A stretch of 43,571 nucleotides of DNA from a virus: positions 1 to 43,571 of the IMG/VR virus record IMGVR_UViG_3300050821_004311; one strand, given 5' to 3'. This document shows positions 1 to 43,571 of the stretch, in pieces. How positions within the stretch are numbered: position 1 is the stretch's first letter; each line of letters starts with the position of its first letter. The position numbers and the translations under genes are program-made. The notes under the pieces were generated by a model. The model made no database searches, was not told the origin of the DNA, and saw only the letters and a program-made list of their open reading frames with translations.

Positions 1-230
1 ATTGACTTGTCGATAAAAAAGTTTATGATAACAAAAAAGTTTTCTGTTTCTCGATGCGTTGCACTTGTTCCTAACACATCTCAGTATACTTTGGCAAGTG
101 TTTTGTTGTAATTGTTTTTTGTTATTGCATTATTACGCTCTTACCCAGCACGGCCCCACCCATGCTTTTAGGCGCTCTCTATTGCTTCTCACTAATATAC
201 GGGTATGCCATTCCGCGCCTCTAGGTGGCG
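1..230. other. AT-rich non-coding spacer at the left end
   Basis: No convincing gene. The stretch is markedly richer in A and T than the rest of the window, with runs such as GATAAAAAAG and TTGTTTTTTG. It lies downstream of the leftward gene ending at 231. If the molecule is circular it joins the AT-rich right end, putting it between the leftward operon of the left end and the promoter region near 43.28 kb. An AT-rich tract about 500 bp from iterons could help duplex opening, but nothing here proves that. I see no strong hairpin with a T-tract for the transcript arriving from 231. Confidence 0.6.
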
Positions 231-527
231 TCAGTTAGGCTTGGGTGGCTCCGATGTACCCGGCGTGACCAAAGATGGCCCCTGAGCCTTCGCTGCGTCG
301 TAGACCTTGACCAGTTGCGCGACGGCATCGTACTGCGGGTCTACCGGGAGGGGGAACACACACGACACCATGACGTGTCCCGGCTTCGTCTCGGCCCCCG
401 ACTTCCCCCGGATGGCTACCAGTCCCGCCTCCTGCAAGCTCGCCACAAAGCCGATGATGCTCGACGTGGGTAGTTCCACCATCACCTTGTCGCCAGCCGC
501 CAACTTGTTCCCGATGCGATCTTTCAT
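231..527 (-). CDS. Small conserved phage-type protein, function unknown
   Basis: Encodes 98 residues starting MKDRIGNK. The start at 527 is preceded by a GGAGGGAG ribosome binding site; the open frame extends upstream to 680 but that extension is arginine-rich and lacks a better site. The beta-rich core (KVMVELPTSSIIGFV, later MVSCVFPLPVDP) and the sequence QLVKVYDAAK resemble a small uncharacterised phage family from memory, possibly an SH3-like barrel. It is the last gene of the leftward group and is separated from repA by the iteron region, so a transcript reaching it from repA would cross the origin. Function unknown. Confidence 0.7.
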   Translation of the reverse strand: MKDRIGNKLAAGDKVMVELPTSSIIGFVASLQEAGLVAIRGKSGAETKPGHVMVSCVFPLPVDPQYDAVAQLVKVYDAAKAQGPSLVTPGTSEPPKPN

Positions 528-735
528 GCTCTCCCTCCGGCTCGTAATGCCCCGGAAACCGGGGTAGGTGCTCATTCTACGGGTTTGGTTAGGGGTAGCC
601 CACCCCGGAGGGCCGAAAACGCCGTGGAGGGGCGCTTTTGCACTTGCTGTTGTGCATTTTCCACATCGCGGGGGCTTCATCGACTACCGGATAGTTTCTT
701 TTCTAACGGCAACTACCGGAAATACATTAAAGGCC

Positions 736-937
736 GGAGGGGTATTATGCGTGACTTGGAGGGGTATTATGCGTGACCAATCCGTAAGTTGTTGACAACC
801 ATCGGAGGGGTATTATGCGTGGAAAAAGTCGGCTTTCCACACTTTTCTGTGGAAAACCGACTTGGAGGGGTATTATGCGTGACATTTCCGTTTATTTTCA
901 ACTATTTAGGTTGTGAATCCACGGGTATTATGCGTGG
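736..937 (+). repeat. Five direct repeats (iterons)
   Basis: The unit GGAGGGGTATTATGCGTGAC occurs exactly at 736-755, 758-777 and 864-883. A copy at 804-821 keeps GGAGGGGTATTATGCGTG but ends differently, and a degenerate copy at 922-937 keeps GGGTATTATGCGTG. All are in the same orientation. The first two are spaced 22 bp apart, close to two helical turns. They sit immediately beyond the stop of the RepA-like gene and are the obvious candidate binding sites for it. Confidence 0.85.
826..863. repeat. Dyad symmetry with DnaA-box-like arms inside the iteron array
   Basis: Left arm AAGTCGGCTTTCCACA (826-841), loop CTTTTC (842-847), right arm TGTGGAAAACCGACTT (848-863). Fifteen of sixteen positions pair. 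The minus-strand reading of the right arm contains TTTTCCACA, which fits TTWTNCACA; the left arm has CTTTCCACA, one change away. It fills the space between iterons 3 and 4 exactly. It could be a paired DnaA-binding or initiator-binding site, or a hairpin in the transcript read from repA. Confidence 0.7.
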
Positions 938-938
938 C

Positions 939-2042
939 TCACCGCATCGGTGCTCCACAGGTGCATCGGTTCCCAATTTTTCGGTCGAAACCAGACCCGC
1001 CGCAGCGAGAGCAAAGCGGTAGCTCAGTAGTCTCCTCCGGCTCGTCGGGTTCGGGTGGCAGGAGGCTAAGTTGACGCTCCTCCGTGAACCCGCGCCAGTA
1101 TTTTTTCTGCGGCACCGCCAGCTTCGACGCCGAGAGCCACCACTTCCCCAAGCGCTCCTCAAAGTTCAGATCGGGATAGACCTCTTTGCGGAGATGCAGC
1201 ACGCACGCCCTGAAATCCTTCTGAAAGTCCTTCATCGCAGTCGGAGAGAGGTAGGTAGTTTTACCGAACTGCTCGAACATATTCTGCCATGTCAGGGGAA
1301 CGGGCTTCCCCGGCTTGACACCAAAGACGCGCCGGACAGACCACGAGTAAACGTCATGCTCCATCGGCCCCTTGATTCGCATGAGAGCGGCGATGTCCAC
1401 CGGAACCGCGTTGCCCTCGGTGCAGATGCTCTCCGCGTAGGGCTTGGAGATGGTCAGCATGAGCGGCCAATTCTCCGCGTCCTCACCGAAGTAAACGCCG
1501 CACCGCTCGATCATCGGGGCCGGGTTATACATCGCCCCGGCCTGTTCTCCCCGGATGTAGAAGCGATAGGTTGAGGACGCCAGCCGAAGCATCTGTTCTT
1601 TGGCGCGTGCGATGTTCCCAGTCTTGCCGCCCGTCATGTCGATACCACCCAGCCGCGACCGCAAATATGGTGTGAACGCAGGGCCAACGTAGATGTCGCG
1701 GACGCCCCGGTTGCGAATGAGTTGAGCGTTCATAATAGCCTGAAGACGGCGCGGCCAGAGGCCATAGGGATAACCCTGCAACACCAGATCGTCAGTGTGT
1801 GGGTGGATGGCGTGACCGTTGCGAATTGTGAAGATGCGATTCCCGTCCTTACGAACCCACAGGTCGATCATGCCGGGGTCTTTGAAGGGCGAACCTATCG
1901 AAGTATTCCAGTAATGATTGAACCCAATGAGCGGGTTGTCTAAGACCTCGCGGCCCCAAAAATTTTCAAAGTTGTCGATGCTCTCTTGGTCTGACAACGA
2001 CAGCCCCAAAGGGTGATTAGCGCGCTCCGTCATGGCTCCCAT
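939..2042 (-). CDS. repA: Plasmid-type replication initiator protein, RepA_C-like
   Basis: Encodes about 367 residues. The segment PYGLWPR (about 92-98), then RDIYVGPAF and GGKTGNIARAKEQMLRL (about 138-154), matches the pattern I recall for the RepA_C plasmid initiator family (PYG-R, R-I-LG, GG-G-Q--RL). The C-terminus carries a CSRCGGSG...CTC zinc-ribbon-like tail. Role: bind iterons and load the host replication machinery. Start chosen at 2042 behind AGGAGAGGGG; 2033, in ATGA overlap with the upstream gene, is the alternative. It is the last gene before the iterons at 736-937, which supports the call. No phage-type polymerase, primase or helicase is seen elsewhere, so this is likely the phage's own initiator. 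Confidence 0.8.
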   Translation of the reverse strand: MGAMTERANHPLGLSLSDQESIDNFENFWGREVLDNPLIGFNHYWNTSIGSPFKDPGMIDLWVRKDGNRIFTIRNGHAIHPHTDDLVLQGYPYGLWPRRLQAIMNAQLIRNRGVRDIYVGPAFTPYLRSRLGGIDMTGGKTGNIARAKEQMLRLASSTYRFYIRGEQAGAMYNPAPMIERCGVYFGEDAENWPLMLTISKPYAESICTEGNAVPVDIAALMRIKGPMEHDVYSWSVRRVFGVKPGKPVPLTWQNMFEQFGKTTYLSPTAMKDFQKDFRACVLHLRKEVYPDLNFEERLGKWWLSASKLAVPQKKYWRGFTEERQLSLLPPEPDEPEETTELPLCSRCGGSGFDRKIGNRCTCGAPMR

Positions 2043-2314
2043 GTAGTTACGTCGCCCCTCTCCTGCACTAAGGTTTGCTCTCCCGTAATACCGGAGAGTC
2101 GAATACATTCGGTCATGCAGAAGTGGTGAAGCGCGACCTTCTCCTCGCGCGTGATCGAACTCCGTTTCAACTCGCCCATAAACGAACTCGACAGGGCGAA
2201 CCCGGCGTAGAAGAGGTTGCGCATGAACTCCAATTTATCCGGGGGTATGTCGGTGGGCCAACCCGAAATTATCTCAGCCCAATAATCTTCATGCGTGCGA
2301 ACTCCCTGCATCAT
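2030..2314 (-). CDS. Small protein of unknown function upstream of repA
   Basis: Encodes 94 residues beginning MMQGVRTHEDYW. The interior, FMRNLFYAGFALSSSFM, resembles the matching segment of the next gene upstream (LRYAFFAGCAAVNASM), so the two may be diverged relatives. It overlaps the start of repA, suggesting translational coupling. No catalytic motif is visible. It is mostly alpha-helical by composition. Function unknown. Confidence 0.75.
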   Translation of the reverse strand: MMQGVRTHEDYWAEIISGWPTDIPPDKLEFMRNLFYAGFALSSSFMGELKRSSITREEKVALHHFCMTECIRLSGITGEQTLVQERGDVTTWEP

Positions 2315-2316
2315 AA

Positions 2317-2580
2317 TCAGTCCACTCTCTCTTTGTGCTGCTCTCCCAGCCAGCTTTTCGCTGCTTCAAAGTTTTTGGTTAGGTCTGAAATCACTTCGCC
2401 CATAGCAGCCCCACCCTCGTCTTCGTCATCAATATCCGTCAGGGCTTGCATGGACGCGTTGACAGCCGCGCATCCGGCGAAGAAGGCATAGCGTAACGTC
2501 ATCAAAGTAATTTCGCTGAATGCGCTGGGCAGTGTTGCTTTGAACTTCTCCCAGTAGTCAGACGGCAATTCAACCTTCAT
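2317..2580 (-). CDS. Small acidic helical protein, function unknown
   Basis: Encodes 87 residues starting MKVELPSDYWEKF. It has a helical LRYAFFAGCAAVNASMQAL segment followed by an acidic stretch DIDDEDEGG. The same Y-x-F/A-G arrangement appears in the downstream protein of 2030-2314. It overlaps the preceding gene's stop by four bases in an ATGA arrangement and lies two bases before the next gene. Part of the leftward repA operon; no function can be assigned. Confidence 0.75.
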   Translation of the reverse strand: MKVELPSDYWEKFKATLPSAFSEITLMTLRYAFFAGCAAVNASMQALTDIDDEDEGGAAMGEVISDLTKNFEAAKSWLGEQHKERVD

Positions 2581-2828
2581 TTTATCGCCCCTAGTTCTCG
2601 CGAGCGCTTTTCAAACGCCGCGTCAGTGGGTTCGTCGAGGAGCCCGAAGCCCGTGAGGATGGTGAGTTGCAGATCGCGAGCGCCCCGGCACAGGTGCGTC
2701 TCCTTCTTCCCCGCTAGAACCGGGTGGTGGCAGCGCTGCGAGCCCTTGAATAAACGTGAGACGACCCCATCACGAATGAAGGGGTCGCCGTTCGGCCCGA
2801 AGGGGCAGGTGGTGCATTTACGCTTCAT
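2577..2828 (-). CDS. Small cysteine-rich (zinc-binding-like) protein
   Basis: Encodes about 83 residues beginning MKRKCTTCPFGPNG. A CTTCPF motif near the start, then RCHHPVLAG and HLCRGARDLQL, gives a Cys/His set typical of a small structural zinc site. From memory this arrangement recurs in small phage and prophage proteins of unknown role. An in-frame ATG at 2864 with an AAGGA site would add 12 residues; the shorter start was chosen because the motif normally sits at the N-terminus and AGGGGA precedes it. Function unknown. Confidence 0.75.
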   Translation of the reverse strand: MKRKCTTCPFGPNGDPFIRDGVVSRLFKGSQRCHHPVLAGKKETHLCRGARDLQLTILTGFGLLDEPTDAAFEKRSRELGAIK

Positions 2829-2850
2829 CAGAGGCCATCCCCTGACGCTC

Positions 2851-3081
2851 TTACCGGATGCCATTGCTCATATCCTTCTTCAGCCTGTCGATAGTCTCCT
2901 TGAACTCTATCGGGTTGGTGAGGGTCATCAGAGCGCCGAGCAGCCGTTGGTCAAAATCAACGGTCTGCTCCTCAGTCAGACCCTCGACGGCCTTCTTGTG
3001 GACGCCGCGATTCTGGTTGAAGCGTTGAGTCATCGCGAGCGCGATGTTCGATGCGGTTTCATCGACCTTCTTCGTTGTCAC
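2851..3081 (-). CDS. Small helical protein, function unknown
   Basis: Encodes 76 residues starting MTTKKVDETASNIA. It is predicted mainly helical and charged, with QRLLGALMTLTNPIEFKETIDRL in the C-terminal half. The start overlaps the previous gene's stop by four bases (ATGA). No recognised domain; placed within the leftward operon that ends with repA. Confidence 0.7.
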   Translation of the reverse strand: MTTKKVDETASNIALAMTQRFNQNRGVHKKAVEGLTEEQTVDFDQRLLGALMTLTNPIEFKETIDRLKKDMSNGIR

Positions 3082-3296
3082 TGCTGCCCTCCTGCGTCCA
3101 TCTCGTTTAGCCGCTCCTCAGCTACGCCCATGCGGGCATCAAGGCCCTCATAGTTTGCGCGGCTGACTTTGACGGAGGCTTCGATGCGCACTGCCCAGTT
3201 ACGGAAGGCGCGCAGGAGCCGGGTTTCTGTGTCATGGATGTGCTCGACGATGCGGGCTTCCATCTTCTCCAAATGCTCTTTCATCTCGGCGTCCAA
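3078..3296 (-). CDS. Small coiled-coil protein, function unknown
   Basis: Encodes 72 residues. The start appears to be TTG at 3296, seven bases after GGAGG and directly after the TAA of the upstream gene; an ATG four codons later (MKEHLEKMEARI) is the alternative. Heptad-like spacing of hydrophobic residues through EHLEKMEARIVEHI and later GVAEERLNEM suggests a coiled coil. No function can be assigned. Confidence 0.7.
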   Translation of the reverse strand: MDAEMKEHLEKMEARIVEHIHDTETRLLRAFRNWAVRIEASVKVSRANYEGLDARMGVAEERLNEMDAGGQQ

Positions 3297-3506
3297 TTAT
3301 TCGCCTCCGGGGTTGGTGTTGTTGGTGGTGGGGATGAGCAGATTAGCCAACTCCGCGACGCGGATAGCCCCATCCACGTTAGCGCCGCGCATGACGCCCA
3401 GCATGTAAAACAACTCCCGCACGGGGTCGGGAGATTGAGGGGCGATTACGCCGTTGGTGGTGATGGTGGGTTTGATCTCACTCTTCGGTGCTGCGGTTCT
3501 AGCCAC
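3297..3506 (-). CDS. Small protein, function unknown
   Basis: Encodes 69 residues starting MARTAAPKSEIKP. The N-terminus is polar and proline-containing; the middle has a helical segment PVRELFYMLGVMRG followed by AIRVAELANLL. It overlaps the end of the ribbon-helix-helix-like gene by eight bases, and its stop abuts the next start (TAATTG). No recognised family. Confidence 0.7.
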   Translation of the reverse strand: MARTAAPKSEIKPTITTNGVIAPQSPDPVRELFYMLGVMRGANVDGAIRVAELANLLIPTTNNTNPGGE

Positions 3507-3753
3507 GGGTTGCCTCTCTCATACGCTCTTCGGTTGTCATGCGTTTACGTTTGAGTGCCTTGTTCACTTCGCGAATCAGGACGGCGTTGACCCATGCATT
3601 GATCGACTCCCCTGCATTCTTCGCTGCGGCGCGCACCAGCTTGTTGTCGGATGCCAACATGCGGATGCTTTGAACGACGATTCCGGTTCGCTTGCGAGAG
3701 CGGTTCCCGGCCCCGGGCACATACTTTGCGGTTTTCAGCTTTTTGTTTGCCAT
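3499..3753 (-). CDS. Ribbon-helix-helix-like DNA-binding protein
   Basis: Encodes 84 residues. The segment AAKNAGESINAWVNAVLIREVNKAL (about 43-67) has the look of the helix-turn-helix half of an Arc/MetJ-type ribbon-helix-helix domain, where small residues precede a helix containing N-x-W or N-x-F. The N-terminus is very basic (MANKKLKTAK), fitting DNA binding. It is the first gene of the leftward repA operon, only 29 bp from the divergent rusA gene, a good position for an autoregulator of both directions. The short gap holds a TGCAGCTACG word (3764-3773). Function inferred only from the fold-like pattern. Confidence 0.6.
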   Translation of the reverse strand: MANKKLKTAKYVPGAGNRSRKRTGIVVQSIRMLASDNKLVRAAAKNAGESINAWVNAVLIREVNKALKRKRMTTEERMREATRG

Positions 3754-3782
3754 GTAGCGATTATGCAGCTACGATTGAAGGT

Positions 3783-4217
3783 ATGGCAAGGACTTTTACA
3801 CTCATCGAGAAAACAGTCGCTTTCACGGTGCCGCTTGTACCCCCATCCGTGAATCACATGTACCGCATCGTGTACTACAGGGCCAAGAACGGACAGGCAG
3901 TAAAGGGCCGGAAGCTGACCAAGGCGGCGGAAGCATTTCGCTTCGCCGTGGGACTCTTCGCCCAAGGCCGCACCGTCGCCCCGGCAACCGACAAAGAACG
4001 GCTGAAGGTACGATACGAGGTTCGTGTGACGGTCTACTTGGGCCCGAGGCAGCGCGGCGACGCCGACAACTTCCTGAAGGCGGCACAGGACGCCCTCGAA
4101 GCCTGTGGTGTCATCCATTCGGATGCCTACGTGTACGAATCCAAGGCCATCGTCGTCAAGGACGAGCGCCACAACCCCCGCACCGAATTTGTAGTTACCC
4201 GATTGGAGAGAGAGTGA
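3783..4217 (+). CDS. rusA: RusA family crossover junction endodeoxyribonuclease
   Basis: Encodes 144 residues. RusA enzymes cut Holliday junctions as dimers, using conserved aspartates. The family pattern is visible: PPSVNHMY (about 20-27), RGDADNFLKAAQDALE (about 91-106) with Asp93 and Asp95, and HSDAYV with Asp114. Length is normal for the family. The ATG at 3783 fits the conserved N-terminus; an in-frame upstream start would add residues that overlap the divergent gene. Likely role: resolving branched DNA before packaging, or recombination-linked replication. It begins the rightward cluster. Confidence 0.92.
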   Translation: MARTFTLIEKTVAFTVPLVPPSVNHMYRIVYYRAKNGQAVKGRKLTKAAEAFRFAVGLFAQGRTVAPATDKERLKVRYEVRVTVYLGPRQRGDADNFLKAAQDALEACGVIHSDAYVYESKAIVVKDERHNPRTEFVVTRLERE

Positions 4218-4576
4218 CAGAAGAAGAGATCATCATCCCCCGCTGTACCATGTGCGGCGAGCCCATCCCAGCCGATCACCCCCGGCCCAACATCACCCTC
4301 ACCTGCTCCGATGCGTGCCGCGACAGGCGCGACGTGTGGCGGAAGCAAAGGATGGGAAAGAAGCGCTGCAAATACTGTCTGAAGCCGAGCACCCCGGCAG
4401 AGCGCTCGCGCTTCCGGCGCTGGCGGAACGCCGAGATGAAAAATCCACCGCCCGATTCCGAACTGTCGCCAGAAGAACTCGCCGAGCGGGAGTATCTTAG
4501 AGCCAACCCACCCCAGCCGCGCGTGCGCAAGCCGAAGGTGAAGCCGGAGGAGCAGGATGCCGAAGTCGCCGGATAA
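4214..4576 (+). CDS. Zinc-ribbon-like protein, function unknown
   Basis: Encodes 120 residues from a GTG start at 4214 that overlaps the rusA stop (GTGA). Cysteine pairs CTMCGEPIP (about 11-14), CSDACRDRRD and CKYCLKP form one or two treble-clef-like zinc sites, as in proteins with a CxxC...CSxxC signature. The C-terminus is proline- and lysine-rich (PRVRKPKVKPEEQ). Coupled to rusA, so it may act with DNA, but no catalytic residues are evident. Confidence 0.8.
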   Translation: MTEEEIIIPRCTMCGEPIPADHPRPNITLTCSDACRDRRDVWRKQRMGKKRCKYCLKPSTPAERSRFRRWRNAEMKNPPPDSELSPEELAEREYLRANPPQPRVRKPKVKPEEQDAEVAG

Positions 4577-5030
4577 GCGCGAGAGCGAACCCTGTGAACT
4601 GAATGAAGACTGGGTGGGCGGGCCCGAGTGGGTTCGCCGCCAGCCGGAGGAAGATCAAGTGGCCGTTGAATTCAACCCGAACATTGGGCTTCTGATCGAC
4701 ATGACCGCGTGCAAATTCATGGAGGAGGAACGGCTCGCCAACCCGGAGCCTTCATGGTGGTATCTCAGCTATGCCAGCAAGGAAGATGGCGCTTGGCAGG
4801 GCGGCGCTGTCGTGCTGGGCTATGGGTTCACATGGGCCGTCCACGAGGCCCATCTGCGCAAGATCACCCCGAGCGGTCACGTCGAGGTTGCAGGGCATCG
4901 TATCCCGCCCGAGAAAGTGCCGGAAGAGAAGTACCGTAATCGTCTGTTGACCAAGGCCGAGCTAGAGAGTTTTTTTGGGCGGATGATGACGATCAACGAG
5001 TATGCGGAGGAGCATAAAAATGCCAACTGA
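4557..5030 (+). CDS. Conserved phage-type protein, function unknown
   Basis: Encodes 157 residues starting MPKSPDKRESEP, overlapping the previous gene by 20 bases. The middle PSWWYLSYASKEDGAWQGGAVVLGYGFTWAVHEAH resembles from memory a small family of uncharacterised phage proteins with a WWYLSF...GGxVV signature. It has no visible metal site or membrane segment. Part of the rightward pre-terminase cluster. Confidence 0.8.
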   Translation: MPKSPDKRESEPCELNEDWVGGPEWVRRQPEEDQVAVEFNPNIGLLIDMTACKFMEEERLANPEPSWWYLSYASKEDGAWQGGAVVLGYGFTWAVHEAHLRKITPSGHVEVAGHRIPPEKVPEEKYRNRLLTKAELESFFGRMMTINEYAEEHKNAN

Positions 5031-5361
5031 GATCGCCGTACTGAGGGCCGCGCTGCGAGACAACCCGGCCCACCACGCCAAGCTGCGCGAGCTTGCCGAG
5101 TCGGGGGCTATCGGGCCCCTGACCGACATCCCCGACGACCAGCCGTTCATAGTGATCGCAGCGCCCGAACACTTCGGCATGGAGGGCGCGAAACAAGCCC
5201 GCTGTCCGTGCGGGCTCATTGTATGGCTCAGTCCTACCACCCAGCGTATGATCGACGAGCGGAATGCCATCCCCGGGCCTATGATTATGTGCGCTTGGTG
5301 CTTCTTCCGTGAACTCCGAAGGAACGGAGAGATGCTTGCCAAGCAAACCAGAACCCAGTAA
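5020..5361 (+). CDS. Small zinc-binding-like protein, function unknown
   Basis: Encodes 113 residues from ATG at 5020, behind GCGGAGGAG. A CPCGLIVWLS motif and a later CAWCFFREL form a likely four-cysteine zinc site. The N-terminal half is helical (AALRDNPAHHAKLRELAESGA). The start overlaps the end of the previous gene by 11 bases. Function unknown. Confidence 0.75.
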   Translation: MPTEIAVLRAALRDNPAHHAKLRELAESGAIGPLTDIPDDQPFIVIAAPEHFGMEGAKQARCPCGLIVWLSPTTQRMIDERNAIPGPMIMCAWCFFRELRRNGEMLAKQTRTQ

Positions 5362-5533
5362 AGTCAAACCCGAAACAACAACTCCCTTCGACCACTTCCT
5401 CTATTGGGACAAGCTAGGCCGCAAGGGACAGGCGTGCAGGGTCATCGCCAACAACGGGAAAATTATCAGTGTCGAGTTTGAAGACGGGTTCTACCACGTC
5501 TTCAATCGTCAGGCTATCCGGCAGCGCAAGTAG
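5336..5533 (+). CDS. Small protein, function unknown
   Basis: Encodes about 65 residues. The most likely start is TTG at 5336, behind ACGGAGAG; a GTG at 5309 is possible. The body (FDHFLYWDKLGRKGQACRVIANNGKIISVEFEDG) looks like a small beta-barrel with alternating hydrophobic residues, similar to SH3-like domains that bind nucleic acids or proteins. It overlaps the end of the preceding gene by 26 bases. No specific function. Confidence 0.65.
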   Translation: MPSKPEPSKVKPETTTPFDHFLYWDKLGRKGQACRVIANNGKIISVEFEDGFYHVFNRQAIRQRK

Positions 5534-5563
5534 GCGCGTCCGGGGGCCACCCCGGAGGCGTCC

Positions 5564-5725
5564 ATGCTGCTCATCATCGTCATCCTGCTAGTCAACTTCA
5601 TCCTCATCCCGCTTATCGAACTCACTCTCAGCGAGCGAATCAAGTTCTTTGCGGAGGTAACGGTGTACGCCGTCACCTTCATCTTTGTTGTCTACACGCT
5701 ATGGACGGGAAAGGTGGTCATCTGA
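5564..5725 (+). CDS. Small two-span membrane protein, holin candidate
   Basis: Encodes 53 residues: MLLIIVILLVNFILIPLIEL forms one membrane span, SERIKFF a short charged linker, and VYAVTFIFVVYTLW a second span. A GGAGG site precedes the ATG, and the TGA overlaps the next ATG (TGATG). Position just before the terminase and the two short spans would suit a class II holin or holin-like protein, but no lysin lies next to it. Function is inference. Confidence 0.7.
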   Translation: MLLIIVILLVNFILIPLIELTLSERIKFFAEVTVYAVTFIFVVYTLWTGKVVI

Positions 5726-5994
5726 TGCACACCGACGCAGAACAGGCAGCATCCAAAGTTCTCGCCTCCAAAGGCTCCAAACTCCATACCCATGACTTCC
5801 ACCTTCGCCGGGGCACCAAGGGCGGTTACATCGCGAAGCACGATCTCGCCGATGAGAACGGCCAGCCGCCGCAGGATGGGCAGAGCGCCACCGCTGAATA
5901 TCCGCTCGCCAACGAAGCCGCGATGCTGGCGCATGTGAAAGAGCACATGGGCGAAGAAGCGCAAGCCCCGGAGCCCAACAGCGGCCCCGCATGA
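5725..5994 (+). CDS. Conserved small protein preceding the terminase
   Basis: Encodes 89 residues starting MHTDAEQAASK. The sequence HDFHLRRGTKGGYIAKHDL, then PPQDGQSATAEYPLANEAAMLAHVKEHM, matches from memory a small family commonly found next to phage terminase genes, with an H-x-F-x-I/L-R-x-x-x-x-G-G-Y pattern and a C-terminal H-V-x-x-H-M. It sits where a small terminase subunit would be, and overlaps the large subunit start (ATGA). It lacks a clear helix-turn-helix, so I do not call it TerS. Confidence 0.75.
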   Translation: MHTDAEQAASKVLASKGSKLHTHDFHLRRGTKGGYIAKHDLADENGQPPQDGQSATAEYPLANEAAMLAHVKEHMGEEAQAPEPNSGPA

Positions 5995-7736
5995 GCGAGC
6001 CGCACTTCAACTGGCGCAAGCTGCGCGACCCGAACCAAGAGCGCGGCGACAACCGCGCATGGCGCGCCCAGCTGACCCAGCTTGTGATCGACGATGAGAA
6101 GGTACGCGAGGACGGGCGGCGCTGCTGCACCACCAACCTGCTCGCGCTCGCCTACGTGCTGGGCTACTGCCTCATCACCGAGGACGTTCACCATGAAGCG
6201 CTGCACTTCTTCCCCCACATCGAGCCCGACCGCACCGTGGAAGAATTGCACCTTGGGGTCAAGCGCCGCCGCACGCTGCTCTACCCGCGCAACACCTATA
6301 AGAGCACCTTAGACATGTGCTACATCGTGCAAACGATTCTGCGCTTCTACATGACCATCGCCATCCTCATCATGTCGGGCGGCAAGGAACTCGCCTTCGA
6401 TTTTGTCGAGCAGATCGCGAGCTTCTTCATCAAGCCGCTGCACCGCCCCGCCACCCTCTTCCAAGCCCTCTTCCCCGAACTGTGTTGCAGCAAGAACCCG
6501 GCCAAGAACCCGGGCGAGTTTACCTGTCCACTTCGCCAGCATGAGCCCAAGATCGTCGAGCCGCTGATATGGGCCAACTCCATCGAATCCTCCACGACCG
6601 GATACCACCCCGACCTACTCATCTACGATGACATCCACAACAACCGCAACTCGCGTACCTTCGAGGGCCGCACCCGCGTCGCCAAAGCCTACAAACTCAC
6701 GCGCAAGATTCTGAAGCCCACCGGAATCGAACTCTTCATCGGCACACCCTATGGACTGGGCGATGTCTTCTCCGACCAAGTTCTGACCGCGCGCCCGGGC
6801 ACCTACGAACGCGTGTTCAAACCCGCGATGAAGCTGCTCTCCGGCGAGCGCCTAGACCCCAACGGCTTCCCCGCCGAGAACGAAGTTGAACTGCTCTTCC
6901 CCTCCATCCTCAACTACGATTTTCTGCGCGAGGAGTATGACACCGACTATGAATTCTTCATGTCGCAGTACATGCTCGACAGCTATGGCGCTGCCGAGCT
7001 TGTCTTCACTGAAGCGCAGATGCTCGCCGCGATCATCGACGAAGACGTGATGCCGATGGAGGGCCAGCGCTACATTCACTTCCGGCTTCCCTGCCGCTCG
7101 CTCGACTGGCACGCGACCTCCGGCGCGGTGGGCATCATGCGCCAGAACCGGATGTATATCACCGAGACGATTCACGGTCACTACAAGCCGTCCGTGCTGG
7201 CGAAGCTGATTCACGATGTCGCCCGCCGCAACGGAGCGCATCACGTCAACATCGAGGAGTCGCCCGGGGCGCGCATGATTCAGCCCGCGATCAACAACCA
7301 CAGCCTGACGACCGGGTGGGACATCTCGATTACGTGGACAGAGTTTGAGAGCGACGCCGCCGAGCGCGACACGCGCATCCGCAACCTCGAACCGCTGCTC
7401 GCGACCTCGCGGCTGTACTTCTCGAACGCGCTCAAAACCAAGCCGCTCATCGAGGGCTTCGTGCAGTACGGGATGACGAAGGAGAGCGGGTTGCCGGATG
7501 TGATCTCGCGCGTCGCCGACAACCTGCCCCTCAGCATTGCAGCTACGGAGCTAGAAGACGAAGACCTCGCGTGGGAGATGATGCGTGAGAGAGACAAGTT
7601 CAACATCATCTACAATCGCGGCCAGTATGCGCCAAGCGAGCCGGAGCCGGAGGAGATCATGTTCGACGAACCGCGCATCGAAGATCAGCGCATCAATGCG
7701 CAGGGCCTTGAAGTGATGATGCCGGGGTTGGAATGA
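5991..7736 (+). CDS. terL: Terminase large subunit
   Basis: Encodes 581 residues, the ATPase-nuclease that pumps DNA into the prohead. The ATPase shows a Walker A-like LLYPRNTYKST (about 97-106), in the PRxxxKST style of phage terminases, and a Walker B LLIYDDIHNN (about 209-218). A nuclease-like acidic patch begins with SLDWHATSG (about 372-380), with IEESPGARM further on. Length is normal. It overlaps the upstream gene by four bases. No separate small subunit is recognised. Confidence 0.9.
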   Translation: MSEPHFNWRKLRDPNQERGDNRAWRAQLTQLVIDDEKVREDGRRCCTTNLLALAYVLGYCLITEDVHHEALHFFPHIEPDRTVEELHLGVKRRRTLLYPRNTYKSTLDMCYIVQTILRFYMTIAILIMSGGKELAFDFVEQIASFFIKPLHRPATLFQALFPELCCSKNPAKNPGEFTCPLRQHEPKIVEPLIWANSIESSTTGYHPDLLIYDDIHNNRNSRTFEGRTRVAKAYKLTRKILKPTGIELFIGTPYGLGDVFSDQVLTARPGTYERVFKPAMKLLSGERLDPNGFPAENEVELLFPSILNYDFLREEYDTDYEFFMSQYMLDSYGAAELVFTEAQMLAAIIDEDVMPMEGQRYIHFRLPCRSLDWHATSGAVGIMRQNRMYITETIHGHYKPSVLAKLIHDVARRNGAHHVNIEESPGARMIQPAINNHSLTTGWDISITWTEFESDAAERDTRIRNLEPLLATSRLYFSNALKTKPLIEGFVQYGMTKESGLPDVISRVADNLPLSIAATELEDEDLAWEMMRERDKFNIIYNRGQYAPSEPEPEEIMFDEPRIEDQRINAQGLEVMMPGLE

Positions 7737-7903
7737 TGAATAGAGTGATGATCGATGCCGTACCAAAAGAATCGGGGTGTATGCGATTCACGCCCAAGAC
7801 GCCGGGAAGCGCCGAGTGCGAATGCGGCCATACGCTCACCCAGCATTACATGTGTGGGAGCCCGGAGGAATCACGTTGCCTAGTGTGTCGAAGACCCGGC
7901 TGA
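7733..7903 (+). CDS. Small zinc-finger-like protein
   Basis: Encodes 56 residues, starting in an ATGA overlap with the terminase stop (an ATG three bases later, 7736, is also in frame). The sequence CECGHTLTQHYMCGSPEESR followed by CLVCRRPG gives a CxCGH...C...CxxC zinc-site pattern. Similar CxCGHxxxxH patterns occur in many small phage proteins. Possibly a DNA- or protein-binding accessory; no role assigned. It overlaps the next gene by 28 bases. Confidence 0.7.
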   Translation: MMNRVMIDAVPKESGCMRFTPKTPGSAECECGHTLTQHYMCGSPEESRCLVCRRPG

Positions 7904-8175
7904 AAGCACCACCCGCAGACGGATGGAGAAACGAAGCGCTGGCGGCGCGCAAGCGGCGCGAAGAGGACACTGCGGCGATGAATGCCTTCGTCGATATGTT
8001 CGAGGAATGCGAGGCGGGAACCGGAGATCGCGATCTGCTCTGTCTGGCTCTGCACCACATCGCCATGTCGCACGGCAGCTACGCGCGGAAGAAGACACTC
8101 AAACGAGGGTTGCGTTCGGGAATCAAAAAACTCAGCGAAGTCGCCCCGGCCATCTTTCCCCCGGACAGAGTGTAG
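7876..8175 (+). CDS. Small helical protein, function unknown
   Basis: Encodes about 99 residues from TTG at 7876, placed six bases behind GGAGGAA. A GTG at 7777 would lengthen it but would overlap nearly all of the zinc protein. It is helical and charged (RNEALAARKRREEDTAAMNAFVDMF), with a basic C-terminus ARKKTLKRGLRSGIKKLSEVA. Position between terminase and portal; no recognised domain. Confidence 0.65.
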   Translation: MPSVSKTRLKAPPADGWRNEALAARKRREEDTAAMNAFVDMFEECEAGTGDRDLLCLALHHIAMSHGSYARKKTLKRGLRSGIKKLSEVAPAIFPPDRV

Positions 8176-8268
8176 AATTACGCTGGGAGTGGCGAAGGCA
8201 GCGGATACTTCCCTTTGAAAAGACCGCAGCCGACTATTCCCTCCCACCCTTCCCTGACGAATGAGGCA

Positions 8269-8292
8269 ACGGCCCCCGAAAAAGGGGGCCGT
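8269..8292 (+). other. GC-rich hairpin
   Basis: ACGGCCCCC (8269-8277), loop GAAAAA, GGGGGCCGT (8284-8292): nine perfect pairs. It follows the gene ending at 8175 but has no T-tract, so termination is uncertain. The same CGGCCCCxxGAAAA core returns at 8534-8553. Confidence 0.7.
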
Positions 8293-8395
8293 ACCTTCAT
8301 GTAGAATAGAAATAGCGCAGCCAGTGGCTTATTCAGGTTGCCGGGGTAACTACACCAGCCCTCCCCGATGTCGCTCCGGCGACTATCAAAGAGAA

Positions 8396-8419
8396 GGCCC
8401 GGTGCGGAAACACCGGGCC
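8396..8419 (+). other. GC-rich hairpin
   Basis: GGCCCGGTG (8396-8404), loop CGGAAA, CACCGGGCC (8411-8419): nine perfect pairs and no following T-tract. It lies 23 bases upstream of the small ORF at 8443 and could shape its translation or stabilise an RNA. Confidence 0.65.
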
Positions 8420-8442
8420 GACTCGGAAAGCAGGTGCCAACA

Positions 8443-8526
8443 ATGGTTGAAATCACAATCAAAGTTGACCGTACCACACTCGCTGCGCTGACAGCGCTTC
8501 TAGTGTATCTCATCACGCACTGGTAG
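8443..8526 (+). CDS. Possible 27-residue membrane peptide
   Basis: ATG at 8443 opens MVEITIKVDRTTLAALTALLVYLITHW, given here as two parts: a polar start MVEITIKVDRTT and a hydrophobic LAALTALLVYLI. It has AGG about ten bases upstream and lies between two hairpins, with a terminator-like structure eight bases after its stop. The arrangement hairpin-ORF-terminator suggests a discrete tiny gene, but the coding evidence is slight because it is so short. Confidence 0.4.
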   Translation: MVEITIKVDRTTLAALTALLVYLITHW

Positions 8527-8533
8527 CCAAGAG

Positions 8534-8560
8534 CGGCCCCCGAAAAGGGGCCGTTCTCTT
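8534..8560 (+). terminator. Intrinsic terminator-like hairpin
   Basis: CGGCCCC (8534-8540), loop CGAAAA, GGGGCCG (8547-8553), then TTCTCTT. Seven GC-rich pairs followed by a mainly T stretch fit a rho-independent terminator for transcripts from the terminase side, which would make the portal operon separately promoted from inside 8560-8762. Confidence 0.6.
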
Positions 8561-8762
8561 TGGAGGTAACAAACGACCTCTAGCAAAATTGCTAGGCGAA
8601 GCGTGAGCGAAAGGTTGTACTCCCGACATAAACGGTGGTACTAATCCCGAATCAGCGAATCCCCGAGTCAGTACCTAAAGGCCGGGAAGCATGTAAGTTG
8701 CGGAAGTGGCCCGGGGCCCGAACCCGTTGTATCTCCCAAAGTTGTCAGCATGAGGGTGGTCA

Positions 8763-10886
8763 ATGGGCGCTACTGCAACATTACGTGAGACATCGGCACC
8801 TTGGGCCCCCGTCAAAGACGCCGACATAACCACCTACGAAAAGCCAGAAATCCCCCCCAAGTACACCGATGCGGCGGTGCTCTCCATCGTCATGTCGGAC
8901 TACCGATCTGCGGTGTCGTGGCTGAATGACCGCCGCTGGCCGTTGCAGTGGAACGAGAGCGACATCCTGTACCAGAGCCCGAGAACGATGTCAACTTTCG
9001 AGGGCTCGACAGTCACCCGCTCAAACGTCTCGCGATTCGATGTCGCCCGCCAAGTAAACTCACTCGCTCCTGCCATCTCAGGAGCGATTTTTTCTGACCC
9101 CACTCCCTTCCTCATCCGGCCCCGGCCCACCACGTCGCAGGACAGCGCCCGGGCGTGGACGAACTTGGTAAGCGAACTGCTCGACGAAATCTGCTTCAAG
9201 CAGGAAGCCAGCTTCGGCATCGAGGCGATGGTCAACAGCGGCACCGTGATCTTCAAGACAGGCTGGGAGACGGAGACGACCATCGAGGAGCACTACGTTC
9301 GCAAGACCGCTCCGGCGCAGGTGGACATGCCGCTGGGCCCGCCCATGACCGTCTACACCGAAGACTCGGATGAGTTTGAAGTCATCGACGTTGAAGTTAC
9401 GCGCAACCGCCCCATCTTCGAAAAATGTAACTTGGGCGAGGTTTTCGTAGACCCCAAGTGGCGTTCGCCGAATCAGATCAAAAAAGCGAGATGGATAATC
9501 CACGAGAGCTATGTCAACTACTACGACCTCGAAAAGCTGCGTGAGAACCCGGACTATGACATCCCCAGTCAGGAAGTGTTGCGCGCAATCTTCATGGATG
9601 AAGGCGAGCAGACCAAAGCGGAGAACGCCGTCGCCGAGGCCCTGAGTGCCAATACCAGCGTCCACCATGCCGCCGACCCCGACGATAATCGTTTCGACGA
9701 AGACCCGCTCCTGAAGCCGATGCAGCTACTCGAATGGTGGAGTGAGACAGTCTGCCGGGTGGTGCTGCAAGAGAAGTGCGTCATCCGCAACGGCGATCAC
9801 AAGCTGCCGGGTAAGCCCTTCTTCGCGGCGAACTACTGGAACATCAACGACGCGGGCTATGGCCTTGGAGTTGGCCGCATAGCGGGAAGCGACCAAAGGG
9901 TGTCTCAGGGCTTAGTCAACGCTATTCTCGATATTTTGGCCTTCGCGGTGCAGCCGGAGTACGCTGTCGCCCGGGGCGCGAACGTTCCGACGCAGGACTT
10001 GCGCCGGAGGCTGGGCGGCATCCGCATGGTGGACGGTGAAGACGCCACCAAGTCCATTGCGCTAGTACCTCAGCCGCAGGTGCCGCCCGATGCATGGCGC
10101 GCGATTCAAGCCGCCATTGCGACGGGGGATAGCTCGACAGGTGCAGATCAGGCGAGCGTGCAAGGCACGCTTCCGGCCCGGGGTTCGAGTATTGGCAAAT
10201 CGGGCACGGGGGCCGGGATGATCGCTGCCGCGTCCGCAGGGCGCTTGCAGTCACCTGTCGAGCGCTTCGTCGATGGCGTCTTCCTGCCCTTCCTGAAGTT
10301 CCTGTGGCAGATGGTGAAGTCGCGGATGCCCATCGCCGAGATTCGCGCGATCTTGGGCAAGCGCACCGCCGATCTCGCCCTCGACTTCGCCGACTTCATG
10401 GAGAGCGATGTCACGTTCGAGACGCTGGCGGGCACGAATCTCGCGGCCCGTAACCGCATGGCACAGGCCCTCCCCTTCCTGCTCGAAGTCTTCGGCAACC
10501 AAGCCCTCGTACAGCAGCTATCGCAGACCGGGTGGAAGGTGGATGCGATGGAGCTTTGCCAGATGGTGCTCGACATGAGCGAGTGGAAGAATCGCGCCGA
10601 CCTCATCGTGCAGATGACCCCGCAGGAGATGCAGACGATGGCCGCGCAGAATCCCGCCACCGTCAAGGCACAGGCTGACTCCGCGCTGCTAGATCAAAAG
10701 CACCAAAACGACATGCAGCTAGAGGACAAGAAGATCGCCGGACGCATCGCCGCTACCAGCATCGACAACACGCATAAGACGCTGGTGCAGTCGCCGCTCG
10801 AACGCGCCGCCGCCTTCGCCGAGCGCACCGCCGACGAACGCACCATGCAAGCCACACCATTCTTCGCGCCGACAGGGGGTGGATGA
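8763..10886 (+). CDS. Portal (head-tail connector) protein
   Basis: Encodes 707 residues. Portals form the dodecameric ring through which DNA enters the capsid. Position directly after the terminase, length like P22-type portals (about 700-725), and the helical, glutamine-rich C-terminus (DLIVQMTPQEMQTMAAQNPATVKAQADSALL, split here for reading as a coiled barrel) support the call. The N-terminal part includes NSLAPAISGAIFSDPTPF and RARAWTNLV-like segments common in podovirus portals. Start ATG at 8763 is behind GAGGGTGG. Its stop overlaps the next start. Confidence 0.85.
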   Translation: MGATATLRETSAPWAPVKDADITTYEKPEIPPKYTDAAVLSIVMSDYRSAVSWLNDRRWPLQWNESDILYQSPRTMSTFEGSTVTRSNVSRFDVARQVNSLAPAISGAIFSDPTPFLIRPRPTTSQDSARAWTNLVSELLDEICFKQEASFGIEAMVNSGTVIFKTGWETETTIEEHYVRKTAPAQVDMPLGPPMTVYTEDSDEFEVIDVEVTRNRPIFEKCNLGEVFVDPKWRSPNQIKKARWIIHESYVNYYDLEKLRENPDYDIPSQEVLRAIFMDEGEQTKAENAVAEALSANTSVHHAADPDDNRFDEDPLLKPMQLLEWWSETVCRVVLQEKCVIRNGDHKLPGKPFFAANYWNINDAGYGLGVGRIAGSDQRVSQGLVNAILDILAFAVQPEYAVARGANVPTQDLRRRLGGIRMVDGEDATKSIALVPQPQVPPDAWRAIQAAIATGDSSTGADQASVQGTLPARGSSIGKSGTGAGMIAAASAGRLQSPVERFVDGVFLPFLKFLWQMVKSRMPIAEIRAILGKRTADLALDFADFMESDVTFETLAGTNLAARNRMAQALPFLLEVFGNQALVQQLSQTGWKVDAMELCQMVLDMSEWKNRADLIVQMTPQEMQTMAAQNPATVKAQADSALLDQKHQNDMQLEDKKIAGRIAATSIDNTHKTLVQSPLERAAAFAERTADERTMQATPFFAPTGGG

Positions 10887-11134
10887 TGGCACACCCGCGC
10901 CACGCGAACGTCAGGTGGGGAGTCTTCCAGAAGACGCGCCACAGGGTTGACGTAGCGCCCTGCACCGCGAGCGGGTACATGAGCCCCCAGCACACCTTCG
11001 GGCAGGGCTGCAAATGCCATCCCTACGTCGATGCGAGCGGCTGTGGAGTCATCATCATTCACGGTCACAGGCTGACCGATTCATCAGACTGCAACCAAAT
11101 TCCCCGACACTGTGGAGGCCCGCCATGCCACTAG
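10883..11134 (+). CDS. Small Cys/His protein of a common phage type, function unknown
   Basis: Encodes 83 residues beginning MMAHPRHANVRWG, coupled to the portal stop by ATGA. The core HRVDVAPC...GQGCKCHPYVD...GCGVIIIHGHRL fits from memory a family of small virion-region phage proteins with an H-V-x-P...C-x-C-x-P...V-x-H pattern. It overlaps the next gene by ten bases. Likely folds around the Cys/His residues. Role unknown. Confidence 0.6.
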   Translation: MMAHPRHANVRWGVFQKTRHRVDVAPCTASGYMSPQHTFGQGCKCHPYVDASGCGVIIIHGHRLTDSSDCNQIPRHCGGPPCH

Positions 11135-11508
11135 TCGAGTACGCCATGTTGGACGAGTCTACCTACCACAAGCACCAAGCCGAGATCGACGAGGCCATCC
11201 TGTCTGCACTCGCCGATGGCCCCAAGCAAAGCTATGAACTGATGGCGATGCTGCGCGCGAAGGGCTTCGGCAACGCGACCGATGACGGCCCGCTGGCGCT
11301 CTCCTACTCGATGACCGGGGCCATCTACCGCTCTGCAAAAAATTCGCTCCGCGCACGCAAGTTGATCGTGGATTCGTGGGACATCTTCGACAACACGGGC
11401 CGCAAGATTCCGCCGCTTCAGATCATGCGTACCGACCGCATCGTGAGCGAGCCGCCCTCGCCGTCCAAGGCCGAGATGTTGACGCATCAGGAGGCCGCGC
11501 ATGGCTGA
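11125..11508 (+). CDS. Protein of unknown function in the head gene cluster
   Basis: Encodes 127 residues from ATG at 11125, seven bases after GGAGG. Helical segments KHQAEIDEAILSALADG and SYELMAMLRAKGF, followed by AIYRSAKNSLRARKLIVDSW, resemble a winged-helix arrangement, but this is a weak pattern call. It lies between the portal and scaffold candidate and overlaps the next gene by eight bases. Confidence 0.75.
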   Translation: MPLVEYAMLDESTYHKHQAEIDEAILSALADGPKQSYELMAMLRAKGFGNATDDGPLALSYSMTGAIYRSAKNSLRARKLIVDSWDIFDNTGRKIPPLQIMRTDRIVSEPPSPSKAEMLTHQEAAHG

Positions 11509-11665
11509 CACGCGAGACGAGTGGCTAGAGATGCTTCAAGCCCAAGTGGGGAAGAAACTCGCCAGCGTCGAGAAGCGCGATCTGAGCGGGGATGTTTATT
11601 ACCGTCTGACCTTCGAGGACGGAGCAAATTTTGAGTGGTATGGGGGATTGAAGGTGCAGCCATGA
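11501..11665 (+). CDS. 54-residue protein, function unknown
   Basis: Starts MADTRDEWLEMLQAQVG and ends with a beta-like stretch VYYRLTFEDGANFEWYGGLKV. GGAGG lies eight bases before the ATG, and the stop overlaps the next ATG (ATGA). Too small for a domain call; the tight coupling on both sides and clean ribosome site make it credible as a gene. Confidence 0.7.
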   Translation: MADTRDEWLEMLQAQVGKKLASVEKRDLSGDVYYRLTFEDGANFEWYGGLKVQP

Positions 11666-12042
11666 CAGAGGCCATCCGCACCCAGCGACGTTTCGGCGTA
11701 ACTGCACAACTGACTCCGTTGCAGCGCCGCAACATCATGGCGGTGCGCAACAGCCCCGAGTGGCAGGACGTGCTCGACGTGATGGAGATGTGCTGCATCG
11801 AGATCGAAACCGACCTTATCAACACTGATGCCGAGCAGGAGTTGGAAGTGCTCGCAAATCACAAGATGGCAAAAGCAGCGTGGAAGGTCTTCACGCACCT
11901 GCAACAAAAACTGGACTCTGAAATCTCCCTCTACCTCAACAGCATCACCAAAGAACCTCTAGTGCCGGAGCCGACCGCCGACGAACTGGAACGCGAGAAC
12001 ATCCTGAATCCGACGCGCGGCGTAGCTGCACTCGAAAACTGA
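11662..12042 (+). CDS. Helical protein of the head cluster, function unknown
   Basis: Encodes 126 residues starting MTEAIRTQRRFGV. It is mostly helical (RRNIMAVRNSPEWQDVLDVMEMCCIEIET, then NHKMAKAAWKVFTHLQQKLDSEI). The acidic C-terminus ends just before the scaffold candidate. Similar small helical proteins precede scaffold genes in some podoviruses, but I cannot name it. Two motif copies (TGYAGYTACG type) lie at 11697 and 12021. Confidence 0.75.
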   Translation: MTEAIRTQRRFGVTAQLTPLQRRNIMAVRNSPEWQDVLDVMEMCCIEIETDLINTDAEQELEVLANHKMAKAAWKVFTHLQQKLDSEISLYLNSITKEPLVPEPTADELERENILNPTRGVAALEN

Positions 12043-12054
12043 AGGAGTAGGACA

Positions 12055-12879
12055 ATGCAACCCAAATGGTTGAACGACGGAGAGCCGGACGAAAACGGCG
12101 ACATCATCGCAGTCATCGAGAACGACAAAGGCCATCGCATATCGACCTTCAAAGGCAAGAGTGTGAAGGAAGTGGCTGACAAGGTTCTCGAATCACAAGC
12201 CAATGCCAATCGCGAGATCAGCCGCCTTCGACGGCCCGACCAAGCGAGGGTTCCCCAACAACTCACACCGAAAGACACCCAAATAACCCCCGCCGACAGG
12301 CTTCGCCTAACCGCGAATCTTGGCGACCCGGAAACCGTAGTCGAAGCCGTAACGGAGATCGTGACCGCAGCCAACGGTGGCGTGCCTCCCCGTGCAGCTA
12401 CGCAAAGCCTAGCTACCATGACCGACGCACAACGCGACGCTTACTATCTGGCCGAGGCCCGGGCGTTCATGGATGAATGCCCCGACTACTACCCGGTAGG
12501 ACAGAACCGCGACAAACTCTTCGCGACACTCAAAGCCAACAACTACGATGTGACGCGAAACAATCTGGCCCTAGTGTTCCAAGCCCTCGACGATCAGGGC
12601 GAGATGATTCACTGGCCTGAAGGCGAAGACGCCAACTACGACACCGCACCACCCAACGGACAGCAACGCGAGGCACAACCCCCGCCCTCTCCTACGACAC
12701 GACCACGGAACATCAGTGTAGCGACGGGGATTCGTAGAACCGATGCGTCCGCCCTGCCCCCTGCACCGAGGCCCGTGAAGAAACTGACACGCGCCGATCT
12801 TGAAGCGATGCCGAGGGCGGAATACAACCACCGATTAGCCAATGAACCGGGCTTCCGCAAGGCCGTCGATAGCTTATAG
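12055..12879 (+). CDS. Probable capsid scaffolding protein
   Basis: Encodes 274 residues. Directly upstream of the major capsid gene, highly charged, with a long helical section (DKVLESQANANREISRLRR, then coil), and a C-terminus with basic helical residues (KKLTRADLEAMPRAEYNHRL), all typical of scaffolding proteins. The final ADLEAMPRAEYNHRLANEPGF is like the C-terminal end seen in scaffold proteins of other podoviruses from memory. No protease motif is visible. The call rests on position and character. Confidence 0.7.
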   Translation: MQPKWLNDGEPDENGDIIAVIENDKGHRISTFKGKSVKEVADKVLESQANANREISRLRRPDQARVPQQLTPKDTQITPADRLRLTANLGDPETVVEAVTEIVTAANGGVPPRAATQSLATMTDAQRDAYYLAEARAFMDECPDYYPVGQNRDKLFATLKANNYDVTRNNLALVFQALDDQGEMIHWPEGEDANYDTAPPNGQQREAQPPPSPTTRPRNISVATGIRRTDASALPPAPRPVKKLTRADLEAMPRAEYNHRLANEPGFRKAVDSL

Positions 12880-12910
12880 CGCGTGACCTCACCCGACGAG
12901 GGGGATAGTC

Positions 12911-14044
12911 ATGCAGACCACATCAGGAGCAAGGCTCGCAGCAAAGTTTATTATTCCGTTCCTTCAGTTTGTCGCCGGACTCGGTGGGCAGATCATGTTG
13001 TGGACGGGAGACGTTGCACGCTACCGCGTGCAGGGCGCGTTCGGTGTTGGCGTCTCGCCAGCATCGAACCTCACAACCAACCTTCCGCAGTCTGTAGTTA
13101 CGTCTTTCGACAAAGTGTTTGTCGAGAACTTAAAAGCAGAAACTCCGTGGGTGAGATGCACGTCGCGGCGCACGCTCGATGAGAACGCGGGCAACAAATT
13201 AGCGCTCTTCATGTATCAGAACTTGCCCGCTCCTCCGACCACCCAAGCGCCTGAAGGTACGATTCAAACGGGCTTGACTGTTTCGGTGGTGCAGAACACT
13301 TCGACCATCGGAAATTTTGCGGACTACGCGAACATCTCGACCTACGCTTTGCAGACCGCCATCGACCCCGCCCTCGAAGCGCTGGGCGTGCAGATGGCCT
13401 ATCGCATGGCGCAGGTAATCAACCTTATCATCCAGAACACCGCAGACGGAGCCGGAGTTGTAGACCCGTTGACGGTTCATGTTCCCATCGACCCCACCGG
13501 GCTCATCGCGCAGGACATTACTTCGATGGTGCAGTCGCTCACATCGGTCAATGCCCTGCCCTATGACAACGCCCGTTTCACCGGAGTCATCCACCCGCTC
13601 ATCGTGGGCGACATTCTCATCAGCACGCAGCCGAACGGCATCACTGACGTTCTGAAGCGCACTGCTGAAGGGCAGGAAAAGCTACGCGAGCTTCCGGCCC
13701 CGGATGGCGACAACGTGATCGTGATCGACTGGGGCGGCGCTGCGTTCCATCAGTCCACCCTCGTCAAGCAAACCGCAGGTACACCCGTCAAGCTGCGCAC
13801 CTACGTCATCGGCAAAGATGCTGTGATCGGCATCTCGTTTGGCGCGAAGGAGAACACGCAGATCGGTGACGGCGACTGGCGCAACTTGCAGGTGTGGGTG
13901 AAGCGACTCACCGAGCCCAGCGGGTACGACCCGTCCCGCATGATCGGCGGATTCGCGAGCTACAACACCATGTATACCTCGACGCTGCCACCTGACCCGG
14001 TTACGCGCCTCCGCTACACCGACGCATCCACCGCCCTCACCTAG
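12911..14044 (+). CDS. Major capsid protein, N4 gp56-like (HK97 fold)
   Basis: Encodes 377 residues. The N-terminal FIIPFLQFVAGLGGQIMLW, the loop-rich region with NADYANISTYALQ-like content (FADYANISTYALQTAIDPALEALGVQMAYRMAQ, about 138-170) and the tail GAKENTQIGDGDWRNLQVWVKR agree with the N4-gp56 capsid family pattern. Position after the scaffold candidate fits. The gene is followed by a hairpin (14062-14085) that could limit readthrough, as often seen behind strongly expressed capsid genes. Confidence 0.8.
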   Translation: MQTTSGARLAAKFIIPFLQFVAGLGGQIMLWTGDVARYRVQGAFGVGVSPASNLTTNLPQSVVTSFDKVFVENLKAETPWVRCTSRRTLDENAGNKLALFMYQNLPAPPTTQAPEGTIQTGLTVSVVQNTSTIGNFADYANISTYALQTAIDPALEALGVQMAYRMAQVINLIIQNTADGAGVVDPLTVHVPIDPTGLIAQDITSMVQSLTSVNALPYDNARFTGVIHPLIVGDILISTQPNGITDVLKRTAEGQEKLRELPAPDGDNVIVIDWGGAAFHQSTLVKQTAGTPVKLRTYVIGKDAVIGISFGAKENTQIGDGDWRNLQVWVKRLTEPSGYDPSRMIGGFASYNTMYTSTLPPDPVTRLRYTDASTALT

Positions 14045-14061
14045 AGACAACCAACGCGACA

Positions 14062-14095
14062 CAGGGGAGTAACTGCACTCCCCTGCCGCTATTTT
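14062..14095 (+). terminator. Hairpin after the major capsid gene, possible attenuator
   Basis: CAGGGGAGT (14062-14070), loop AACTGC, ACTCCCCTG (14077-14085), then CCGCTATTTT. Nine perfect pairs; the T-run is short and offset, so partial termination or mRNA protection is more likely than full termination. The loop and flanks contain AGTAACTGCA, one base from the dispersed motif. Confidence 0.6.
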
Positions 14096-14119
14096 CCGCC
14101 CAACCCGAAGGAGGTTGCT

Positions 14120-14596
14120 ATGGCAGGACAGAACGGAAACGGTATGAGCCCCGCAGCGGAGCTTGAAGCGCTGCAACTGGAAGAGACGAAGGAACGGGTA
14201 CACCAAATGCGCCAGCGGCGCGAAGGCATCAAGCGCCGCGTCGAGGGCCGCGACCGCGATCTGCGGCTCGCCAACGCTCGACAGAAGGCCATCCAAGACA
14301 ACTGCTGGCACAAGAAGGGCGGCAAGGGCGTGGCGATGCTCTCACGGGGCAACGACCACAACTACGCCGTGCAGAAGCACCAGCTTTGTCACGGCCCCAT
14401 CATCGTCATCTGCCAGCGCTGTTCAAAAGTTTGGGAGCCGCCGCCGCCAGAGTGGAACCGTCGCGGTGCGACCCCCGAGCAAAAGGCCGAGTACAAGCGG
14501 CTCTATGACGAGTACATGGTCGCGCTGAACTTTCCGACCGATAACGAGATGAGTGGCACGCAGCTGTTCGTGATCGAGCAGAACGAAGCCGCCTAA
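14120..14596 (+). CDS. Zinc-binding-like protein of the head cluster
   Basis: Encodes 158 residues behind AAGGAGG. The N-terminal half is a charged helix (ELEALQLEETKERVHQMRQRREGIKRR). The centre has CWHKKGGKGVAM, KHQLCHGPIIVICQRCSKVWEPP, giving C-H and CxxC elements of a zinc site. From memory this arrangement recurs beside capsid genes of other uncultivated podoviruses. A structural or assembly role is likely but unproven. Confidence 0.75.
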   Translation: MAGQNGNGMSPAAELEALQLEETKERVHQMRQRREGIKRRVEGRDRDLRLANARQKAIQDNCWHKKGGKGVAMLSRGNDHNYAVQKHQLCHGPIIVICQRCSKVWEPPPPEWNRRGATPEQKAEYKRLYDEYMVALNFPTDNEMSGTQLFVIEQNEAA

Positions 14597-14600
14597 ACCG

Positions 14601-15152
14601 ATGAAGCGCCCAACTAAACCCGCCCCGCAGACGCGACGCCATGCGCGCGCCCGGGAGCAGAAAGTGAAGCCCGACATGACCGACAAAATGCAGGAAGCTG
14701 CCGGAACCGCAGGAACCGCAGCTTACAACAAAAACATGAAGGAAGAGGGCGCGACTGCCGAAGCGAGCCGCAGCCCAGCGCCGGGGGCGGGTGAGCGCGC
14801 CGTTGTGCTCCGCGAGCGCGAGTACAACGAGGATGCGAGGGCGATGTCCAAGCAGACGACCTCCGCAGAGGCAGACCCCGCGCCGCGCGGTGCGGGCTCC
14901 GGCGAAGAGGCTGTAGCTACGCGCTCGCGTAACTACAACGAGAGCGTGCCGGGGGCCTTCCCTCCCCTCATCTCGCCAACCCCCGAGCAGCAGCAAACGA
15001 TGGACGCCGAGGTTGCCGAAGAGAACGCGGCGAGGCTGAAGGCCCAAGAGGATGAAGCGAAGAAGCCCGTGCTGCATCCGCACGCCAGCGTCGAGCGGCC
15101 CATCCTCGACAAAACGAAGACTGACCCACCGAAGACAGAAGCAAAAAAGTAG
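14601..15152 (+). CDS. Highly charged, low-complexity protein of the head cluster
   Basis: Encodes 183 residues rich in Lys, Ala, Glu and Pro, starting MKRPTKPAPQTRRHARAREQ. Two imperfect internal repeats are visible: GAGERAVVLREREYNEDARAM and GSGEEAVATRSRNYNESVPGA, each with an A-V-x-x-R-x-R-x-Y-N-E core. Probably disordered. May be a capsid-associated or DNA-packaging helper. The second repeat includes the inverted motif pair at 14912-14937. Confidence 0.7.
   Translation: MKRPTKPAPQTRRHARAREQKVKPDMTDKMQEAAGTAGTAAYNKNMKEEGATAEASRSPAPGAGERAVVLREREYNEDARAMSKQTTSAEADPAPRGAGSGEEAVATRSRNYNESVPGAFPPLISPTPEQQQTMDAEVAEENAARLKAQEDEAKKPVLHPHASVERPILDKTKTDPPKTEAKK
14912..14937. repeat. Inverted pair of the dispersed 10-bp motif
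   Basis: TGTAGCTACG (14912-14921) and its near-complement CGTAACTACA (14928-14937) face each other; including flanking CG bases the arms TGTAGCTACGCG and CGCGTAACTACA pair with one mismatch around a CT loop. Only place where two copies are this close. It is within coding sequence. Confidence 0.7.
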
Positions 15153-15159
15153 GTGAGCC

Positions 15160-16200
15160 GTGGCGACGTTGAACCCGACCAACAGCAACTCGAACGTGAA
15201 GATTCAGGACGTGGTGGATGAAGTCTCCGTGATCGGCGACCTAACACCCGTCCTGAAGCAGTCGGGCGGCTACGCCGAGCAGCCCGCTATTGCGATCTCG
15301 AACAATGTGATGTCAGAGATGATCGCCGAGCGCTTCCCGTGGAAGTGGAACAAGTACAAAATCCCGCCGTTCGTTCTCACCCCCTTACAGCAAGACTATC
15401 CATCGACCAACATCACGCAGATCGGGTGGCTCGAAAGCGGCGTCCGCATCGACATCAACAACACGCAGGTTCCGCCGCCGTCATGGGCGATGACTGCGGT
15501 GCGCGATCTCGCGGTGGACAACTCCATCGGCGGATTCCCCGGATTGTTCGCGTGGTACGACAACGATCTCCTAGAGCTTTACGACTGGCCCGGGCCGGGT
15601 GTGCTCTATACCAACCCCATCAGTCAGACCACATCGAACAACAACAAGCAAACTTCGTATCAGGCGAATTGGGGCGGCATCCTCACTCTCTCCCAGTATG
15701 GTGTCACCGGGCTTGTACCGCCGCCGCCCCCGGTATGGCCCGGGCCGGGGCCGCAGCCCCCGGCATGGCCCGTGGGCGCGACGGTGATCGACGGCACGAC
15801 CGAGTGGATTGTGTGCGACCCCAAGGCGCAGGGCTTCCGCTTTACCCCGCGCCCGCCCAGCGGCGGGAACGTGTGGCTCTGCCGTCTCTTCGCGCAGCGC
15901 AAGGCGAGGCCCCGCTTCACCGATCTACAGGAGTACCTAGACCCCATCCCCGACGACTACGTGAAGTGGTTTATCGACGGCTTCATCGCATACTCGCACC
16001 GCTACTCCTCGAACCCGTCCGTGCTCGCGCGCTACGAACCGATGCGCCGGGTGTGGCTGGAAGCGATGGCCGAAGCCGCGAAGCAGGGCGACCGCGAAAC
16101 CGAGCAGCACGGATTCTTCCCCGACAAACCGCTCATGTCGCCCACCTACGTTCAAGATCAGGGCCCGTATCCGTATCGCTGGAATGGAGGGTGGTGGTAG
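15160..16200 (+). CDS. Probable head-tail adaptor / tail accessory protein
   Basis: Encodes 346 residues from a GTG at 15160. The C-terminal part (FTDLQEYLDPIPDDYVKWFIDGFIAYSHRYSSNP) looks like the helical adaptor proteins of podoviruses that sit under the portal (P22 gp4-like), which commonly have a DPxPDDY-like stretch. A proline-rich insertion PPPPPVWPGPGPQPPAWP (about 188-205) is followed by VGATVIDGTTEWIV, resembling the short repeat modules in the tail hub gene. Call based on position and pattern. Confidence 0.6.
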   Translation: MATLNPTNSNSNVKIQDVVDEVSVIGDLTPVLKQSGGYAEQPAIAISNNVMSEMIAERFPWKWNKYKIPPFVLTPLQQDYPSTNITQIGWLESGVRIDINNTQVPPPSWAMTAVRDLAVDNSIGGFPGLFAWYDNDLLELYDWPGPGVLYTNPISQTTSNNNKQTSYQANWGGILTLSQYGVTGLVPPPPPVWPGPGPQPPAWPVGATVIDGTTEWIVCDPKAQGFRFTPRPPSGGNVWLCRLFAQRKARPRFTDLQEYLDPIPDDYVKWFIDGFIAYSHRYSSNPSVLARYEPMRRVWLEAMAEAAKQGDRETEQHGFFPDKPLMSPTYVQDQGPYPYRWNGGWW

Positions 16201-16908
16201 ATGCCGACAACGCGAAACATCATGTCGAGTCTTCTGTTTTCCCTGCCCTTCATCGGCAACCAGCCGGGAGATATTTCTGCGGGCCAGCCCGCGCTCGATG
16301 CGGCGAACCTGCTGAAGCAGACCATCATGGGCCCGCCGTTCACATGGCCGTGGAACCGGGCGACGCTGGGGCCCACACCTGTAAGCGGCGGCGATCAGGA
16401 CTACACCATTCCCGTCACCACCTTCGGATTCTTGGAACAAGCGTGGCTCATCGACGCCAAGGGCAAGGCGAAGGAGATACCTGTCGTTCCCACCCTCTCC
16501 GTCGAGAGCGCGATACAACGCCCGCAGAGTTGCGCCGTCGAGCTTCAGGACGATCTCAGCATCTCAATCCGGCTCAACACCCTTCCTGACCAGCCGTACA
16601 CGCTCGATGGGTTCTATCAGAAGGCCCCGGTGCTGATGACCTCGCTCGCGTCCAGCTGGGCCCCCATCCCCGACAACCTCGCCTATATCACCGACTGGGG
16701 ATTCCTCGCGATGATGTCGATGATTACCAAGGATATTCGCCAGCAGATTTTCATGCAGAAATTCGCCGCGCATCTGCTGGGCGCGCAGGACGGACTCACC
16801 GCAACCCAGCGCAACATCTTCATCGGCGAGTGGCTGTCACTGCTGAGTCAGACTGACCGCACGCGGGCAACCACGCAGCAAGGCATCGGCGCGAGGAGTC
16901 AGAGCTAA
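16201..16908 (+). CDS. Virion protein, probable tail accessory factor
   Basis: Encodes 235 residues starting MPTTRNIMSSLLFS. Features PFTWPWNRATLGP, a beta-rich centre ending SISIRLNTLPDQPYTLDGFYQK and a C-terminus FIGEWLSLLSQTDRTRATTQQGIGAR. In podoviruses such a gene lies between the adaptor and the large tail hub. It begins right after the previous stop and shares TAATG with the next gene. Function from context. Confidence 0.6.
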   Translation: MPTTRNIMSSLLFSLPFIGNQPGDISAGQPALDAANLLKQTIMGPPFTWPWNRATLGPTPVSGGDQDYTIPVTTFGFLEQAWLIDAKGKAKEIPVVPTLSVESAIQRPQSCAVELQDDLSISIRLNTLPDQPYTLDGFYQKAPVLMTSLASSWAPIPDNLAYITDWGFLAMMSMITKDIRQQIFMQKFAAHLLGAQDGLTATQRNIFIGEWLSLLSQTDRTRATTQQGIGARSQS

Positions 16909-19900
16909 TGCCGTCGAATCTCCAAATCGCCGGAGCCGCGCTGCCCGCCAGCGACTTCGCCCCGCTGCATGTCAACCGACAGGCGACGGGCTTGTGGCCC
17001 AACACGAACCCGCTGCGCGATGCGTCAACCAGCGAATTCATGGAGAGCTACTACGGGGGCAAGAAAGACAGCTACGCCGGGGGCGTGAACTGCGAAGTCA
17101 GCACGCGCCTCACCCTGATACGAAGGCCGGGGCTGTCCATCTACAACGGGCAAATCTTCCCGCCCATCAATCGCTTCTACGGGTGGAATACCTTCACCAC
17201 CACCGATGAAGCGGTGCGGGTGATGGTGGATACCGCAGCGACCGTCTTCGACGGCACCGGGCCCTTCACCAAGAATGCGATCTTCACCAAGTCGCCGGGG
17301 GCCGGGAGCACCTACTTTCTCGGCGTGGGCAACACGCTCTACTTCACCAATGGCGTAGACAACATGCAGTTGGATAATGCAACCGGGAACGTTACAAAAT
17401 GGGGAGTCGATGCCCCGCCCGACGCGCCGACCGTGACGCAGCAGCCGCGCCCTAACCCCTATCCGTCATGGGCCCCCGGTACTGGCTACCCGGTTTACAA
17501 CGCCGCGCGGCCCGGGATGCTCATCCTCGATGACCCCGTAGCTGCACTGCCTAACTTCTCCATCATCCCGCTCTTCGGCGGGGGGAATCTCGCCATCGGC
17601 TGCGGCCAGAGCAGCATCAACGGGGCGACCGTGCAGCTACCCGCAGGATTCGACACGACGCGGCTGCTGATGTGGACAAGCCCCGGCGACGGTATCAGCC
17701 CGAGTGTAGTTACCAGCGGCGTCTACCAGTCCACCGGGGGCAACGGCGTAACCAACAGCGCGTTCCAGAGCTTTTCAGGTGGCTTCGCATTCAACGCTTC
17801 GACCAACTGGATAGCCGTTGCGTGGACGGCGGGCGCGCCCGTTTCTGTTACCACAGTGGGCAACTACACCACCCTGCTATACAGAACGGCGCTGGGTGAC
17901 GACATGGCGATGGTCTTCGGCACCGGGTTCGACCAGAGCCTTGTGCCGATTCCCGCCGGGTTCGGAACGGCGAATGTGCAGTGGATGGCGGGGATGGTGG
18001 GCGGCACAACGAACTTGGGCCACACCATGCAGGGGGTACAGAACTGCAATCTCATAATCACCCCCACCCAGCTAATCGTCGCCGCCGTCTACAACGACAA
18101 CGACGGGAATTCATGGCAGGGCACAGCCGGAGTATTCGCAGTTTTTTATAACCAATCCGCGAACCTCGTTGTAGGGCCGGGAAACAACTGCACCGTGCTC
18201 GCCATCGGAGTCTTCCCGAATCAATATCAGAGCCTATTATTCGCGACCAACATCGCGCAGGGAACCAGCTTCGGCATCTCGGGGCGACCCGTCACGGGTT
18301 CGACCGGGGCGATGTGCGGGTGGACGCCATCGGGCACAAATGAGAGTCAGGGATGGAGCGCGTTAACGCCCAACAACACCTTCGACGGCTACTACCAAGA
18401 CGGCCAAGGGAATCGCTGGGCGGGCTTCGGTAACTGCTTCGGCCTGTCTGCGATCAATGTGCCGTACACGGGCAACGTGGAGGTATTCAACGGCAACGGA
18501 GTGACGGGCGGCACGGAGCCCTCGCCGTGGAACCCAGCCGTGGGCGGCACCACGCAAGACAATACCGTTCTATGGACAAATCTAGGCCCCTACCCGTGGC
18601 AGTCGAGCACTGGCTTTGCCGTTGGCGCTGTCGTGATGGCGATACCCGTGTCGCCCCCGGGAAGTTCCCCCCAGTTCTTCGTGTGCAGCACGGCGGGGCA
18701 GAGCGGAACGACGACACCCAACTGGGTTGCAGGTGCGGGGTTGCAGGTGGCGGATGGAACCGTGGTGTGGACGAATCAGGGCAAGGCCCTGACGTGGGCC
18801 GATCTCGGGCCCAACACGCCCATCACATCCGCCGCAGCCATCGTGGACTTCAACGGCTACATGCAATACGCGGTGCAGCCGGGGAAGAGTGGGAGCACCG
18901 CGCCGATCTTCGCGACCGAACCCGGCGCGCTGACCACAGACGGCGGGGTGATCTGGCAGAATGGCGGGCCCTATGCCGTGGCTGGCACGGCCCCCGTGCA
19001 GTACGGCGACGCCTTCGCGACCACCAACGCGGACGGGGATTTTATCGACATCTCGAACATGAGCCCGAAGTCGGTGCAGATCACCGTTATTCAGGGCAAT
19101 CAGGTGATGGTGCGGGGATATGGAACCGGGGCATCCGGGGTGACTACCATCATCCTCTACCGCACCGCACAGGGGGGCTCTACGTTCCTGTTTCTGGCGT
19201 CCTTCCCCAACCCCGGGGCGGGGGTGCAGTGGACGTACATCGACACCACGCCGGATGCCGATCTCAACACCGAGATACAGGCCCAAGTGAACGGGGAAGG
19301 GACGCCGCTACCCGTGGGCGCAACCTGTCTCGCGTACCATCTCGGGCGCATCTTTGCAGCCGTAAACAACGTGGTTTATGTGTCGTCAGGCCCCGACGCA
19401 ATCGCCAGCGGGAGCAGCGGGAATGCGGGCTTCGACACCACCTTCACAGCCCAGTCAAAGATCGTCAAATTTTGGGTAAATTCGCTGGGTGTGATGGTGC
19501 TTACGCTGCGGGATGCGTACCTCATTGGAGGCTCCGCAACCCCCAATGACCCGCTCTATATGAAGACGTGGATTGAGCAGATTCCGCTCCTCCATTACGA
19601 CGCCTTTGCGCCCTTTTTATCGTCCGCTTATATGTTCGGCGGGCACCGCATGGTGGAGTCTTTAGACCCGGGCTCCGGCATCACCGAAGCGTCCTTCCCG
19701 ATAGCCAATATTGCGAACGGAATCGACCCCAAGAATGCGTACCTGACCATGCACACCGGGGGGTCGGGAGAGACGGCGCTATACCTGTCCGATGGACAGA
19801 CTTTATGGTACAGAATGGCCCCCACTTCGGCCCCCGAAACGGGTGCAAATTGGAGCCCTGCGGCGGTGATTACGGGGGGCTTGAGCGCCCTTCAATCGAC

Positions 19901-20357
19901 TGAAGTTCTCCCCGGAACAATGGCACTTTTGGTAGGCCCCCCGGCTGCTGGGGGGCCCATCCTGTACCGCGACACCACGACCTATCAGGACAATGGAACG
20001 AGCTACCCAATGGGGGTAGATTTCAACCCCATTGTGCTCGCGAATCCGGGTCAATTAGCGGGGCTGGCGTGGATGACTTTGAAGTGTTCCGCGACCGGAA
20101 AAGCCCCCGCTTTGGGGGTCGTGTTAGACGAGGTAGACGCCGCTTATGAAGACGTTCCCCGTACCCGGCAAGACCCCCCCAATCTTCCTCCCAGTACATC
20201 ATTCATCAGCAACCGCTACAGCCTATTGCAGAGCCAAAAACCAGTGTGGTGTCAGGTAATAAAGTTCGGCCTTACGTGGGACGAAACGAACACCCCCGAC
20301 GAACTCCTGACGTACACAATATTCGGGCAAATGTGGCAGGAGCAGAGGAGTCAATAA
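16908..20357 (+). CDS. Large tail hub / nozzle-type structural protein
   Basis: Encodes 1149 residues, the largest product. The N-terminus (LRDASTSEFMESYYGGKKDSY, then TRLTLIRRPGLSIYNG) fits from memory the start of tail hub proteins of P22-gp10-like or tubular type in many uncultivated podoviruses. The middle (about residues 530-680) has three related short modules with a G-x-x-x-P...DG-x-V-x-W-x-N-x-G pattern, probably glycan-binding-like beta modules. The C-terminal third is beta-rich. Likely forms the short tail and contacts the host envelope. Confidence 0.7.
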   Translation: MPSNLQIAGAALPASDFAPLHVNRQATGLWPNTNPLRDASTSEFMESYYGGKKDSYAGGVNCEVSTRLTLIRRPGLSIYNGQIFPPINRFYGWNTFTTTDEAVRVMVDTAATVFDGTGPFTKNAIFTKSPGAGSTYFLGVGNTLYFTNGVDNMQLDNATGNVTKWGVDAPPDAPTVTQQPRPNPYPSWAPGTGYPVYNAARPGMLILDDPVAALPNFSIIPLFGGGNLAIGCGQSSINGATVQLPAGFDTTRLLMWTSPGDGISPSVVTSGVYQSTGGNGVTNSAFQSFSGGFAFNASTNWIAVAWTAGAPVSVTTVGNYTTLLYRTALGDDMAMVFGTGFDQSLVPIPAGFGTANVQWMAGMVGGTTNLGHTMQGVQNCNLIITPTQLIVAAVYNDNDGNSWQGTAGVFAVFYNQSANLVVGPGNNCTVLAIGVFPNQYQSLLFATNIAQGTSFGISGRPVTGSTGAMCGWTPSGTNESQGWSALTPNNTFDGYYQDGQGNRWAGFGNCFGLSAINVPYTGNVEVFNGNGVTGGTEPSPWNPAVGGTTQDNTVLWTNLGPYPWQSSTGFAVGAVVMAIPVSPPGSSPQFFVCSTAGQSGTTTPNWVAGAGLQVADGTVVWTNQGKALTWADLGPNTPITSAAAIVDFNGYMQYAVQPGKSGSTAPIFATEPGALTTDGGVIWQNGGPYAVAGTAPVQYGDAFATTNADGDFIDISNMSPKSVQITVIQGNQVMVRGYGTGASGVTTIILYRTAQGGSTFLFLASFPNPGAGVQWTYIDTTPDADLNTEIQAQVNGEGTPLPVGATCLAYHLGRIFAAVNNVVYVSSGPDAIASGSSGNAGFDTTFTAQSKIVKFWVNSLGVMVLTLRDAYLIGGSATPNDPLYMKTWIEQIPLLHYDAFAPFLSSAYMFGGHRMVESLDPGSGITEASFPIANIANGIDPKNAYLTMHTGGSGETALYLSDGQTLWYRMAPTSAPETGANWSPAAVITGGLSALQSTEVLPGTMALLVGPPAAGGPILYRDTTTYQDNGTSYPMGVDFNPIVLANPGQLAGLAWMTLKCSATGKAPALGVVLDEVDAAYEDVPRTRQDPPNLPPSTSFISNRYSLLQSQKPVWCQVIKFGLTWDETNTPDELLTYTIFGQMWQEQRSQ

Positions 20358-20602
20358 TGGCAAGTTTGAGACAGGCAGCAAAGGCGAATATGACGGGCTG
20401 GGAGCCCGCCCCGGCGAGCCCCGGAGCGGGGAACCCGCCCTCCATTCCAGACCTCTCCAATACCCCCGGGCGATCACCCAATATGCTCGCCGCGATGCCC
20501 CCGCAAGCTACTACCGGAGACGGTTTACAGCGGCAGTTTTACGGGGGAACGAACATCCCCACCATGCGGATTCTGCCCGCAGCCGGGAAGGGGGTCGCAT
20601 GA
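20357..20602 (+). CDS. Small virion-region protein, function unknown
   Basis: Encodes 81 residues starting MASLRQAAKANMTGW. The middle is proline- and glycine-rich (EPAPASPGAGNPPSIP), the end has LQRQFYGGTNIPTMRILPAAG. It shares TAATG with the hub gene and ATGA with the next gene. Could be a small linker or decoration protein of the tail; no domain recognised. Confidence 0.7.
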   Translation: MASLRQAAKANMTGWEPAPASPGAGNPPSIPDLSNTPGRSPNMLAAMPPQATTGDGLQRQFYGGTNIPTMRILPAAGKGVA

Positions 20603-21102
20603 GCCAGCCGATCTTTCATTTTGACAACTACTGCGTGCGCCCGGTAGGGGAGCGCGACCGCGAATATCTGGCTGCTCTAATAGAGGGCGACCCATTCCAC
20701 GTTAACCAGATGGATGCCGACTTCTTTCTGAAGCTGATGCCGGGAGAGGATGCATGGGCGATGGAGGACGAGCGGGGGCGCGTCATCCTGTACTTCAAGA
20801 CCCAAACGGCGGTGCGTCTGTCGCTGCAATTTGCGGAGGCCGAGAACCGGGAAGACAAGACCCGGAATCGGCTGGCGCTGATGAAGGGAATGGCATGGAT
20901 AGAGGCCCAGCTTCGGGCCAACAGCTTCAGGGAGATTTTGTTCCAAACCAACGGCCCCGATCTGGCGCAGATGGCAAAACGCCGCATGGGGTTCAGGGAG
21001 TCGTCGGAGTTGAGCCGGGTCATTGGGCTACCTTCCGACCCCCAAACATCGCACCTAGAGCCCCGGAATGGCATTCCGGCGCTATCTCAGGAAGTCGTGT
21101 GA
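20599..21102 (+). CDS. GNAT-like acetyltransferase-fold phage protein
   Basis: Encodes 167 residues. The pattern FHFDNYCVRPVGERDREYLAALIE, then GRVILYFKTQTAVRLSLQFAE and IEAQLRANSFREILFQTNGPDLAQMAKRRMGFRES, follows the order of a GNAT fold ending in the usual x-x-x-G-F strand. P22-region genes also include a GNAT-like protein near the internal virion proteins. The acetyl-CoA loop (Q/R-x-x-G-x-G/A) is not clearly present, so it may be a structural or inactive version. Confidence 0.6.
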   Translation: MSQPIFHFDNYCVRPVGERDREYLAALIEGDPFHVNQMDADFFLKLMPGEDAWAMEDERGRVILYFKTQTAVRLSLQFAEAENREDKTRNRLALMKGMAWIEAQLRANSFREILFQTNGPDLAQMAKRRMGFRESSELSRVIGLPSDPQTSHLEPRNGIPALSQEVV

Positions 21103-21108
21103 GGGGTT

Positions 21109-21762
21109 ATGTGTGGAGCTACGCAACAGCAGAAGGACATTACCAACGAGCAGAGCCAGTTCTATCAAAACCTGACAAGCCAGTACAACACGGTTTTCGG
21201 GCAAGATCAGGCCATCACCGGAGCCCTGACCTCGGCGTTCCAGCCCATCCTCGCGGCGGGGCCCTCGCAGACCGGGTACTCGCCCTCCGAAGAGACGGCC
21301 CTGCGCACTCAGAACACCGAGAACGTCGCGACCAACTACGCACAGGCCCAACGCGCCACCGCCCAAGTGCTCGCCGCCCGGGGCGGGGGCAACGATCTGC
21401 TGCCGTCGAGTGTGGACGCCAACATCCTCGCGCAGAACGCCAACCAAGCCGCCGCGCAGCGCGCGCAGGGCGAGAACCAGATCACGCAGGGCAACTATGC
21501 GCAGGGGTATTCAAACTGGCAACAGGCCGCGCAGGTTCTCGGCTCGACGGCGGGGCTTTTGAACCCCACCGGATACGCCGGAACCGCCAACACATCGGGC
21601 GCGGATGCATCCAGTTCCGCCGCCGCCGTCGCCGCCGCCGCGAACAGCCCGTGGAATTCCGCCTTCGGTGCGCTGGGAGCCATCGGCGGCGCAGCGATGG
21701 GAAGACTCCCCATTCCGGGGCTTCTCCCCGCACCTAAAGCACCCGCAGCAGCGACCGTTTAG
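21109..21762 (+). CDS. Probable internal virion protein, alanine-rich
   Basis: Encodes 217 residues. Helical, Ala/Gln/Asn-rich (ENVATNYAQAQRATAQVLAARGGG, NQAAAQRAQGENQITQGNYAQGYSNW), followed by a glycine/alanine-rich hydrophobic end (FGALGAIGGAAMGRLPIPGLLP). In podoviruses this position and composition is typical of proteins ejected with the DNA. It precedes two long genes of the same character. Function inferred. Confidence 0.65.
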   Translation: MCGATQQQKDITNEQSQFYQNLTSQYNTVFGQDQAITGALTSAFQPILAAGPSQTGYSPSEETALRTQNTENVATNYAQAQRATAQVLAARGGGNDLLPSSVDANILAQNANQAAAQRAQGENQITQGNYAQGYSNWQQAAQVLGSTAGLLNPTGYAGTANTSGADASSSAAAVAAAANSPWNSAFGALGAIGGAAMGRLPIPGLLPAPKAPAAATV

Positions 21763-21772
21763 AGGGGGATTT

Positions 21773-23848
21773 ATGCCAGATGCAAGTGACGTTCTCGCCG
21801 GAGCAGACAACACCCCGCCACCCCCGCCCCCGGGCCCGGTAAACGAACTGGGCGCTTCGCTTGCGGCCCCGCCGCTGCCCCCGGGAACCCCCGTCAACGA
21901 ACTGGGAGCTTCGCTCGCCCCGCCGCCCCCGCCCGATGCCACCGCCCCCGGCACAACCCCCCCAAGTCAAGACCCTGAAGTGGTTGCAGGACATGCGCAC
22001 CAGAGCGAATTAGCCAAGATCATTCACGCCGTAGGGGGGTTGCTGGGAGGGGATAAAACCTACTCGGCAACCATGCAGCCGGACGGCACAATGAAGATCG
22101 TTCCGCACGATTCGACCACCGGGGAAAGCTGGAAAAGAGTAGCCGCCGCAGCGCTGGGGGGGGCCGCGCAGGGGCTCGCTGTGGGGCAGGGGCCGGGAGG
22201 CCCTGCACGCGCCGTTGCAGCCGGATATCAGGCCGGAAATAAGATGCCGCAGCAGCAAATGGACACCCTGAATGAGCAGGTAAATACCGCCCAAAAACGG
22301 GTACAGGATTCCGCAAATAACGCCCTTGTTCACCAAAAAGCGTACATGGCTACGCTGGAATCACAGCAGCTAAAAACCTCGATTGATAAGGAGTCAGGCG
22401 ACCTCATAAATGCGTTCCGAGATGACCTCGCCAGCAGCCCGAATGCGAAGGATTTTGGGGTCATTGGAAGCGAGAAAGACCTGATGGATAAGGTCAATCA
22501 AAACCCCGATTTTTTCAAGGCTCATACCAACCTGACAATGAAGGCGGTGCTGGTTCCAAAGGACGGGGGCGGGTTTGAATTACACGCCATCGCGACCGAC
22601 CCCGGAGACGATGATCGACCCGCCCCAGTCGGTACAAAGTTGTTCCAAATAGATGTAGACCCGAATACCGGGAAGCCCAAACTGACCTCGCAGCCTGTGA
22701 GCCAAGGACAGAAGTACGGCAAAATCCGAGCCGCCAACCAAGCGGTAATTACCCAGTTCGGAACCATGATGAATGCCTACACCAAGGCGAACCCGCCCGC
22801 CAAGCCCGCCAAGCAACCCACCACAATAGAGGGCGCGATCATCGCCCGCAACTTGGAGACAGACCCGGACAAGAAAGCCGCATACGACGCTTCTATCGCA
22901 ACAATGAAGGATGTGGAGGCGCGCAGGTTCCGTGGTGCAGCCGCCGCCGCAGCCGGAGCGGGCGGGGTGGGAGCGGCCCCGGCGCAGATACGCGCGAATG
23001 GCGGAAGCATCGACGAAGCGCTCAACGCCGTTCCGGTTTCAGATCGCGCTACCGTGAAGGCCATCGGCGAAGGCCGCGCCGCACCGCCCAGCCGCTTCAC
23101 CAAGGAGGGTATGCGGATTATGGGGTTGGTCAATGGAGCTTACCCGGACTACGACCAAACCCAGTTCAAGACATATCAGGATGCGCGAACCAAGTTCTCG
23201 ACCGGAACCGAAGGGCAGGGGTTGAACTTCATCCTGACGGCCCGCAACCATCTTGACCGGATGGAGAACAACATCCCCGATAACGTCACAATCCCGTGGG
23301 GCGTGGGCTCGCTCATCAACAACGTTAAGAATGCAGCGAACCGTTCGACCGACCCCAAGCTGAAAGCATTCGAGGACGACATGAATGCAGTTACGGGCGA
23401 GGTTGCGCGCGCCTATTCCGGCAAGGCCCTGACCGACGAAGAGCATAGCCGGATGCTGAAACTCATCAATGAGAGCGATTCGCCCGCAGCGCTGCGTGGG
23501 GCCATCGACGAATTCAATACACTCTTGCAGGGCAAGGTGGAGAGCTACCGGGCGCAATGGAATTCCGCGATGCCGCGCGGTGTCGTCTCGCCGCAGTCGT
23601 TGCTCGAAAAAGCCGAGGCCCGGATTGGCACCCCGGTTACACCAACAGCGCCAGCGGCGACGGCAGCGCCAGCCGCCGCCGCAGCCCCCGGCGCTACAGG
23701 CGGGGGTGCAGCTACGCCGCCAGCCGGAGGCTACCGTCTTCCGCCGTCCGTAGCTTCAGACCCATCGTGGGCGATCAATTCCAAAACCGGAGAAGCGCAG
23801 CACTGGAATGGCAAAGCATGGGTAACTGCACCCGTACCGCCAAGGTAG
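21773..23848 (+). CDS. Long proline-/alanine-rich probable internal virion protein
   Basis: Encodes about 691 residues from ATG at 21773 behind AGAGGGGG; the frame is open upstream but the start fits the conserved gene spacing. The N-terminus contains polyproline tracts and a repeated VNELGASLA unit. The centre is helical (about 130-560), the C-terminus ends in a small beta-like module SWAINSKTGEAQHWNGKAWV. This last element resembles short tail modules in other phage proteins. Together with its neighbours it likely forms the ejected internal proteins that breach the cell envelope. Confidence 0.65.
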   Translation: MPDASDVLAGADNTPPPPPPGPVNELGASLAAPPLPPGTPVNELGASLAPPPPPDATAPGTTPPSQDPEVVAGHAHQSELAKIIHAVGGLLGGDKTYSATMQPDGTMKIVPHDSTTGESWKRVAAAALGGAAQGLAVGQGPGGPARAVAAGYQAGNKMPQQQMDTLNEQVNTAQKRVQDSANNALVHQKAYMATLESQQLKTSIDKESGDLINAFRDDLASSPNAKDFGVIGSEKDLMDKVNQNPDFFKAHTNLTMKAVLVPKDGGGFELHAIATDPGDDDRPAPVGTKLFQIDVDPNTGKPKLTSQPVSQGQKYGKIRAANQAVITQFGTMMNAYTKANPPAKPAKQPTTIEGAIIARNLETDPDKKAAYDASIATMKDVEARRFRGAAAAAAGAGGVGAAPAQIRANGGSIDEALNAVPVSDRATVKAIGEGRAAPPSRFTKEGMRIMGLVNGAYPDYDQTQFKTYQDARTKFSTGTEGQGLNFILTARNHLDRMENNIPDNVTIPWGVGSLINNVKNAANRSTDPKLKAFEDDMNAVTGEVARAYSGKALTDEEHSRMLKLINESDSPAALRGAIDEFNTLLQGKVESYRAQWNSAMPRGVVSPQSLLEKAEARIGTPVTPTAPAATAAPAAAAAPGATGGGAATPPAGGYRLPPSVASDPSWAINSKTGEAQHWNGKAWVTAPVPPR

Positions 23849-23857
23849 GAAACCATA

Positions 23858-26020
23858 ATGGACGATACGAATAACATCCCGCCGCCGCCACCCGGGTTCG
23901 ATGCCGGAGGACAGGCCCCGCCGCCGCCACCACCGGGTTTCAGCGCCGGAGGACAGGCCCCGTCGCCACCACCACCACCGCCCGGTTTCAGCGCCGGGGG
24001 GCCAGCCGCGCCCGCAGCCCAGCCGGGGTTCATGCAGCAAATGAAGACCTACGACCCCACCGTGGGGCTACTCTCCGGCGCGCTGAAGGAAGCGCAGAAG
24101 CATGTCGCCGGGGCAATCGACATGGTGAACAAGTATGTGATCGCACCGCATGACCCGGGCGCGACGGCCACCACGCAGCGCGTGAGCGATGCAGCTACGG
24201 CGGCGGCGAACTGGCTGAAGAAGGGAACCAGCGAAGATACCCTGATGGAACAGGCCGGAGGCTGGGGTGAGAGCGGAGCCGAACTGCTCGACCCCGGAAT
24301 GTGGGGCGGCAAGGCTGTAGAGGGGATGAGCTATGCCGACAGGCTCGCAGCGATGGCGAAGAATGCGAAGGTGCTCGAAAAGAACCCGGGGCTGATAAAA
24401 GTTATTCGCGCCGGAGCCGAAAAGCTGGGGTTGAATGCCGCGTCGCTGGGCGTAGGAGCCGCTGAAACCGCAGCAAAGACGGGCACGCAAGGATTCGTTG
24501 AGAGCGGGGGCGACCCGGAGAAGGCGAAAGAGGCGGCGACGATTGGGGCAATCGCGCATGTTGGCTTGGGTACGGTTATCGGCGCTGCGCGGGCCGGGGC
24601 CGGAGTCGTGAGCGACTTCGCCAAGCGGAACCTTCTGACTGAGCCCATTGCCGGAGCCGATTTTGAAGTTACGCCCGAGGGCCAACTGAAGATCAGGCCA
24701 CCGAAGCCGGGAACGCCGGAGGCCGCGACCACCGCCGTTGAGAAGGCGCAGCGCAACATAGCGCAGGATGGGATTAGGGGCTCTATTGACCGCACCAACG
24801 CGAACGCCATCAACGTGCCTGACGTGCAGGTAGGGGGTAAGCCCATCCTTGCCAGCACGGGGCCGATGAGCGAGGCCGAGGCGCGCGCTGCATCCGCGCG
24901 GTATGACAGGCTACTAGCAGATCGCGCGGCAGTGAAGGGGATGAGCAGCGCCGATCACGAAGACCTTCTATTCAAGGCGCACGATCTTCGCGAGCAGCTT
25001 GGGCGCTGGGATGAATTCAAGACCAACCAGCGACCGGATACGGGCGACATGGTAGCCAACACCGATAGCCTCGCCACCGCAGGGCGGATGCTGCAAGACT
25101 CGCACGGCTTCGCGCTGCAAGGCGCAACCACAGCCGAGGATGGACTGCTGCCGAAACTCCGCAACGAAGAGACGTTCCTGCGCGGCAAGGTCAACGACCC
25201 GATGACTGTTGACAAGGCCAACGAACTTCAACAGCGGCTCACCGACAACCAAAAAGCGCAACTCGACTTCTTCGACCGCAACAGCGCCAACATGAACCCC
25301 GGCGAAGTACAGATGCATCGCGAGGGGTTGGAAGATGGGCAGACCCTCAGCGATCTGCATGACTTCTTCGAGCAAAGATTCAATGGCATCACGCGAGACG
25401 ACGCAGGGAAGGGGCTGACCCGCGTGTTCCGGCCCGGGCAGTCAGGCACATCCGCGTTCGACTCCTTCCTCGATAAAACCGCGCCGGGGCGCAACGCTAC
25501 GAACGGCGAAATCTTGCAGCGCACCATCGGCGACGATCACATTACGAATCTGAAGAAGGTGGTGCAACTCTTCGAGAACCCCGAGGAGCAGAAAGCGACC
25601 AAGCCGATTCTCGAAGCCGTAAGGAGCGCGTTCTGGCGGCACAAAGTCGGCATCGCGTCAGTGGGAACTCCGGCGCTGGCGGTAGCGCACATGGCGGGGC
25701 TGGGAGTTAAGGAGATGGCGGGTGCCGGGGTTGCGGCTGGCGTTACGGGCTACATCTCCCATATCGCAGACCGCATTACTACCGACCCGGAGTTTGCCCA
25801 AAAATTCATCTATGCGACTAAGAACCGAGTAGGCCCCCGACTCGCAGGGCCGTTGCTGGCGATGCCGATCATCAAGGCGATGGGGTTGAACGAGCCGCAG
25901 CCTCCCACCATCCAGAACAAGCAGGTAGTCGCCCCGGATGCTTCGCGCGGCGTGCAGCCTGTCACTCTACCCGTAGTAACCCCATCACAAGGAGCGCCCA
26001 ATGCCGGAAGTCCTCAGTGA
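23858..26020 (+). CDS. Long probable internal virion protein with polyproline repeats
   Basis: Encodes 720 residues. The first 60 residues contain three tandem PPPPPGFxAGG units. Afterwards come Ala/Gly-rich helical segments (GATIGAIAHVGLGTVIGAARAGAG-like, around 220-250), a long charged helical middle and a hydrophobic GLGVKEMAGAGVAAGVTGYI (about 605-625) able to touch membranes. This mixture suits a large ejected protein. No lytic transglycosylase motif is seen. Overlaps the next gene by 20 bases. Confidence 0.65.
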   Translation: MDDTNNIPPPPPGFDAGGQAPPPPPPGFSAGGQAPSPPPPPPGFSAGGPAAPAAQPGFMQQMKTYDPTVGLLSGALKEAQKHVAGAIDMVNKYVIAPHDPGATATTQRVSDAATAAANWLKKGTSEDTLMEQAGGWGESGAELLDPGMWGGKAVEGMSYADRLAAMAKNAKVLEKNPGLIKVIRAGAEKLGLNAASLGVGAAETAAKTGTQGFVESGGDPEKAKEAATIGAIAHVGLGTVIGAARAGAGVVSDFAKRNLLTEPIAGADFEVTPEGQLKIRPPKPGTPEAATTAVEKAQRNIAQDGIRGSIDRTNANAINVPDVQVGGKPILASTGPMSEAEARAASARYDRLLADRAAVKGMSSADHEDLLFKAHDLREQLGRWDEFKTNQRPDTGDMVANTDSLATAGRMLQDSHGFALQGATTAEDGLLPKLRNEETFLRGKVNDPMTVDKANELQQRLTDNQKAQLDFFDRNSANMNPGEVQMHREGLEDGQTLSDLHDFFEQRFNGITRDDAGKGLTRVFRPGQSGTSAFDSFLDKTAPGRNATNGEILQRTIGDDHITNLKKVVQLFENPEEQKATKPILEAVRSAFWRHKVGIASVGTPALAVAHMAGLGVKEMAGAGVAAGVTGYISHIADRITTDPEFAQKFIYATKNRVGPRLAGPLLAMPIIKAMGLNEPQPPTIQNKQVVAPDASRGVQPVTLPVVTPSQGAPNAGSPQ

Positions 26021-26714
26021 GATTCGCTCGAACCTGAAGCGCAGCCCGACCGACTACGATGCCGATCTGCCGACACCTGTAGTTACGAACCCGCTGCCGT
26101 ACACCGAAGAGAGCAGCACCGAACTGATGGAGGCCGAGCGCAGAGCGTTCGAGGATAACTATGCCGCCGCGCACGCGCAGCGCTGGGAGGGACAGGAGCG
26201 ATGGATGGGCCGCGAGAACGAGGAGATGCGGCTAGTGAACATCCTGCACCCGCACGCGATCTTTCAGAAGATGAAGGACGCCGGGATAAATTGCAGCATC
26301 GAGCCGCAGGTGACGAAGGTATGGGACATCGACCCCAAGAGCGGGCTATCCGTGTTGTGCTCGCGTACCCGGGCCGGAGGCGCGCGCTTCTGGCTGCATG
26401 ACGTAATCATTCAGCAGTGTGTGGGCATCAGCGCGTGGGTGTGGCAGGACGGCGAGCGCGTCGCGAAGTACATCACTTACATGCAGGTGCCGGGGCCGGA
26501 GTGGAGCGTGATGCGCTTCAACGAATATGACGTGCCGACCTGTGAGAAGTATCGCGGCTGGCGCACGGCGCTGCTCAAACTGATGATGGATGGCGTGCTC
26601 ACCGTCGAGGAAGTCAACAAGGCATTCGGGGAGCCGACCGTGGGCCCCGCGAGCGACTTCTACTACCAGCAGCTTGCCGAGCTAGAGGAGATCAGAAAGG
26701 GGCTGCGCAAGTGA
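26001..26714 (+). CDS. Virion-region protein, function unknown
   Basis: Encodes 237 residues behind AAGGAG. A beta-rich core KVWDIDPKSGLSVLCSRTRAGGARFWLHDVIIQQ follows a charged N-terminal helix; the C-terminus is again helical (ELEEIRKGLRK). Placed between the long internal proteins and the cell wall hydrolase-like gene, it overlaps the latter by four bases (GTGA). A structural part is likely; not recognised. Confidence 0.7.
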   Translation: MPEVLSEIRSNLKRSPTDYDADLPTPVVTNPLPYTEESSTELMEAERRAFEDNYAAAHAQRWEGQERWMGRENEEMRLVNILHPHAIFQKMKDAGINCSIEPQVTKVWDIDPKSGLSVLCSRTRAGGARFWLHDVIIQQCVGISAWVWQDGERVAKYITYMQVPGPEWSVMRFNEYDVPTCEKYRGWRTALLKLMMDGVLTVEEVNKAFGEPTVGPASDFYYQQLAELEEIRKGLRK

Positions 26715-27139
26715 CCTACGAAAACTACATCAAGGCAAAGATCGTGGACTTCGCGGCGAGCGAGGCCCACAGGCACGGAGGGGCCGAGGGGATGCTGGCG
26801 GTGGCTCAGGTACTCGCCAACCGCGTCGCGGCTGGCTGGGGCGACTGGGATGCCATACTACGCACCGCTCCTGACTACATCGGAACCGTGCAATCGCCCG
26901 CTGTGATCGACAAGCGCGACATCAGCTTCCGGCATCTGCTGGGGAGAATCGACGACATCTATCACGGCACCGCCGACGACTCGAACGTGAACATCGAAGA
27001 CGACCGGGGCAAGACGCCCGCGCTCTACTACGCCGAGCTTCACAACATCGACCGCCAGTGGTTTATCGACAACATCACCAGCCAGCAAGACAGACATCCA
27101 CGACTCGCCACCGTGGGGCCGCTCACATTTTTCGGATGA
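26711..27139 (+). CDS. SleB-like cell wall hydrolase (lysin)
   Basis: Encodes 142 residues from GTG at 26711. The stretch FAASEAHRHGGAEGMLAVAQVLANRV (about 14-39) matches the EA...G-x-x-AVAxVxxNR signature of the SleB/Hydrolase_2 peptidoglycan hydrolases, with Glu18 as candidate catalytic residue. These cut glycan strands. The protein is short, one domain, without a signal peptide. Since it lies among tail genes it may be a virion-bound lysin rather than, or as well as, the endolysin for release. Confidence 0.75.
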   Translation: MTYENYIKAKIVDFAASEAHRHGGAEGMLAVAQVLANRVAAGWGDWDAILRTAPDYIGTVQSPAVIDKRDISFRHLLGRIDDIYHGTADDSNVNIEDDRGKTPALYYAELHNIDRQWFIDNITSQQDRHPRLATVGPLTFFG

Positions 27140-27149
27140 GGTAACTGCC

Positions 27150-27827
27150 ATGCCGATTGTCGAAGGGAAGTTGATCGCGATTGACCCGGAGCAGCCGAAC
27201 GGAACTGTCAAGTTCACGCTATGCGGCTATGGTGGTCAGTTCCCGCGCGGTATCGGAGAGGGCGCGGACGTGGGGAGCATCTGCGAAGTGGAGTCTGAAG
27301 AGGTTGCGGGCGATGAGGGCGGGAGCTTCAGCGTGCAACTCGTAGGCAACGATGTGATCGACCCACCCGGCACCTACTACGCCGTCACCATCAAGAACGC
27401 CAACGGCGACATCGTGCAATGCAACGCGTACATGTTCCTAGAGAGTCATGGCAACTACGACCTCGACTTTGAAAAACCCTTCGACCCCACCCTGCCGCCG
27501 TCGCCGCTGCCGCCGCTCATCTACAACCAGCTTTTGATTATCCCGCCCAGCGCAACCCCCAACTTCCCCGGCGATCAGTACACCGCATGGGGTCTGAGCA
27601 TGACGATGGATGTGACCTCTAGCACGATCAGCGGGGTTGTGCAGGGGAACCTCTACACCTTCATCATCACGCAGGGCGGGGGCGGAAGCTGGAAGTTCAA
27701 GTGGCCGAACAATGTCTTAGACCCCATGCCCGTCAACCCGAAGTCGGGAGGACTCACTGTCCAAACTTTTGTTGCAATCGCAAACGGCGGGCCGCTCTTC
27801 CCCATCTCCGCAGGGACGTGGTACTGA
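27150..27827 (+). CDS. Tail protein, probable receptor-binding component
   Basis: Encodes 225 residues. N-terminal half: VEGKLIAIDPEQPNGTVKFTLCGYGGQFPRG is beta-rich and tail-like. C-terminal half (about 128-225) contains LYTFIITQGGGGSWKFKWPNN, a G-x-L-Y-T-x-I-I-x-Q-x-G-x-G...W-P-x-N motif that recurs in phage tail fibre domains. The same domain forms all of the next gene, suggesting a duplication. Translation start follows GGTAACTGCC. Confidence 0.65.
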   Translation: MPIVEGKLIAIDPEQPNGTVKFTLCGYGGQFPRGIGEGADVGSICEVESEEVAGDEGGSFSVQLVGNDVIDPPGTYYAVTIKNANGDIVQCNAYMFLESHGNYDLDFEKPFDPTLPPSPLPPLIYNQLLIIPPSATPNFPGDQYTAWGLSMTMDVTSSTISGVVQGNLYTFIITQGGGGSWKFKWPNNVLDPMPVNPKSGGLTVQTFVAIANGGPLFPISAGTWY

Positions 27828-28129
27828 TGAGCCGCCCCACCAAAGTTCTAGGTTCAAACTTCCCCATCTTCGATGGAACCGAAGCGGTGTGCTGGATTGT
27901 GGAGATGACAAGTTCCGTGAGCGATGCGCTGGTAAGGTACGTTGCGCCGGGAGTGCTCTACACCATCGTCATCATTCAGGATGGAGTCGGGGGCCACACC
28001 TTCCGATGGCCGAGTAACTGCATCAATCCGCCGCAGATCAACACGCAGCCGGACGGAAAAACCGTGGTGAATTTTATAGGGGCCGGAGACGGAATCATCG
28101 CTGCCAGCGCCCCCGCAGCTTGGATTTAG
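27827..28129 (+). CDS. Small tail fibre-domain protein, paralogue of the preceding C-terminus
   Basis: Encodes 100 residues from ATG at 27827, sharing a base with the previous stop (TGATG). VLYTIVIIQDGVGGHTFRWPSNCINPPQINTQPDG matches the C-terminal domain of the preceding protein. It stands alone as a single domain and could trimerise on the tail tip. Likely a duplicated receptor-binding or adaptor module. Confidence 0.7.
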   Translation: MSRPTKVLGSNFPIFDGTEAVCWIVEMTSSVSDALVRYVAPGVLYTIVIIQDGVGGHTFRWPSNCINPPQINTQPDGKTVVNFIGAGDGIIAASAPAAWI

Positions 28130-28143
28130 AAAAAGGAGCAGCC

Positions 28144-29235
28144 ATGTCAACCGCACCGACATCCATAGGCCCCATCCGCGAGACGCGCATCAACCAAGTT
28201 CTCTATGTGGGCGAGATCGGCGTCGCCAACATACAGGCCGCAATCGGCTACGCCCTCGCAGATGGCGGCAGCTTCATGGTCGTCATCCCCTTCGGCTATA
28301 GCGCATCCGACTCCATCGCCGCAGTGACCAACGGCAGCGCGAACGTACTGCTCATCGACCAGCGCGGGAGCGAAGCACAGGCTTACGTGTGGACGGGGCA
28401 GGGGGAGTATGTTTCCGCCAGCTTCACCCAGCTTGCGGGCTTCATCGCGACCGGAACCTCGGCGACTCCGCTGGGCTGCATCTCGCTCATGTTCAACCCC
28501 GGGGGAACTAGCGGCAACGGCAGCGGCAACCTCATCGTAGCTGCAAACCCGAACACGGGTAGACCGGGCTTCAACATCGAACTGATGAGCGAGGATGGAA
28601 CGGTCTACACCTACCTTCGCTGCGACGAAGACGCGAATCATCAGCCGCGCATTCAGATGCCGGAGCAAGTCATCATCACGGGCGAACTCAGCGCGCCCGA
28701 TGCAACGTTCAACACCTGCGAGGTTGGCGGCTCACCCGTCCGTACCTTCGACAACTCCCCCGGCGCGATGGTCTATCCCCCGGCAGGAGTCGCAGTCTCG
28801 AATGGGAACGGGTGGACAACGCCGATCAACCCGGCCTTTGTGGTGCAGAGCAACAGCAGCGGCGACATCGCCGCAACCGGACAGATGACGGCGGCTAAAG
28901 GGATGACAAGGGGGATGGAGATCGTCTTCCCCGTGCTGACCGATGCGAACACGATGACGACAGCCGGAACCTACTGGTGTCAGGCGTGGGGGAACCGCCC
29001 GACGAACTCAACGTCCTATCAGTTTTTGGAAGTGATGAATTACGCAAACGGCACCGCCGTCATTCAACGTCTTACCCCCGCCGCCACCAACGCCCTCGAT
29101 CTTGGGGTTTATTACCAGCGGTTCTACAGCGACTTCACGAACGCATGGTCACAGTGGTACGAGTATTCGCCTTCGGCAACGGTGCCACCGATACCTTTGG
29201 AGGATGACCCGCTAGCGAATACAATGCGGGCATGA
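28144..29235 (+). CDS. Tail fibre / receptor-binding protein
   Basis: Encodes 363 residues from ATG at 28144 behind AAGGAG. N-terminus: NQVLYVGEIGVANIQAAIGYALADGGSFMVVIPFG resembles attachment regions of tail spikes that start with a NIQAAI-type element. The C-terminal part (TAGTYWCQAWGNRPTNSTSYQFLEV, then YYQRFYSDFTNAWSQWYEYSP) is a typical variable receptor-binding end with W-x-x-W. Last large gene of the virion operon. Confidence 0.75.
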   Translation: MSTAPTSIGPIRETRINQVLYVGEIGVANIQAAIGYALADGGSFMVVIPFGYSASDSIAAVTNGSANVLLIDQRGSEAQAYVWTGQGEYVSASFTQLAGFIATGTSATPLGCISLMFNPGGTSGNGSGNLIVAANPNTGRPGFNIELMSEDGTVYTYLRCDEDANHQPRIQMPEQVIITGELSAPDATFNTCEVGGSPVRTFDNSPGAMVYPPAGVAVSNGNGWTTPINPAFVVQSNSSGDIAATGQMTAAKGMTRGMEIVFPVLTDANTMTTAGTYWCQAWGNRPTNSTSYQFLEVMNYANGTAVIQRLTPAATNALDLGVYYQRFYSDFTNAWSQWYEYSPSATVPPIPLEDDPLANTMRA

Positions 29236-29354
29236 CGGAAGTAATTTGCAAAAAGTGTGGTCACATCTATGGCTCGAATCCTAAGTGTGACAAGTGCCAG
29301 CGCAAGGCAGAGTACGACAGGCTCTATCAGGAGAAGCCGCACGAAGGGGGGTGA
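29232..29354 (+). CDS. 40-residue zinc-ribbon protein
   Basis: Encoded in ATGA overlap with the tail fibre stop. CKKCGHIYGSNPKCDKC is a compact four-cysteine zinc ribbon, followed by a charged helix RKAEYDRLYQEKPH. Too short for a family name. It is the last gene before two terminators. Confidence 0.7.
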   Translation: MTEVICKKCGHIYGSNPKCDKCQRKAEYDRLYQEKPHEGG

Positions 29355-29412
29355 TGCCCAAGACGTGTACGGTTTGAACTAACCAGAGAAACAAACATAA
29401 CCAGAATTGGAA

Positions 29413-29444
29413 CCGGGGCGGCTTTCAGCGCCCCGGATTTTTTT
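29413..29444 (+). terminator. Intrinsic terminator closing the virion operon
   Basis: CCGGGGCG (29413-29420), loop GCTTTCAG, CGCCCCGG (29429-29436), then A and seven T residues (29438-29444). A textbook rho-independent terminator for rightward transcripts. Confidence 0.9.
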
Positions 29445-29477
29445 GCGTTATACTGCGGCTGCTAACCTTTATTTCTT

Positions 29478-29777
29478 TCAACAGGCCGGAGCCGCAGAAG
29501 TCTCCGGCTCTTTTTTTTGCTCTTTGCCTTTGCGGACACTGAGGACGAGGACGGGGCGGTGCTTGGTGGGCTCTTCGTCGCTGCCGTAGGGGTAGGTGAA
29601 GGCCCCGCTGCCATCAACCGATGTCTCGGGGTGGACGCGGTACACGTCATAGTCCTTCATCCCGCGCCCGTATTGCTGGCGACAGAACTTGATCGACTCT
29701 TCGATGGTGCGGCCCTTGCCCCAAGTGTGCGGGGCCATCGTAATGAACTTCTCTGCGGGTGCTATTGCTGCTCTCAT
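29478..29777 (-). CDS. Small protein, function unknown
   Basis: Encodes 99 residues starting MRAAIAPAEKFITM. The stretch EESIKFCRQQYGRGMKDYDVYRVHPETSVDGSGAFTYP looks like a compact alpha-beta domain; the C-terminus KEQKKEPETSAAPAC is charged and is encoded by a rightward terminator. Coupled to the upstream gene by ATGA. Second gene of a two-gene leftward unit; no function assigned. Confidence 0.65.
   Translation of the reverse strand: MRAAIAPAEKFITMAPHTWGKGRTIEESIKFCRQQYGRGMKDYDVYRVHPETSVDGSGAFTYPYGSDEEPTKHRPVLVLSVRKGKEQKKEPETSAAPAC
29485..29518 (+). terminator. Second rightward intrinsic terminator
   Basis: GCCGGAG (29485-29491), loop of ten bases, CTCCGGC (29502-29508), then TCTTTTTTTT. 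It is embedded in the final codons of the convergent leftward gene (29478-29777), so the last residues of that protein are encoded by terminator DNA. Acts as back-up for the terminator 70 bp upstream. Confidence 0.85.
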
Positions 29778-30124
29778 TTTCCTGCCACCTTCCTTTTGAA
29801 ATTGATAACCTCGCCCCCGGCGATGCGATTCTTCATGGCGACCCGGCTGGCTATCGAGCGCCGCCGCTTCGTCAACGACTCACGCTGCGAGGCTATCGCA
29901 CTTGCCACCTTGGGCGGGAGCGCCAGCCGCACCAACCCGTTCTCATCGGCGCACTCGATGAAGATGTAGTCGCCGTTGTCGTCATGGCGGAAGGTCTGGA
30001 TGATGAAAGTCTCCGACCGCCCGGTGAGGGTTTGCACCACCTTCACCGTCGAGGGTTTGGTGGTGAGCGATACGTCGATGAGGTTGCCGTACAGCCTGTC
30101 GTACTTGGTGATCTGGTTATCCAA
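29774..30124 (-). CDS. Small basic protein, possible regulator
   Basis: Encodes 116 residues from TTG at 30124, six bases after AGGAG. The first half is beta-rich (TVKVVQTLTGRSETFIIQTFRHDDNGDYIFIECAD), the second half very basic (SQRESLTKRRRSIASRVAMKNRIAGGEVINFKRK), which would suit nucleic acid binding. First gene behind the strong leftward promoter at 30167-30195, facing the ribbon-helix-helix gene. Regulatory role is inferred from position only. Confidence 0.65.
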   Translation of the reverse strand: MDNQITKYDRLYGNLIDVSLTTKPSTVKVVQTLTGRSETFIIQTFRHDDNGDYIFIECADENGLVRLALPPKVASAIASQRESLTKRRRSIASRVAMKNRIAGGEVINFKRKVAGK

Positions 30125-30246
30125 TGCGAACTCCTGAGTGTGATATTAGGGGAAGCCCCTGCACACAGTATAACACACCCGCCCACAAATTGCAACGAGC
30201 GTGTTTTTCTCTATCACCCCATGTTGCGTTGTGTTACCGTGTAGGG
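30125..30246. promoter_or_regulatory. Divergent promoter region between leftward pair and rightward early cluster
   Basis: About 120 bp without genes. It holds the strong leftward promoter (30167-30195). For the rightward start at 30247 no clear -35/-10 pair is seen; GTTACCGTG (30230s) and CACGTAAC (30260s) form a rough inverted repeat around the start of the ribbon-helix-helix gene and might be its own operator. A control switch between the two directions is a reasonable guess. Confidence 0.55.
30167..30195 (-). promoter_or_regulatory. Sigma70-like leftward promoter
   Basis: On the minus strand TTGCAA (30195-30190) is followed after 17 bases by TATACT (30172-30167), close to the TTGACA-17-TATAAT consensus. 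It points to the gene beginning at 30124, leaving a leader of about 35 bases. Confidence 0.75.
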
Positions 30247-30426
30247 ATGGAAAAAGTACACGTAACCCTCCGCATCCCAAAGGTCTTCAACGATAAGCTG
30301 ATAGCCGACGCCGAGAAAGATCGTCGCGACCGCAGCTACATCATCAACGAGATCATCGAAAAGCATTACTCGAACGGCCACCAAGAGCCGAGAACCGCAA
30401 CGAAGAAGAAGGCAGGTGCGCGTTGA
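30247..30426 (+). CDS. Ribbon-helix-helix (CopG/Arc-like) DNA-binding protein
   Basis: Encodes 59 residues. KVHVTLRIPKVFNDKLIADAEKDRRDRSYIINEII (residues 3-37) is a standard ribbon-helix-helix: beta strand V-x-L-R-I-P, helix A L-x-x-x-x-x-x, turn, and helix B S-x-x-I-x-x-I-I. Basic tail TATKKKAGAR. It opens the rightward early cluster opposite the leftward pair, so it is the best candidate for a repressor acting in 30125-30246. Confidence 0.8.
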   Translation: MEKVHVTLRIPKVFNDKLIADAEKDRRDRSYIINEIIEKHYSNGHQEPRTATKKKAGAR

Positions 30427-30656
30427 GTGTTTACGACGACATCAAAAAAGCCCTGCAAGACCTGCTCGCCCCTGACATTAAGGAGATCAAAGGCGATCTC
30501 AAAGCCGTCAACGCCCGACTCGATGCGATGGAGAAGATAGACGAGATGCGGTTCGCCGCAATCGACAGACGATTCGATGCCGTCATGCGCGAACTGGCAA
30601 TCGACAAACGCATCGAGCGATTAGAGCGCCAGCGCGGGGAGGAGCAAACGAATTGA
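30423..30656 (+). CDS. Small coiled-coil protein, function unknown
   Basis: Encodes 77 residues from TTG in TTGA overlap with the preceding stop. A regular heptad pattern runs through LAPDIKEIKGDLKAVNARLDAMEKIDEM and DRRFDAVMRELAIDKRIERLERQ, indicating a long coiled coil. Similar composition to the coiled-coil gene at 3078-3296. No enzymatic motif. Confidence 0.75.
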   Translation: MSVYDDIKKALQDLLAPDIKEIKGDLKAVNARLDAMEKIDEMRFAAIDRRFDAVMRELAIDKRIERLERQRGEEQTN

Positions 30657-30868
30657 CACCCGACCAGATCAGAGCATGGGTAGCCGCCGCCTCCCAGCGC
30701 ACCGCAGAGCATGAGGAAGAAAGGGTAGCGGGCGGAACAGCCGAACTCATCATTATTTTGGGCGAGATAGCGGCACAACTCGCAGAGGGCAACGCCATCC
30801 AAAAGAACCTCGTCCTCGCCCGACTCAAAGACGTTGAACCCAGCACCGAGAAAGAGAACAAACTTTGA
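30653..30868 (+). CDS. Small helical protein, function unknown
   Basis: Encodes 71 residues from TTG at 30653 behind GGGGAGGAG, in TTGA overlap with the previous stop. Helical throughout (QIRAWVAAASQRTAEHEEERVAGGTAELIIILGEIAAQLAEG). No recognised domain; part of the tightly coupled early cluster. Confidence 0.7.
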   Translation: MTPDQIRAWVAAASQRTAEHEEERVAGGTAELIIILGEIAAQLAEGNAIQKNLVLARLKDVEPSTEKENKL

Positions 30869-31074
30869 GCTTCAGCCTTGACACATCGCCGCCAATGATA
30901 TGCGACATCTGCCGGGAGCGCGACGATACACCCATGCTGTCCATCTATACGAGTATGCGCCTGAAGTTTGGCGGCTACGAACGTAACTGCATCATCGTTC
31001 ACCGCTCCTGCTGGGATAAAGCGTTGGCGAAATTAGACAAAAAAATTGCAAAACAGAAAGAGAACAAACATTGA
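30865..31074 (+). CDS. Small zinc-finger-like protein
   Basis: Encodes 69 residues from TTG at 30865 (TTGA overlap). MICDICRERDDTPML near the start and IIVHRSCWDKALAK later give a CxxC...HxxC zinc set, with a lysine-rich end KKIAKQKENKH. Sits directly before the SMC-like ATPase and may assist it, but there is no direct sign. Confidence 0.7.
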   Translation: MSFSLDTSPPMICDICRERDDTPMLSIYTSMRLKFGGYERNCIIVHRSCWDKALAKLDKKIAKQKENKH

Positions 31075-32435
31075 GAATCACACGACTAGTTGCAGAAAAC
31101 ATCAAGCGCCTGAAGGCGATTGATCTCAACCCCAACGACCACATCAACCGCATCAGCGGGGGCAACGGCTCCGGTAAAACCAGCGCGCTCGACTCTATCG
31201 AGTGGGCCCTGACCGGAACCAGCACCGTACCCAAGCAGCCCGTGCGTAAAGGCGCTGGCCGCGCCCTCATCCAGCTTGATCTCGGCGACATCATCGTGAC
31301 CCGGCGCTTCACCGAGGGAGGCCCGCGCAACGGTTCGCTCATCGTCGAATCCAAGAGCGACCGCAGTACCTTCAAGAGCCCGCAGGACATGCTCGACAAG
31401 TTCATGGGCAAGATCAGCTTCGACCCGCTCGAATTCCTGCGCATGAAGCCGGAGCAGCAGTCGATGGTGCTGCGCTCGCTGGTGAAGCTAGAGATCGACC
31501 TTGACGAACTGGACAAGGCATATCAGGCTGACTACCTGCGCCGCCGCGAGGCGAAGAAGGAGAAGCTGGCGGTGGAGACGCGCCGCGATGCCGTCTACGT
31601 CGCGCCCGACCTGCCGAAAGACAAGGTGGATGAAGCCGTACTGGTACAGCAGCTAACCGAGGCCAGCAGCTTCAACGCCAACATCGAACGGCTACAGCGC
31701 GAGCGCGATGACTACAACGAAAACATTGCCATCCTAGCCCGCGACATAGACGACCAGCGAGCGAAGATTGCCGAACTTCGTGCCGAAGCTGACAGGTTGG
31801 AGGAAGAGGCGGACGGTTGGTTTGAGACGCACGAAAAGAATGTGAGAGAAAGGCAGAAGTGGAAGCCGCTGCCGGAGCTTCGCGACGCCGCCGCGCTCGC
31901 CGAGGAGATCACCAAGGCTCGCACCGTCAACCAAGGCATCGACCGCCGCGCCATGCGCGACGGATACCAGAACGAGGCCGATGTTCTGAGCGTCGAGATC
32001 GACAACCTCAGCGAAGCGCTCGACGACCGCGAGCGGGTGAAGGCCGAGGCGATGGCGAAGGCGGAATTCCCGGTGCAGGGGCTCGCGTTCGGCGAAGACG
32101 AAGTGATCTACAACGGGTTTCCGTTCGGGCAAATCTCGAACGCCGAGCAGATCAGATGCAGCGTGGCTATCGGGATGGCGTCGAACCCGGAGCTTCGCGT
32201 GATGCGTATCAAGGATGGTTCACTGCTCGACGAAGACGCGATGAAGGTACTCGCTGAGATGGCCGAGGCGCACGACTTCCAAGTGTTTTTAGAGTGTGTT
32301 GATACATCCGGCAAGGTGGGCGTGTACCTCGAAGACGGTGAAGTTACGGCCATCAACCCGGAGCCGTTGAATGATGCCAAGAAGGAGGAGAAGAAACCGA
32401 GTGCCAGCAAGAAAAGGACAAAAGTACAAGCCTAG
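31071..32435 (+). CDS. SMC/Rad50/RecF-like ATPase
   Basis: Encodes 454 residues from TTG at 31071. Starts MRITRLVAENIKRLKAIDL as in RecF/Rad50 heads; Walker A GGNGSGKTS lies at 30-38. A short coiled coil follows (about 175-260), then a C-terminal half with QISNAEQIRCSVAIGMA as a degenerate ABC signature and LRVMRIKDGSLLDEDAM where Walker B and D-loop should be, with altered acidic residues. Such short versions are known in phages as putative recombination or repair ATPases. No SbcD-type nuclease gene is next to it; the HNH gene overlaps its end. Confidence 0.85.
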   Translation: MRITRLVAENIKRLKAIDLNPNDHINRISGGNGSGKTSALDSIEWALTGTSTVPKQPVRKGAGRALIQLDLGDIIVTRRFTEGGPRNGSLIVESKSDRSTFKSPQDMLDKFMGKISFDPLEFLRMKPEQQSMVLRSLVKLEIDLDELDKAYQADYLRRREAKKEKLAVETRRDAVYVAPDLPKDKVDEAVLVQQLTEASSFNANIERLQRERDDYNENIAILARDIDDQRAKIAELRAEADRLEEEADGWFETHEKNVRERQKWKPLPELRDAAALAEEITKARTVNQGIDRRAMRDGYQNEADVLSVEIDNLSEALDDRERVKAEAMAKAEFPVQGLAFGEDEVIYNGFPFGQISNAEQIRCSVAIGMASNPELRVMRIKDGSLLDEDAMKVLAEMAEAHDFQVFLECVDTSGKVGVYLEDGEVTAINPEPLNDAKKEEKKPSASKKRTKVQA

Positions 32436-32985
32436 AATTCGGTTCGCGATTATCCCCGTGACATTGACGTGTGCTCTTTGCCCGCGAACATTCACGAGAA
32501 CACATAGCCAGCACAAATATTGCGGCAGGTGCAGACGGAAAGCGGCCCTGCAAAAGATGAAGGAGTGGCACAAAAAGAATGCAAACCCGGAGCAGCAACG
32601 GGCATATTACAAAGCCTATTACGCCGAGAACGCTGAACAGATCATCGCGAAGACCAAGGCTTATACGCAGACGGAGCGGGGAAAGGAAGCGAGGCGGGTA
32701 GCGGACGCGAATCAAAAGCTGCACAACGCGAAGAGAGTAGCAGCAAGGCAGATTGTCAGGATGGCGCTAAGGGGTGGGATACTCACGAAGCAGCCATGCG
32801 AGAGATGCGGGGCGTTGAAGGTTGAGGCGCACCATGAGGACTACGACAAGCCCCTAGATGTGAACTGGCTATGCGGCCCCGACCACAAGCGATTACATCG
32901 GGAGCGCGGAGATGGTCACAGTACCCCGAAGGAGAGAAGTAGCGGGGGCAGGTTCACGGGCAACAAGATTCCGGCATCGGCTTAA
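32401..32985 (+). CDS. HNH endonuclease-like protein with extra zinc ribbon
   Basis: Encodes 194 residues from GTG at 32401, ten bases behind AAGGAGGAG; an ATG at 32371 is possible. Residues 24-44 form a zinc ribbon (CALC...CGRC). The C-terminal CERCGALKVEAHHEDYDKPLDVNWLCGPDHKRLH (about 133-166) has the C-x-x-C, HH, N and C-x-x-x-H order of HNH/treble-clef nucleases. The typical phage version is used in packaging or as homing enzyme. Overlaps the ATPase end by 35 bases. Confidence 0.75.
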   Translation: MPARKGQKYKPRIRFAIIPVTLTCALCPRTFTRTHSQHKYCGRCRRKAALQKMKEWHKKNANPEQQRAYYKAYYAENAEQIIAKTKAYTQTERGKEARRVADANQKLHNAKRVAARQIVRMALRGGILTKQPCERCGALKVEAHHEDYDKPLDVNWLCGPDHKRLHRERGDGHSTPKERSSGGRFTGNKIPASA

Positions 32986-33073
32986 GACGCTGCCGGAGGG
33001 ACAGCGCCACCGTTACCCGGCAGTTCCGGCGCGCTGGATAGAGAAGGGAGGGGGAGAGGGATGCGCTTACTAG
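32912..33073 (+). CDS. Possible 53-residue basic protein
   Basis: ATG at 32912 opens MVTVPRRREVAGAG, runs over the last 74 bases of the HNH gene in another frame and ends at 33073. It contains RHRLKTLPEGQRHRYPAVPARW. A GGAG lies about nine bases upstream. It fills an otherwise empty gap before 33122, but its basic composition in overlap with another gene makes it uncertain. Confidence 0.4.
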   Translation: MVTVPRRREVAGAGSRATRFRHRLKTLPEGQRHRYPAVPARWIEKGGGEGCAY

Positions 33074-33121
33074 TGCGCCGCCCCACAAACCCCCCTCCCC
33101 GATCTGAGAGAGGAGCAAACG

Positions 33122-33574
33122 ATGAGCGCTACAACGGGCAAGGACGAACCAGACTGGGCAGAGAAGGCCGGAGACACCACCGAGGACGGGAACGTGGTAT
33201 GGATGAACGCGGGACGGCATCCCATGACCCGCGACCAGCTACAGGAGCTTGGATACAAGCGCACAAACTACGGCAGATGCACGGGCTGCTACCAGCCTAT
33301 CGAGTGGTGGTTCACGCCGTCCGAGCGCTCCGTACCCTACGAACTGATGCCCAACCCTGACAGTGAAGCGGTGAGCCACTTCATCCACTGTCCCAACGCC
33401 AACCAATTCAGAAAGGCACCCCACCGATGCACCCCCATCTACCCGGATTCAACTACGCAGGAGTCGCTTTTCTCACCCTCGCCGTCTTCGTCTTCCCGTT
33501 TGCCGCCATCATCGAGTTCCGCGCCGCCCGCGCCGCCCTCCGGCGAGCAGCCCAAGAAGAAAAGCGACGCCTAG
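33122..33574 (+). CDS. Protein with Cys/His pair and Ser/Pro-rich tail, function unknown
   Basis: Encodes 150 residues behind GAGAGGAG. The first 100 residues form a compact unit: GNVVWMNAGRHPMTRDQLQELGY, then CTGCYQPIEWWFTPSERSVPY and SHFIHCPNANQFR, giving a CxxC...HxC zinc set. This resembles small phage proteins that bind zinc. The remaining 50 residues are low-complexity (SSSS, PP) and are encoded by DNA that is also read as the membrane protein 33427-33645, so the tail may be a by-product of overlap. Confidence 0.7.
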   Translation: MSATTGKDEPDWAEKAGDTTEDGNVVWMNAGRHPMTRDQLQELGYKRTNYGRCTGCYQPIEWWFTPSERSVPYELMPNPDSEAVSHFIHCPNANQFRKAPHRCTPIYPDSTTQESLFSPSPSSSSRLPPSSSSAPPAPPSGEQPKKKSDA

Positions 33575-33645
33575 AGCTATTCGTACCGGAAGCGGCCAGC
33601 CGCTCGACGGCAGCAGCGACCGGAAGACAAACGCCGCGAAGATAA
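33427..33645 (+). CDS. Small membrane-anchored protein overlapping the upstream gene
   Basis: Encodes 72 residues, ATG at 33427 ten bases after AGAAAGG. Residues 10-31 (YAGVAFLTLAVFVFPFAAIIEF) are a membrane span; the rest is a charged helix (RAARAALRRAAQEEKRRLELF) and a basic end. The N-in, one-span, helical-tail form resembles spanin-like i-proteins or small inner membrane proteins. It overlaps 148 bases of the preceding gene in a different frame. Function unknown; a lysis role is only a guess. Confidence 0.65.
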   Translation: MHPHLPGFNYAGVAFLTLAVFVFPFAAIIEFRAARAALRRAAQEEKRRLELFVPEAASRSTAAATGRQTPRR

Positions 33646-33668
33646 CCCACACGGCAAGGAGAAAAATC

Positions 33669-33989
33669 ATGCGGAGCATAAGCGAGATTCTAAATCTAGT
33701 CGTCGATGGTGTCGTGACCACCAAGGCCCAAGCCACCGCGATCTTAGAGGAAGAAGTCACCGCCCGCATGAACATTGCCGGATTGAAAGCGAAGGAGGCC
33801 CGCAGAAATCTACTTGAAGCGATAGGATTTTCGACCACGTTTTTGAGCCATGAACACGGCGACAAAGTGATGCAGCTATTCGACACAGAACACCCCGTAT
33901 GGGGCCGAACCCACCCGACGCCGGAGCAAGCCCTTCGGCTCGCGGAGGCCGACGCTGCCGTAAAGCGTCAACAAAAGGAGAAGAATTGA
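33669..33989 (+). CDS. Small helical protein, function unknown
   Basis: Encodes 106 residues starting MRSISEILNLVVDG. Mostly helical: TTKAQATAILEEEVTARMNIAGLKAKEARRNLLEAIG, with a more beta-like HGDKVMQLFDTEHPVWGR and a charged end. It is joined to the zinc-finger gene by a TTGA overlap. No family recognised. Confidence 0.7.
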   Translation: MRSISEILNLVVDGVVTTKAQATAILEEEVTARMNIAGLKAKEARRNLLEAIGFSTTFLSHEHGDKVMQLFDTEHPVWGRTHPTPEQALRLAEADAAVKRQQKEKN

Positions 33990-34654
33990 CAACGAAGAAA
34001 AAGAACGAACTGAAGTGCGACCTCTGCGGCTACACCACCGAGCACCCGCAGGTACTAGGGAGCCACAAGGCCCGCATCCACGGCATAATCGGCTCATCGG
34101 AAGCAGCGCTGAAGCGGAGGAAACTGGCAGCGAAACGTGGAGTGGATAAACCCAGCACCCCCCGCAACCACGACCCGCAGCAGTGCCCACACTGCGAATT
34201 CGTAGCGAAGTGGAAGGGCGGGCTCACCAAGCACCTTAACAGCGCCCACTCTGACGTAGCTGCATCCCCCACCCCGGCCCCCGGCGATGCGCTGAAGTGC
34301 CCGCAGTGCCCCTTCACCACTACGAACAGGGCGGGCTACAGCTGGCACCTACGGGCGCAGCACGGAATCGTCCACTCATTCAAAAAATACCCGAAGAACA
34401 AAAAGGAGAAATCACTTGTCAAGCGCGCAACGCAAGCCATCACCCTCAACGGCCACGTCGAAGAAGGCCAAGATCATTCCCATGCGAACGGGCACGCCCA
34501 GCCTCGCGCAGACGTTATCCCCGAGGCCACTCTTGCCCTTGCCCTCGGCAGATTCCAAGAATTTTCAGCGCGCTTTGCGTTTGAGCACGATCTCCCTGCA
34601 AGGACTTTTACCGCAGGGCTCGCAAGGCTTATATACGCCACGACGCTACGGTAG
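33986..34654 (+). CDS. Triple C2H2 zinc-finger protein
   Basis: Encodes 222 residues from TTG at 33986 behind AAAGGAGAAG, in TTGA overlap. Three classical fingers are visible: C11-C14-H27-H32, C67-C70-H83-H88 and C105-C108-H121-H126. All have the same C-x2-C-x12-H-x4-H spacing. Linkers are long, not the TGEKP type. The C-terminal 90 residues include a charged, His-rich part and LALALGRFQEFSARFAFEH. Bacterial C2H2 proteins of the Ros/MucR type carry one finger; three in a row are unusual in phage. Probably binds DNA, RNA or protein. Its last 239 bases are also used by the next gene. Confidence 0.8.
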   Translation: MTTKKKNELKCDLCGYTTEHPQVLGSHKARIHGIIGSSEAALKRRKLAAKRGVDKPSTPRNHDPQQCPHCEFVAKWKGGLTKHLNSAHSDVAASPTPAPGDALKCPQCPFTTTNRAGYSWHLRAQHGIVHSFKKYPKNKKEKSLVKRATQAITLNGHVEEGQDHSHANGHAQPRADVIPEATLALALGRFQEFSARFAFEHDLPARTFTAGLARLIYATTLR

Positions 34655-34799
34655 ATACCTCGGCGTGCCGATTGTCTGCCCCTGCGGGGAGAAGCCCCCG
34701 CGCGATATTCCCCATCGAAACCGCTGGCGCTGGCTCGCGTTCCACGAGATGACCGCGCATCGAGGCGTGACCCATGTGAGAGGCAAGATCACGCTATGA
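34416..34799 (+). CDS. Protein with CPCG motif, overlapping the zinc-finger gene
   Basis: Encodes 127 residues from TTG at 34416, seven bases after AAAAGGAG. The first 80 residues are Ser/Pro/Lys-rich and lie in a different frame over the end of the zinc-finger gene. The unique end contains RYLGVPIVCPCGEKPPRDIPHRNRWRWLAFHEMTAH, a CPCG element and several histidines. The strong ribosome site and coupling to the next gene (ATGA) support it; the extent of real coding in the overlap is uncertain. Confidence 0.6.
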   Translation: MSSAQRKPSPSTATSKKAKIIPMRTGTPSLAQTLSPRPLLPLPSADSKNFQRALRLSTISLQGLLPQGSQGLYTPRRYGRYLGVPIVCPCGEKPPRDIPHRNRWRWLAFHEMTAHRGVTHVRGKITL

Positions 34800-35029
34800 A
34801 CATGAAGGACACGATCAACGCCCCCCTGCCCACCCTGCGCAAAAGAGCAGCGTGGGCGGGGGTGTCTATGCAGGAGCTAAAAGATCGGTGCGCCGGGGGC
34901 GGGGTCTACATCACCACTCACAATCCGTATGGGAGCCGCACCATCCTCTTCGCCGCCGATGCGACCATCCTGAGTGACGAGATAAAACCGAGGGTAAAAA
35001 AACATGAGAAGGGAAGGGTGACGCTCTGA
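34796..35029 (+). CDS. Small protein, function unknown
   Basis: Encodes 77 residues starting MNMKDTINAPLPTLRKRAAWAGVSMQEL. Contains GGGVYITTHNPYGSRTILFAADATIL, a likely small beta sheet, and a basic end RVKKHEKGRVTL. ATGA coupling with the previous gene and TGATG with the next. No known domain. Confidence 0.7.
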   Translation: MNMKDTINAPLPTLRKRAAWAGVSMQELKDRCAGGGVYITTHNPYGSRTILFAADATILSDEIKPRVKKHEKGRVTL

Positions 35030-35340
35030 TGGCGCGGGAGATCGTTCGCGTAGTTGATTACGCATTGAGCAAAGAGGAGCAGAATGAGTGCAACGCCATC
35101 GCCCGAGAGGGCCGGGAGATGGCGGAAAAGTGGCGGCAAATTGCCCCGAACGACGACCGGGGGATGTTCGTCTTCATGGCCGCGCTCGATTGCATCCACC
35201 GCGCCTATCCCGGGTGCTTCAACACGGTAGCGGGAGATGAATTTGCCGGGGCGCTAGTCGAGTGGATAGCAGCCGGGAAGCCGGACAAGATGGCGGATAT
35301 TCCAATGCGCCTAAAACAACGCTACGGGGTGCAACATTGA
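35029..35340 (+). CDS. Small helical protein, paralogue of the next gene
   Basis: Encodes 103 residues. The C-terminal half, YPGCFNTVAGDEFAGALVEWIAAGKPDKMADIPMRLKQRYG, aligns by eye with YPGLHKFPEATRLITEWIIAGEPEVLSDVPARMLERLG of the next gene, sharing YPG, EWI-AG-P and D-P-R-x-x-R-x-G. This indicates tandem duplication. Function unknown. Confidence 0.75.
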   Translation: MAREIVRVVDYALSKEEQNECNAIAREGREMAEKWRQIAPNDDRGMFVFMAALDCIHRAYPGCFNTVAGDEFAGALVEWIAAGKPDKMADIPMRLKQRYGVQH

Positions 35341-35675
35341 GCGACGACGAATTTACCGAGTTTGACTTGCCGGAGCTTCAGGAGCGCGTGACGACGCTGG
35401 TTAGAGAGGCGACAGCCACCGCCCAAACGATAAGAGATATGTTCAAGAACACGCCGCAGGATTACATGCGGATGCTGCTCACATTCCACGCCCTGTTTGC
35501 GACCTATCCCGGCCTCCACAAATTCCCAGAGGCCACCCGGCTAATAACCGAATGGATAATTGCCGGAGAGCCGGAAGTCTTATCCGATGTTCCGGCGCGG
35601 ATGTTGGAGAGACTGGGGCCGGAGAAGTATCGAAAGTACGAGGAGCACATAGCCAAGCAACGGAGGACGAATTGA
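35337..35675 (+). CDS. Small helical protein, paralogue of the preceding gene
   Basis: Encodes 112 residues from TTG at 35337 (TTGA overlap). Helical N-terminus LPELQERVTTLVREATATAQTIRDMF; C-terminal half related to the preceding gene as described there. Ends with a charged HIAKQRRTN. Function unknown. Confidence 0.75.
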   Translation: MSDDEFTEFDLPELQERVTTLVREATATAQTIRDMFKNTPQDYMRMLLTFHALFATYPGLHKFPEATRLITEWIIAGEPEVLSDVPARMLERLGPEKYRKYEEHIAKQRRTN

Positions 35676-35917
35676 AGGACACATTCGAGGTAAAAGATGG
35701 CCCGGTGATCGAGCAGATGCGCGACCTCGGCAATCGCATTCATGGCGCGCTTGAAGCTGGCAGATACAAACGTAAAATGGGCTTCGCCCTCTTTCTCTTC
35801 GAGTTTGGAGAGGAGGGGGCGTGCTTCTATATCTCCGACGCGCAGCGCGCCGACATGCTGAAGGTACTGCTCGAATTTATCGAACGACAGACGCCCCCGG
35901 AGGGCTCCAAGCAATGA
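35672..35917 (+). CDS. Small alpha-beta protein, function unknown
   Basis: Encodes 81 residues from TTG at 35672, eight bases behind CGGAGG, in TTGA overlap. KMGFALFLFEFGEEGACFYISDAQRADMLKVLLEFIERQ forms two strands and a helix. This pattern (G-F-A-L-x-x-F-x-F-G...ISNAxRxDML) is common from memory in small phage proteins of unknown function. Coupled to the next gene. Confidence 0.75.
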   Translation: MKDTFEVKDGPVIEQMRDLGNRIHGALEAGRYKRKMGFALFLFEFGEEGACFYISDAQRADMLKVLLEFIERQTPPEGSKQ

Positions 35918-36138
35918 TGCCCCGCGATGAACATCTCGAATGGGCCAAGAAGCGGGCGCTCGAATATCTGGACGCGGGCGAACTGGCTAATGCGTTCACA
36001 TCCATGTGCAGCGATGTGAGGAAACACCCGGAGCTAGAAGACCACCCGGGGCTTTTGATAGGCGCGGGATTCCTGTTAGTACCGGGATGGGCCAGTAACC
36101 GCGAGGAGCTACGCCGCTGGATTGTGGGGTTCAACTGA
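35914..36138 (+). CDS. Conserved small phage protein, function unknown
   Basis: Encodes 74 residues. DEHLEWAKKRALEYLDAGELANAFTSMCSDVRKHPELEDHPG is a well-spread phage protein pattern by memory (DEHLxWCKxRALEYxDxGxLxxAFxSMxSDLxKHPExxxH). All helical; the role has never been clear. Starts in ATGA overlap and the next gene begins directly at its stop. Confidence 0.8.
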   Translation: MMPRDEHLEWAKKRALEYLDAGELANAFTSMCSDVRKHPELEDHPGLLIGAGFLLVPGWASNREELRRWIVGFN

Positions 36139-36375
36139 ATGGACACTAGCGACATCGCCGCCGCCGCCGTGAATCCCCGGGGAGTGGGGCGCTGTAGCTG
36201 TCATAACCGCACGAAGGACGGCAAGCCGAGCCGGAGTTGCAAGAAGTGCAAGGGGCAGGGATTCGTAGCTGCATGTTTGACGTGTGGAGGAGCCGGATGG
36301 GACGCGAAATTGTCGAAGCAGTGTTCAAGATGTCAGGGCCGGGGCTACAACCTCCCAACAGCCACCGCAGGATGA
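36139..36375 (+). CDS. DnaJ-type zinc domain protein without J-domain
   Basis: Encodes 78 residues. Three CxxCxGxG-type repeats are visible: CKKCKGQG (34-41), CLTCGGAG (46-53) and CSRCQGRG (62-69), plus an N-terminal CSCH (19-22) standing in for a fourth. This is the arrangement of the central zinc region of DnaJ. There is no HPD-containing J-domain, so it is not a co-chaperone on its own; such domains bind unfolded or partner proteins. Confidence 0.8.
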   Translation: MDTSDIAAAAVNPRGVGRCSCHNRTKDGKPSRSCKKCKGQGFVAACLTCGGAGWDAKLSKQCSRCQGRGYNLPTATAG

Positions 36376-36686
36376 TGATCGTTGTTGCCAACTGCGGGTT
36401 TGTGGTGGGGGGAAACGTTGCGGCGGCGCTCTACATCTTCGCGCCCAAACGCATCGCGGAGCCTGTGCAGTCGGGTCTAGCGGTGATCGCCGCCGCTGCA
36501 TCGTGGTATCTCCTGTGGCGCGAAAAGAAACGTCTCGAAAAGTGGCGGCAGGAGCTACGTAATACCCTCGACAACATGGACGAAGCGGTGAGGGCCGAGC
36601 TAACCCAGCGCTTCCCCGATGACCCCGCATTCGTGGATGCGATCATTGACCAGATGAAGGAGCAGCTAAACCATGAGCCTCACTGA
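36372..36686 (+). CDS. Two-span membrane protein with coiled tail, holin-like candidate
   Basis: Encodes 104 residues from ATG at 36372 (ATGA overlap). IVVANCGFVVGGNVAAALYIF and VQSGLAVIAAAASWYLLW are two spans joined by a short basic loop; the C-terminal half is a charged coiled coil (REKKRLEKWRQELRNTLDNM). This form is compatible with holins or with phage inner membrane proteins. Not next to a lysin, so the assignment stays open. Confidence 0.65.
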   Translation: MMIVVANCGFVVGGNVAAALYIFAPKRIAEPVQSGLAVIAAAASWYLLWREKKRLEKWRQELRNTLDNMDEAVRAELTQRFPDDPAFVDAIIDQMKEQLNHEPH

Positions 36687-37344
36687 GCTACGACCCGACA
36701 TCGCCGAGCCGCCGAAGTTCATGCAGGAGCTTCCGATCTTCAGGGGCTACCCGGTGCCGTGGTTTGTCGATTGGATAGGTGGCGTGCCGGAGTTTCGCGC
36801 GATGGATATGCGCAAGTTCAAGATCGCCATCAACGACCGCCGCTGCTGGGTGTGCGGCAACAAACTTTTCGGGGAAGAGATCTTCACCATCGGCCCGATG
36901 TGCCTTGTGAACCGCATCTCTTCCGAGCCCCCGGCCCACCGGGAATGCGCGCAATATTCGGCGATCAACTGCCCGTTCCTGTCGAAGCCGCACATGGTTC
37001 GCCGCGAGGATGAGAACTTCAACGCTGCGAAGAAGCCCTCTGCCGGAATCATGGTGGCGCGCAACCCGGGCGTGACGCTGCTGTACTACACCCGCCGCCA
37101 TGAACTGCTGAGTGTGCCGGGGAAGCCGGGTATCGCCGCGCCGGGGATTCTCTTCAGGCTGGGCAAGCCGTTCCTGACCGAGTGGTACTCGCACGGACGG
37201 CGCGCCAGCCGCGACGAGGTTCTGTTGGCCGTCGAGAGCGGGTTGCCGATCTTGCGGGAAACCTCGATGAAGCTGGACGGGCCGCAGGGCTCGATGATCT
37301 TGGAGACGCAGATCGCAGAAGCGATGAGGCTGCTGCCGAAATGA
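36673..37344 (+). CDS. Conserved phage protein with zinc-like motif, function unknown
   Basis: Encodes 223 residues. Contains RRCWVCGNKLFGEEIFTIGPMC, then PAHRECAQYSAINCPFLSKP, a motif order that I have seen in many actinobacterial and proteobacterial phage genomes as a hypothetical protein: CWxCGxxL...F..GPM...NR...PP.H..CA.Y....CPF. Zinc binding through the cysteines is likely. Overlaps its neighbours at both ends. Confidence 0.8.
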   Translation: MSLTELRPDIAEPPKFMQELPIFRGYPVPWFVDWIGGVPEFRAMDMRKFKIAINDRRCWVCGNKLFGEEIFTIGPMCLVNRISSEPPAHRECAQYSAINCPFLSKPHMVRREDENFNAAKKPSAGIMVARNPGVTLLYYTRRHELLSVPGKPGIAAPGILFRLGKPFLTEWYSHGRRASRDEVLLAVESGLPILRETSMKLDGPQGSMILETQIAEAMRLLPK

Positions 37345-37562
37345 TGGAGATGTTCGTTGTCTACCACCACCCCACCGACTACCCGGATAAGTTTGTGGTG
37401 CGCCGCTGGGTAACGTCGAGAATCGGCCCTCTGCCCGACTCTGAGTGGTTCTTTCTCGGCGAGACGTTGGAAGAGGTTCGAGCCAAAATTGCGCCGCTCT
37501 GTCTCCATTGCATCCGCCGCCACCCGAACGATGAGCCGCAGATCGTCGAGGTTTGGATATGA
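37341..37562 (+). CDS. Small conserved phage protein, function unknown
   Basis: Encodes 73 residues from ATG at 37341 (ATGA overlap). MFVVYHHPTDYPDKFVVRRW is a beta-strand-rich start shared by a common small phage family (VYDHPxDFPxxFVxRxW). The end has CLHCIRRHPNDEPQIVEVWI. Role unknown. Confidence 0.75.
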   Translation: MMEMFVVYHHPTDYPDKFVVRRWVTSRIGPLPDSEWFFLGETLEEVRAKIAPLCLHCIRRHPNDEPQIVEVWI

Positions 37563-37825
37563 CCAATAAGGCCGGGTTCACCGAGGAGCAGCAGCAGGAG
37601 CTACAGCAACTCATTGCCATCGCCACCCTTGTAGCTCGCTGCGTCACCGAGCAGACCGTTGGCACCATCAAGGATGAAGCTGCGGCGACGATGGAGTTAT
37701 TCACCTACATCCGCGAAACCTACCCGAAGGGGCCGATGCACCTGAAAAGATCGCTGGACAACATCATCCGTTTTTGCGACCTTGACACCATCATCGTTGT
37801 CAGTGGCCCCGACGCCCCCCCGTAA
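37559..37825 (+). CDS. Small helical protein, function unknown
   Basis: Encodes 88 residues from ATG at 37559 overlapping the preceding stop (ATGA); an ATG two codons upstream is the alternative. Helical: EEQQQELQQLIAIATLVARC, then IKDEAAATMELFTYIRETYP. No recognised domain. Confidence 0.7.
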   Translation: MTNKAGFTEEQQQELQQLIAIATLVARCVTEQTVGTIKDEAAATMELFTYIRETYPKGPMHLKRSLDNIIRFCDLDTIIVVSGPDAPP

Positions 37826-37864
37826 CGGCCCTAATCGCCCCCCACCCGCAAGAGAGGAGCCGCT

Positions 37865-38491
37865 ATGTCAATCATCGCAAGAGCACCACAAGCCGCGCTG
37901 CTGACCCTCACCACAACGAGCCACGGAATACCCGAACCCGCAGGGAAGCCGGGAACGCCCTTAATCCTGACTGTGCCGGGAGCCGCCAGTCTGGAACTGA
38001 AAAAGCTAAACGTGACCGCTACAGGATGGGTGCAGCCGAATCAATCCGGCCACTTTCAAGTCGGGCTTTTAGCCCAAGCCTACATCCCCAACACGCCCCC
38101 GCCCGGTATCAATGATTCGGTCGGATGGACTTATCTCGGATGGGGTACGCCGGAGACGATAGGACAGAGCGGCGACCCGACCCGAACCCAGTGGATGTTG
38201 CAGGGCCAAAACCTGCTTTACTTTTTGAATCGAACGCCCGACCCATTCACCGCACAACTCCCATCCGCCGCAATAGCGAGCGGAAAGTTGCAGGGGGAGT
38301 TTTACTGCAACATAGCCGATAGCTATCAAGCCCCGGTGAATCTCATCAACTCCGAAAACATGAGTCTGCTGGCGGGAGTTGACCCGGTGATCTTGTTCAC
38401 GCTGAGAGCCTACCTGTACCCGGATTCTGGCAACTTCGACCCGTTCGCCCAAGTGCAGGTGAGCGAGTTTATTTTGACGGGTGACTCATAG
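37865..38491 (+). CDS. Beta-rich protein, structural-like, function unknown
   Basis: Encodes 208 residues behind GAGAGGAG. Contains LILTVPGAASLELKKLNVTATGWVQPNQSGHFQVGLLAQAYIP and FTLRAYLYPDSGNFDPFAQVQVSEFIL, looking like a jelly-roll or decoration protein. It is out of place in the accessory cluster: neighbours are small regulatory-like proteins. It might be a capsid decoration protein expressed from a different promoter. No family recognised. Confidence 0.65.
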   Translation: MSIIARAPQAALLTLTTTSHGIPEPAGKPGTPLILTVPGAASLELKKLNVTATGWVQPNQSGHFQVGLLAQAYIPNTPPPGINDSVGWTYLGWGTPETIGQSGDPTRTQWMLQGQNLLYFLNRTPDPFTAQLPSAAIASGKLQGEFYCNIADSYQAPVNLINSENMSLLAGVDPVILFTLRAYLYPDSGNFDPFAQVQVSEFILTGDS

Positions 38492-38493
38492 CC

Positions 38494-38679
38494 ATGACCG
38501 TAGCCGAGACAGTGGCCGCATTGCTGAGGATTGAAGACCAGAACTTACAGGTGTACTTCGATTGTCCGAGGTGCGGCAAGGGGATGCCGATGCAGAGGGT
38601 ATCGACCTGCGTACTGGTAGAGCTAGACGACAAGCCTGAGAGGGCCGTAGACGCGGCGGGGAAGCCCCGAACAGGCTAA
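38494..38679 (+). CDS. Small protein with one CxxC motif
   Basis: Encodes 61 residues starting MTVAETVAALLRIED. CPRCGKGM near the centre and CVLVELDD later could bind zinc with a third cysteine. It is the last gene of the rightward cluster before the convergent terminator at 38698-38733. Function unknown. Confidence 0.65.
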   Translation: MTVAETVAALLRIEDQNLQVYFDCPRCGKGMPMQRVSTCVLVELDDKPERAVDAAGKPRTG

Positions 38680-38697
38680 CCCACCACCGAGACGGAG

Positions 38698-38733
38698 AAA
38701 GCCCCGGGAGATGGCATCCCGGGGCTTTGTTTT
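38698..38733. terminator. Bidirectional intrinsic terminator between convergent operons
   Basis: AAAGCCCCGGGA (38698-38709), loop GATGGCA, TCCCGGGGCTTT (38717-38728), followed by GTTTT. Twelve perfect pairs. On the other strand the same hairpin ends in CTTTCTCC. It separates the rightward cluster ending at 38679 from the leftward operon ending at 38744. Confidence 0.9.
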
Positions 38734-38743
38734 GCCGCCCAGC

Positions 38744-38845
38744 CTACTTCGCCGGGGCTGGTTTAGGGTTGCATCCATGCTTGGCGCAGTACCATGTCGC
38801 CTTGCCACAGACCGCGCAGCGCGCCGTCTTGCGCCCGCGCCTCAT
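38744..38845 (-). CDS. 33-residue Cys-rich zinc-finger-like protein
   Basis: Starts MRRGRKTARCAVCGKATWYC and continues AKHGCNPKPAPAK. The set C-x2-C...C-x2-H-x-C fits a small zinc site. The ATG overlaps the previous gene's TGA (ATGA), as in all genes of this end of the operon. It ends just before the terminator. Short but well supported by coupling and position. Confidence 0.7.
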   Translation of the reverse strand: MRRGRKTARCAVCGKATWYCAKHGCNPKPAPAK

Positions 38846-39279
38846 ACGGTGCTCTCCTCATCGGTTGGGCGCTGCTTCGCCTTCTCCGCGCCGGGGAGGG
38901 CGTGGGGCGTCTTGCCATCCCACACCTTCCGGCCCTCCTGCCAGCCGAGCCCCGCGTTGGTGAACACGGGTTCGGTGGTGTTGTAACCCCACAGGTGGTA
39001 CTGGTTGCTGGTATCAACCTTGTGCGACTCCTGCGGGTACAGTTCGACCATCTCGACCTCAGCCCCAACGATCTCGTTCTTGATTCGCTGGAAGTCTCGC
39101 CAGTCGCGCCGGGGCGAGCGATCATTGTTCCGAATCGAGAGCCACACCAACTCATGCGGGCACGGCGCAACCGGAGCATCCTTGCGCAGAAAGACGTGGT
39201 AGCGATTGTTGCTGAAGAGGAGTTGCCGCTGGCCCAAGACAGTGACCTCCTCGATTTTCCAAGGTGTCCAGCGCTTCAT
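38842..39279 (-). CDS. DUF7694-like conserved phage protein
   Basis: Encodes 145 residues from ATG at 39279 (ATGA overlap). NRYHVFLRKDAP, LVWLSIRNNDRSPRRDWRDFQRIKNEIVGAEVEMVELYPQESHKVDTSNQYHLWGY carries the pattern I recall for a widespread phage family (DWRxxQxIKNE...ELYPxESxxVDTxNQYHLW). Role unknown; often found in small-gene early clusters. Confidence 0.8.
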   Translation of the reverse strand: MKRWTPWKIEEVTVLGQRQLLFSNNRYHVFLRKDAPVAPCPHELVWLSIRNNDRSPRRDWRDFQRIKNEIVGAEVEMVELYPQESHKVDTSNQYHLWGYNTTEPVFTNAGLGWQEGRKVWDGKTPHALPGAEKAKQRPTDEESTV

Positions 39280-39497
39280 TGAATAGCCTTCCTTCCTGCT
39301 TCGGTGATGGTGTAGCCGTCTACCTCGCGGCCCATCACGGTGACGGGCCCCCGGGCGACCAGCCCGTGCTTTACAAGGCTCTCCATGATGGCCGTGGTTG
39401 CGGATGGGGTGCTCCACGTCCATCCGCAGCCGCGCGCCCACTTGCCGACCCGCGCAAGTGAACTCAATACGCCCTGCTGGTTTGTTCCGAGTTTCAT
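39276..39497 (-). CDS. Small winged-helix-like DNA-binding protein
   Basis: Encodes 73 residues from ATG at 39497 (ATGA overlap). SLARVGKWARGCGWTWSTPSATTAIMESLVKHGLVARG followed by VDGYTITEAGRKAIQ resembles a winged helix: a recognition helix around TTAIMESLVKHGLV and the wing ending in Y-x-I-T-E-A-G-R. Similar short proteins are common in phages. Possibly a regulator of the operon. Confidence 0.7.
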   Translation of the reverse strand: MKLGTNQQGVLSSLARVGKWARGCGWTWSTPSATTAIMESLVKHGLVARGPVTVMGREVDGYTITEAGRKAIQ

Positions 39498-39715
39498 TCG
39501 GGCACCACCGTATCGAGGTAAAGCCCGTCCTCGCGCGGGGAGACTTCGAGATCGGATTCGGCCTCGACGCCATATTGCGCGACGTGCCCCTGAAAGTACC
39601 GCAGCATCTCGCCCTTCTTGGCCTCGATGTGGAACTGGCAACCCGCCGCGTTCACGCACGCGAAGACCTTGCCACGGTGAGCCCTGATTGCTTTGCATAG
39701 TTCGCCGTACGTCAT
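39494..39715 (-). CDS. Small protein, function unknown
   Basis: Encodes 73 residues from ATG at 39715 (ATGA overlap at both ends). MTYGELCKAIRAHRGKVFACVNAAGCQFHIEAKKGEMLRYF suggests an alpha-beta domain; the C-terminus is acidic (ESDLEVSPREDGLYL). No family recognised. Confidence 0.7.
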   Translation of the reverse strand: MTYGELCKAIRAHRGKVFACVNAAGCQFHIEAKKGEMLRYFQGHVAQYGVEAESDLEVSPREDGLYLDTVVPE

Positions 39716-39957
39716 TGGCCCTCCGCTTCCGATACCACGTTGCCGAGTGAATCCTTCGCGGATTCGAGGTTGTCGAGCGCGCCCGTCAATTCCTCGATGG
39801 CGGTGTTCGCGGCTTCGCCCTTTTCGGACTCCTGCCACTTCTCGCTTTTGTTGTCGTACTGCTCTTGGAGCGTGTCGCGAAGGCGGGTGATTTTTTCGAT
39901 GATCGCTTCAGCTTCAGCGATAGAGGCGTTGAGCATTTTGATGTCTGTCGTCTTCAT
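39712..39957 (-). CDS. Coiled-coil protein, function unknown
   Basis: Encodes 81 residues. Continuous heptad pattern: KMLNASIAEAEAIIEKITRLRDTLQEQYDNKSEKWQESEKGEAANTAIEELTGALDNLESAKDSL, given here as the evidence for a long coiled coil. First gene of a chain of five ATGA-coupled genes ending at 38744. Confidence 0.75.
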   Translation of the reverse strand: MKTTDIKMLNASIAEAEAIIEKITRLRDTLQEQYDNKSEKWQESEKGEAANTAIEELTGALDNLESAKDSLGNVVSEAEGQ

Positions 39958-39962
39958 AGTTT

Positions 39963-40274
39963 TTAGAATCCTTTTGGGCTGGGTTTGTAGCGGTTAAGAG
40001 CGTTCACAATGCGAACGGCCGTATTCGGGTTGCGGGCGACACAGACAGACTCGCCGTGCTGCAAAACATCGGAGCCAACGTTGACGTAAAGCCGGACAGG
40101 TTTAGTGTCGGGCGGTGGAAAGAGCTTCGCCGCGCGCATAGCCGCTTCGATGGTTGGGCCGGAGCCGAGCAGATCGGTGCGCCGGAAGACGTGGAAGGTG
40201 TCGCCGAACTTGACGATGGCGGGCAGGTGAATGCGAGCCTCAATCATTATGTTTAGCGCGTGTTGGTACTCCAT
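39963..40274 (-). CDS. Small alpha-beta protein, function unknown
   Basis: Encodes 103 residues from ATG at 40274, behind GGAGGTAACTGC. EYQHALNIMIEARIHLPAIVKFGDTFHVFRRTDLLGSGPTIEAAMRAAKLFPPP, then VNVGSDVLQHGESVCVARNPNTAVRIVNALNRY. Two similar alpha-beta halves appear, each ending in a helix with A-A/R-I-x-N. Its ribosome site resembles that of the gene at 27150. Unknown role. Confidence 0.75.
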   Translation of the reverse strand: MEYQHALNIMIEARIHLPAIVKFGDTFHVFRRTDLLGSGPTIEAAMRAAKLFPPPDTKPVRLYVNVGSDVLQHGESVCVARNPNTAVRIVNALNRYKPSPKGF

Positions 40275-40278
40275 GCAG

Positions 40279-40668
40279 TTACCTCCGATTCTTTGGGTTG
40301 TAAATATCAATCTCAATTAGGTGCTGCTCACGGTCGTAATGGCGCTTCAGTTCGCCGAGGCGGGTGTGGTACTCGCTCGCGTCGTAGCTGCGGCCTTCCG
40401 CGATGCGTTCAAGCATCCCGAGGGCCATGCCGAGGGCTTCGTGTTCGTTCTTGCAGGTGATGTGGGAGGGCGGGTTGTCTTCGATGAGAACGATAGAATC
40501 TGGCGTCTTGAAACCGATCTGAGCGGCGCGCTGCTTCGCGTCTTCATAGGTGGGGGCGACTATCGTACCTGTCGAGGGCCCCTGTGTGACGCGCCATTTG
40601 CGCGGCGCGGGTTTCTTGTCGAGGCGGGCGATGGTATCGCTCACGCGGTTAGCTGCGGTTTGATTCAT
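40279..40668 (-). CDS. Small protein, function unknown
   Basis: Encodes 129 residues starting MNQTAANRVSDTIARL, behind ACAGGAG and repeat hairpin A (40698-40719). KWRVTQGPSTGTIVAPTYEDAKQRAAQIGFKTPDSIVLIED forms an alpha-beta element; LGMALGMLERIAEGRSYDASEYHTRLGELKRHYD is helical. From memory the N-terminal module occurs in other small phage proteins. No function assigned. Confidence 0.75.
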   Translation of the reverse strand: MNQTAANRVSDTIARLDKKPAPRKWRVTQGPSTGTIVAPTYEDAKQRAAQIGFKTPDSIVLIEDNPPSHITCKNEHEALGMALGMLERIAEGRSYDASEYHTRLGELKRHYDREQHLIEIDIYNPKNRR

Positions 40669-40697
40669 GGGTGAAATCTCCTGTGGTGCTGGGTTGT

Positions 40698-40719
40698 GGG
40701 GAGCGCTCGCGCGCCCCCC
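40698..40719 (-). repeat. Intercistronic hairpin repeat, copy A
   Basis: Read on the minus strand GGGGGGCGC, loop GCGA, GCGCTCCCC: nine pairs (one G-T) with a GNRA tetraloop. Followed by ACAACCCAGCACCACAGGAG and the ATG at 40668. Preceded by the stop of 40732. No T-tract, so not a normal terminator. Confidence 0.85.
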
Positions 40720-40731
40720 GGGGTTGGGAGT

Positions 40732-40992
40732 TTAGCCGCAGTAGTGAAGCGCGACGTAGAACGAAGTGGAGCCCGCGAGCGTCTGACCGTCGCTGCCGTT
40801 GTAGTAGCCGCGAATCTGGCTCCATTGGCACCAATCTGCAAACAGAATTGCGCTCGCATAGGTGGGGAAGGTGGCGATCATCCAGACTGGATTAGCCCAA
40901 GTGACCGAGCCGCCCAACTCCTGCGCCTTCTCGACGCGCCCGCCATGCGAGCGCCCATCTGGTACGACAGGAACACCGAGAGTCTTAGCCAT
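40732..40992 (-). CDS. Small protein, function unknown
   Basis: Encodes 86 residues starting MAKTLGVPVVPDGRSHGG. Contains SVTWANPVWMIATFPTYASAILFADWCQWSQIRGYY, rich in aromatic residues. It overlaps the preceding gene by eight bases and ends 12 bases before hairpin A. No family recognised. Confidence 0.7.
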   Translation of the reverse strand: MAKTLGVPVVPDGRSHGGRVEKAQELGGSVTWANPVWMIATFPTYASAILFADWCQWSQIRGYYNGSDGQTLAGSTSFYVALHYCG

Positions 40993-41380
40993 AGACGATC
41001 TCTCCCATCAGGCAGCATTGCAGGAACACGTCGCCCGTCTCGGCGTCGTCGTTCTCGGCGGTGAAATCTCCGAAGTGCTTGGGGTACTTGTCAGCCATGA
41101 TCTGCAACCCGAGGGCGATAGACTCGCGATTCAGGACGGGGCGAATGAAGACGTTCTCGGGGTCTTCAATGTCGCCGATGGTGAGCCCGCCGCCCTCATT
41201 GAGCGGGTAGTCGAGATGGCGGAAGATGACATCGGGGCTGCTGCGAAATTCGAGCTTCGCGGGCGCGTGGTATTCCTTGATGGTGTACCAGTAGTTCGAG
41301 CCGCCCTCGAATGCAGAGCAGAGAAGGTCAGAGATGCGCTGGGCGGTGATGGTGGTGGTGACGGTAACGGTGAAATCCAT
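40985..41380 (-). CDS. Conserved phage protein, function unknown
   Basis: Encodes 131 residues. VTTTITAQRISDLLCSAFEGGSNYWY, HLDYPLNEGG, and MADKYPKHFGDFTAENDDAETGDVFLQCCLMGEIVYG are the marks of a very common phage family I recognise from memory (ISDLLCxAFEGGSNYWY...DAxTGDVFLQ). Its function has not been settled. Preceded by hairpin B. Confidence 0.85.
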   Translation of the reverse strand: MDFTVTVTTTITAQRISDLLCSAFEGGSNYWYTIKEYHAPAKLEFRSSPDVIFRHLDYPLNEGGGLTIGDIEDPENVFIRPVLNRESIALGLQIMADKYPKHFGDFTAENDDAETGDVFLQCCLMGEIVYG

Positions 41381-41412
41381 GAAGGTACTCTCCTGTGTGT
41401 GGTGCGGGTTGT

Positions 41413-41434
41413 GGGGAGCGCTCGCGCGCCCCCC
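41413..41434 (-). repeat. Intercistronic hairpin repeat, copy B
   Basis: Identical to copy A over the 22-base hairpin, with the GCGA loop. Followed on the minus strand by ACAACCCGCACCACACACAGGAG and ATG at 41380; preceded by the stop at 41448. Confidence 0.85.
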
Positions 41435-41447
41435 GGGTTTGCGGTTA

Positions 41448-41627
41448 TTAGTCGATGCTCCAAGTGCCGACCTTGTTGCCGTTGGCGTCGTAGATGCGGC
41501 CAGCGTTGTCTTCTACGGGTTCATGTTGGCGCGCAAAGTCTGAGAATATGCGACGGGTTGCGGTGGCGAGATCGGCGTATGTCTGCATTGCATCGTTACC
41601 TAGTTCGATTGTCATCGTGAAAGTCAT
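41448..41627 (-). CDS. 59-residue protein, function unknown
   Basis: ATG at 41627 behind GAGGAG opens MTFTMTIELGNDAMQ; ends with EDNAGRIYDANGNKVGTWSID, a beta-like tail with a D-x-N-G-N turn. Lies 14 bases after the stop of 41642 and 14 bases before hairpin B. Short, but with clean signals and context. Confidence 0.7.
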   Translation of the reverse strand: MTFTMTIELGNDAMQTYADLATATRRIFSDFARQHEPVEDNAGRIYDANGNKVGTWSID

Positions 41628-41641
41628 GGGGCTCCTCGGGG

Positions 41642-42046
41642 TTAGTTGATTAGGTGAAGTTCGGTTATCTGTTGATCGGTGAAAAATCTGCGTACCTTCA
41701 TCCAGTCGCGACGCACGGCGCGATACGTTTTGGAGGCGCTGATACTGTCGTTGCTGTACCCGTATTCGTCGCAGAAATCCCCGAACGTGCCGGGGTCGGA
41801 CTTCGTTATGCAGGTGAGCAAATCGTATGCCTCGGGTTCCGTACCTTCATTCGTCATGTTGATTGACGCGCCGAAGCGGGTTGAGTAGCTGCGGCGACGA
41901 TCTGTGGTAGACGTGAGGGTGAGGGTGTAGATGCTGCGGGGTTCCTTGTCATCGGGGAAATATTCATCAAAGCCTACATAGGCTGCTGAAAAGGTCAGGT
42001 GGTGACGCTTTAGAAACGTCTCAGCTTGTTCTGTGTACTCGCTCAT
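41642..42046 (-). CDS. Conserved phage protein, function unknown
   Basis: Encodes 134 residues starting MSEYTEQAETFLKRH. The C-terminal part AYDLLTCITKSDPGTFGDFCDEYGYSNDSISASKTYRAVRRDWMKVRRFF matches a common phage family by memory (AYDVLxCLxKxDPGTFxDFCxxFGYDxDSxxAxxxYxAVxxEWxxxxxLF). Role unknown. It often accompanies the family of 40985-41380, as here. Preceded by hairpin C. Confidence 0.85.
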   Translation of the reverse strand: MSEYTEQAETFLKRHHLTFSAAYVGFDEYFPDDKEPRSIYTLTLTSTTDRRRSYSTRFGASINMTNEGTEPEAYDLLTCITKSDPGTFGDFCDEYGYSNDSISASKTYRAVRRDWMKVRRFFTDQQITELHLIN

Positions 42047-42069
42047 AACTCTCCTGTGGTGCGGGTTGT

Positions 42070-42091
42070 GGGAAGCGCTCGCGCGCCCCCC
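42070..42091 (-). repeat. Intercistronic hairpin repeat, copy C
   Basis: As copy A with one base changed (GGGAAGCGC on the plus strand), which turns a G-C into a G-T pair and so keeps the stem. GCGA loop conserved. Followed by ACAACCCGCACCACAGGAG and ATG at 42046. Confidence 0.85.
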
Positions 42092-42100
42092 GGGTTGTAG

Positions 42101-42883
42101 TTACGCGGCGACGGATGGCCGCATGGATTCAATCTTGGCGCGTATCCCTGCGAGTGAAGCTGGCGACGCTGTAGAGGAGGCTTTACGGGCGCTCGCGATG
42201 GCATCCTGAGCGGTGGTGCCGCTACCTGCTGCCATGCCGCTGATGCGCTCAGTTACGCGCCAAGTGTCGCCCGGTTCGCCCTGCGCGTTGATAGCGCGAT
42301 GGGCGACGAATTCATACTCTGCGAGCGCTGCCAGCTTGACGGGCGCGCCCATCGTTTTTACGCGCGTCTGACCTTCGCCCAGTGTGACGAAGACGGACAC
42401 CATATCCGCGCCCGCGTCGCCAAGTTTGGCGAGTTTGAGGGCCCGTTGTTCGTCGCGACTGAGCACGCCGAGCAAAATTTTCTTCTCATGCTTGGCGCGC
42501 TCGCGAGCAGTCCACACGCCCAATTCCTTGACGGCTGTGCGGCGATCTATCAGGGCGAACTTTGCGCGCGTCTTGACGTTGCCAGCGCGCCCAGCGACTA
42601 GCAGGTATCGCGAGCCCGGTACAGTGACCTCCGTGCGCTCGCGCGGGCCTTCAACGTCTCTACGACGCTGGGTAGCTTCACACCACCGCGAGTGCATCAT
42701 CACCGTTTCAAAATGGGTTGTGCTGGGCTCCTGAACAACTTCAGCGCTAGTTATGGTGACGCCCTTAGACCATGTGGCAAGACGCTTGCGATTGACGCAC
42801 GCGGGCGCATGACCTTCTACGGGTATAGCTACGATTGGGGCTTTGCCTTTGGACGCGGCGACGATTGACTGTGTGCAGTTCAT
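42101..42883 (-). CDS. Largest protein of the right-hand operon, function unknown
   Basis: Encodes 260 residues from ATG at 42883, behind ACGGAGA; the open frame runs further upstream across repeat copy D and the 26-residue gene but that part is Ser/Pro-rich and unlikely. It is basic with a central ARERAKHEKKILLGVLSRDEQRALKLAKLGDAGAD and a C-terminus of helical Ala/Ser. No recognised family or catalytic motif. Its stop codon lies within a TGTAGTTACG word (42096-42105). Confidence 0.75.
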   Translation of the reverse strand: MNCTQSIVAASKGKAPIVAIPVEGHAPACVNRKRLATWSKGVTITSAEVVQEPSTTHFETVMMHSRWCEATQRRRDVEGPRERTEVTVPGSRYLLVAGRAGNVKTRAKFALIDRRTAVKELGVWTARERAKHEKKILLGVLSRDEQRALKLAKLGDAGADMVSVFVTLGEGQTRVKTMGAPVKLAALAEYEFVAHRAINAQGEPGDTWRVTERISGMAAGSGTTAQDAIASARKASSTASPASLAGIRAKIESMRPSVAA

Positions 42884-42910
42884 TTGATGATCTCCGTGTT
42901 GCTGGGTTGT

Positions 42911-42930
42911 GGCGACGCTCGCGCGCCCCC
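42911..42930 (-). repeat. Intercistronic hairpin repeat, copy D
   Basis: More diverged: GGGGGCGC, loop GCGA, GCGTCGCC with one internal mismatch and one G-T pair. The flanks GTGGCGAC and CACAACCCAGCAACACGGAG are kept, followed by ATG at 42883. The stop of the upstream 26-residue gene is 12 bases away, again in a TGTAGTTACG word. Confidence 0.8.
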
Positions 42931-42942
42931 GGGGTTGTGTAG

Positions 42943-43023
42943 TTACGCTGTTTTGTATGCGCGCAGGGTTATGCAGATTCCGGGGTTGCATACGACAGTT
43001 TGACCAATGATGGGGGATGGCAT
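42943..43023 (-). CDS. 26-residue peptide, probable small gene
   Basis: ATG at 43023 overlaps the previous stop by one base (TAATG), with GGAGA eight bases upstream. MPSPIIGQTVVCNPG, then ICITLRAYKTA. The coupling and the hairpin directly behind its stop argue for translation despite the size. No function. Confidence 0.55.
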   Translation of the reverse strand: MPSPIIGQTVVCNPGICITLRAYKTA

Positions 43024-43214
43024 TAGGCGATCTCCTCAGAAAGTACGTCGATGACACGCTTGGCCTGTTCGACACTCTTGGCGACGAAGGGGAAGGATAC
43101 GAATTCGATGCGGGTAACAACAATGATTCCGTTGCCGTTGCGCTCGATTGAATACCCTTTGTACTCTTCGAGTAGTTCTAGGTTGGGGGTGTTGGCGGTG
43201 CGAATGGTACGCAT
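43023..43214 (-). CDS. First gene of the right-hand operon, small protein
   Basis: Encodes 63 residues from ATG at 43214 behind CAGGAGA. NLELLEEYKGYSIERNGNGIIVVTRIEFVSFPFVAKSVEQAKRVID is a small beta sheet followed by a helix, as in many short phage proteins with a YKGYxIxRxxxG start. Upstream open frame to 43466 is not used. Hairpin E lies in its leader. Being first after the operator-flanked promoter it is the earliest product of the operon. Confidence 0.75.
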   Translation of the reverse strand: MRTIRTANTPNLELLEEYKGYSIERNGNGIIVVTRIEFVSFPFVAKSVEQAKRVIDVLSEEIA

Positions 43215-43236
43215 ACTAGGTGTTCTCCTGTCGGGT

Positions 43237-43262
43237 TGTGGCGCTCGCCCTGCGAGCCCCTG
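43237..43262 (-). repeat. Leader hairpin, diverged copy E of the operon repeat
   Basis: On the minus strand GGGGCTCGC, loop AGG, GCGAGCGCC with one mismatch, followed by ACAACCCGACAGGAGA and the ATG at 43214. Only the downstream half (ACAACCCG-ACAGGAGA) is well conserved; the stem sequence differs but the stem itself is kept. Confidence 0.7.
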
Positions 43263-43279
43263 AATTGTGCTACTGGGGT

Positions 43280-43343
43280 AGTATACCACAAAATTGGGAA
43301 AATAGTGTGGTATGGCATCCCGCAAGCTAAAAATATGTGGTAT
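43280..43343 (-). promoter_or_regulatory. Promoter of the right-hand operon with TGTGGTAT operators
   Basis: On the minus strand TGGTATACT (43288-43280) is an extended -10 element, TGnTATACT, with no good -35. Overlapping it is ATACCACA (43283-43290); TGTGGTAT returns at 43306-43313 (inverted relative to the first) and at 43336-43343 (same direction as the second). This gives three half-sites of a probable repressor. It points at the gene beginning at 43214 through a leader of about 60 bases. Confidence 0.7.
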
Positions 43344-43571
43344 TCGCGCGCGAGGCGATGAGATCGGGCGCGCTACTTGACAAGCATGGTAGAGTGTATG
43401 AGTCAAGTCGGTCGCAACCATGAACCCCGGGCCCAAGTCAACACACACGCGAACACAACAAACCACACGCGAGCACGTAAGTCAAGGCCAGCGAGTGAGA
43501 GAATAAACCACAGAGCAGAGCGAGAGTCAAGAGCCATCTGTGGAAAACTACCTAACACCAACAAAATAGTT
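43344..43571. other. Non-coding right end
   Basis: No convincing gene. It carries a TTGACA (43377-43382) without a matching -10, repeats of CACACGCGA-type (43443-43476), and a DnaA-box-like TGTGGAAAA (43539-43547, TTTTCCACA on the minus strand). It continues the AT-rich character of the left end, so the two ends may be adjacent in a circular molecule, though no terminal overlap proves it. Confidence 0.5.

Follow-up and report, generated by a model that had tools for sequence, protein, structure and literature searches.

Leader hairpins in the right-hand operon

The window analyzed here spans the whole of a virus record of 43,571 bases. Its plus strand carries genes for a terminase, an SU10-type portal, an adaptor with weak similarity to SU10 and a head protein, along with one for a probable structural protein (16908-20357, plus strand; 843-1149 aa among relatives) whose central region is W-rich and variable. 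Among isolated phages, the closest relative is Tunturiibacter phage Tunturi_3 (37% portal identity), which makes an acidobacterial host possible. On the minus strand of this tailed-phage contig, positions 939-2108 encode a RepA_C-like replication protein, which was also seen in relatives G001, G004, G006, G007 and G008; phage-plasmid style replication is possible.

The right end of the window is occupied by a leftward (minus-strand) operon of small genes with no assigned function. A TATACT sequence at 43285-43280 (minus strand) may be the -10 box of the operon promoter, and no good -35 was found upstream of it. Before the operon lie ATACCACA repeats (43343-43283), two in direct orientation and a final inverted one that overlaps the TATACT box; they are possibly a repressor operator.

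As the first-pass annotation had reported, five genes of this operon are each preceded by a hairpin located just after a stop codon or in the leader. All five hairpins are on the minus strand. Hairpin E (43260-43240; GGGGCTCGC-AGG-GCGAGCGCC) lies 19 nt downstream of the TATACT box and belongs to the leader of the operon's first gene, which encodes 63 aa (43214-43023). The other four begin right behind the upstream stop codon: D (42930-42911; GGGGGCGC-GCGA-GCGTCGCC) before a 260-aa gene (42883-42101), C (42091-42070) before a 134-aa gene (42046-41642), B (41434-41413) before a 131-aa gene (41380-40985) and A (40719-40698; GGGGGGCGC-GCGA-GCGCTCCCC) before a 129-aa gene (40668-40279). Two minus-strand genes have no hairpin: a 59-aa gene (41448..41627) separated from the previous gene by 14 nt, and a 103-aa gene (39963..40274) whose family lacks one in 18/18 genomes.

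Hairpins A and B are identical in sequence, and A-C share the nine-pair stem and GCGA loop described earlier, with one pair being G-U even in A and B. The exchange previously noted in C (CUCCCC to CUUCCC) turns a G-C into a second G-U pair, D folds with one internal mismatch, and E keeps a stem (six inner and two outer pairs) in a sequence unlike A-D. RNAfold formed the hairpin in 5/5 copies, and a 29-nt motif was matched by the three best copies against a chance expectation of 0. Folding-energy z-scores were -2.35 (A), -2.43 (B), -0.31 (C), 0.08 (D) and -1.32 (E); for C and D these values are not significant by themselves, and the real evidence comes from recurrence and covariation. The window hairpins matched no described family in Rfam.

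The proposed succession of ACAACCC and AGGAG was borne out in part: ACAACCC comes after 5/5 hairpins (40697-40691 behind A, followed by AGGAG), while the Shine-Dalgarno sequence (SD) behind D is CGGAG. The window contains 11 copies of CACAACCC compared to 1.6 expected, five of them directly 3' of hairpins. Because AACCC is also found 5' of the stem in A-D, the repeated unit amounts to almost the entire stop-to-SD leader. Pairing of a 3'-arm CUCC with the SD was dropped as a candidate, since CUCC is missing in D, E and several relatives.

GC-rich hairpins behind stop codons could be intrinsic terminators or attenuators between genes, but we give this reading next to no chance. As claimed before, a T-tract follows 0/5 copies, leaving no U-tract in the RNA and ACAACCC after every copy; 0/5 hairpins are among the region's listed terminator-like sites; and hairpin E, right before the SD in the first leader, would stop the operon. 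The sequence 3' of the hairpins thus excludes an intrinsic terminator, and the relatives strongly support the original assignment to 5' elements.

Cassettes in related phages

A portal search identified G002, a syntenic 41-kb relative with 74% portal identity, and portal alignment yielded about 80 loci; the early arms of 27 relatives were read. The first-pass annotation had staked its reading on further copies in relatives, and about 20 related phage contigs were found to carry hairpins of other sequences in the same slot, each genome having one proper to it. The slot runs from a stop codon or promoter through the hairpin and usually an AACC-like single strand to the SD and ATG, and we refer to its occupant as a cassette.

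Eight genes in the corresponding arm of G002 have a differently sequenced leader hairpin followed by an AYAACC motif. (The very first bases of the G002 contig itself, L009 1-52, form a long inverted repeat, CAAGGAAAAAATGTTATGC...GCATAACATTTTTTCCTTG.) Other cassettes include GGAGC-GAC-GCTCC in seven copies (G009), GGGC-GAAA-GCCC (G016), GGGT-GCAA-ACCC (G006), GGGC-TCCG-GCCC (G010), GGGAGCGC-TTCG-GCGCTCCC (G022), GGGGGGCCG-CGCTG-CGGCTCCCC (G007) and GTGGC-NNNN-GCCAC (G014, G017, G018, G026 and G027). About eleven hairpins were found in G024, several of them mutually unlike (TGGGGTTG..CAGCCCCA, GGTTGA..TCAACC, GAGTGA..TCACTC and GGAAGC..GCTTCC) and many immediately 3' of one repeated promoter (TTGACA...TACAAT/TACTAT). 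Where cassettes are near promoters, as in some relatives, the hairpin would lie within about 20 nt of the message start, in some cases only a few nt from it.

Across cassettes, stems span 4-13 bp and the loops of 3-9 nt share no bases, with GNRA or UNCG tetraloops in about 12 distinct cassettes (an automated count gave 13, including one TTCG in G024 for which a 5-nt loop is the better reading). The AACC-like motif 3' of the stem is common but not universal, being weak or absent in G017, G018, G022 and G023.

An exact scan of viral contigs for the window's own stem gave no matches, as relatives' stems differ, and an IMG/VR search with the window's 260-aa protein also returned none. Such cassettes are absent from Tunturi_3, and scans for the CTCCCCATAACC and GTGGCGGATGCCAC cassettes found mostly chance matches outside the group. 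A cassette-pattern scan did recover L138, a 58-kb contig with GGGGAG...CTCCCC leader hairpins at two adjacent minus-strand genes, one of them followed by ATAACCC; this kind of cassette may extend beyond the present phage group.

Conservation of pairing

As energy z-scores are weak for GC-rich stems, we relied on covariation and slot-anchored tests. When the four lowest pairs in each of 16 distinct stems were scored, 98.4% of positions were paired compared to 65.2% after shuffling, with 17 double changes versus 3.3 and a covariation score of 0.883 versus 0.169, a value reached in 0/500 shuffles; slid controls collapsed. Counting was done on reduced stem-only rows, as MAFFT had given shifted alignments for full and for flanked stems.

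These 16 stems had been preselected for forming hairpins and trimmed manually, and a second test was therefore anchored on the slot: 110 early genes preceded by gaps of 40 nt or more were picked blind to structure and compared with dinucleotide shuffles. Gene calls came from a simple script, so counts here and in the comparisons below are approximate. Best stem scores averaged 14.2 versus 8.6 in shuffles (top of 40 rounds, 9.4), and 62/110 leaders passed a stem score of 13.5 compared to 14.5 in shuffles. By contrast, 37 tightly packed early genes had no stem excess (7.3 versus 8.4 shuffled). A rough cassette pattern was found 60 times in 142 kb of early arm versus 12 times in 960 kb of late arm, a density per base about 34-fold higher in the early arm.

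Orthologous genes tend to share the presence or absence of a cassette, which was present in 12/16 members of an AAA-type family (about 205-218 aa) and in 8/8 and 8/8 members of two gene groups with products of roughly 288-298 aa. Cassettes of differing sequence precede both the window's 260-aa gene and its orthologue in G022 (45% identity). Together, covariation, the slot-anchored excess and consistency among orthologues strongly support the earlier suggestion of selection on RNA structure, and conservation of the stem-loop for pairing, not sequence, is well supported by these comparisons.

Palindromes close to promoters might also act as DNA, either as operators or as N4-type hairpin promoters for a virion RNA polymerase, and distant N4-like portal matches (for example, Pollock and TR2) would fit the latter. 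We consider a DNA element very unlikely. At the position of the G-C to G-U change in window hairpin C, two G022 copies have G-U and two have A-U, so that G-U pairs are retained or swapped for A-U or G-C. Cassettes have a fixed, sense-strand orientation and a fixed site before the SD, the hairpin ending mostly 20-28 nt upstream of the ATG, and sigma70-like promoters lie upstream of several. These exchanges, orientation and spacing, the tetraloops and the differing hairpins within G024, G002 and G007 argue against a sequence-specific DNA operator. The N4 vRNAP requires a hairpin shape and a few bases (PMC4496689); the cassettes lack the 5-7 bp stem and 3-nt loop with conserved bases of its promoters, the largest ORF encodes a head/tail-type protein, and Pfam RNA_pol had no match in 15 genomes in a search whose control was silent as well. 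Cassettes are probably not N4-type promoters.

The repeated leaders could instead be kept as homology boundaries for swapping gene modules by recombination, in line with the near-identity of copies within genomes and the strongly differing gene content of the arm among relatives. We regard this as improbable as the main explanation because it accounts neither for pairing kept despite sequence change nor for GNRA/UNCG loops and the differing hairpins of single genomes, although a role as gene-exchange boundary is possible as a side effect.

Ribozymes and a second element in the same slot

Rfam Twister-P5 (RF02684) was predicted in six genomes: G002 (L009 2289-2354), G004, G006, G008, G016 and G021, the remaining matches being L091 2153-2213, L092 1819-1889, L094 1884-1955, L098 10171-10108 and L103 2087-2151. 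Matches scored 37.9-54.8 bits against a gathering threshold of 37.6, with the core conserved. Each is located at, or a few bases from, the stop codon of a roughly 290-aa gene, which by eye we take to be ArdC-like, and upstream of the next SD. Four of the six (G006, G008, G016 and G021) have the usual cassette and SD behind the ribozyme, whereas G002 and G004 have Twister-P5 alone. Rfam found no ribozyme in the window. Of the RNA cutting proposed in the first-pass annotation, processing of the RNase III type is unlikely, many stems having only 4-5 pairs, which is too short for this enzyme, while the predicted twisters keep the idea of a cut alive for six relatives.

A second element, CGCG-N-GGUCGG-CGCG-UUAU-CCGGCC and variants, is found immediately 5' of the SD in several relatives (L091 3029 and 3329, L092 2961, L103 4134 and L108 2939; on reversed contigs, L098 3331, L102 2645, 2905 and 3939, and L107 2475), and its sequence fits a compact H-type pseudoknot. 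A descriptor of this fold matched 10 times in early arms and not once in reversed sequence or on the opposite strand. Among seven distinct sequences, reduced to stems by hand, 98.6% of cells were paired, with 11 double changes versus 3.2 in shuffles and compensatory changes in both stems (for example, CGCG/CGCG to CGCC/GGCG in G025). No Rfam family matched it at the gathering score.

Proposed function

We propose, with about even confidence, that cassettes are modular structured 5' leaders that stabilize mRNA and insulate the translation of each cistron. At the observed spacing, an initiating ribosome would sit just 3' of the hairpin, and the SD stays single-stranded. Each cistron could gain a stable 5' end of its own and a free site for ribosome landing. 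At promoters, the hairpin would lie near the RNA 5' end; inside operons, it would shield the SD from sequence farther upstream and, after a cut in the operon RNA, become a 5' hairpin that protects the downstream part. Where a twister occupies the slot, the ribozyme itself might make the cut. If the cassette were copied or recombined along with genes, one phage would hold near-identical copies and another phage different ones. Hairpins at the 5' end are known to hinder RppH conversion and can stabilize mRNA (PMC3997798), and RiboJ, a ribozyme plus hairpin ahead of the RBS, increases expression (PMC6206723).

The leader reading is favored by differing hairpins in the slots of one genome, several of them right behind a sigma70-like promoter. 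Against it, no promoter is visible upstream of window copies A-D, whose hairpins would come to an RNA end only after a cut, in a window with no detected ribozyme; the distance of 10-20 nt between some cassettes and the -10 box may be too large for a strictly 5'-terminal effect; and the near-identity within genomes exceeds what stability alone requires. That last feature is what a co-evolving binder would produce: a phage RNA-binding protein or translational regulator might read its own genome's hairpin and control the operon genes jointly, as copies are often identical in loop as well as stem (seven copies in G009; the GTGGC-GGAT-GCCAC group). We hold such a binder to be unlikely, however, given several unrelated hairpins in the same slot of G002, G007 and G024, the dissimilarity of window hairpin E to A-C and the lack of a candidate protein.

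Carrying the stabilizing-leader proposal further, the slot could be a natural insulator: the stop-SD interval of most spaced early genes would hold one of several structured RNAs (a hairpin, a compact H-type pseudoknot, or a twister, alone or with a hairpin) that turn the operon RNA into units of independent stability and independent translation, with interchangeable, fast-evolving parts resembling a RiboJ toolkit. We offer this broader picture tentatively.

Comparison with known systems

The intercistronic CUUCGG hairpins of T4 and the leader hairpin of T7 gene 10 are stable structures between or before phage genes and are similar in kind to the cassettes; neither is known as a per-genome repeated leader cassette. 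A search of the open-licence literature found no report of the present cassettes, and the nearest description is that of the SAS/ESAS elements of cluster K mycobacteriophages (PMC3203893). Both are repeats at translation starts of non-structural genes, and both comprise inverted repeats 5' of the SD with a lineage-specific consensus and presence conserved per gene family. RNA pairing of the 17-bp ESAS inverted repeats had little support in the authors' own analysis (PMC3203893), whereas cassette pairing covaries strongly, and the 13-bp SAS GGGATAGGAGCCC had only two matches with two mismatches in the window, at chance level and none in the operon. The cassettes are not SAS/ESAS. Intergenic repeats of halovirus HF2 (PMC8707807) likewise lie between genes with positions conserved across a virus genus, but they contain AT-rich motifs and have promoter activity, in contrast to GC-rich RNA hairpins.

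The stabilizing leaders of ompA, papA and aprE (PMC3997798 and references there) share a 5'-leader stem-loop upstream of an open SD, but these are single leaders of single genes, whereas cassettes are repeated before many genes and also inside operons. Structured RNA before most spaced operon genes, with structure kept as sequence changes, amounts to a comparative experiment on leader hairpins, mRNA life and translation. The gene associations of bacterial and phage twister ribozymes have been called biologically unexplained (PMC10085705), and twisters in the same slot give these ribozymes a concrete context. The order ribozyme-hairpin-RBS of RiboJ (PMC6206723) is that found in G006, G008, G016 and G021; RiboJ is a hammerhead-type synthetic part, whereas the natural ribozymes belong to Twister-P5. 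Most cassettes have no ribozyme, among them all five of the window. Cassette parts could themselves be used as insulator modules.
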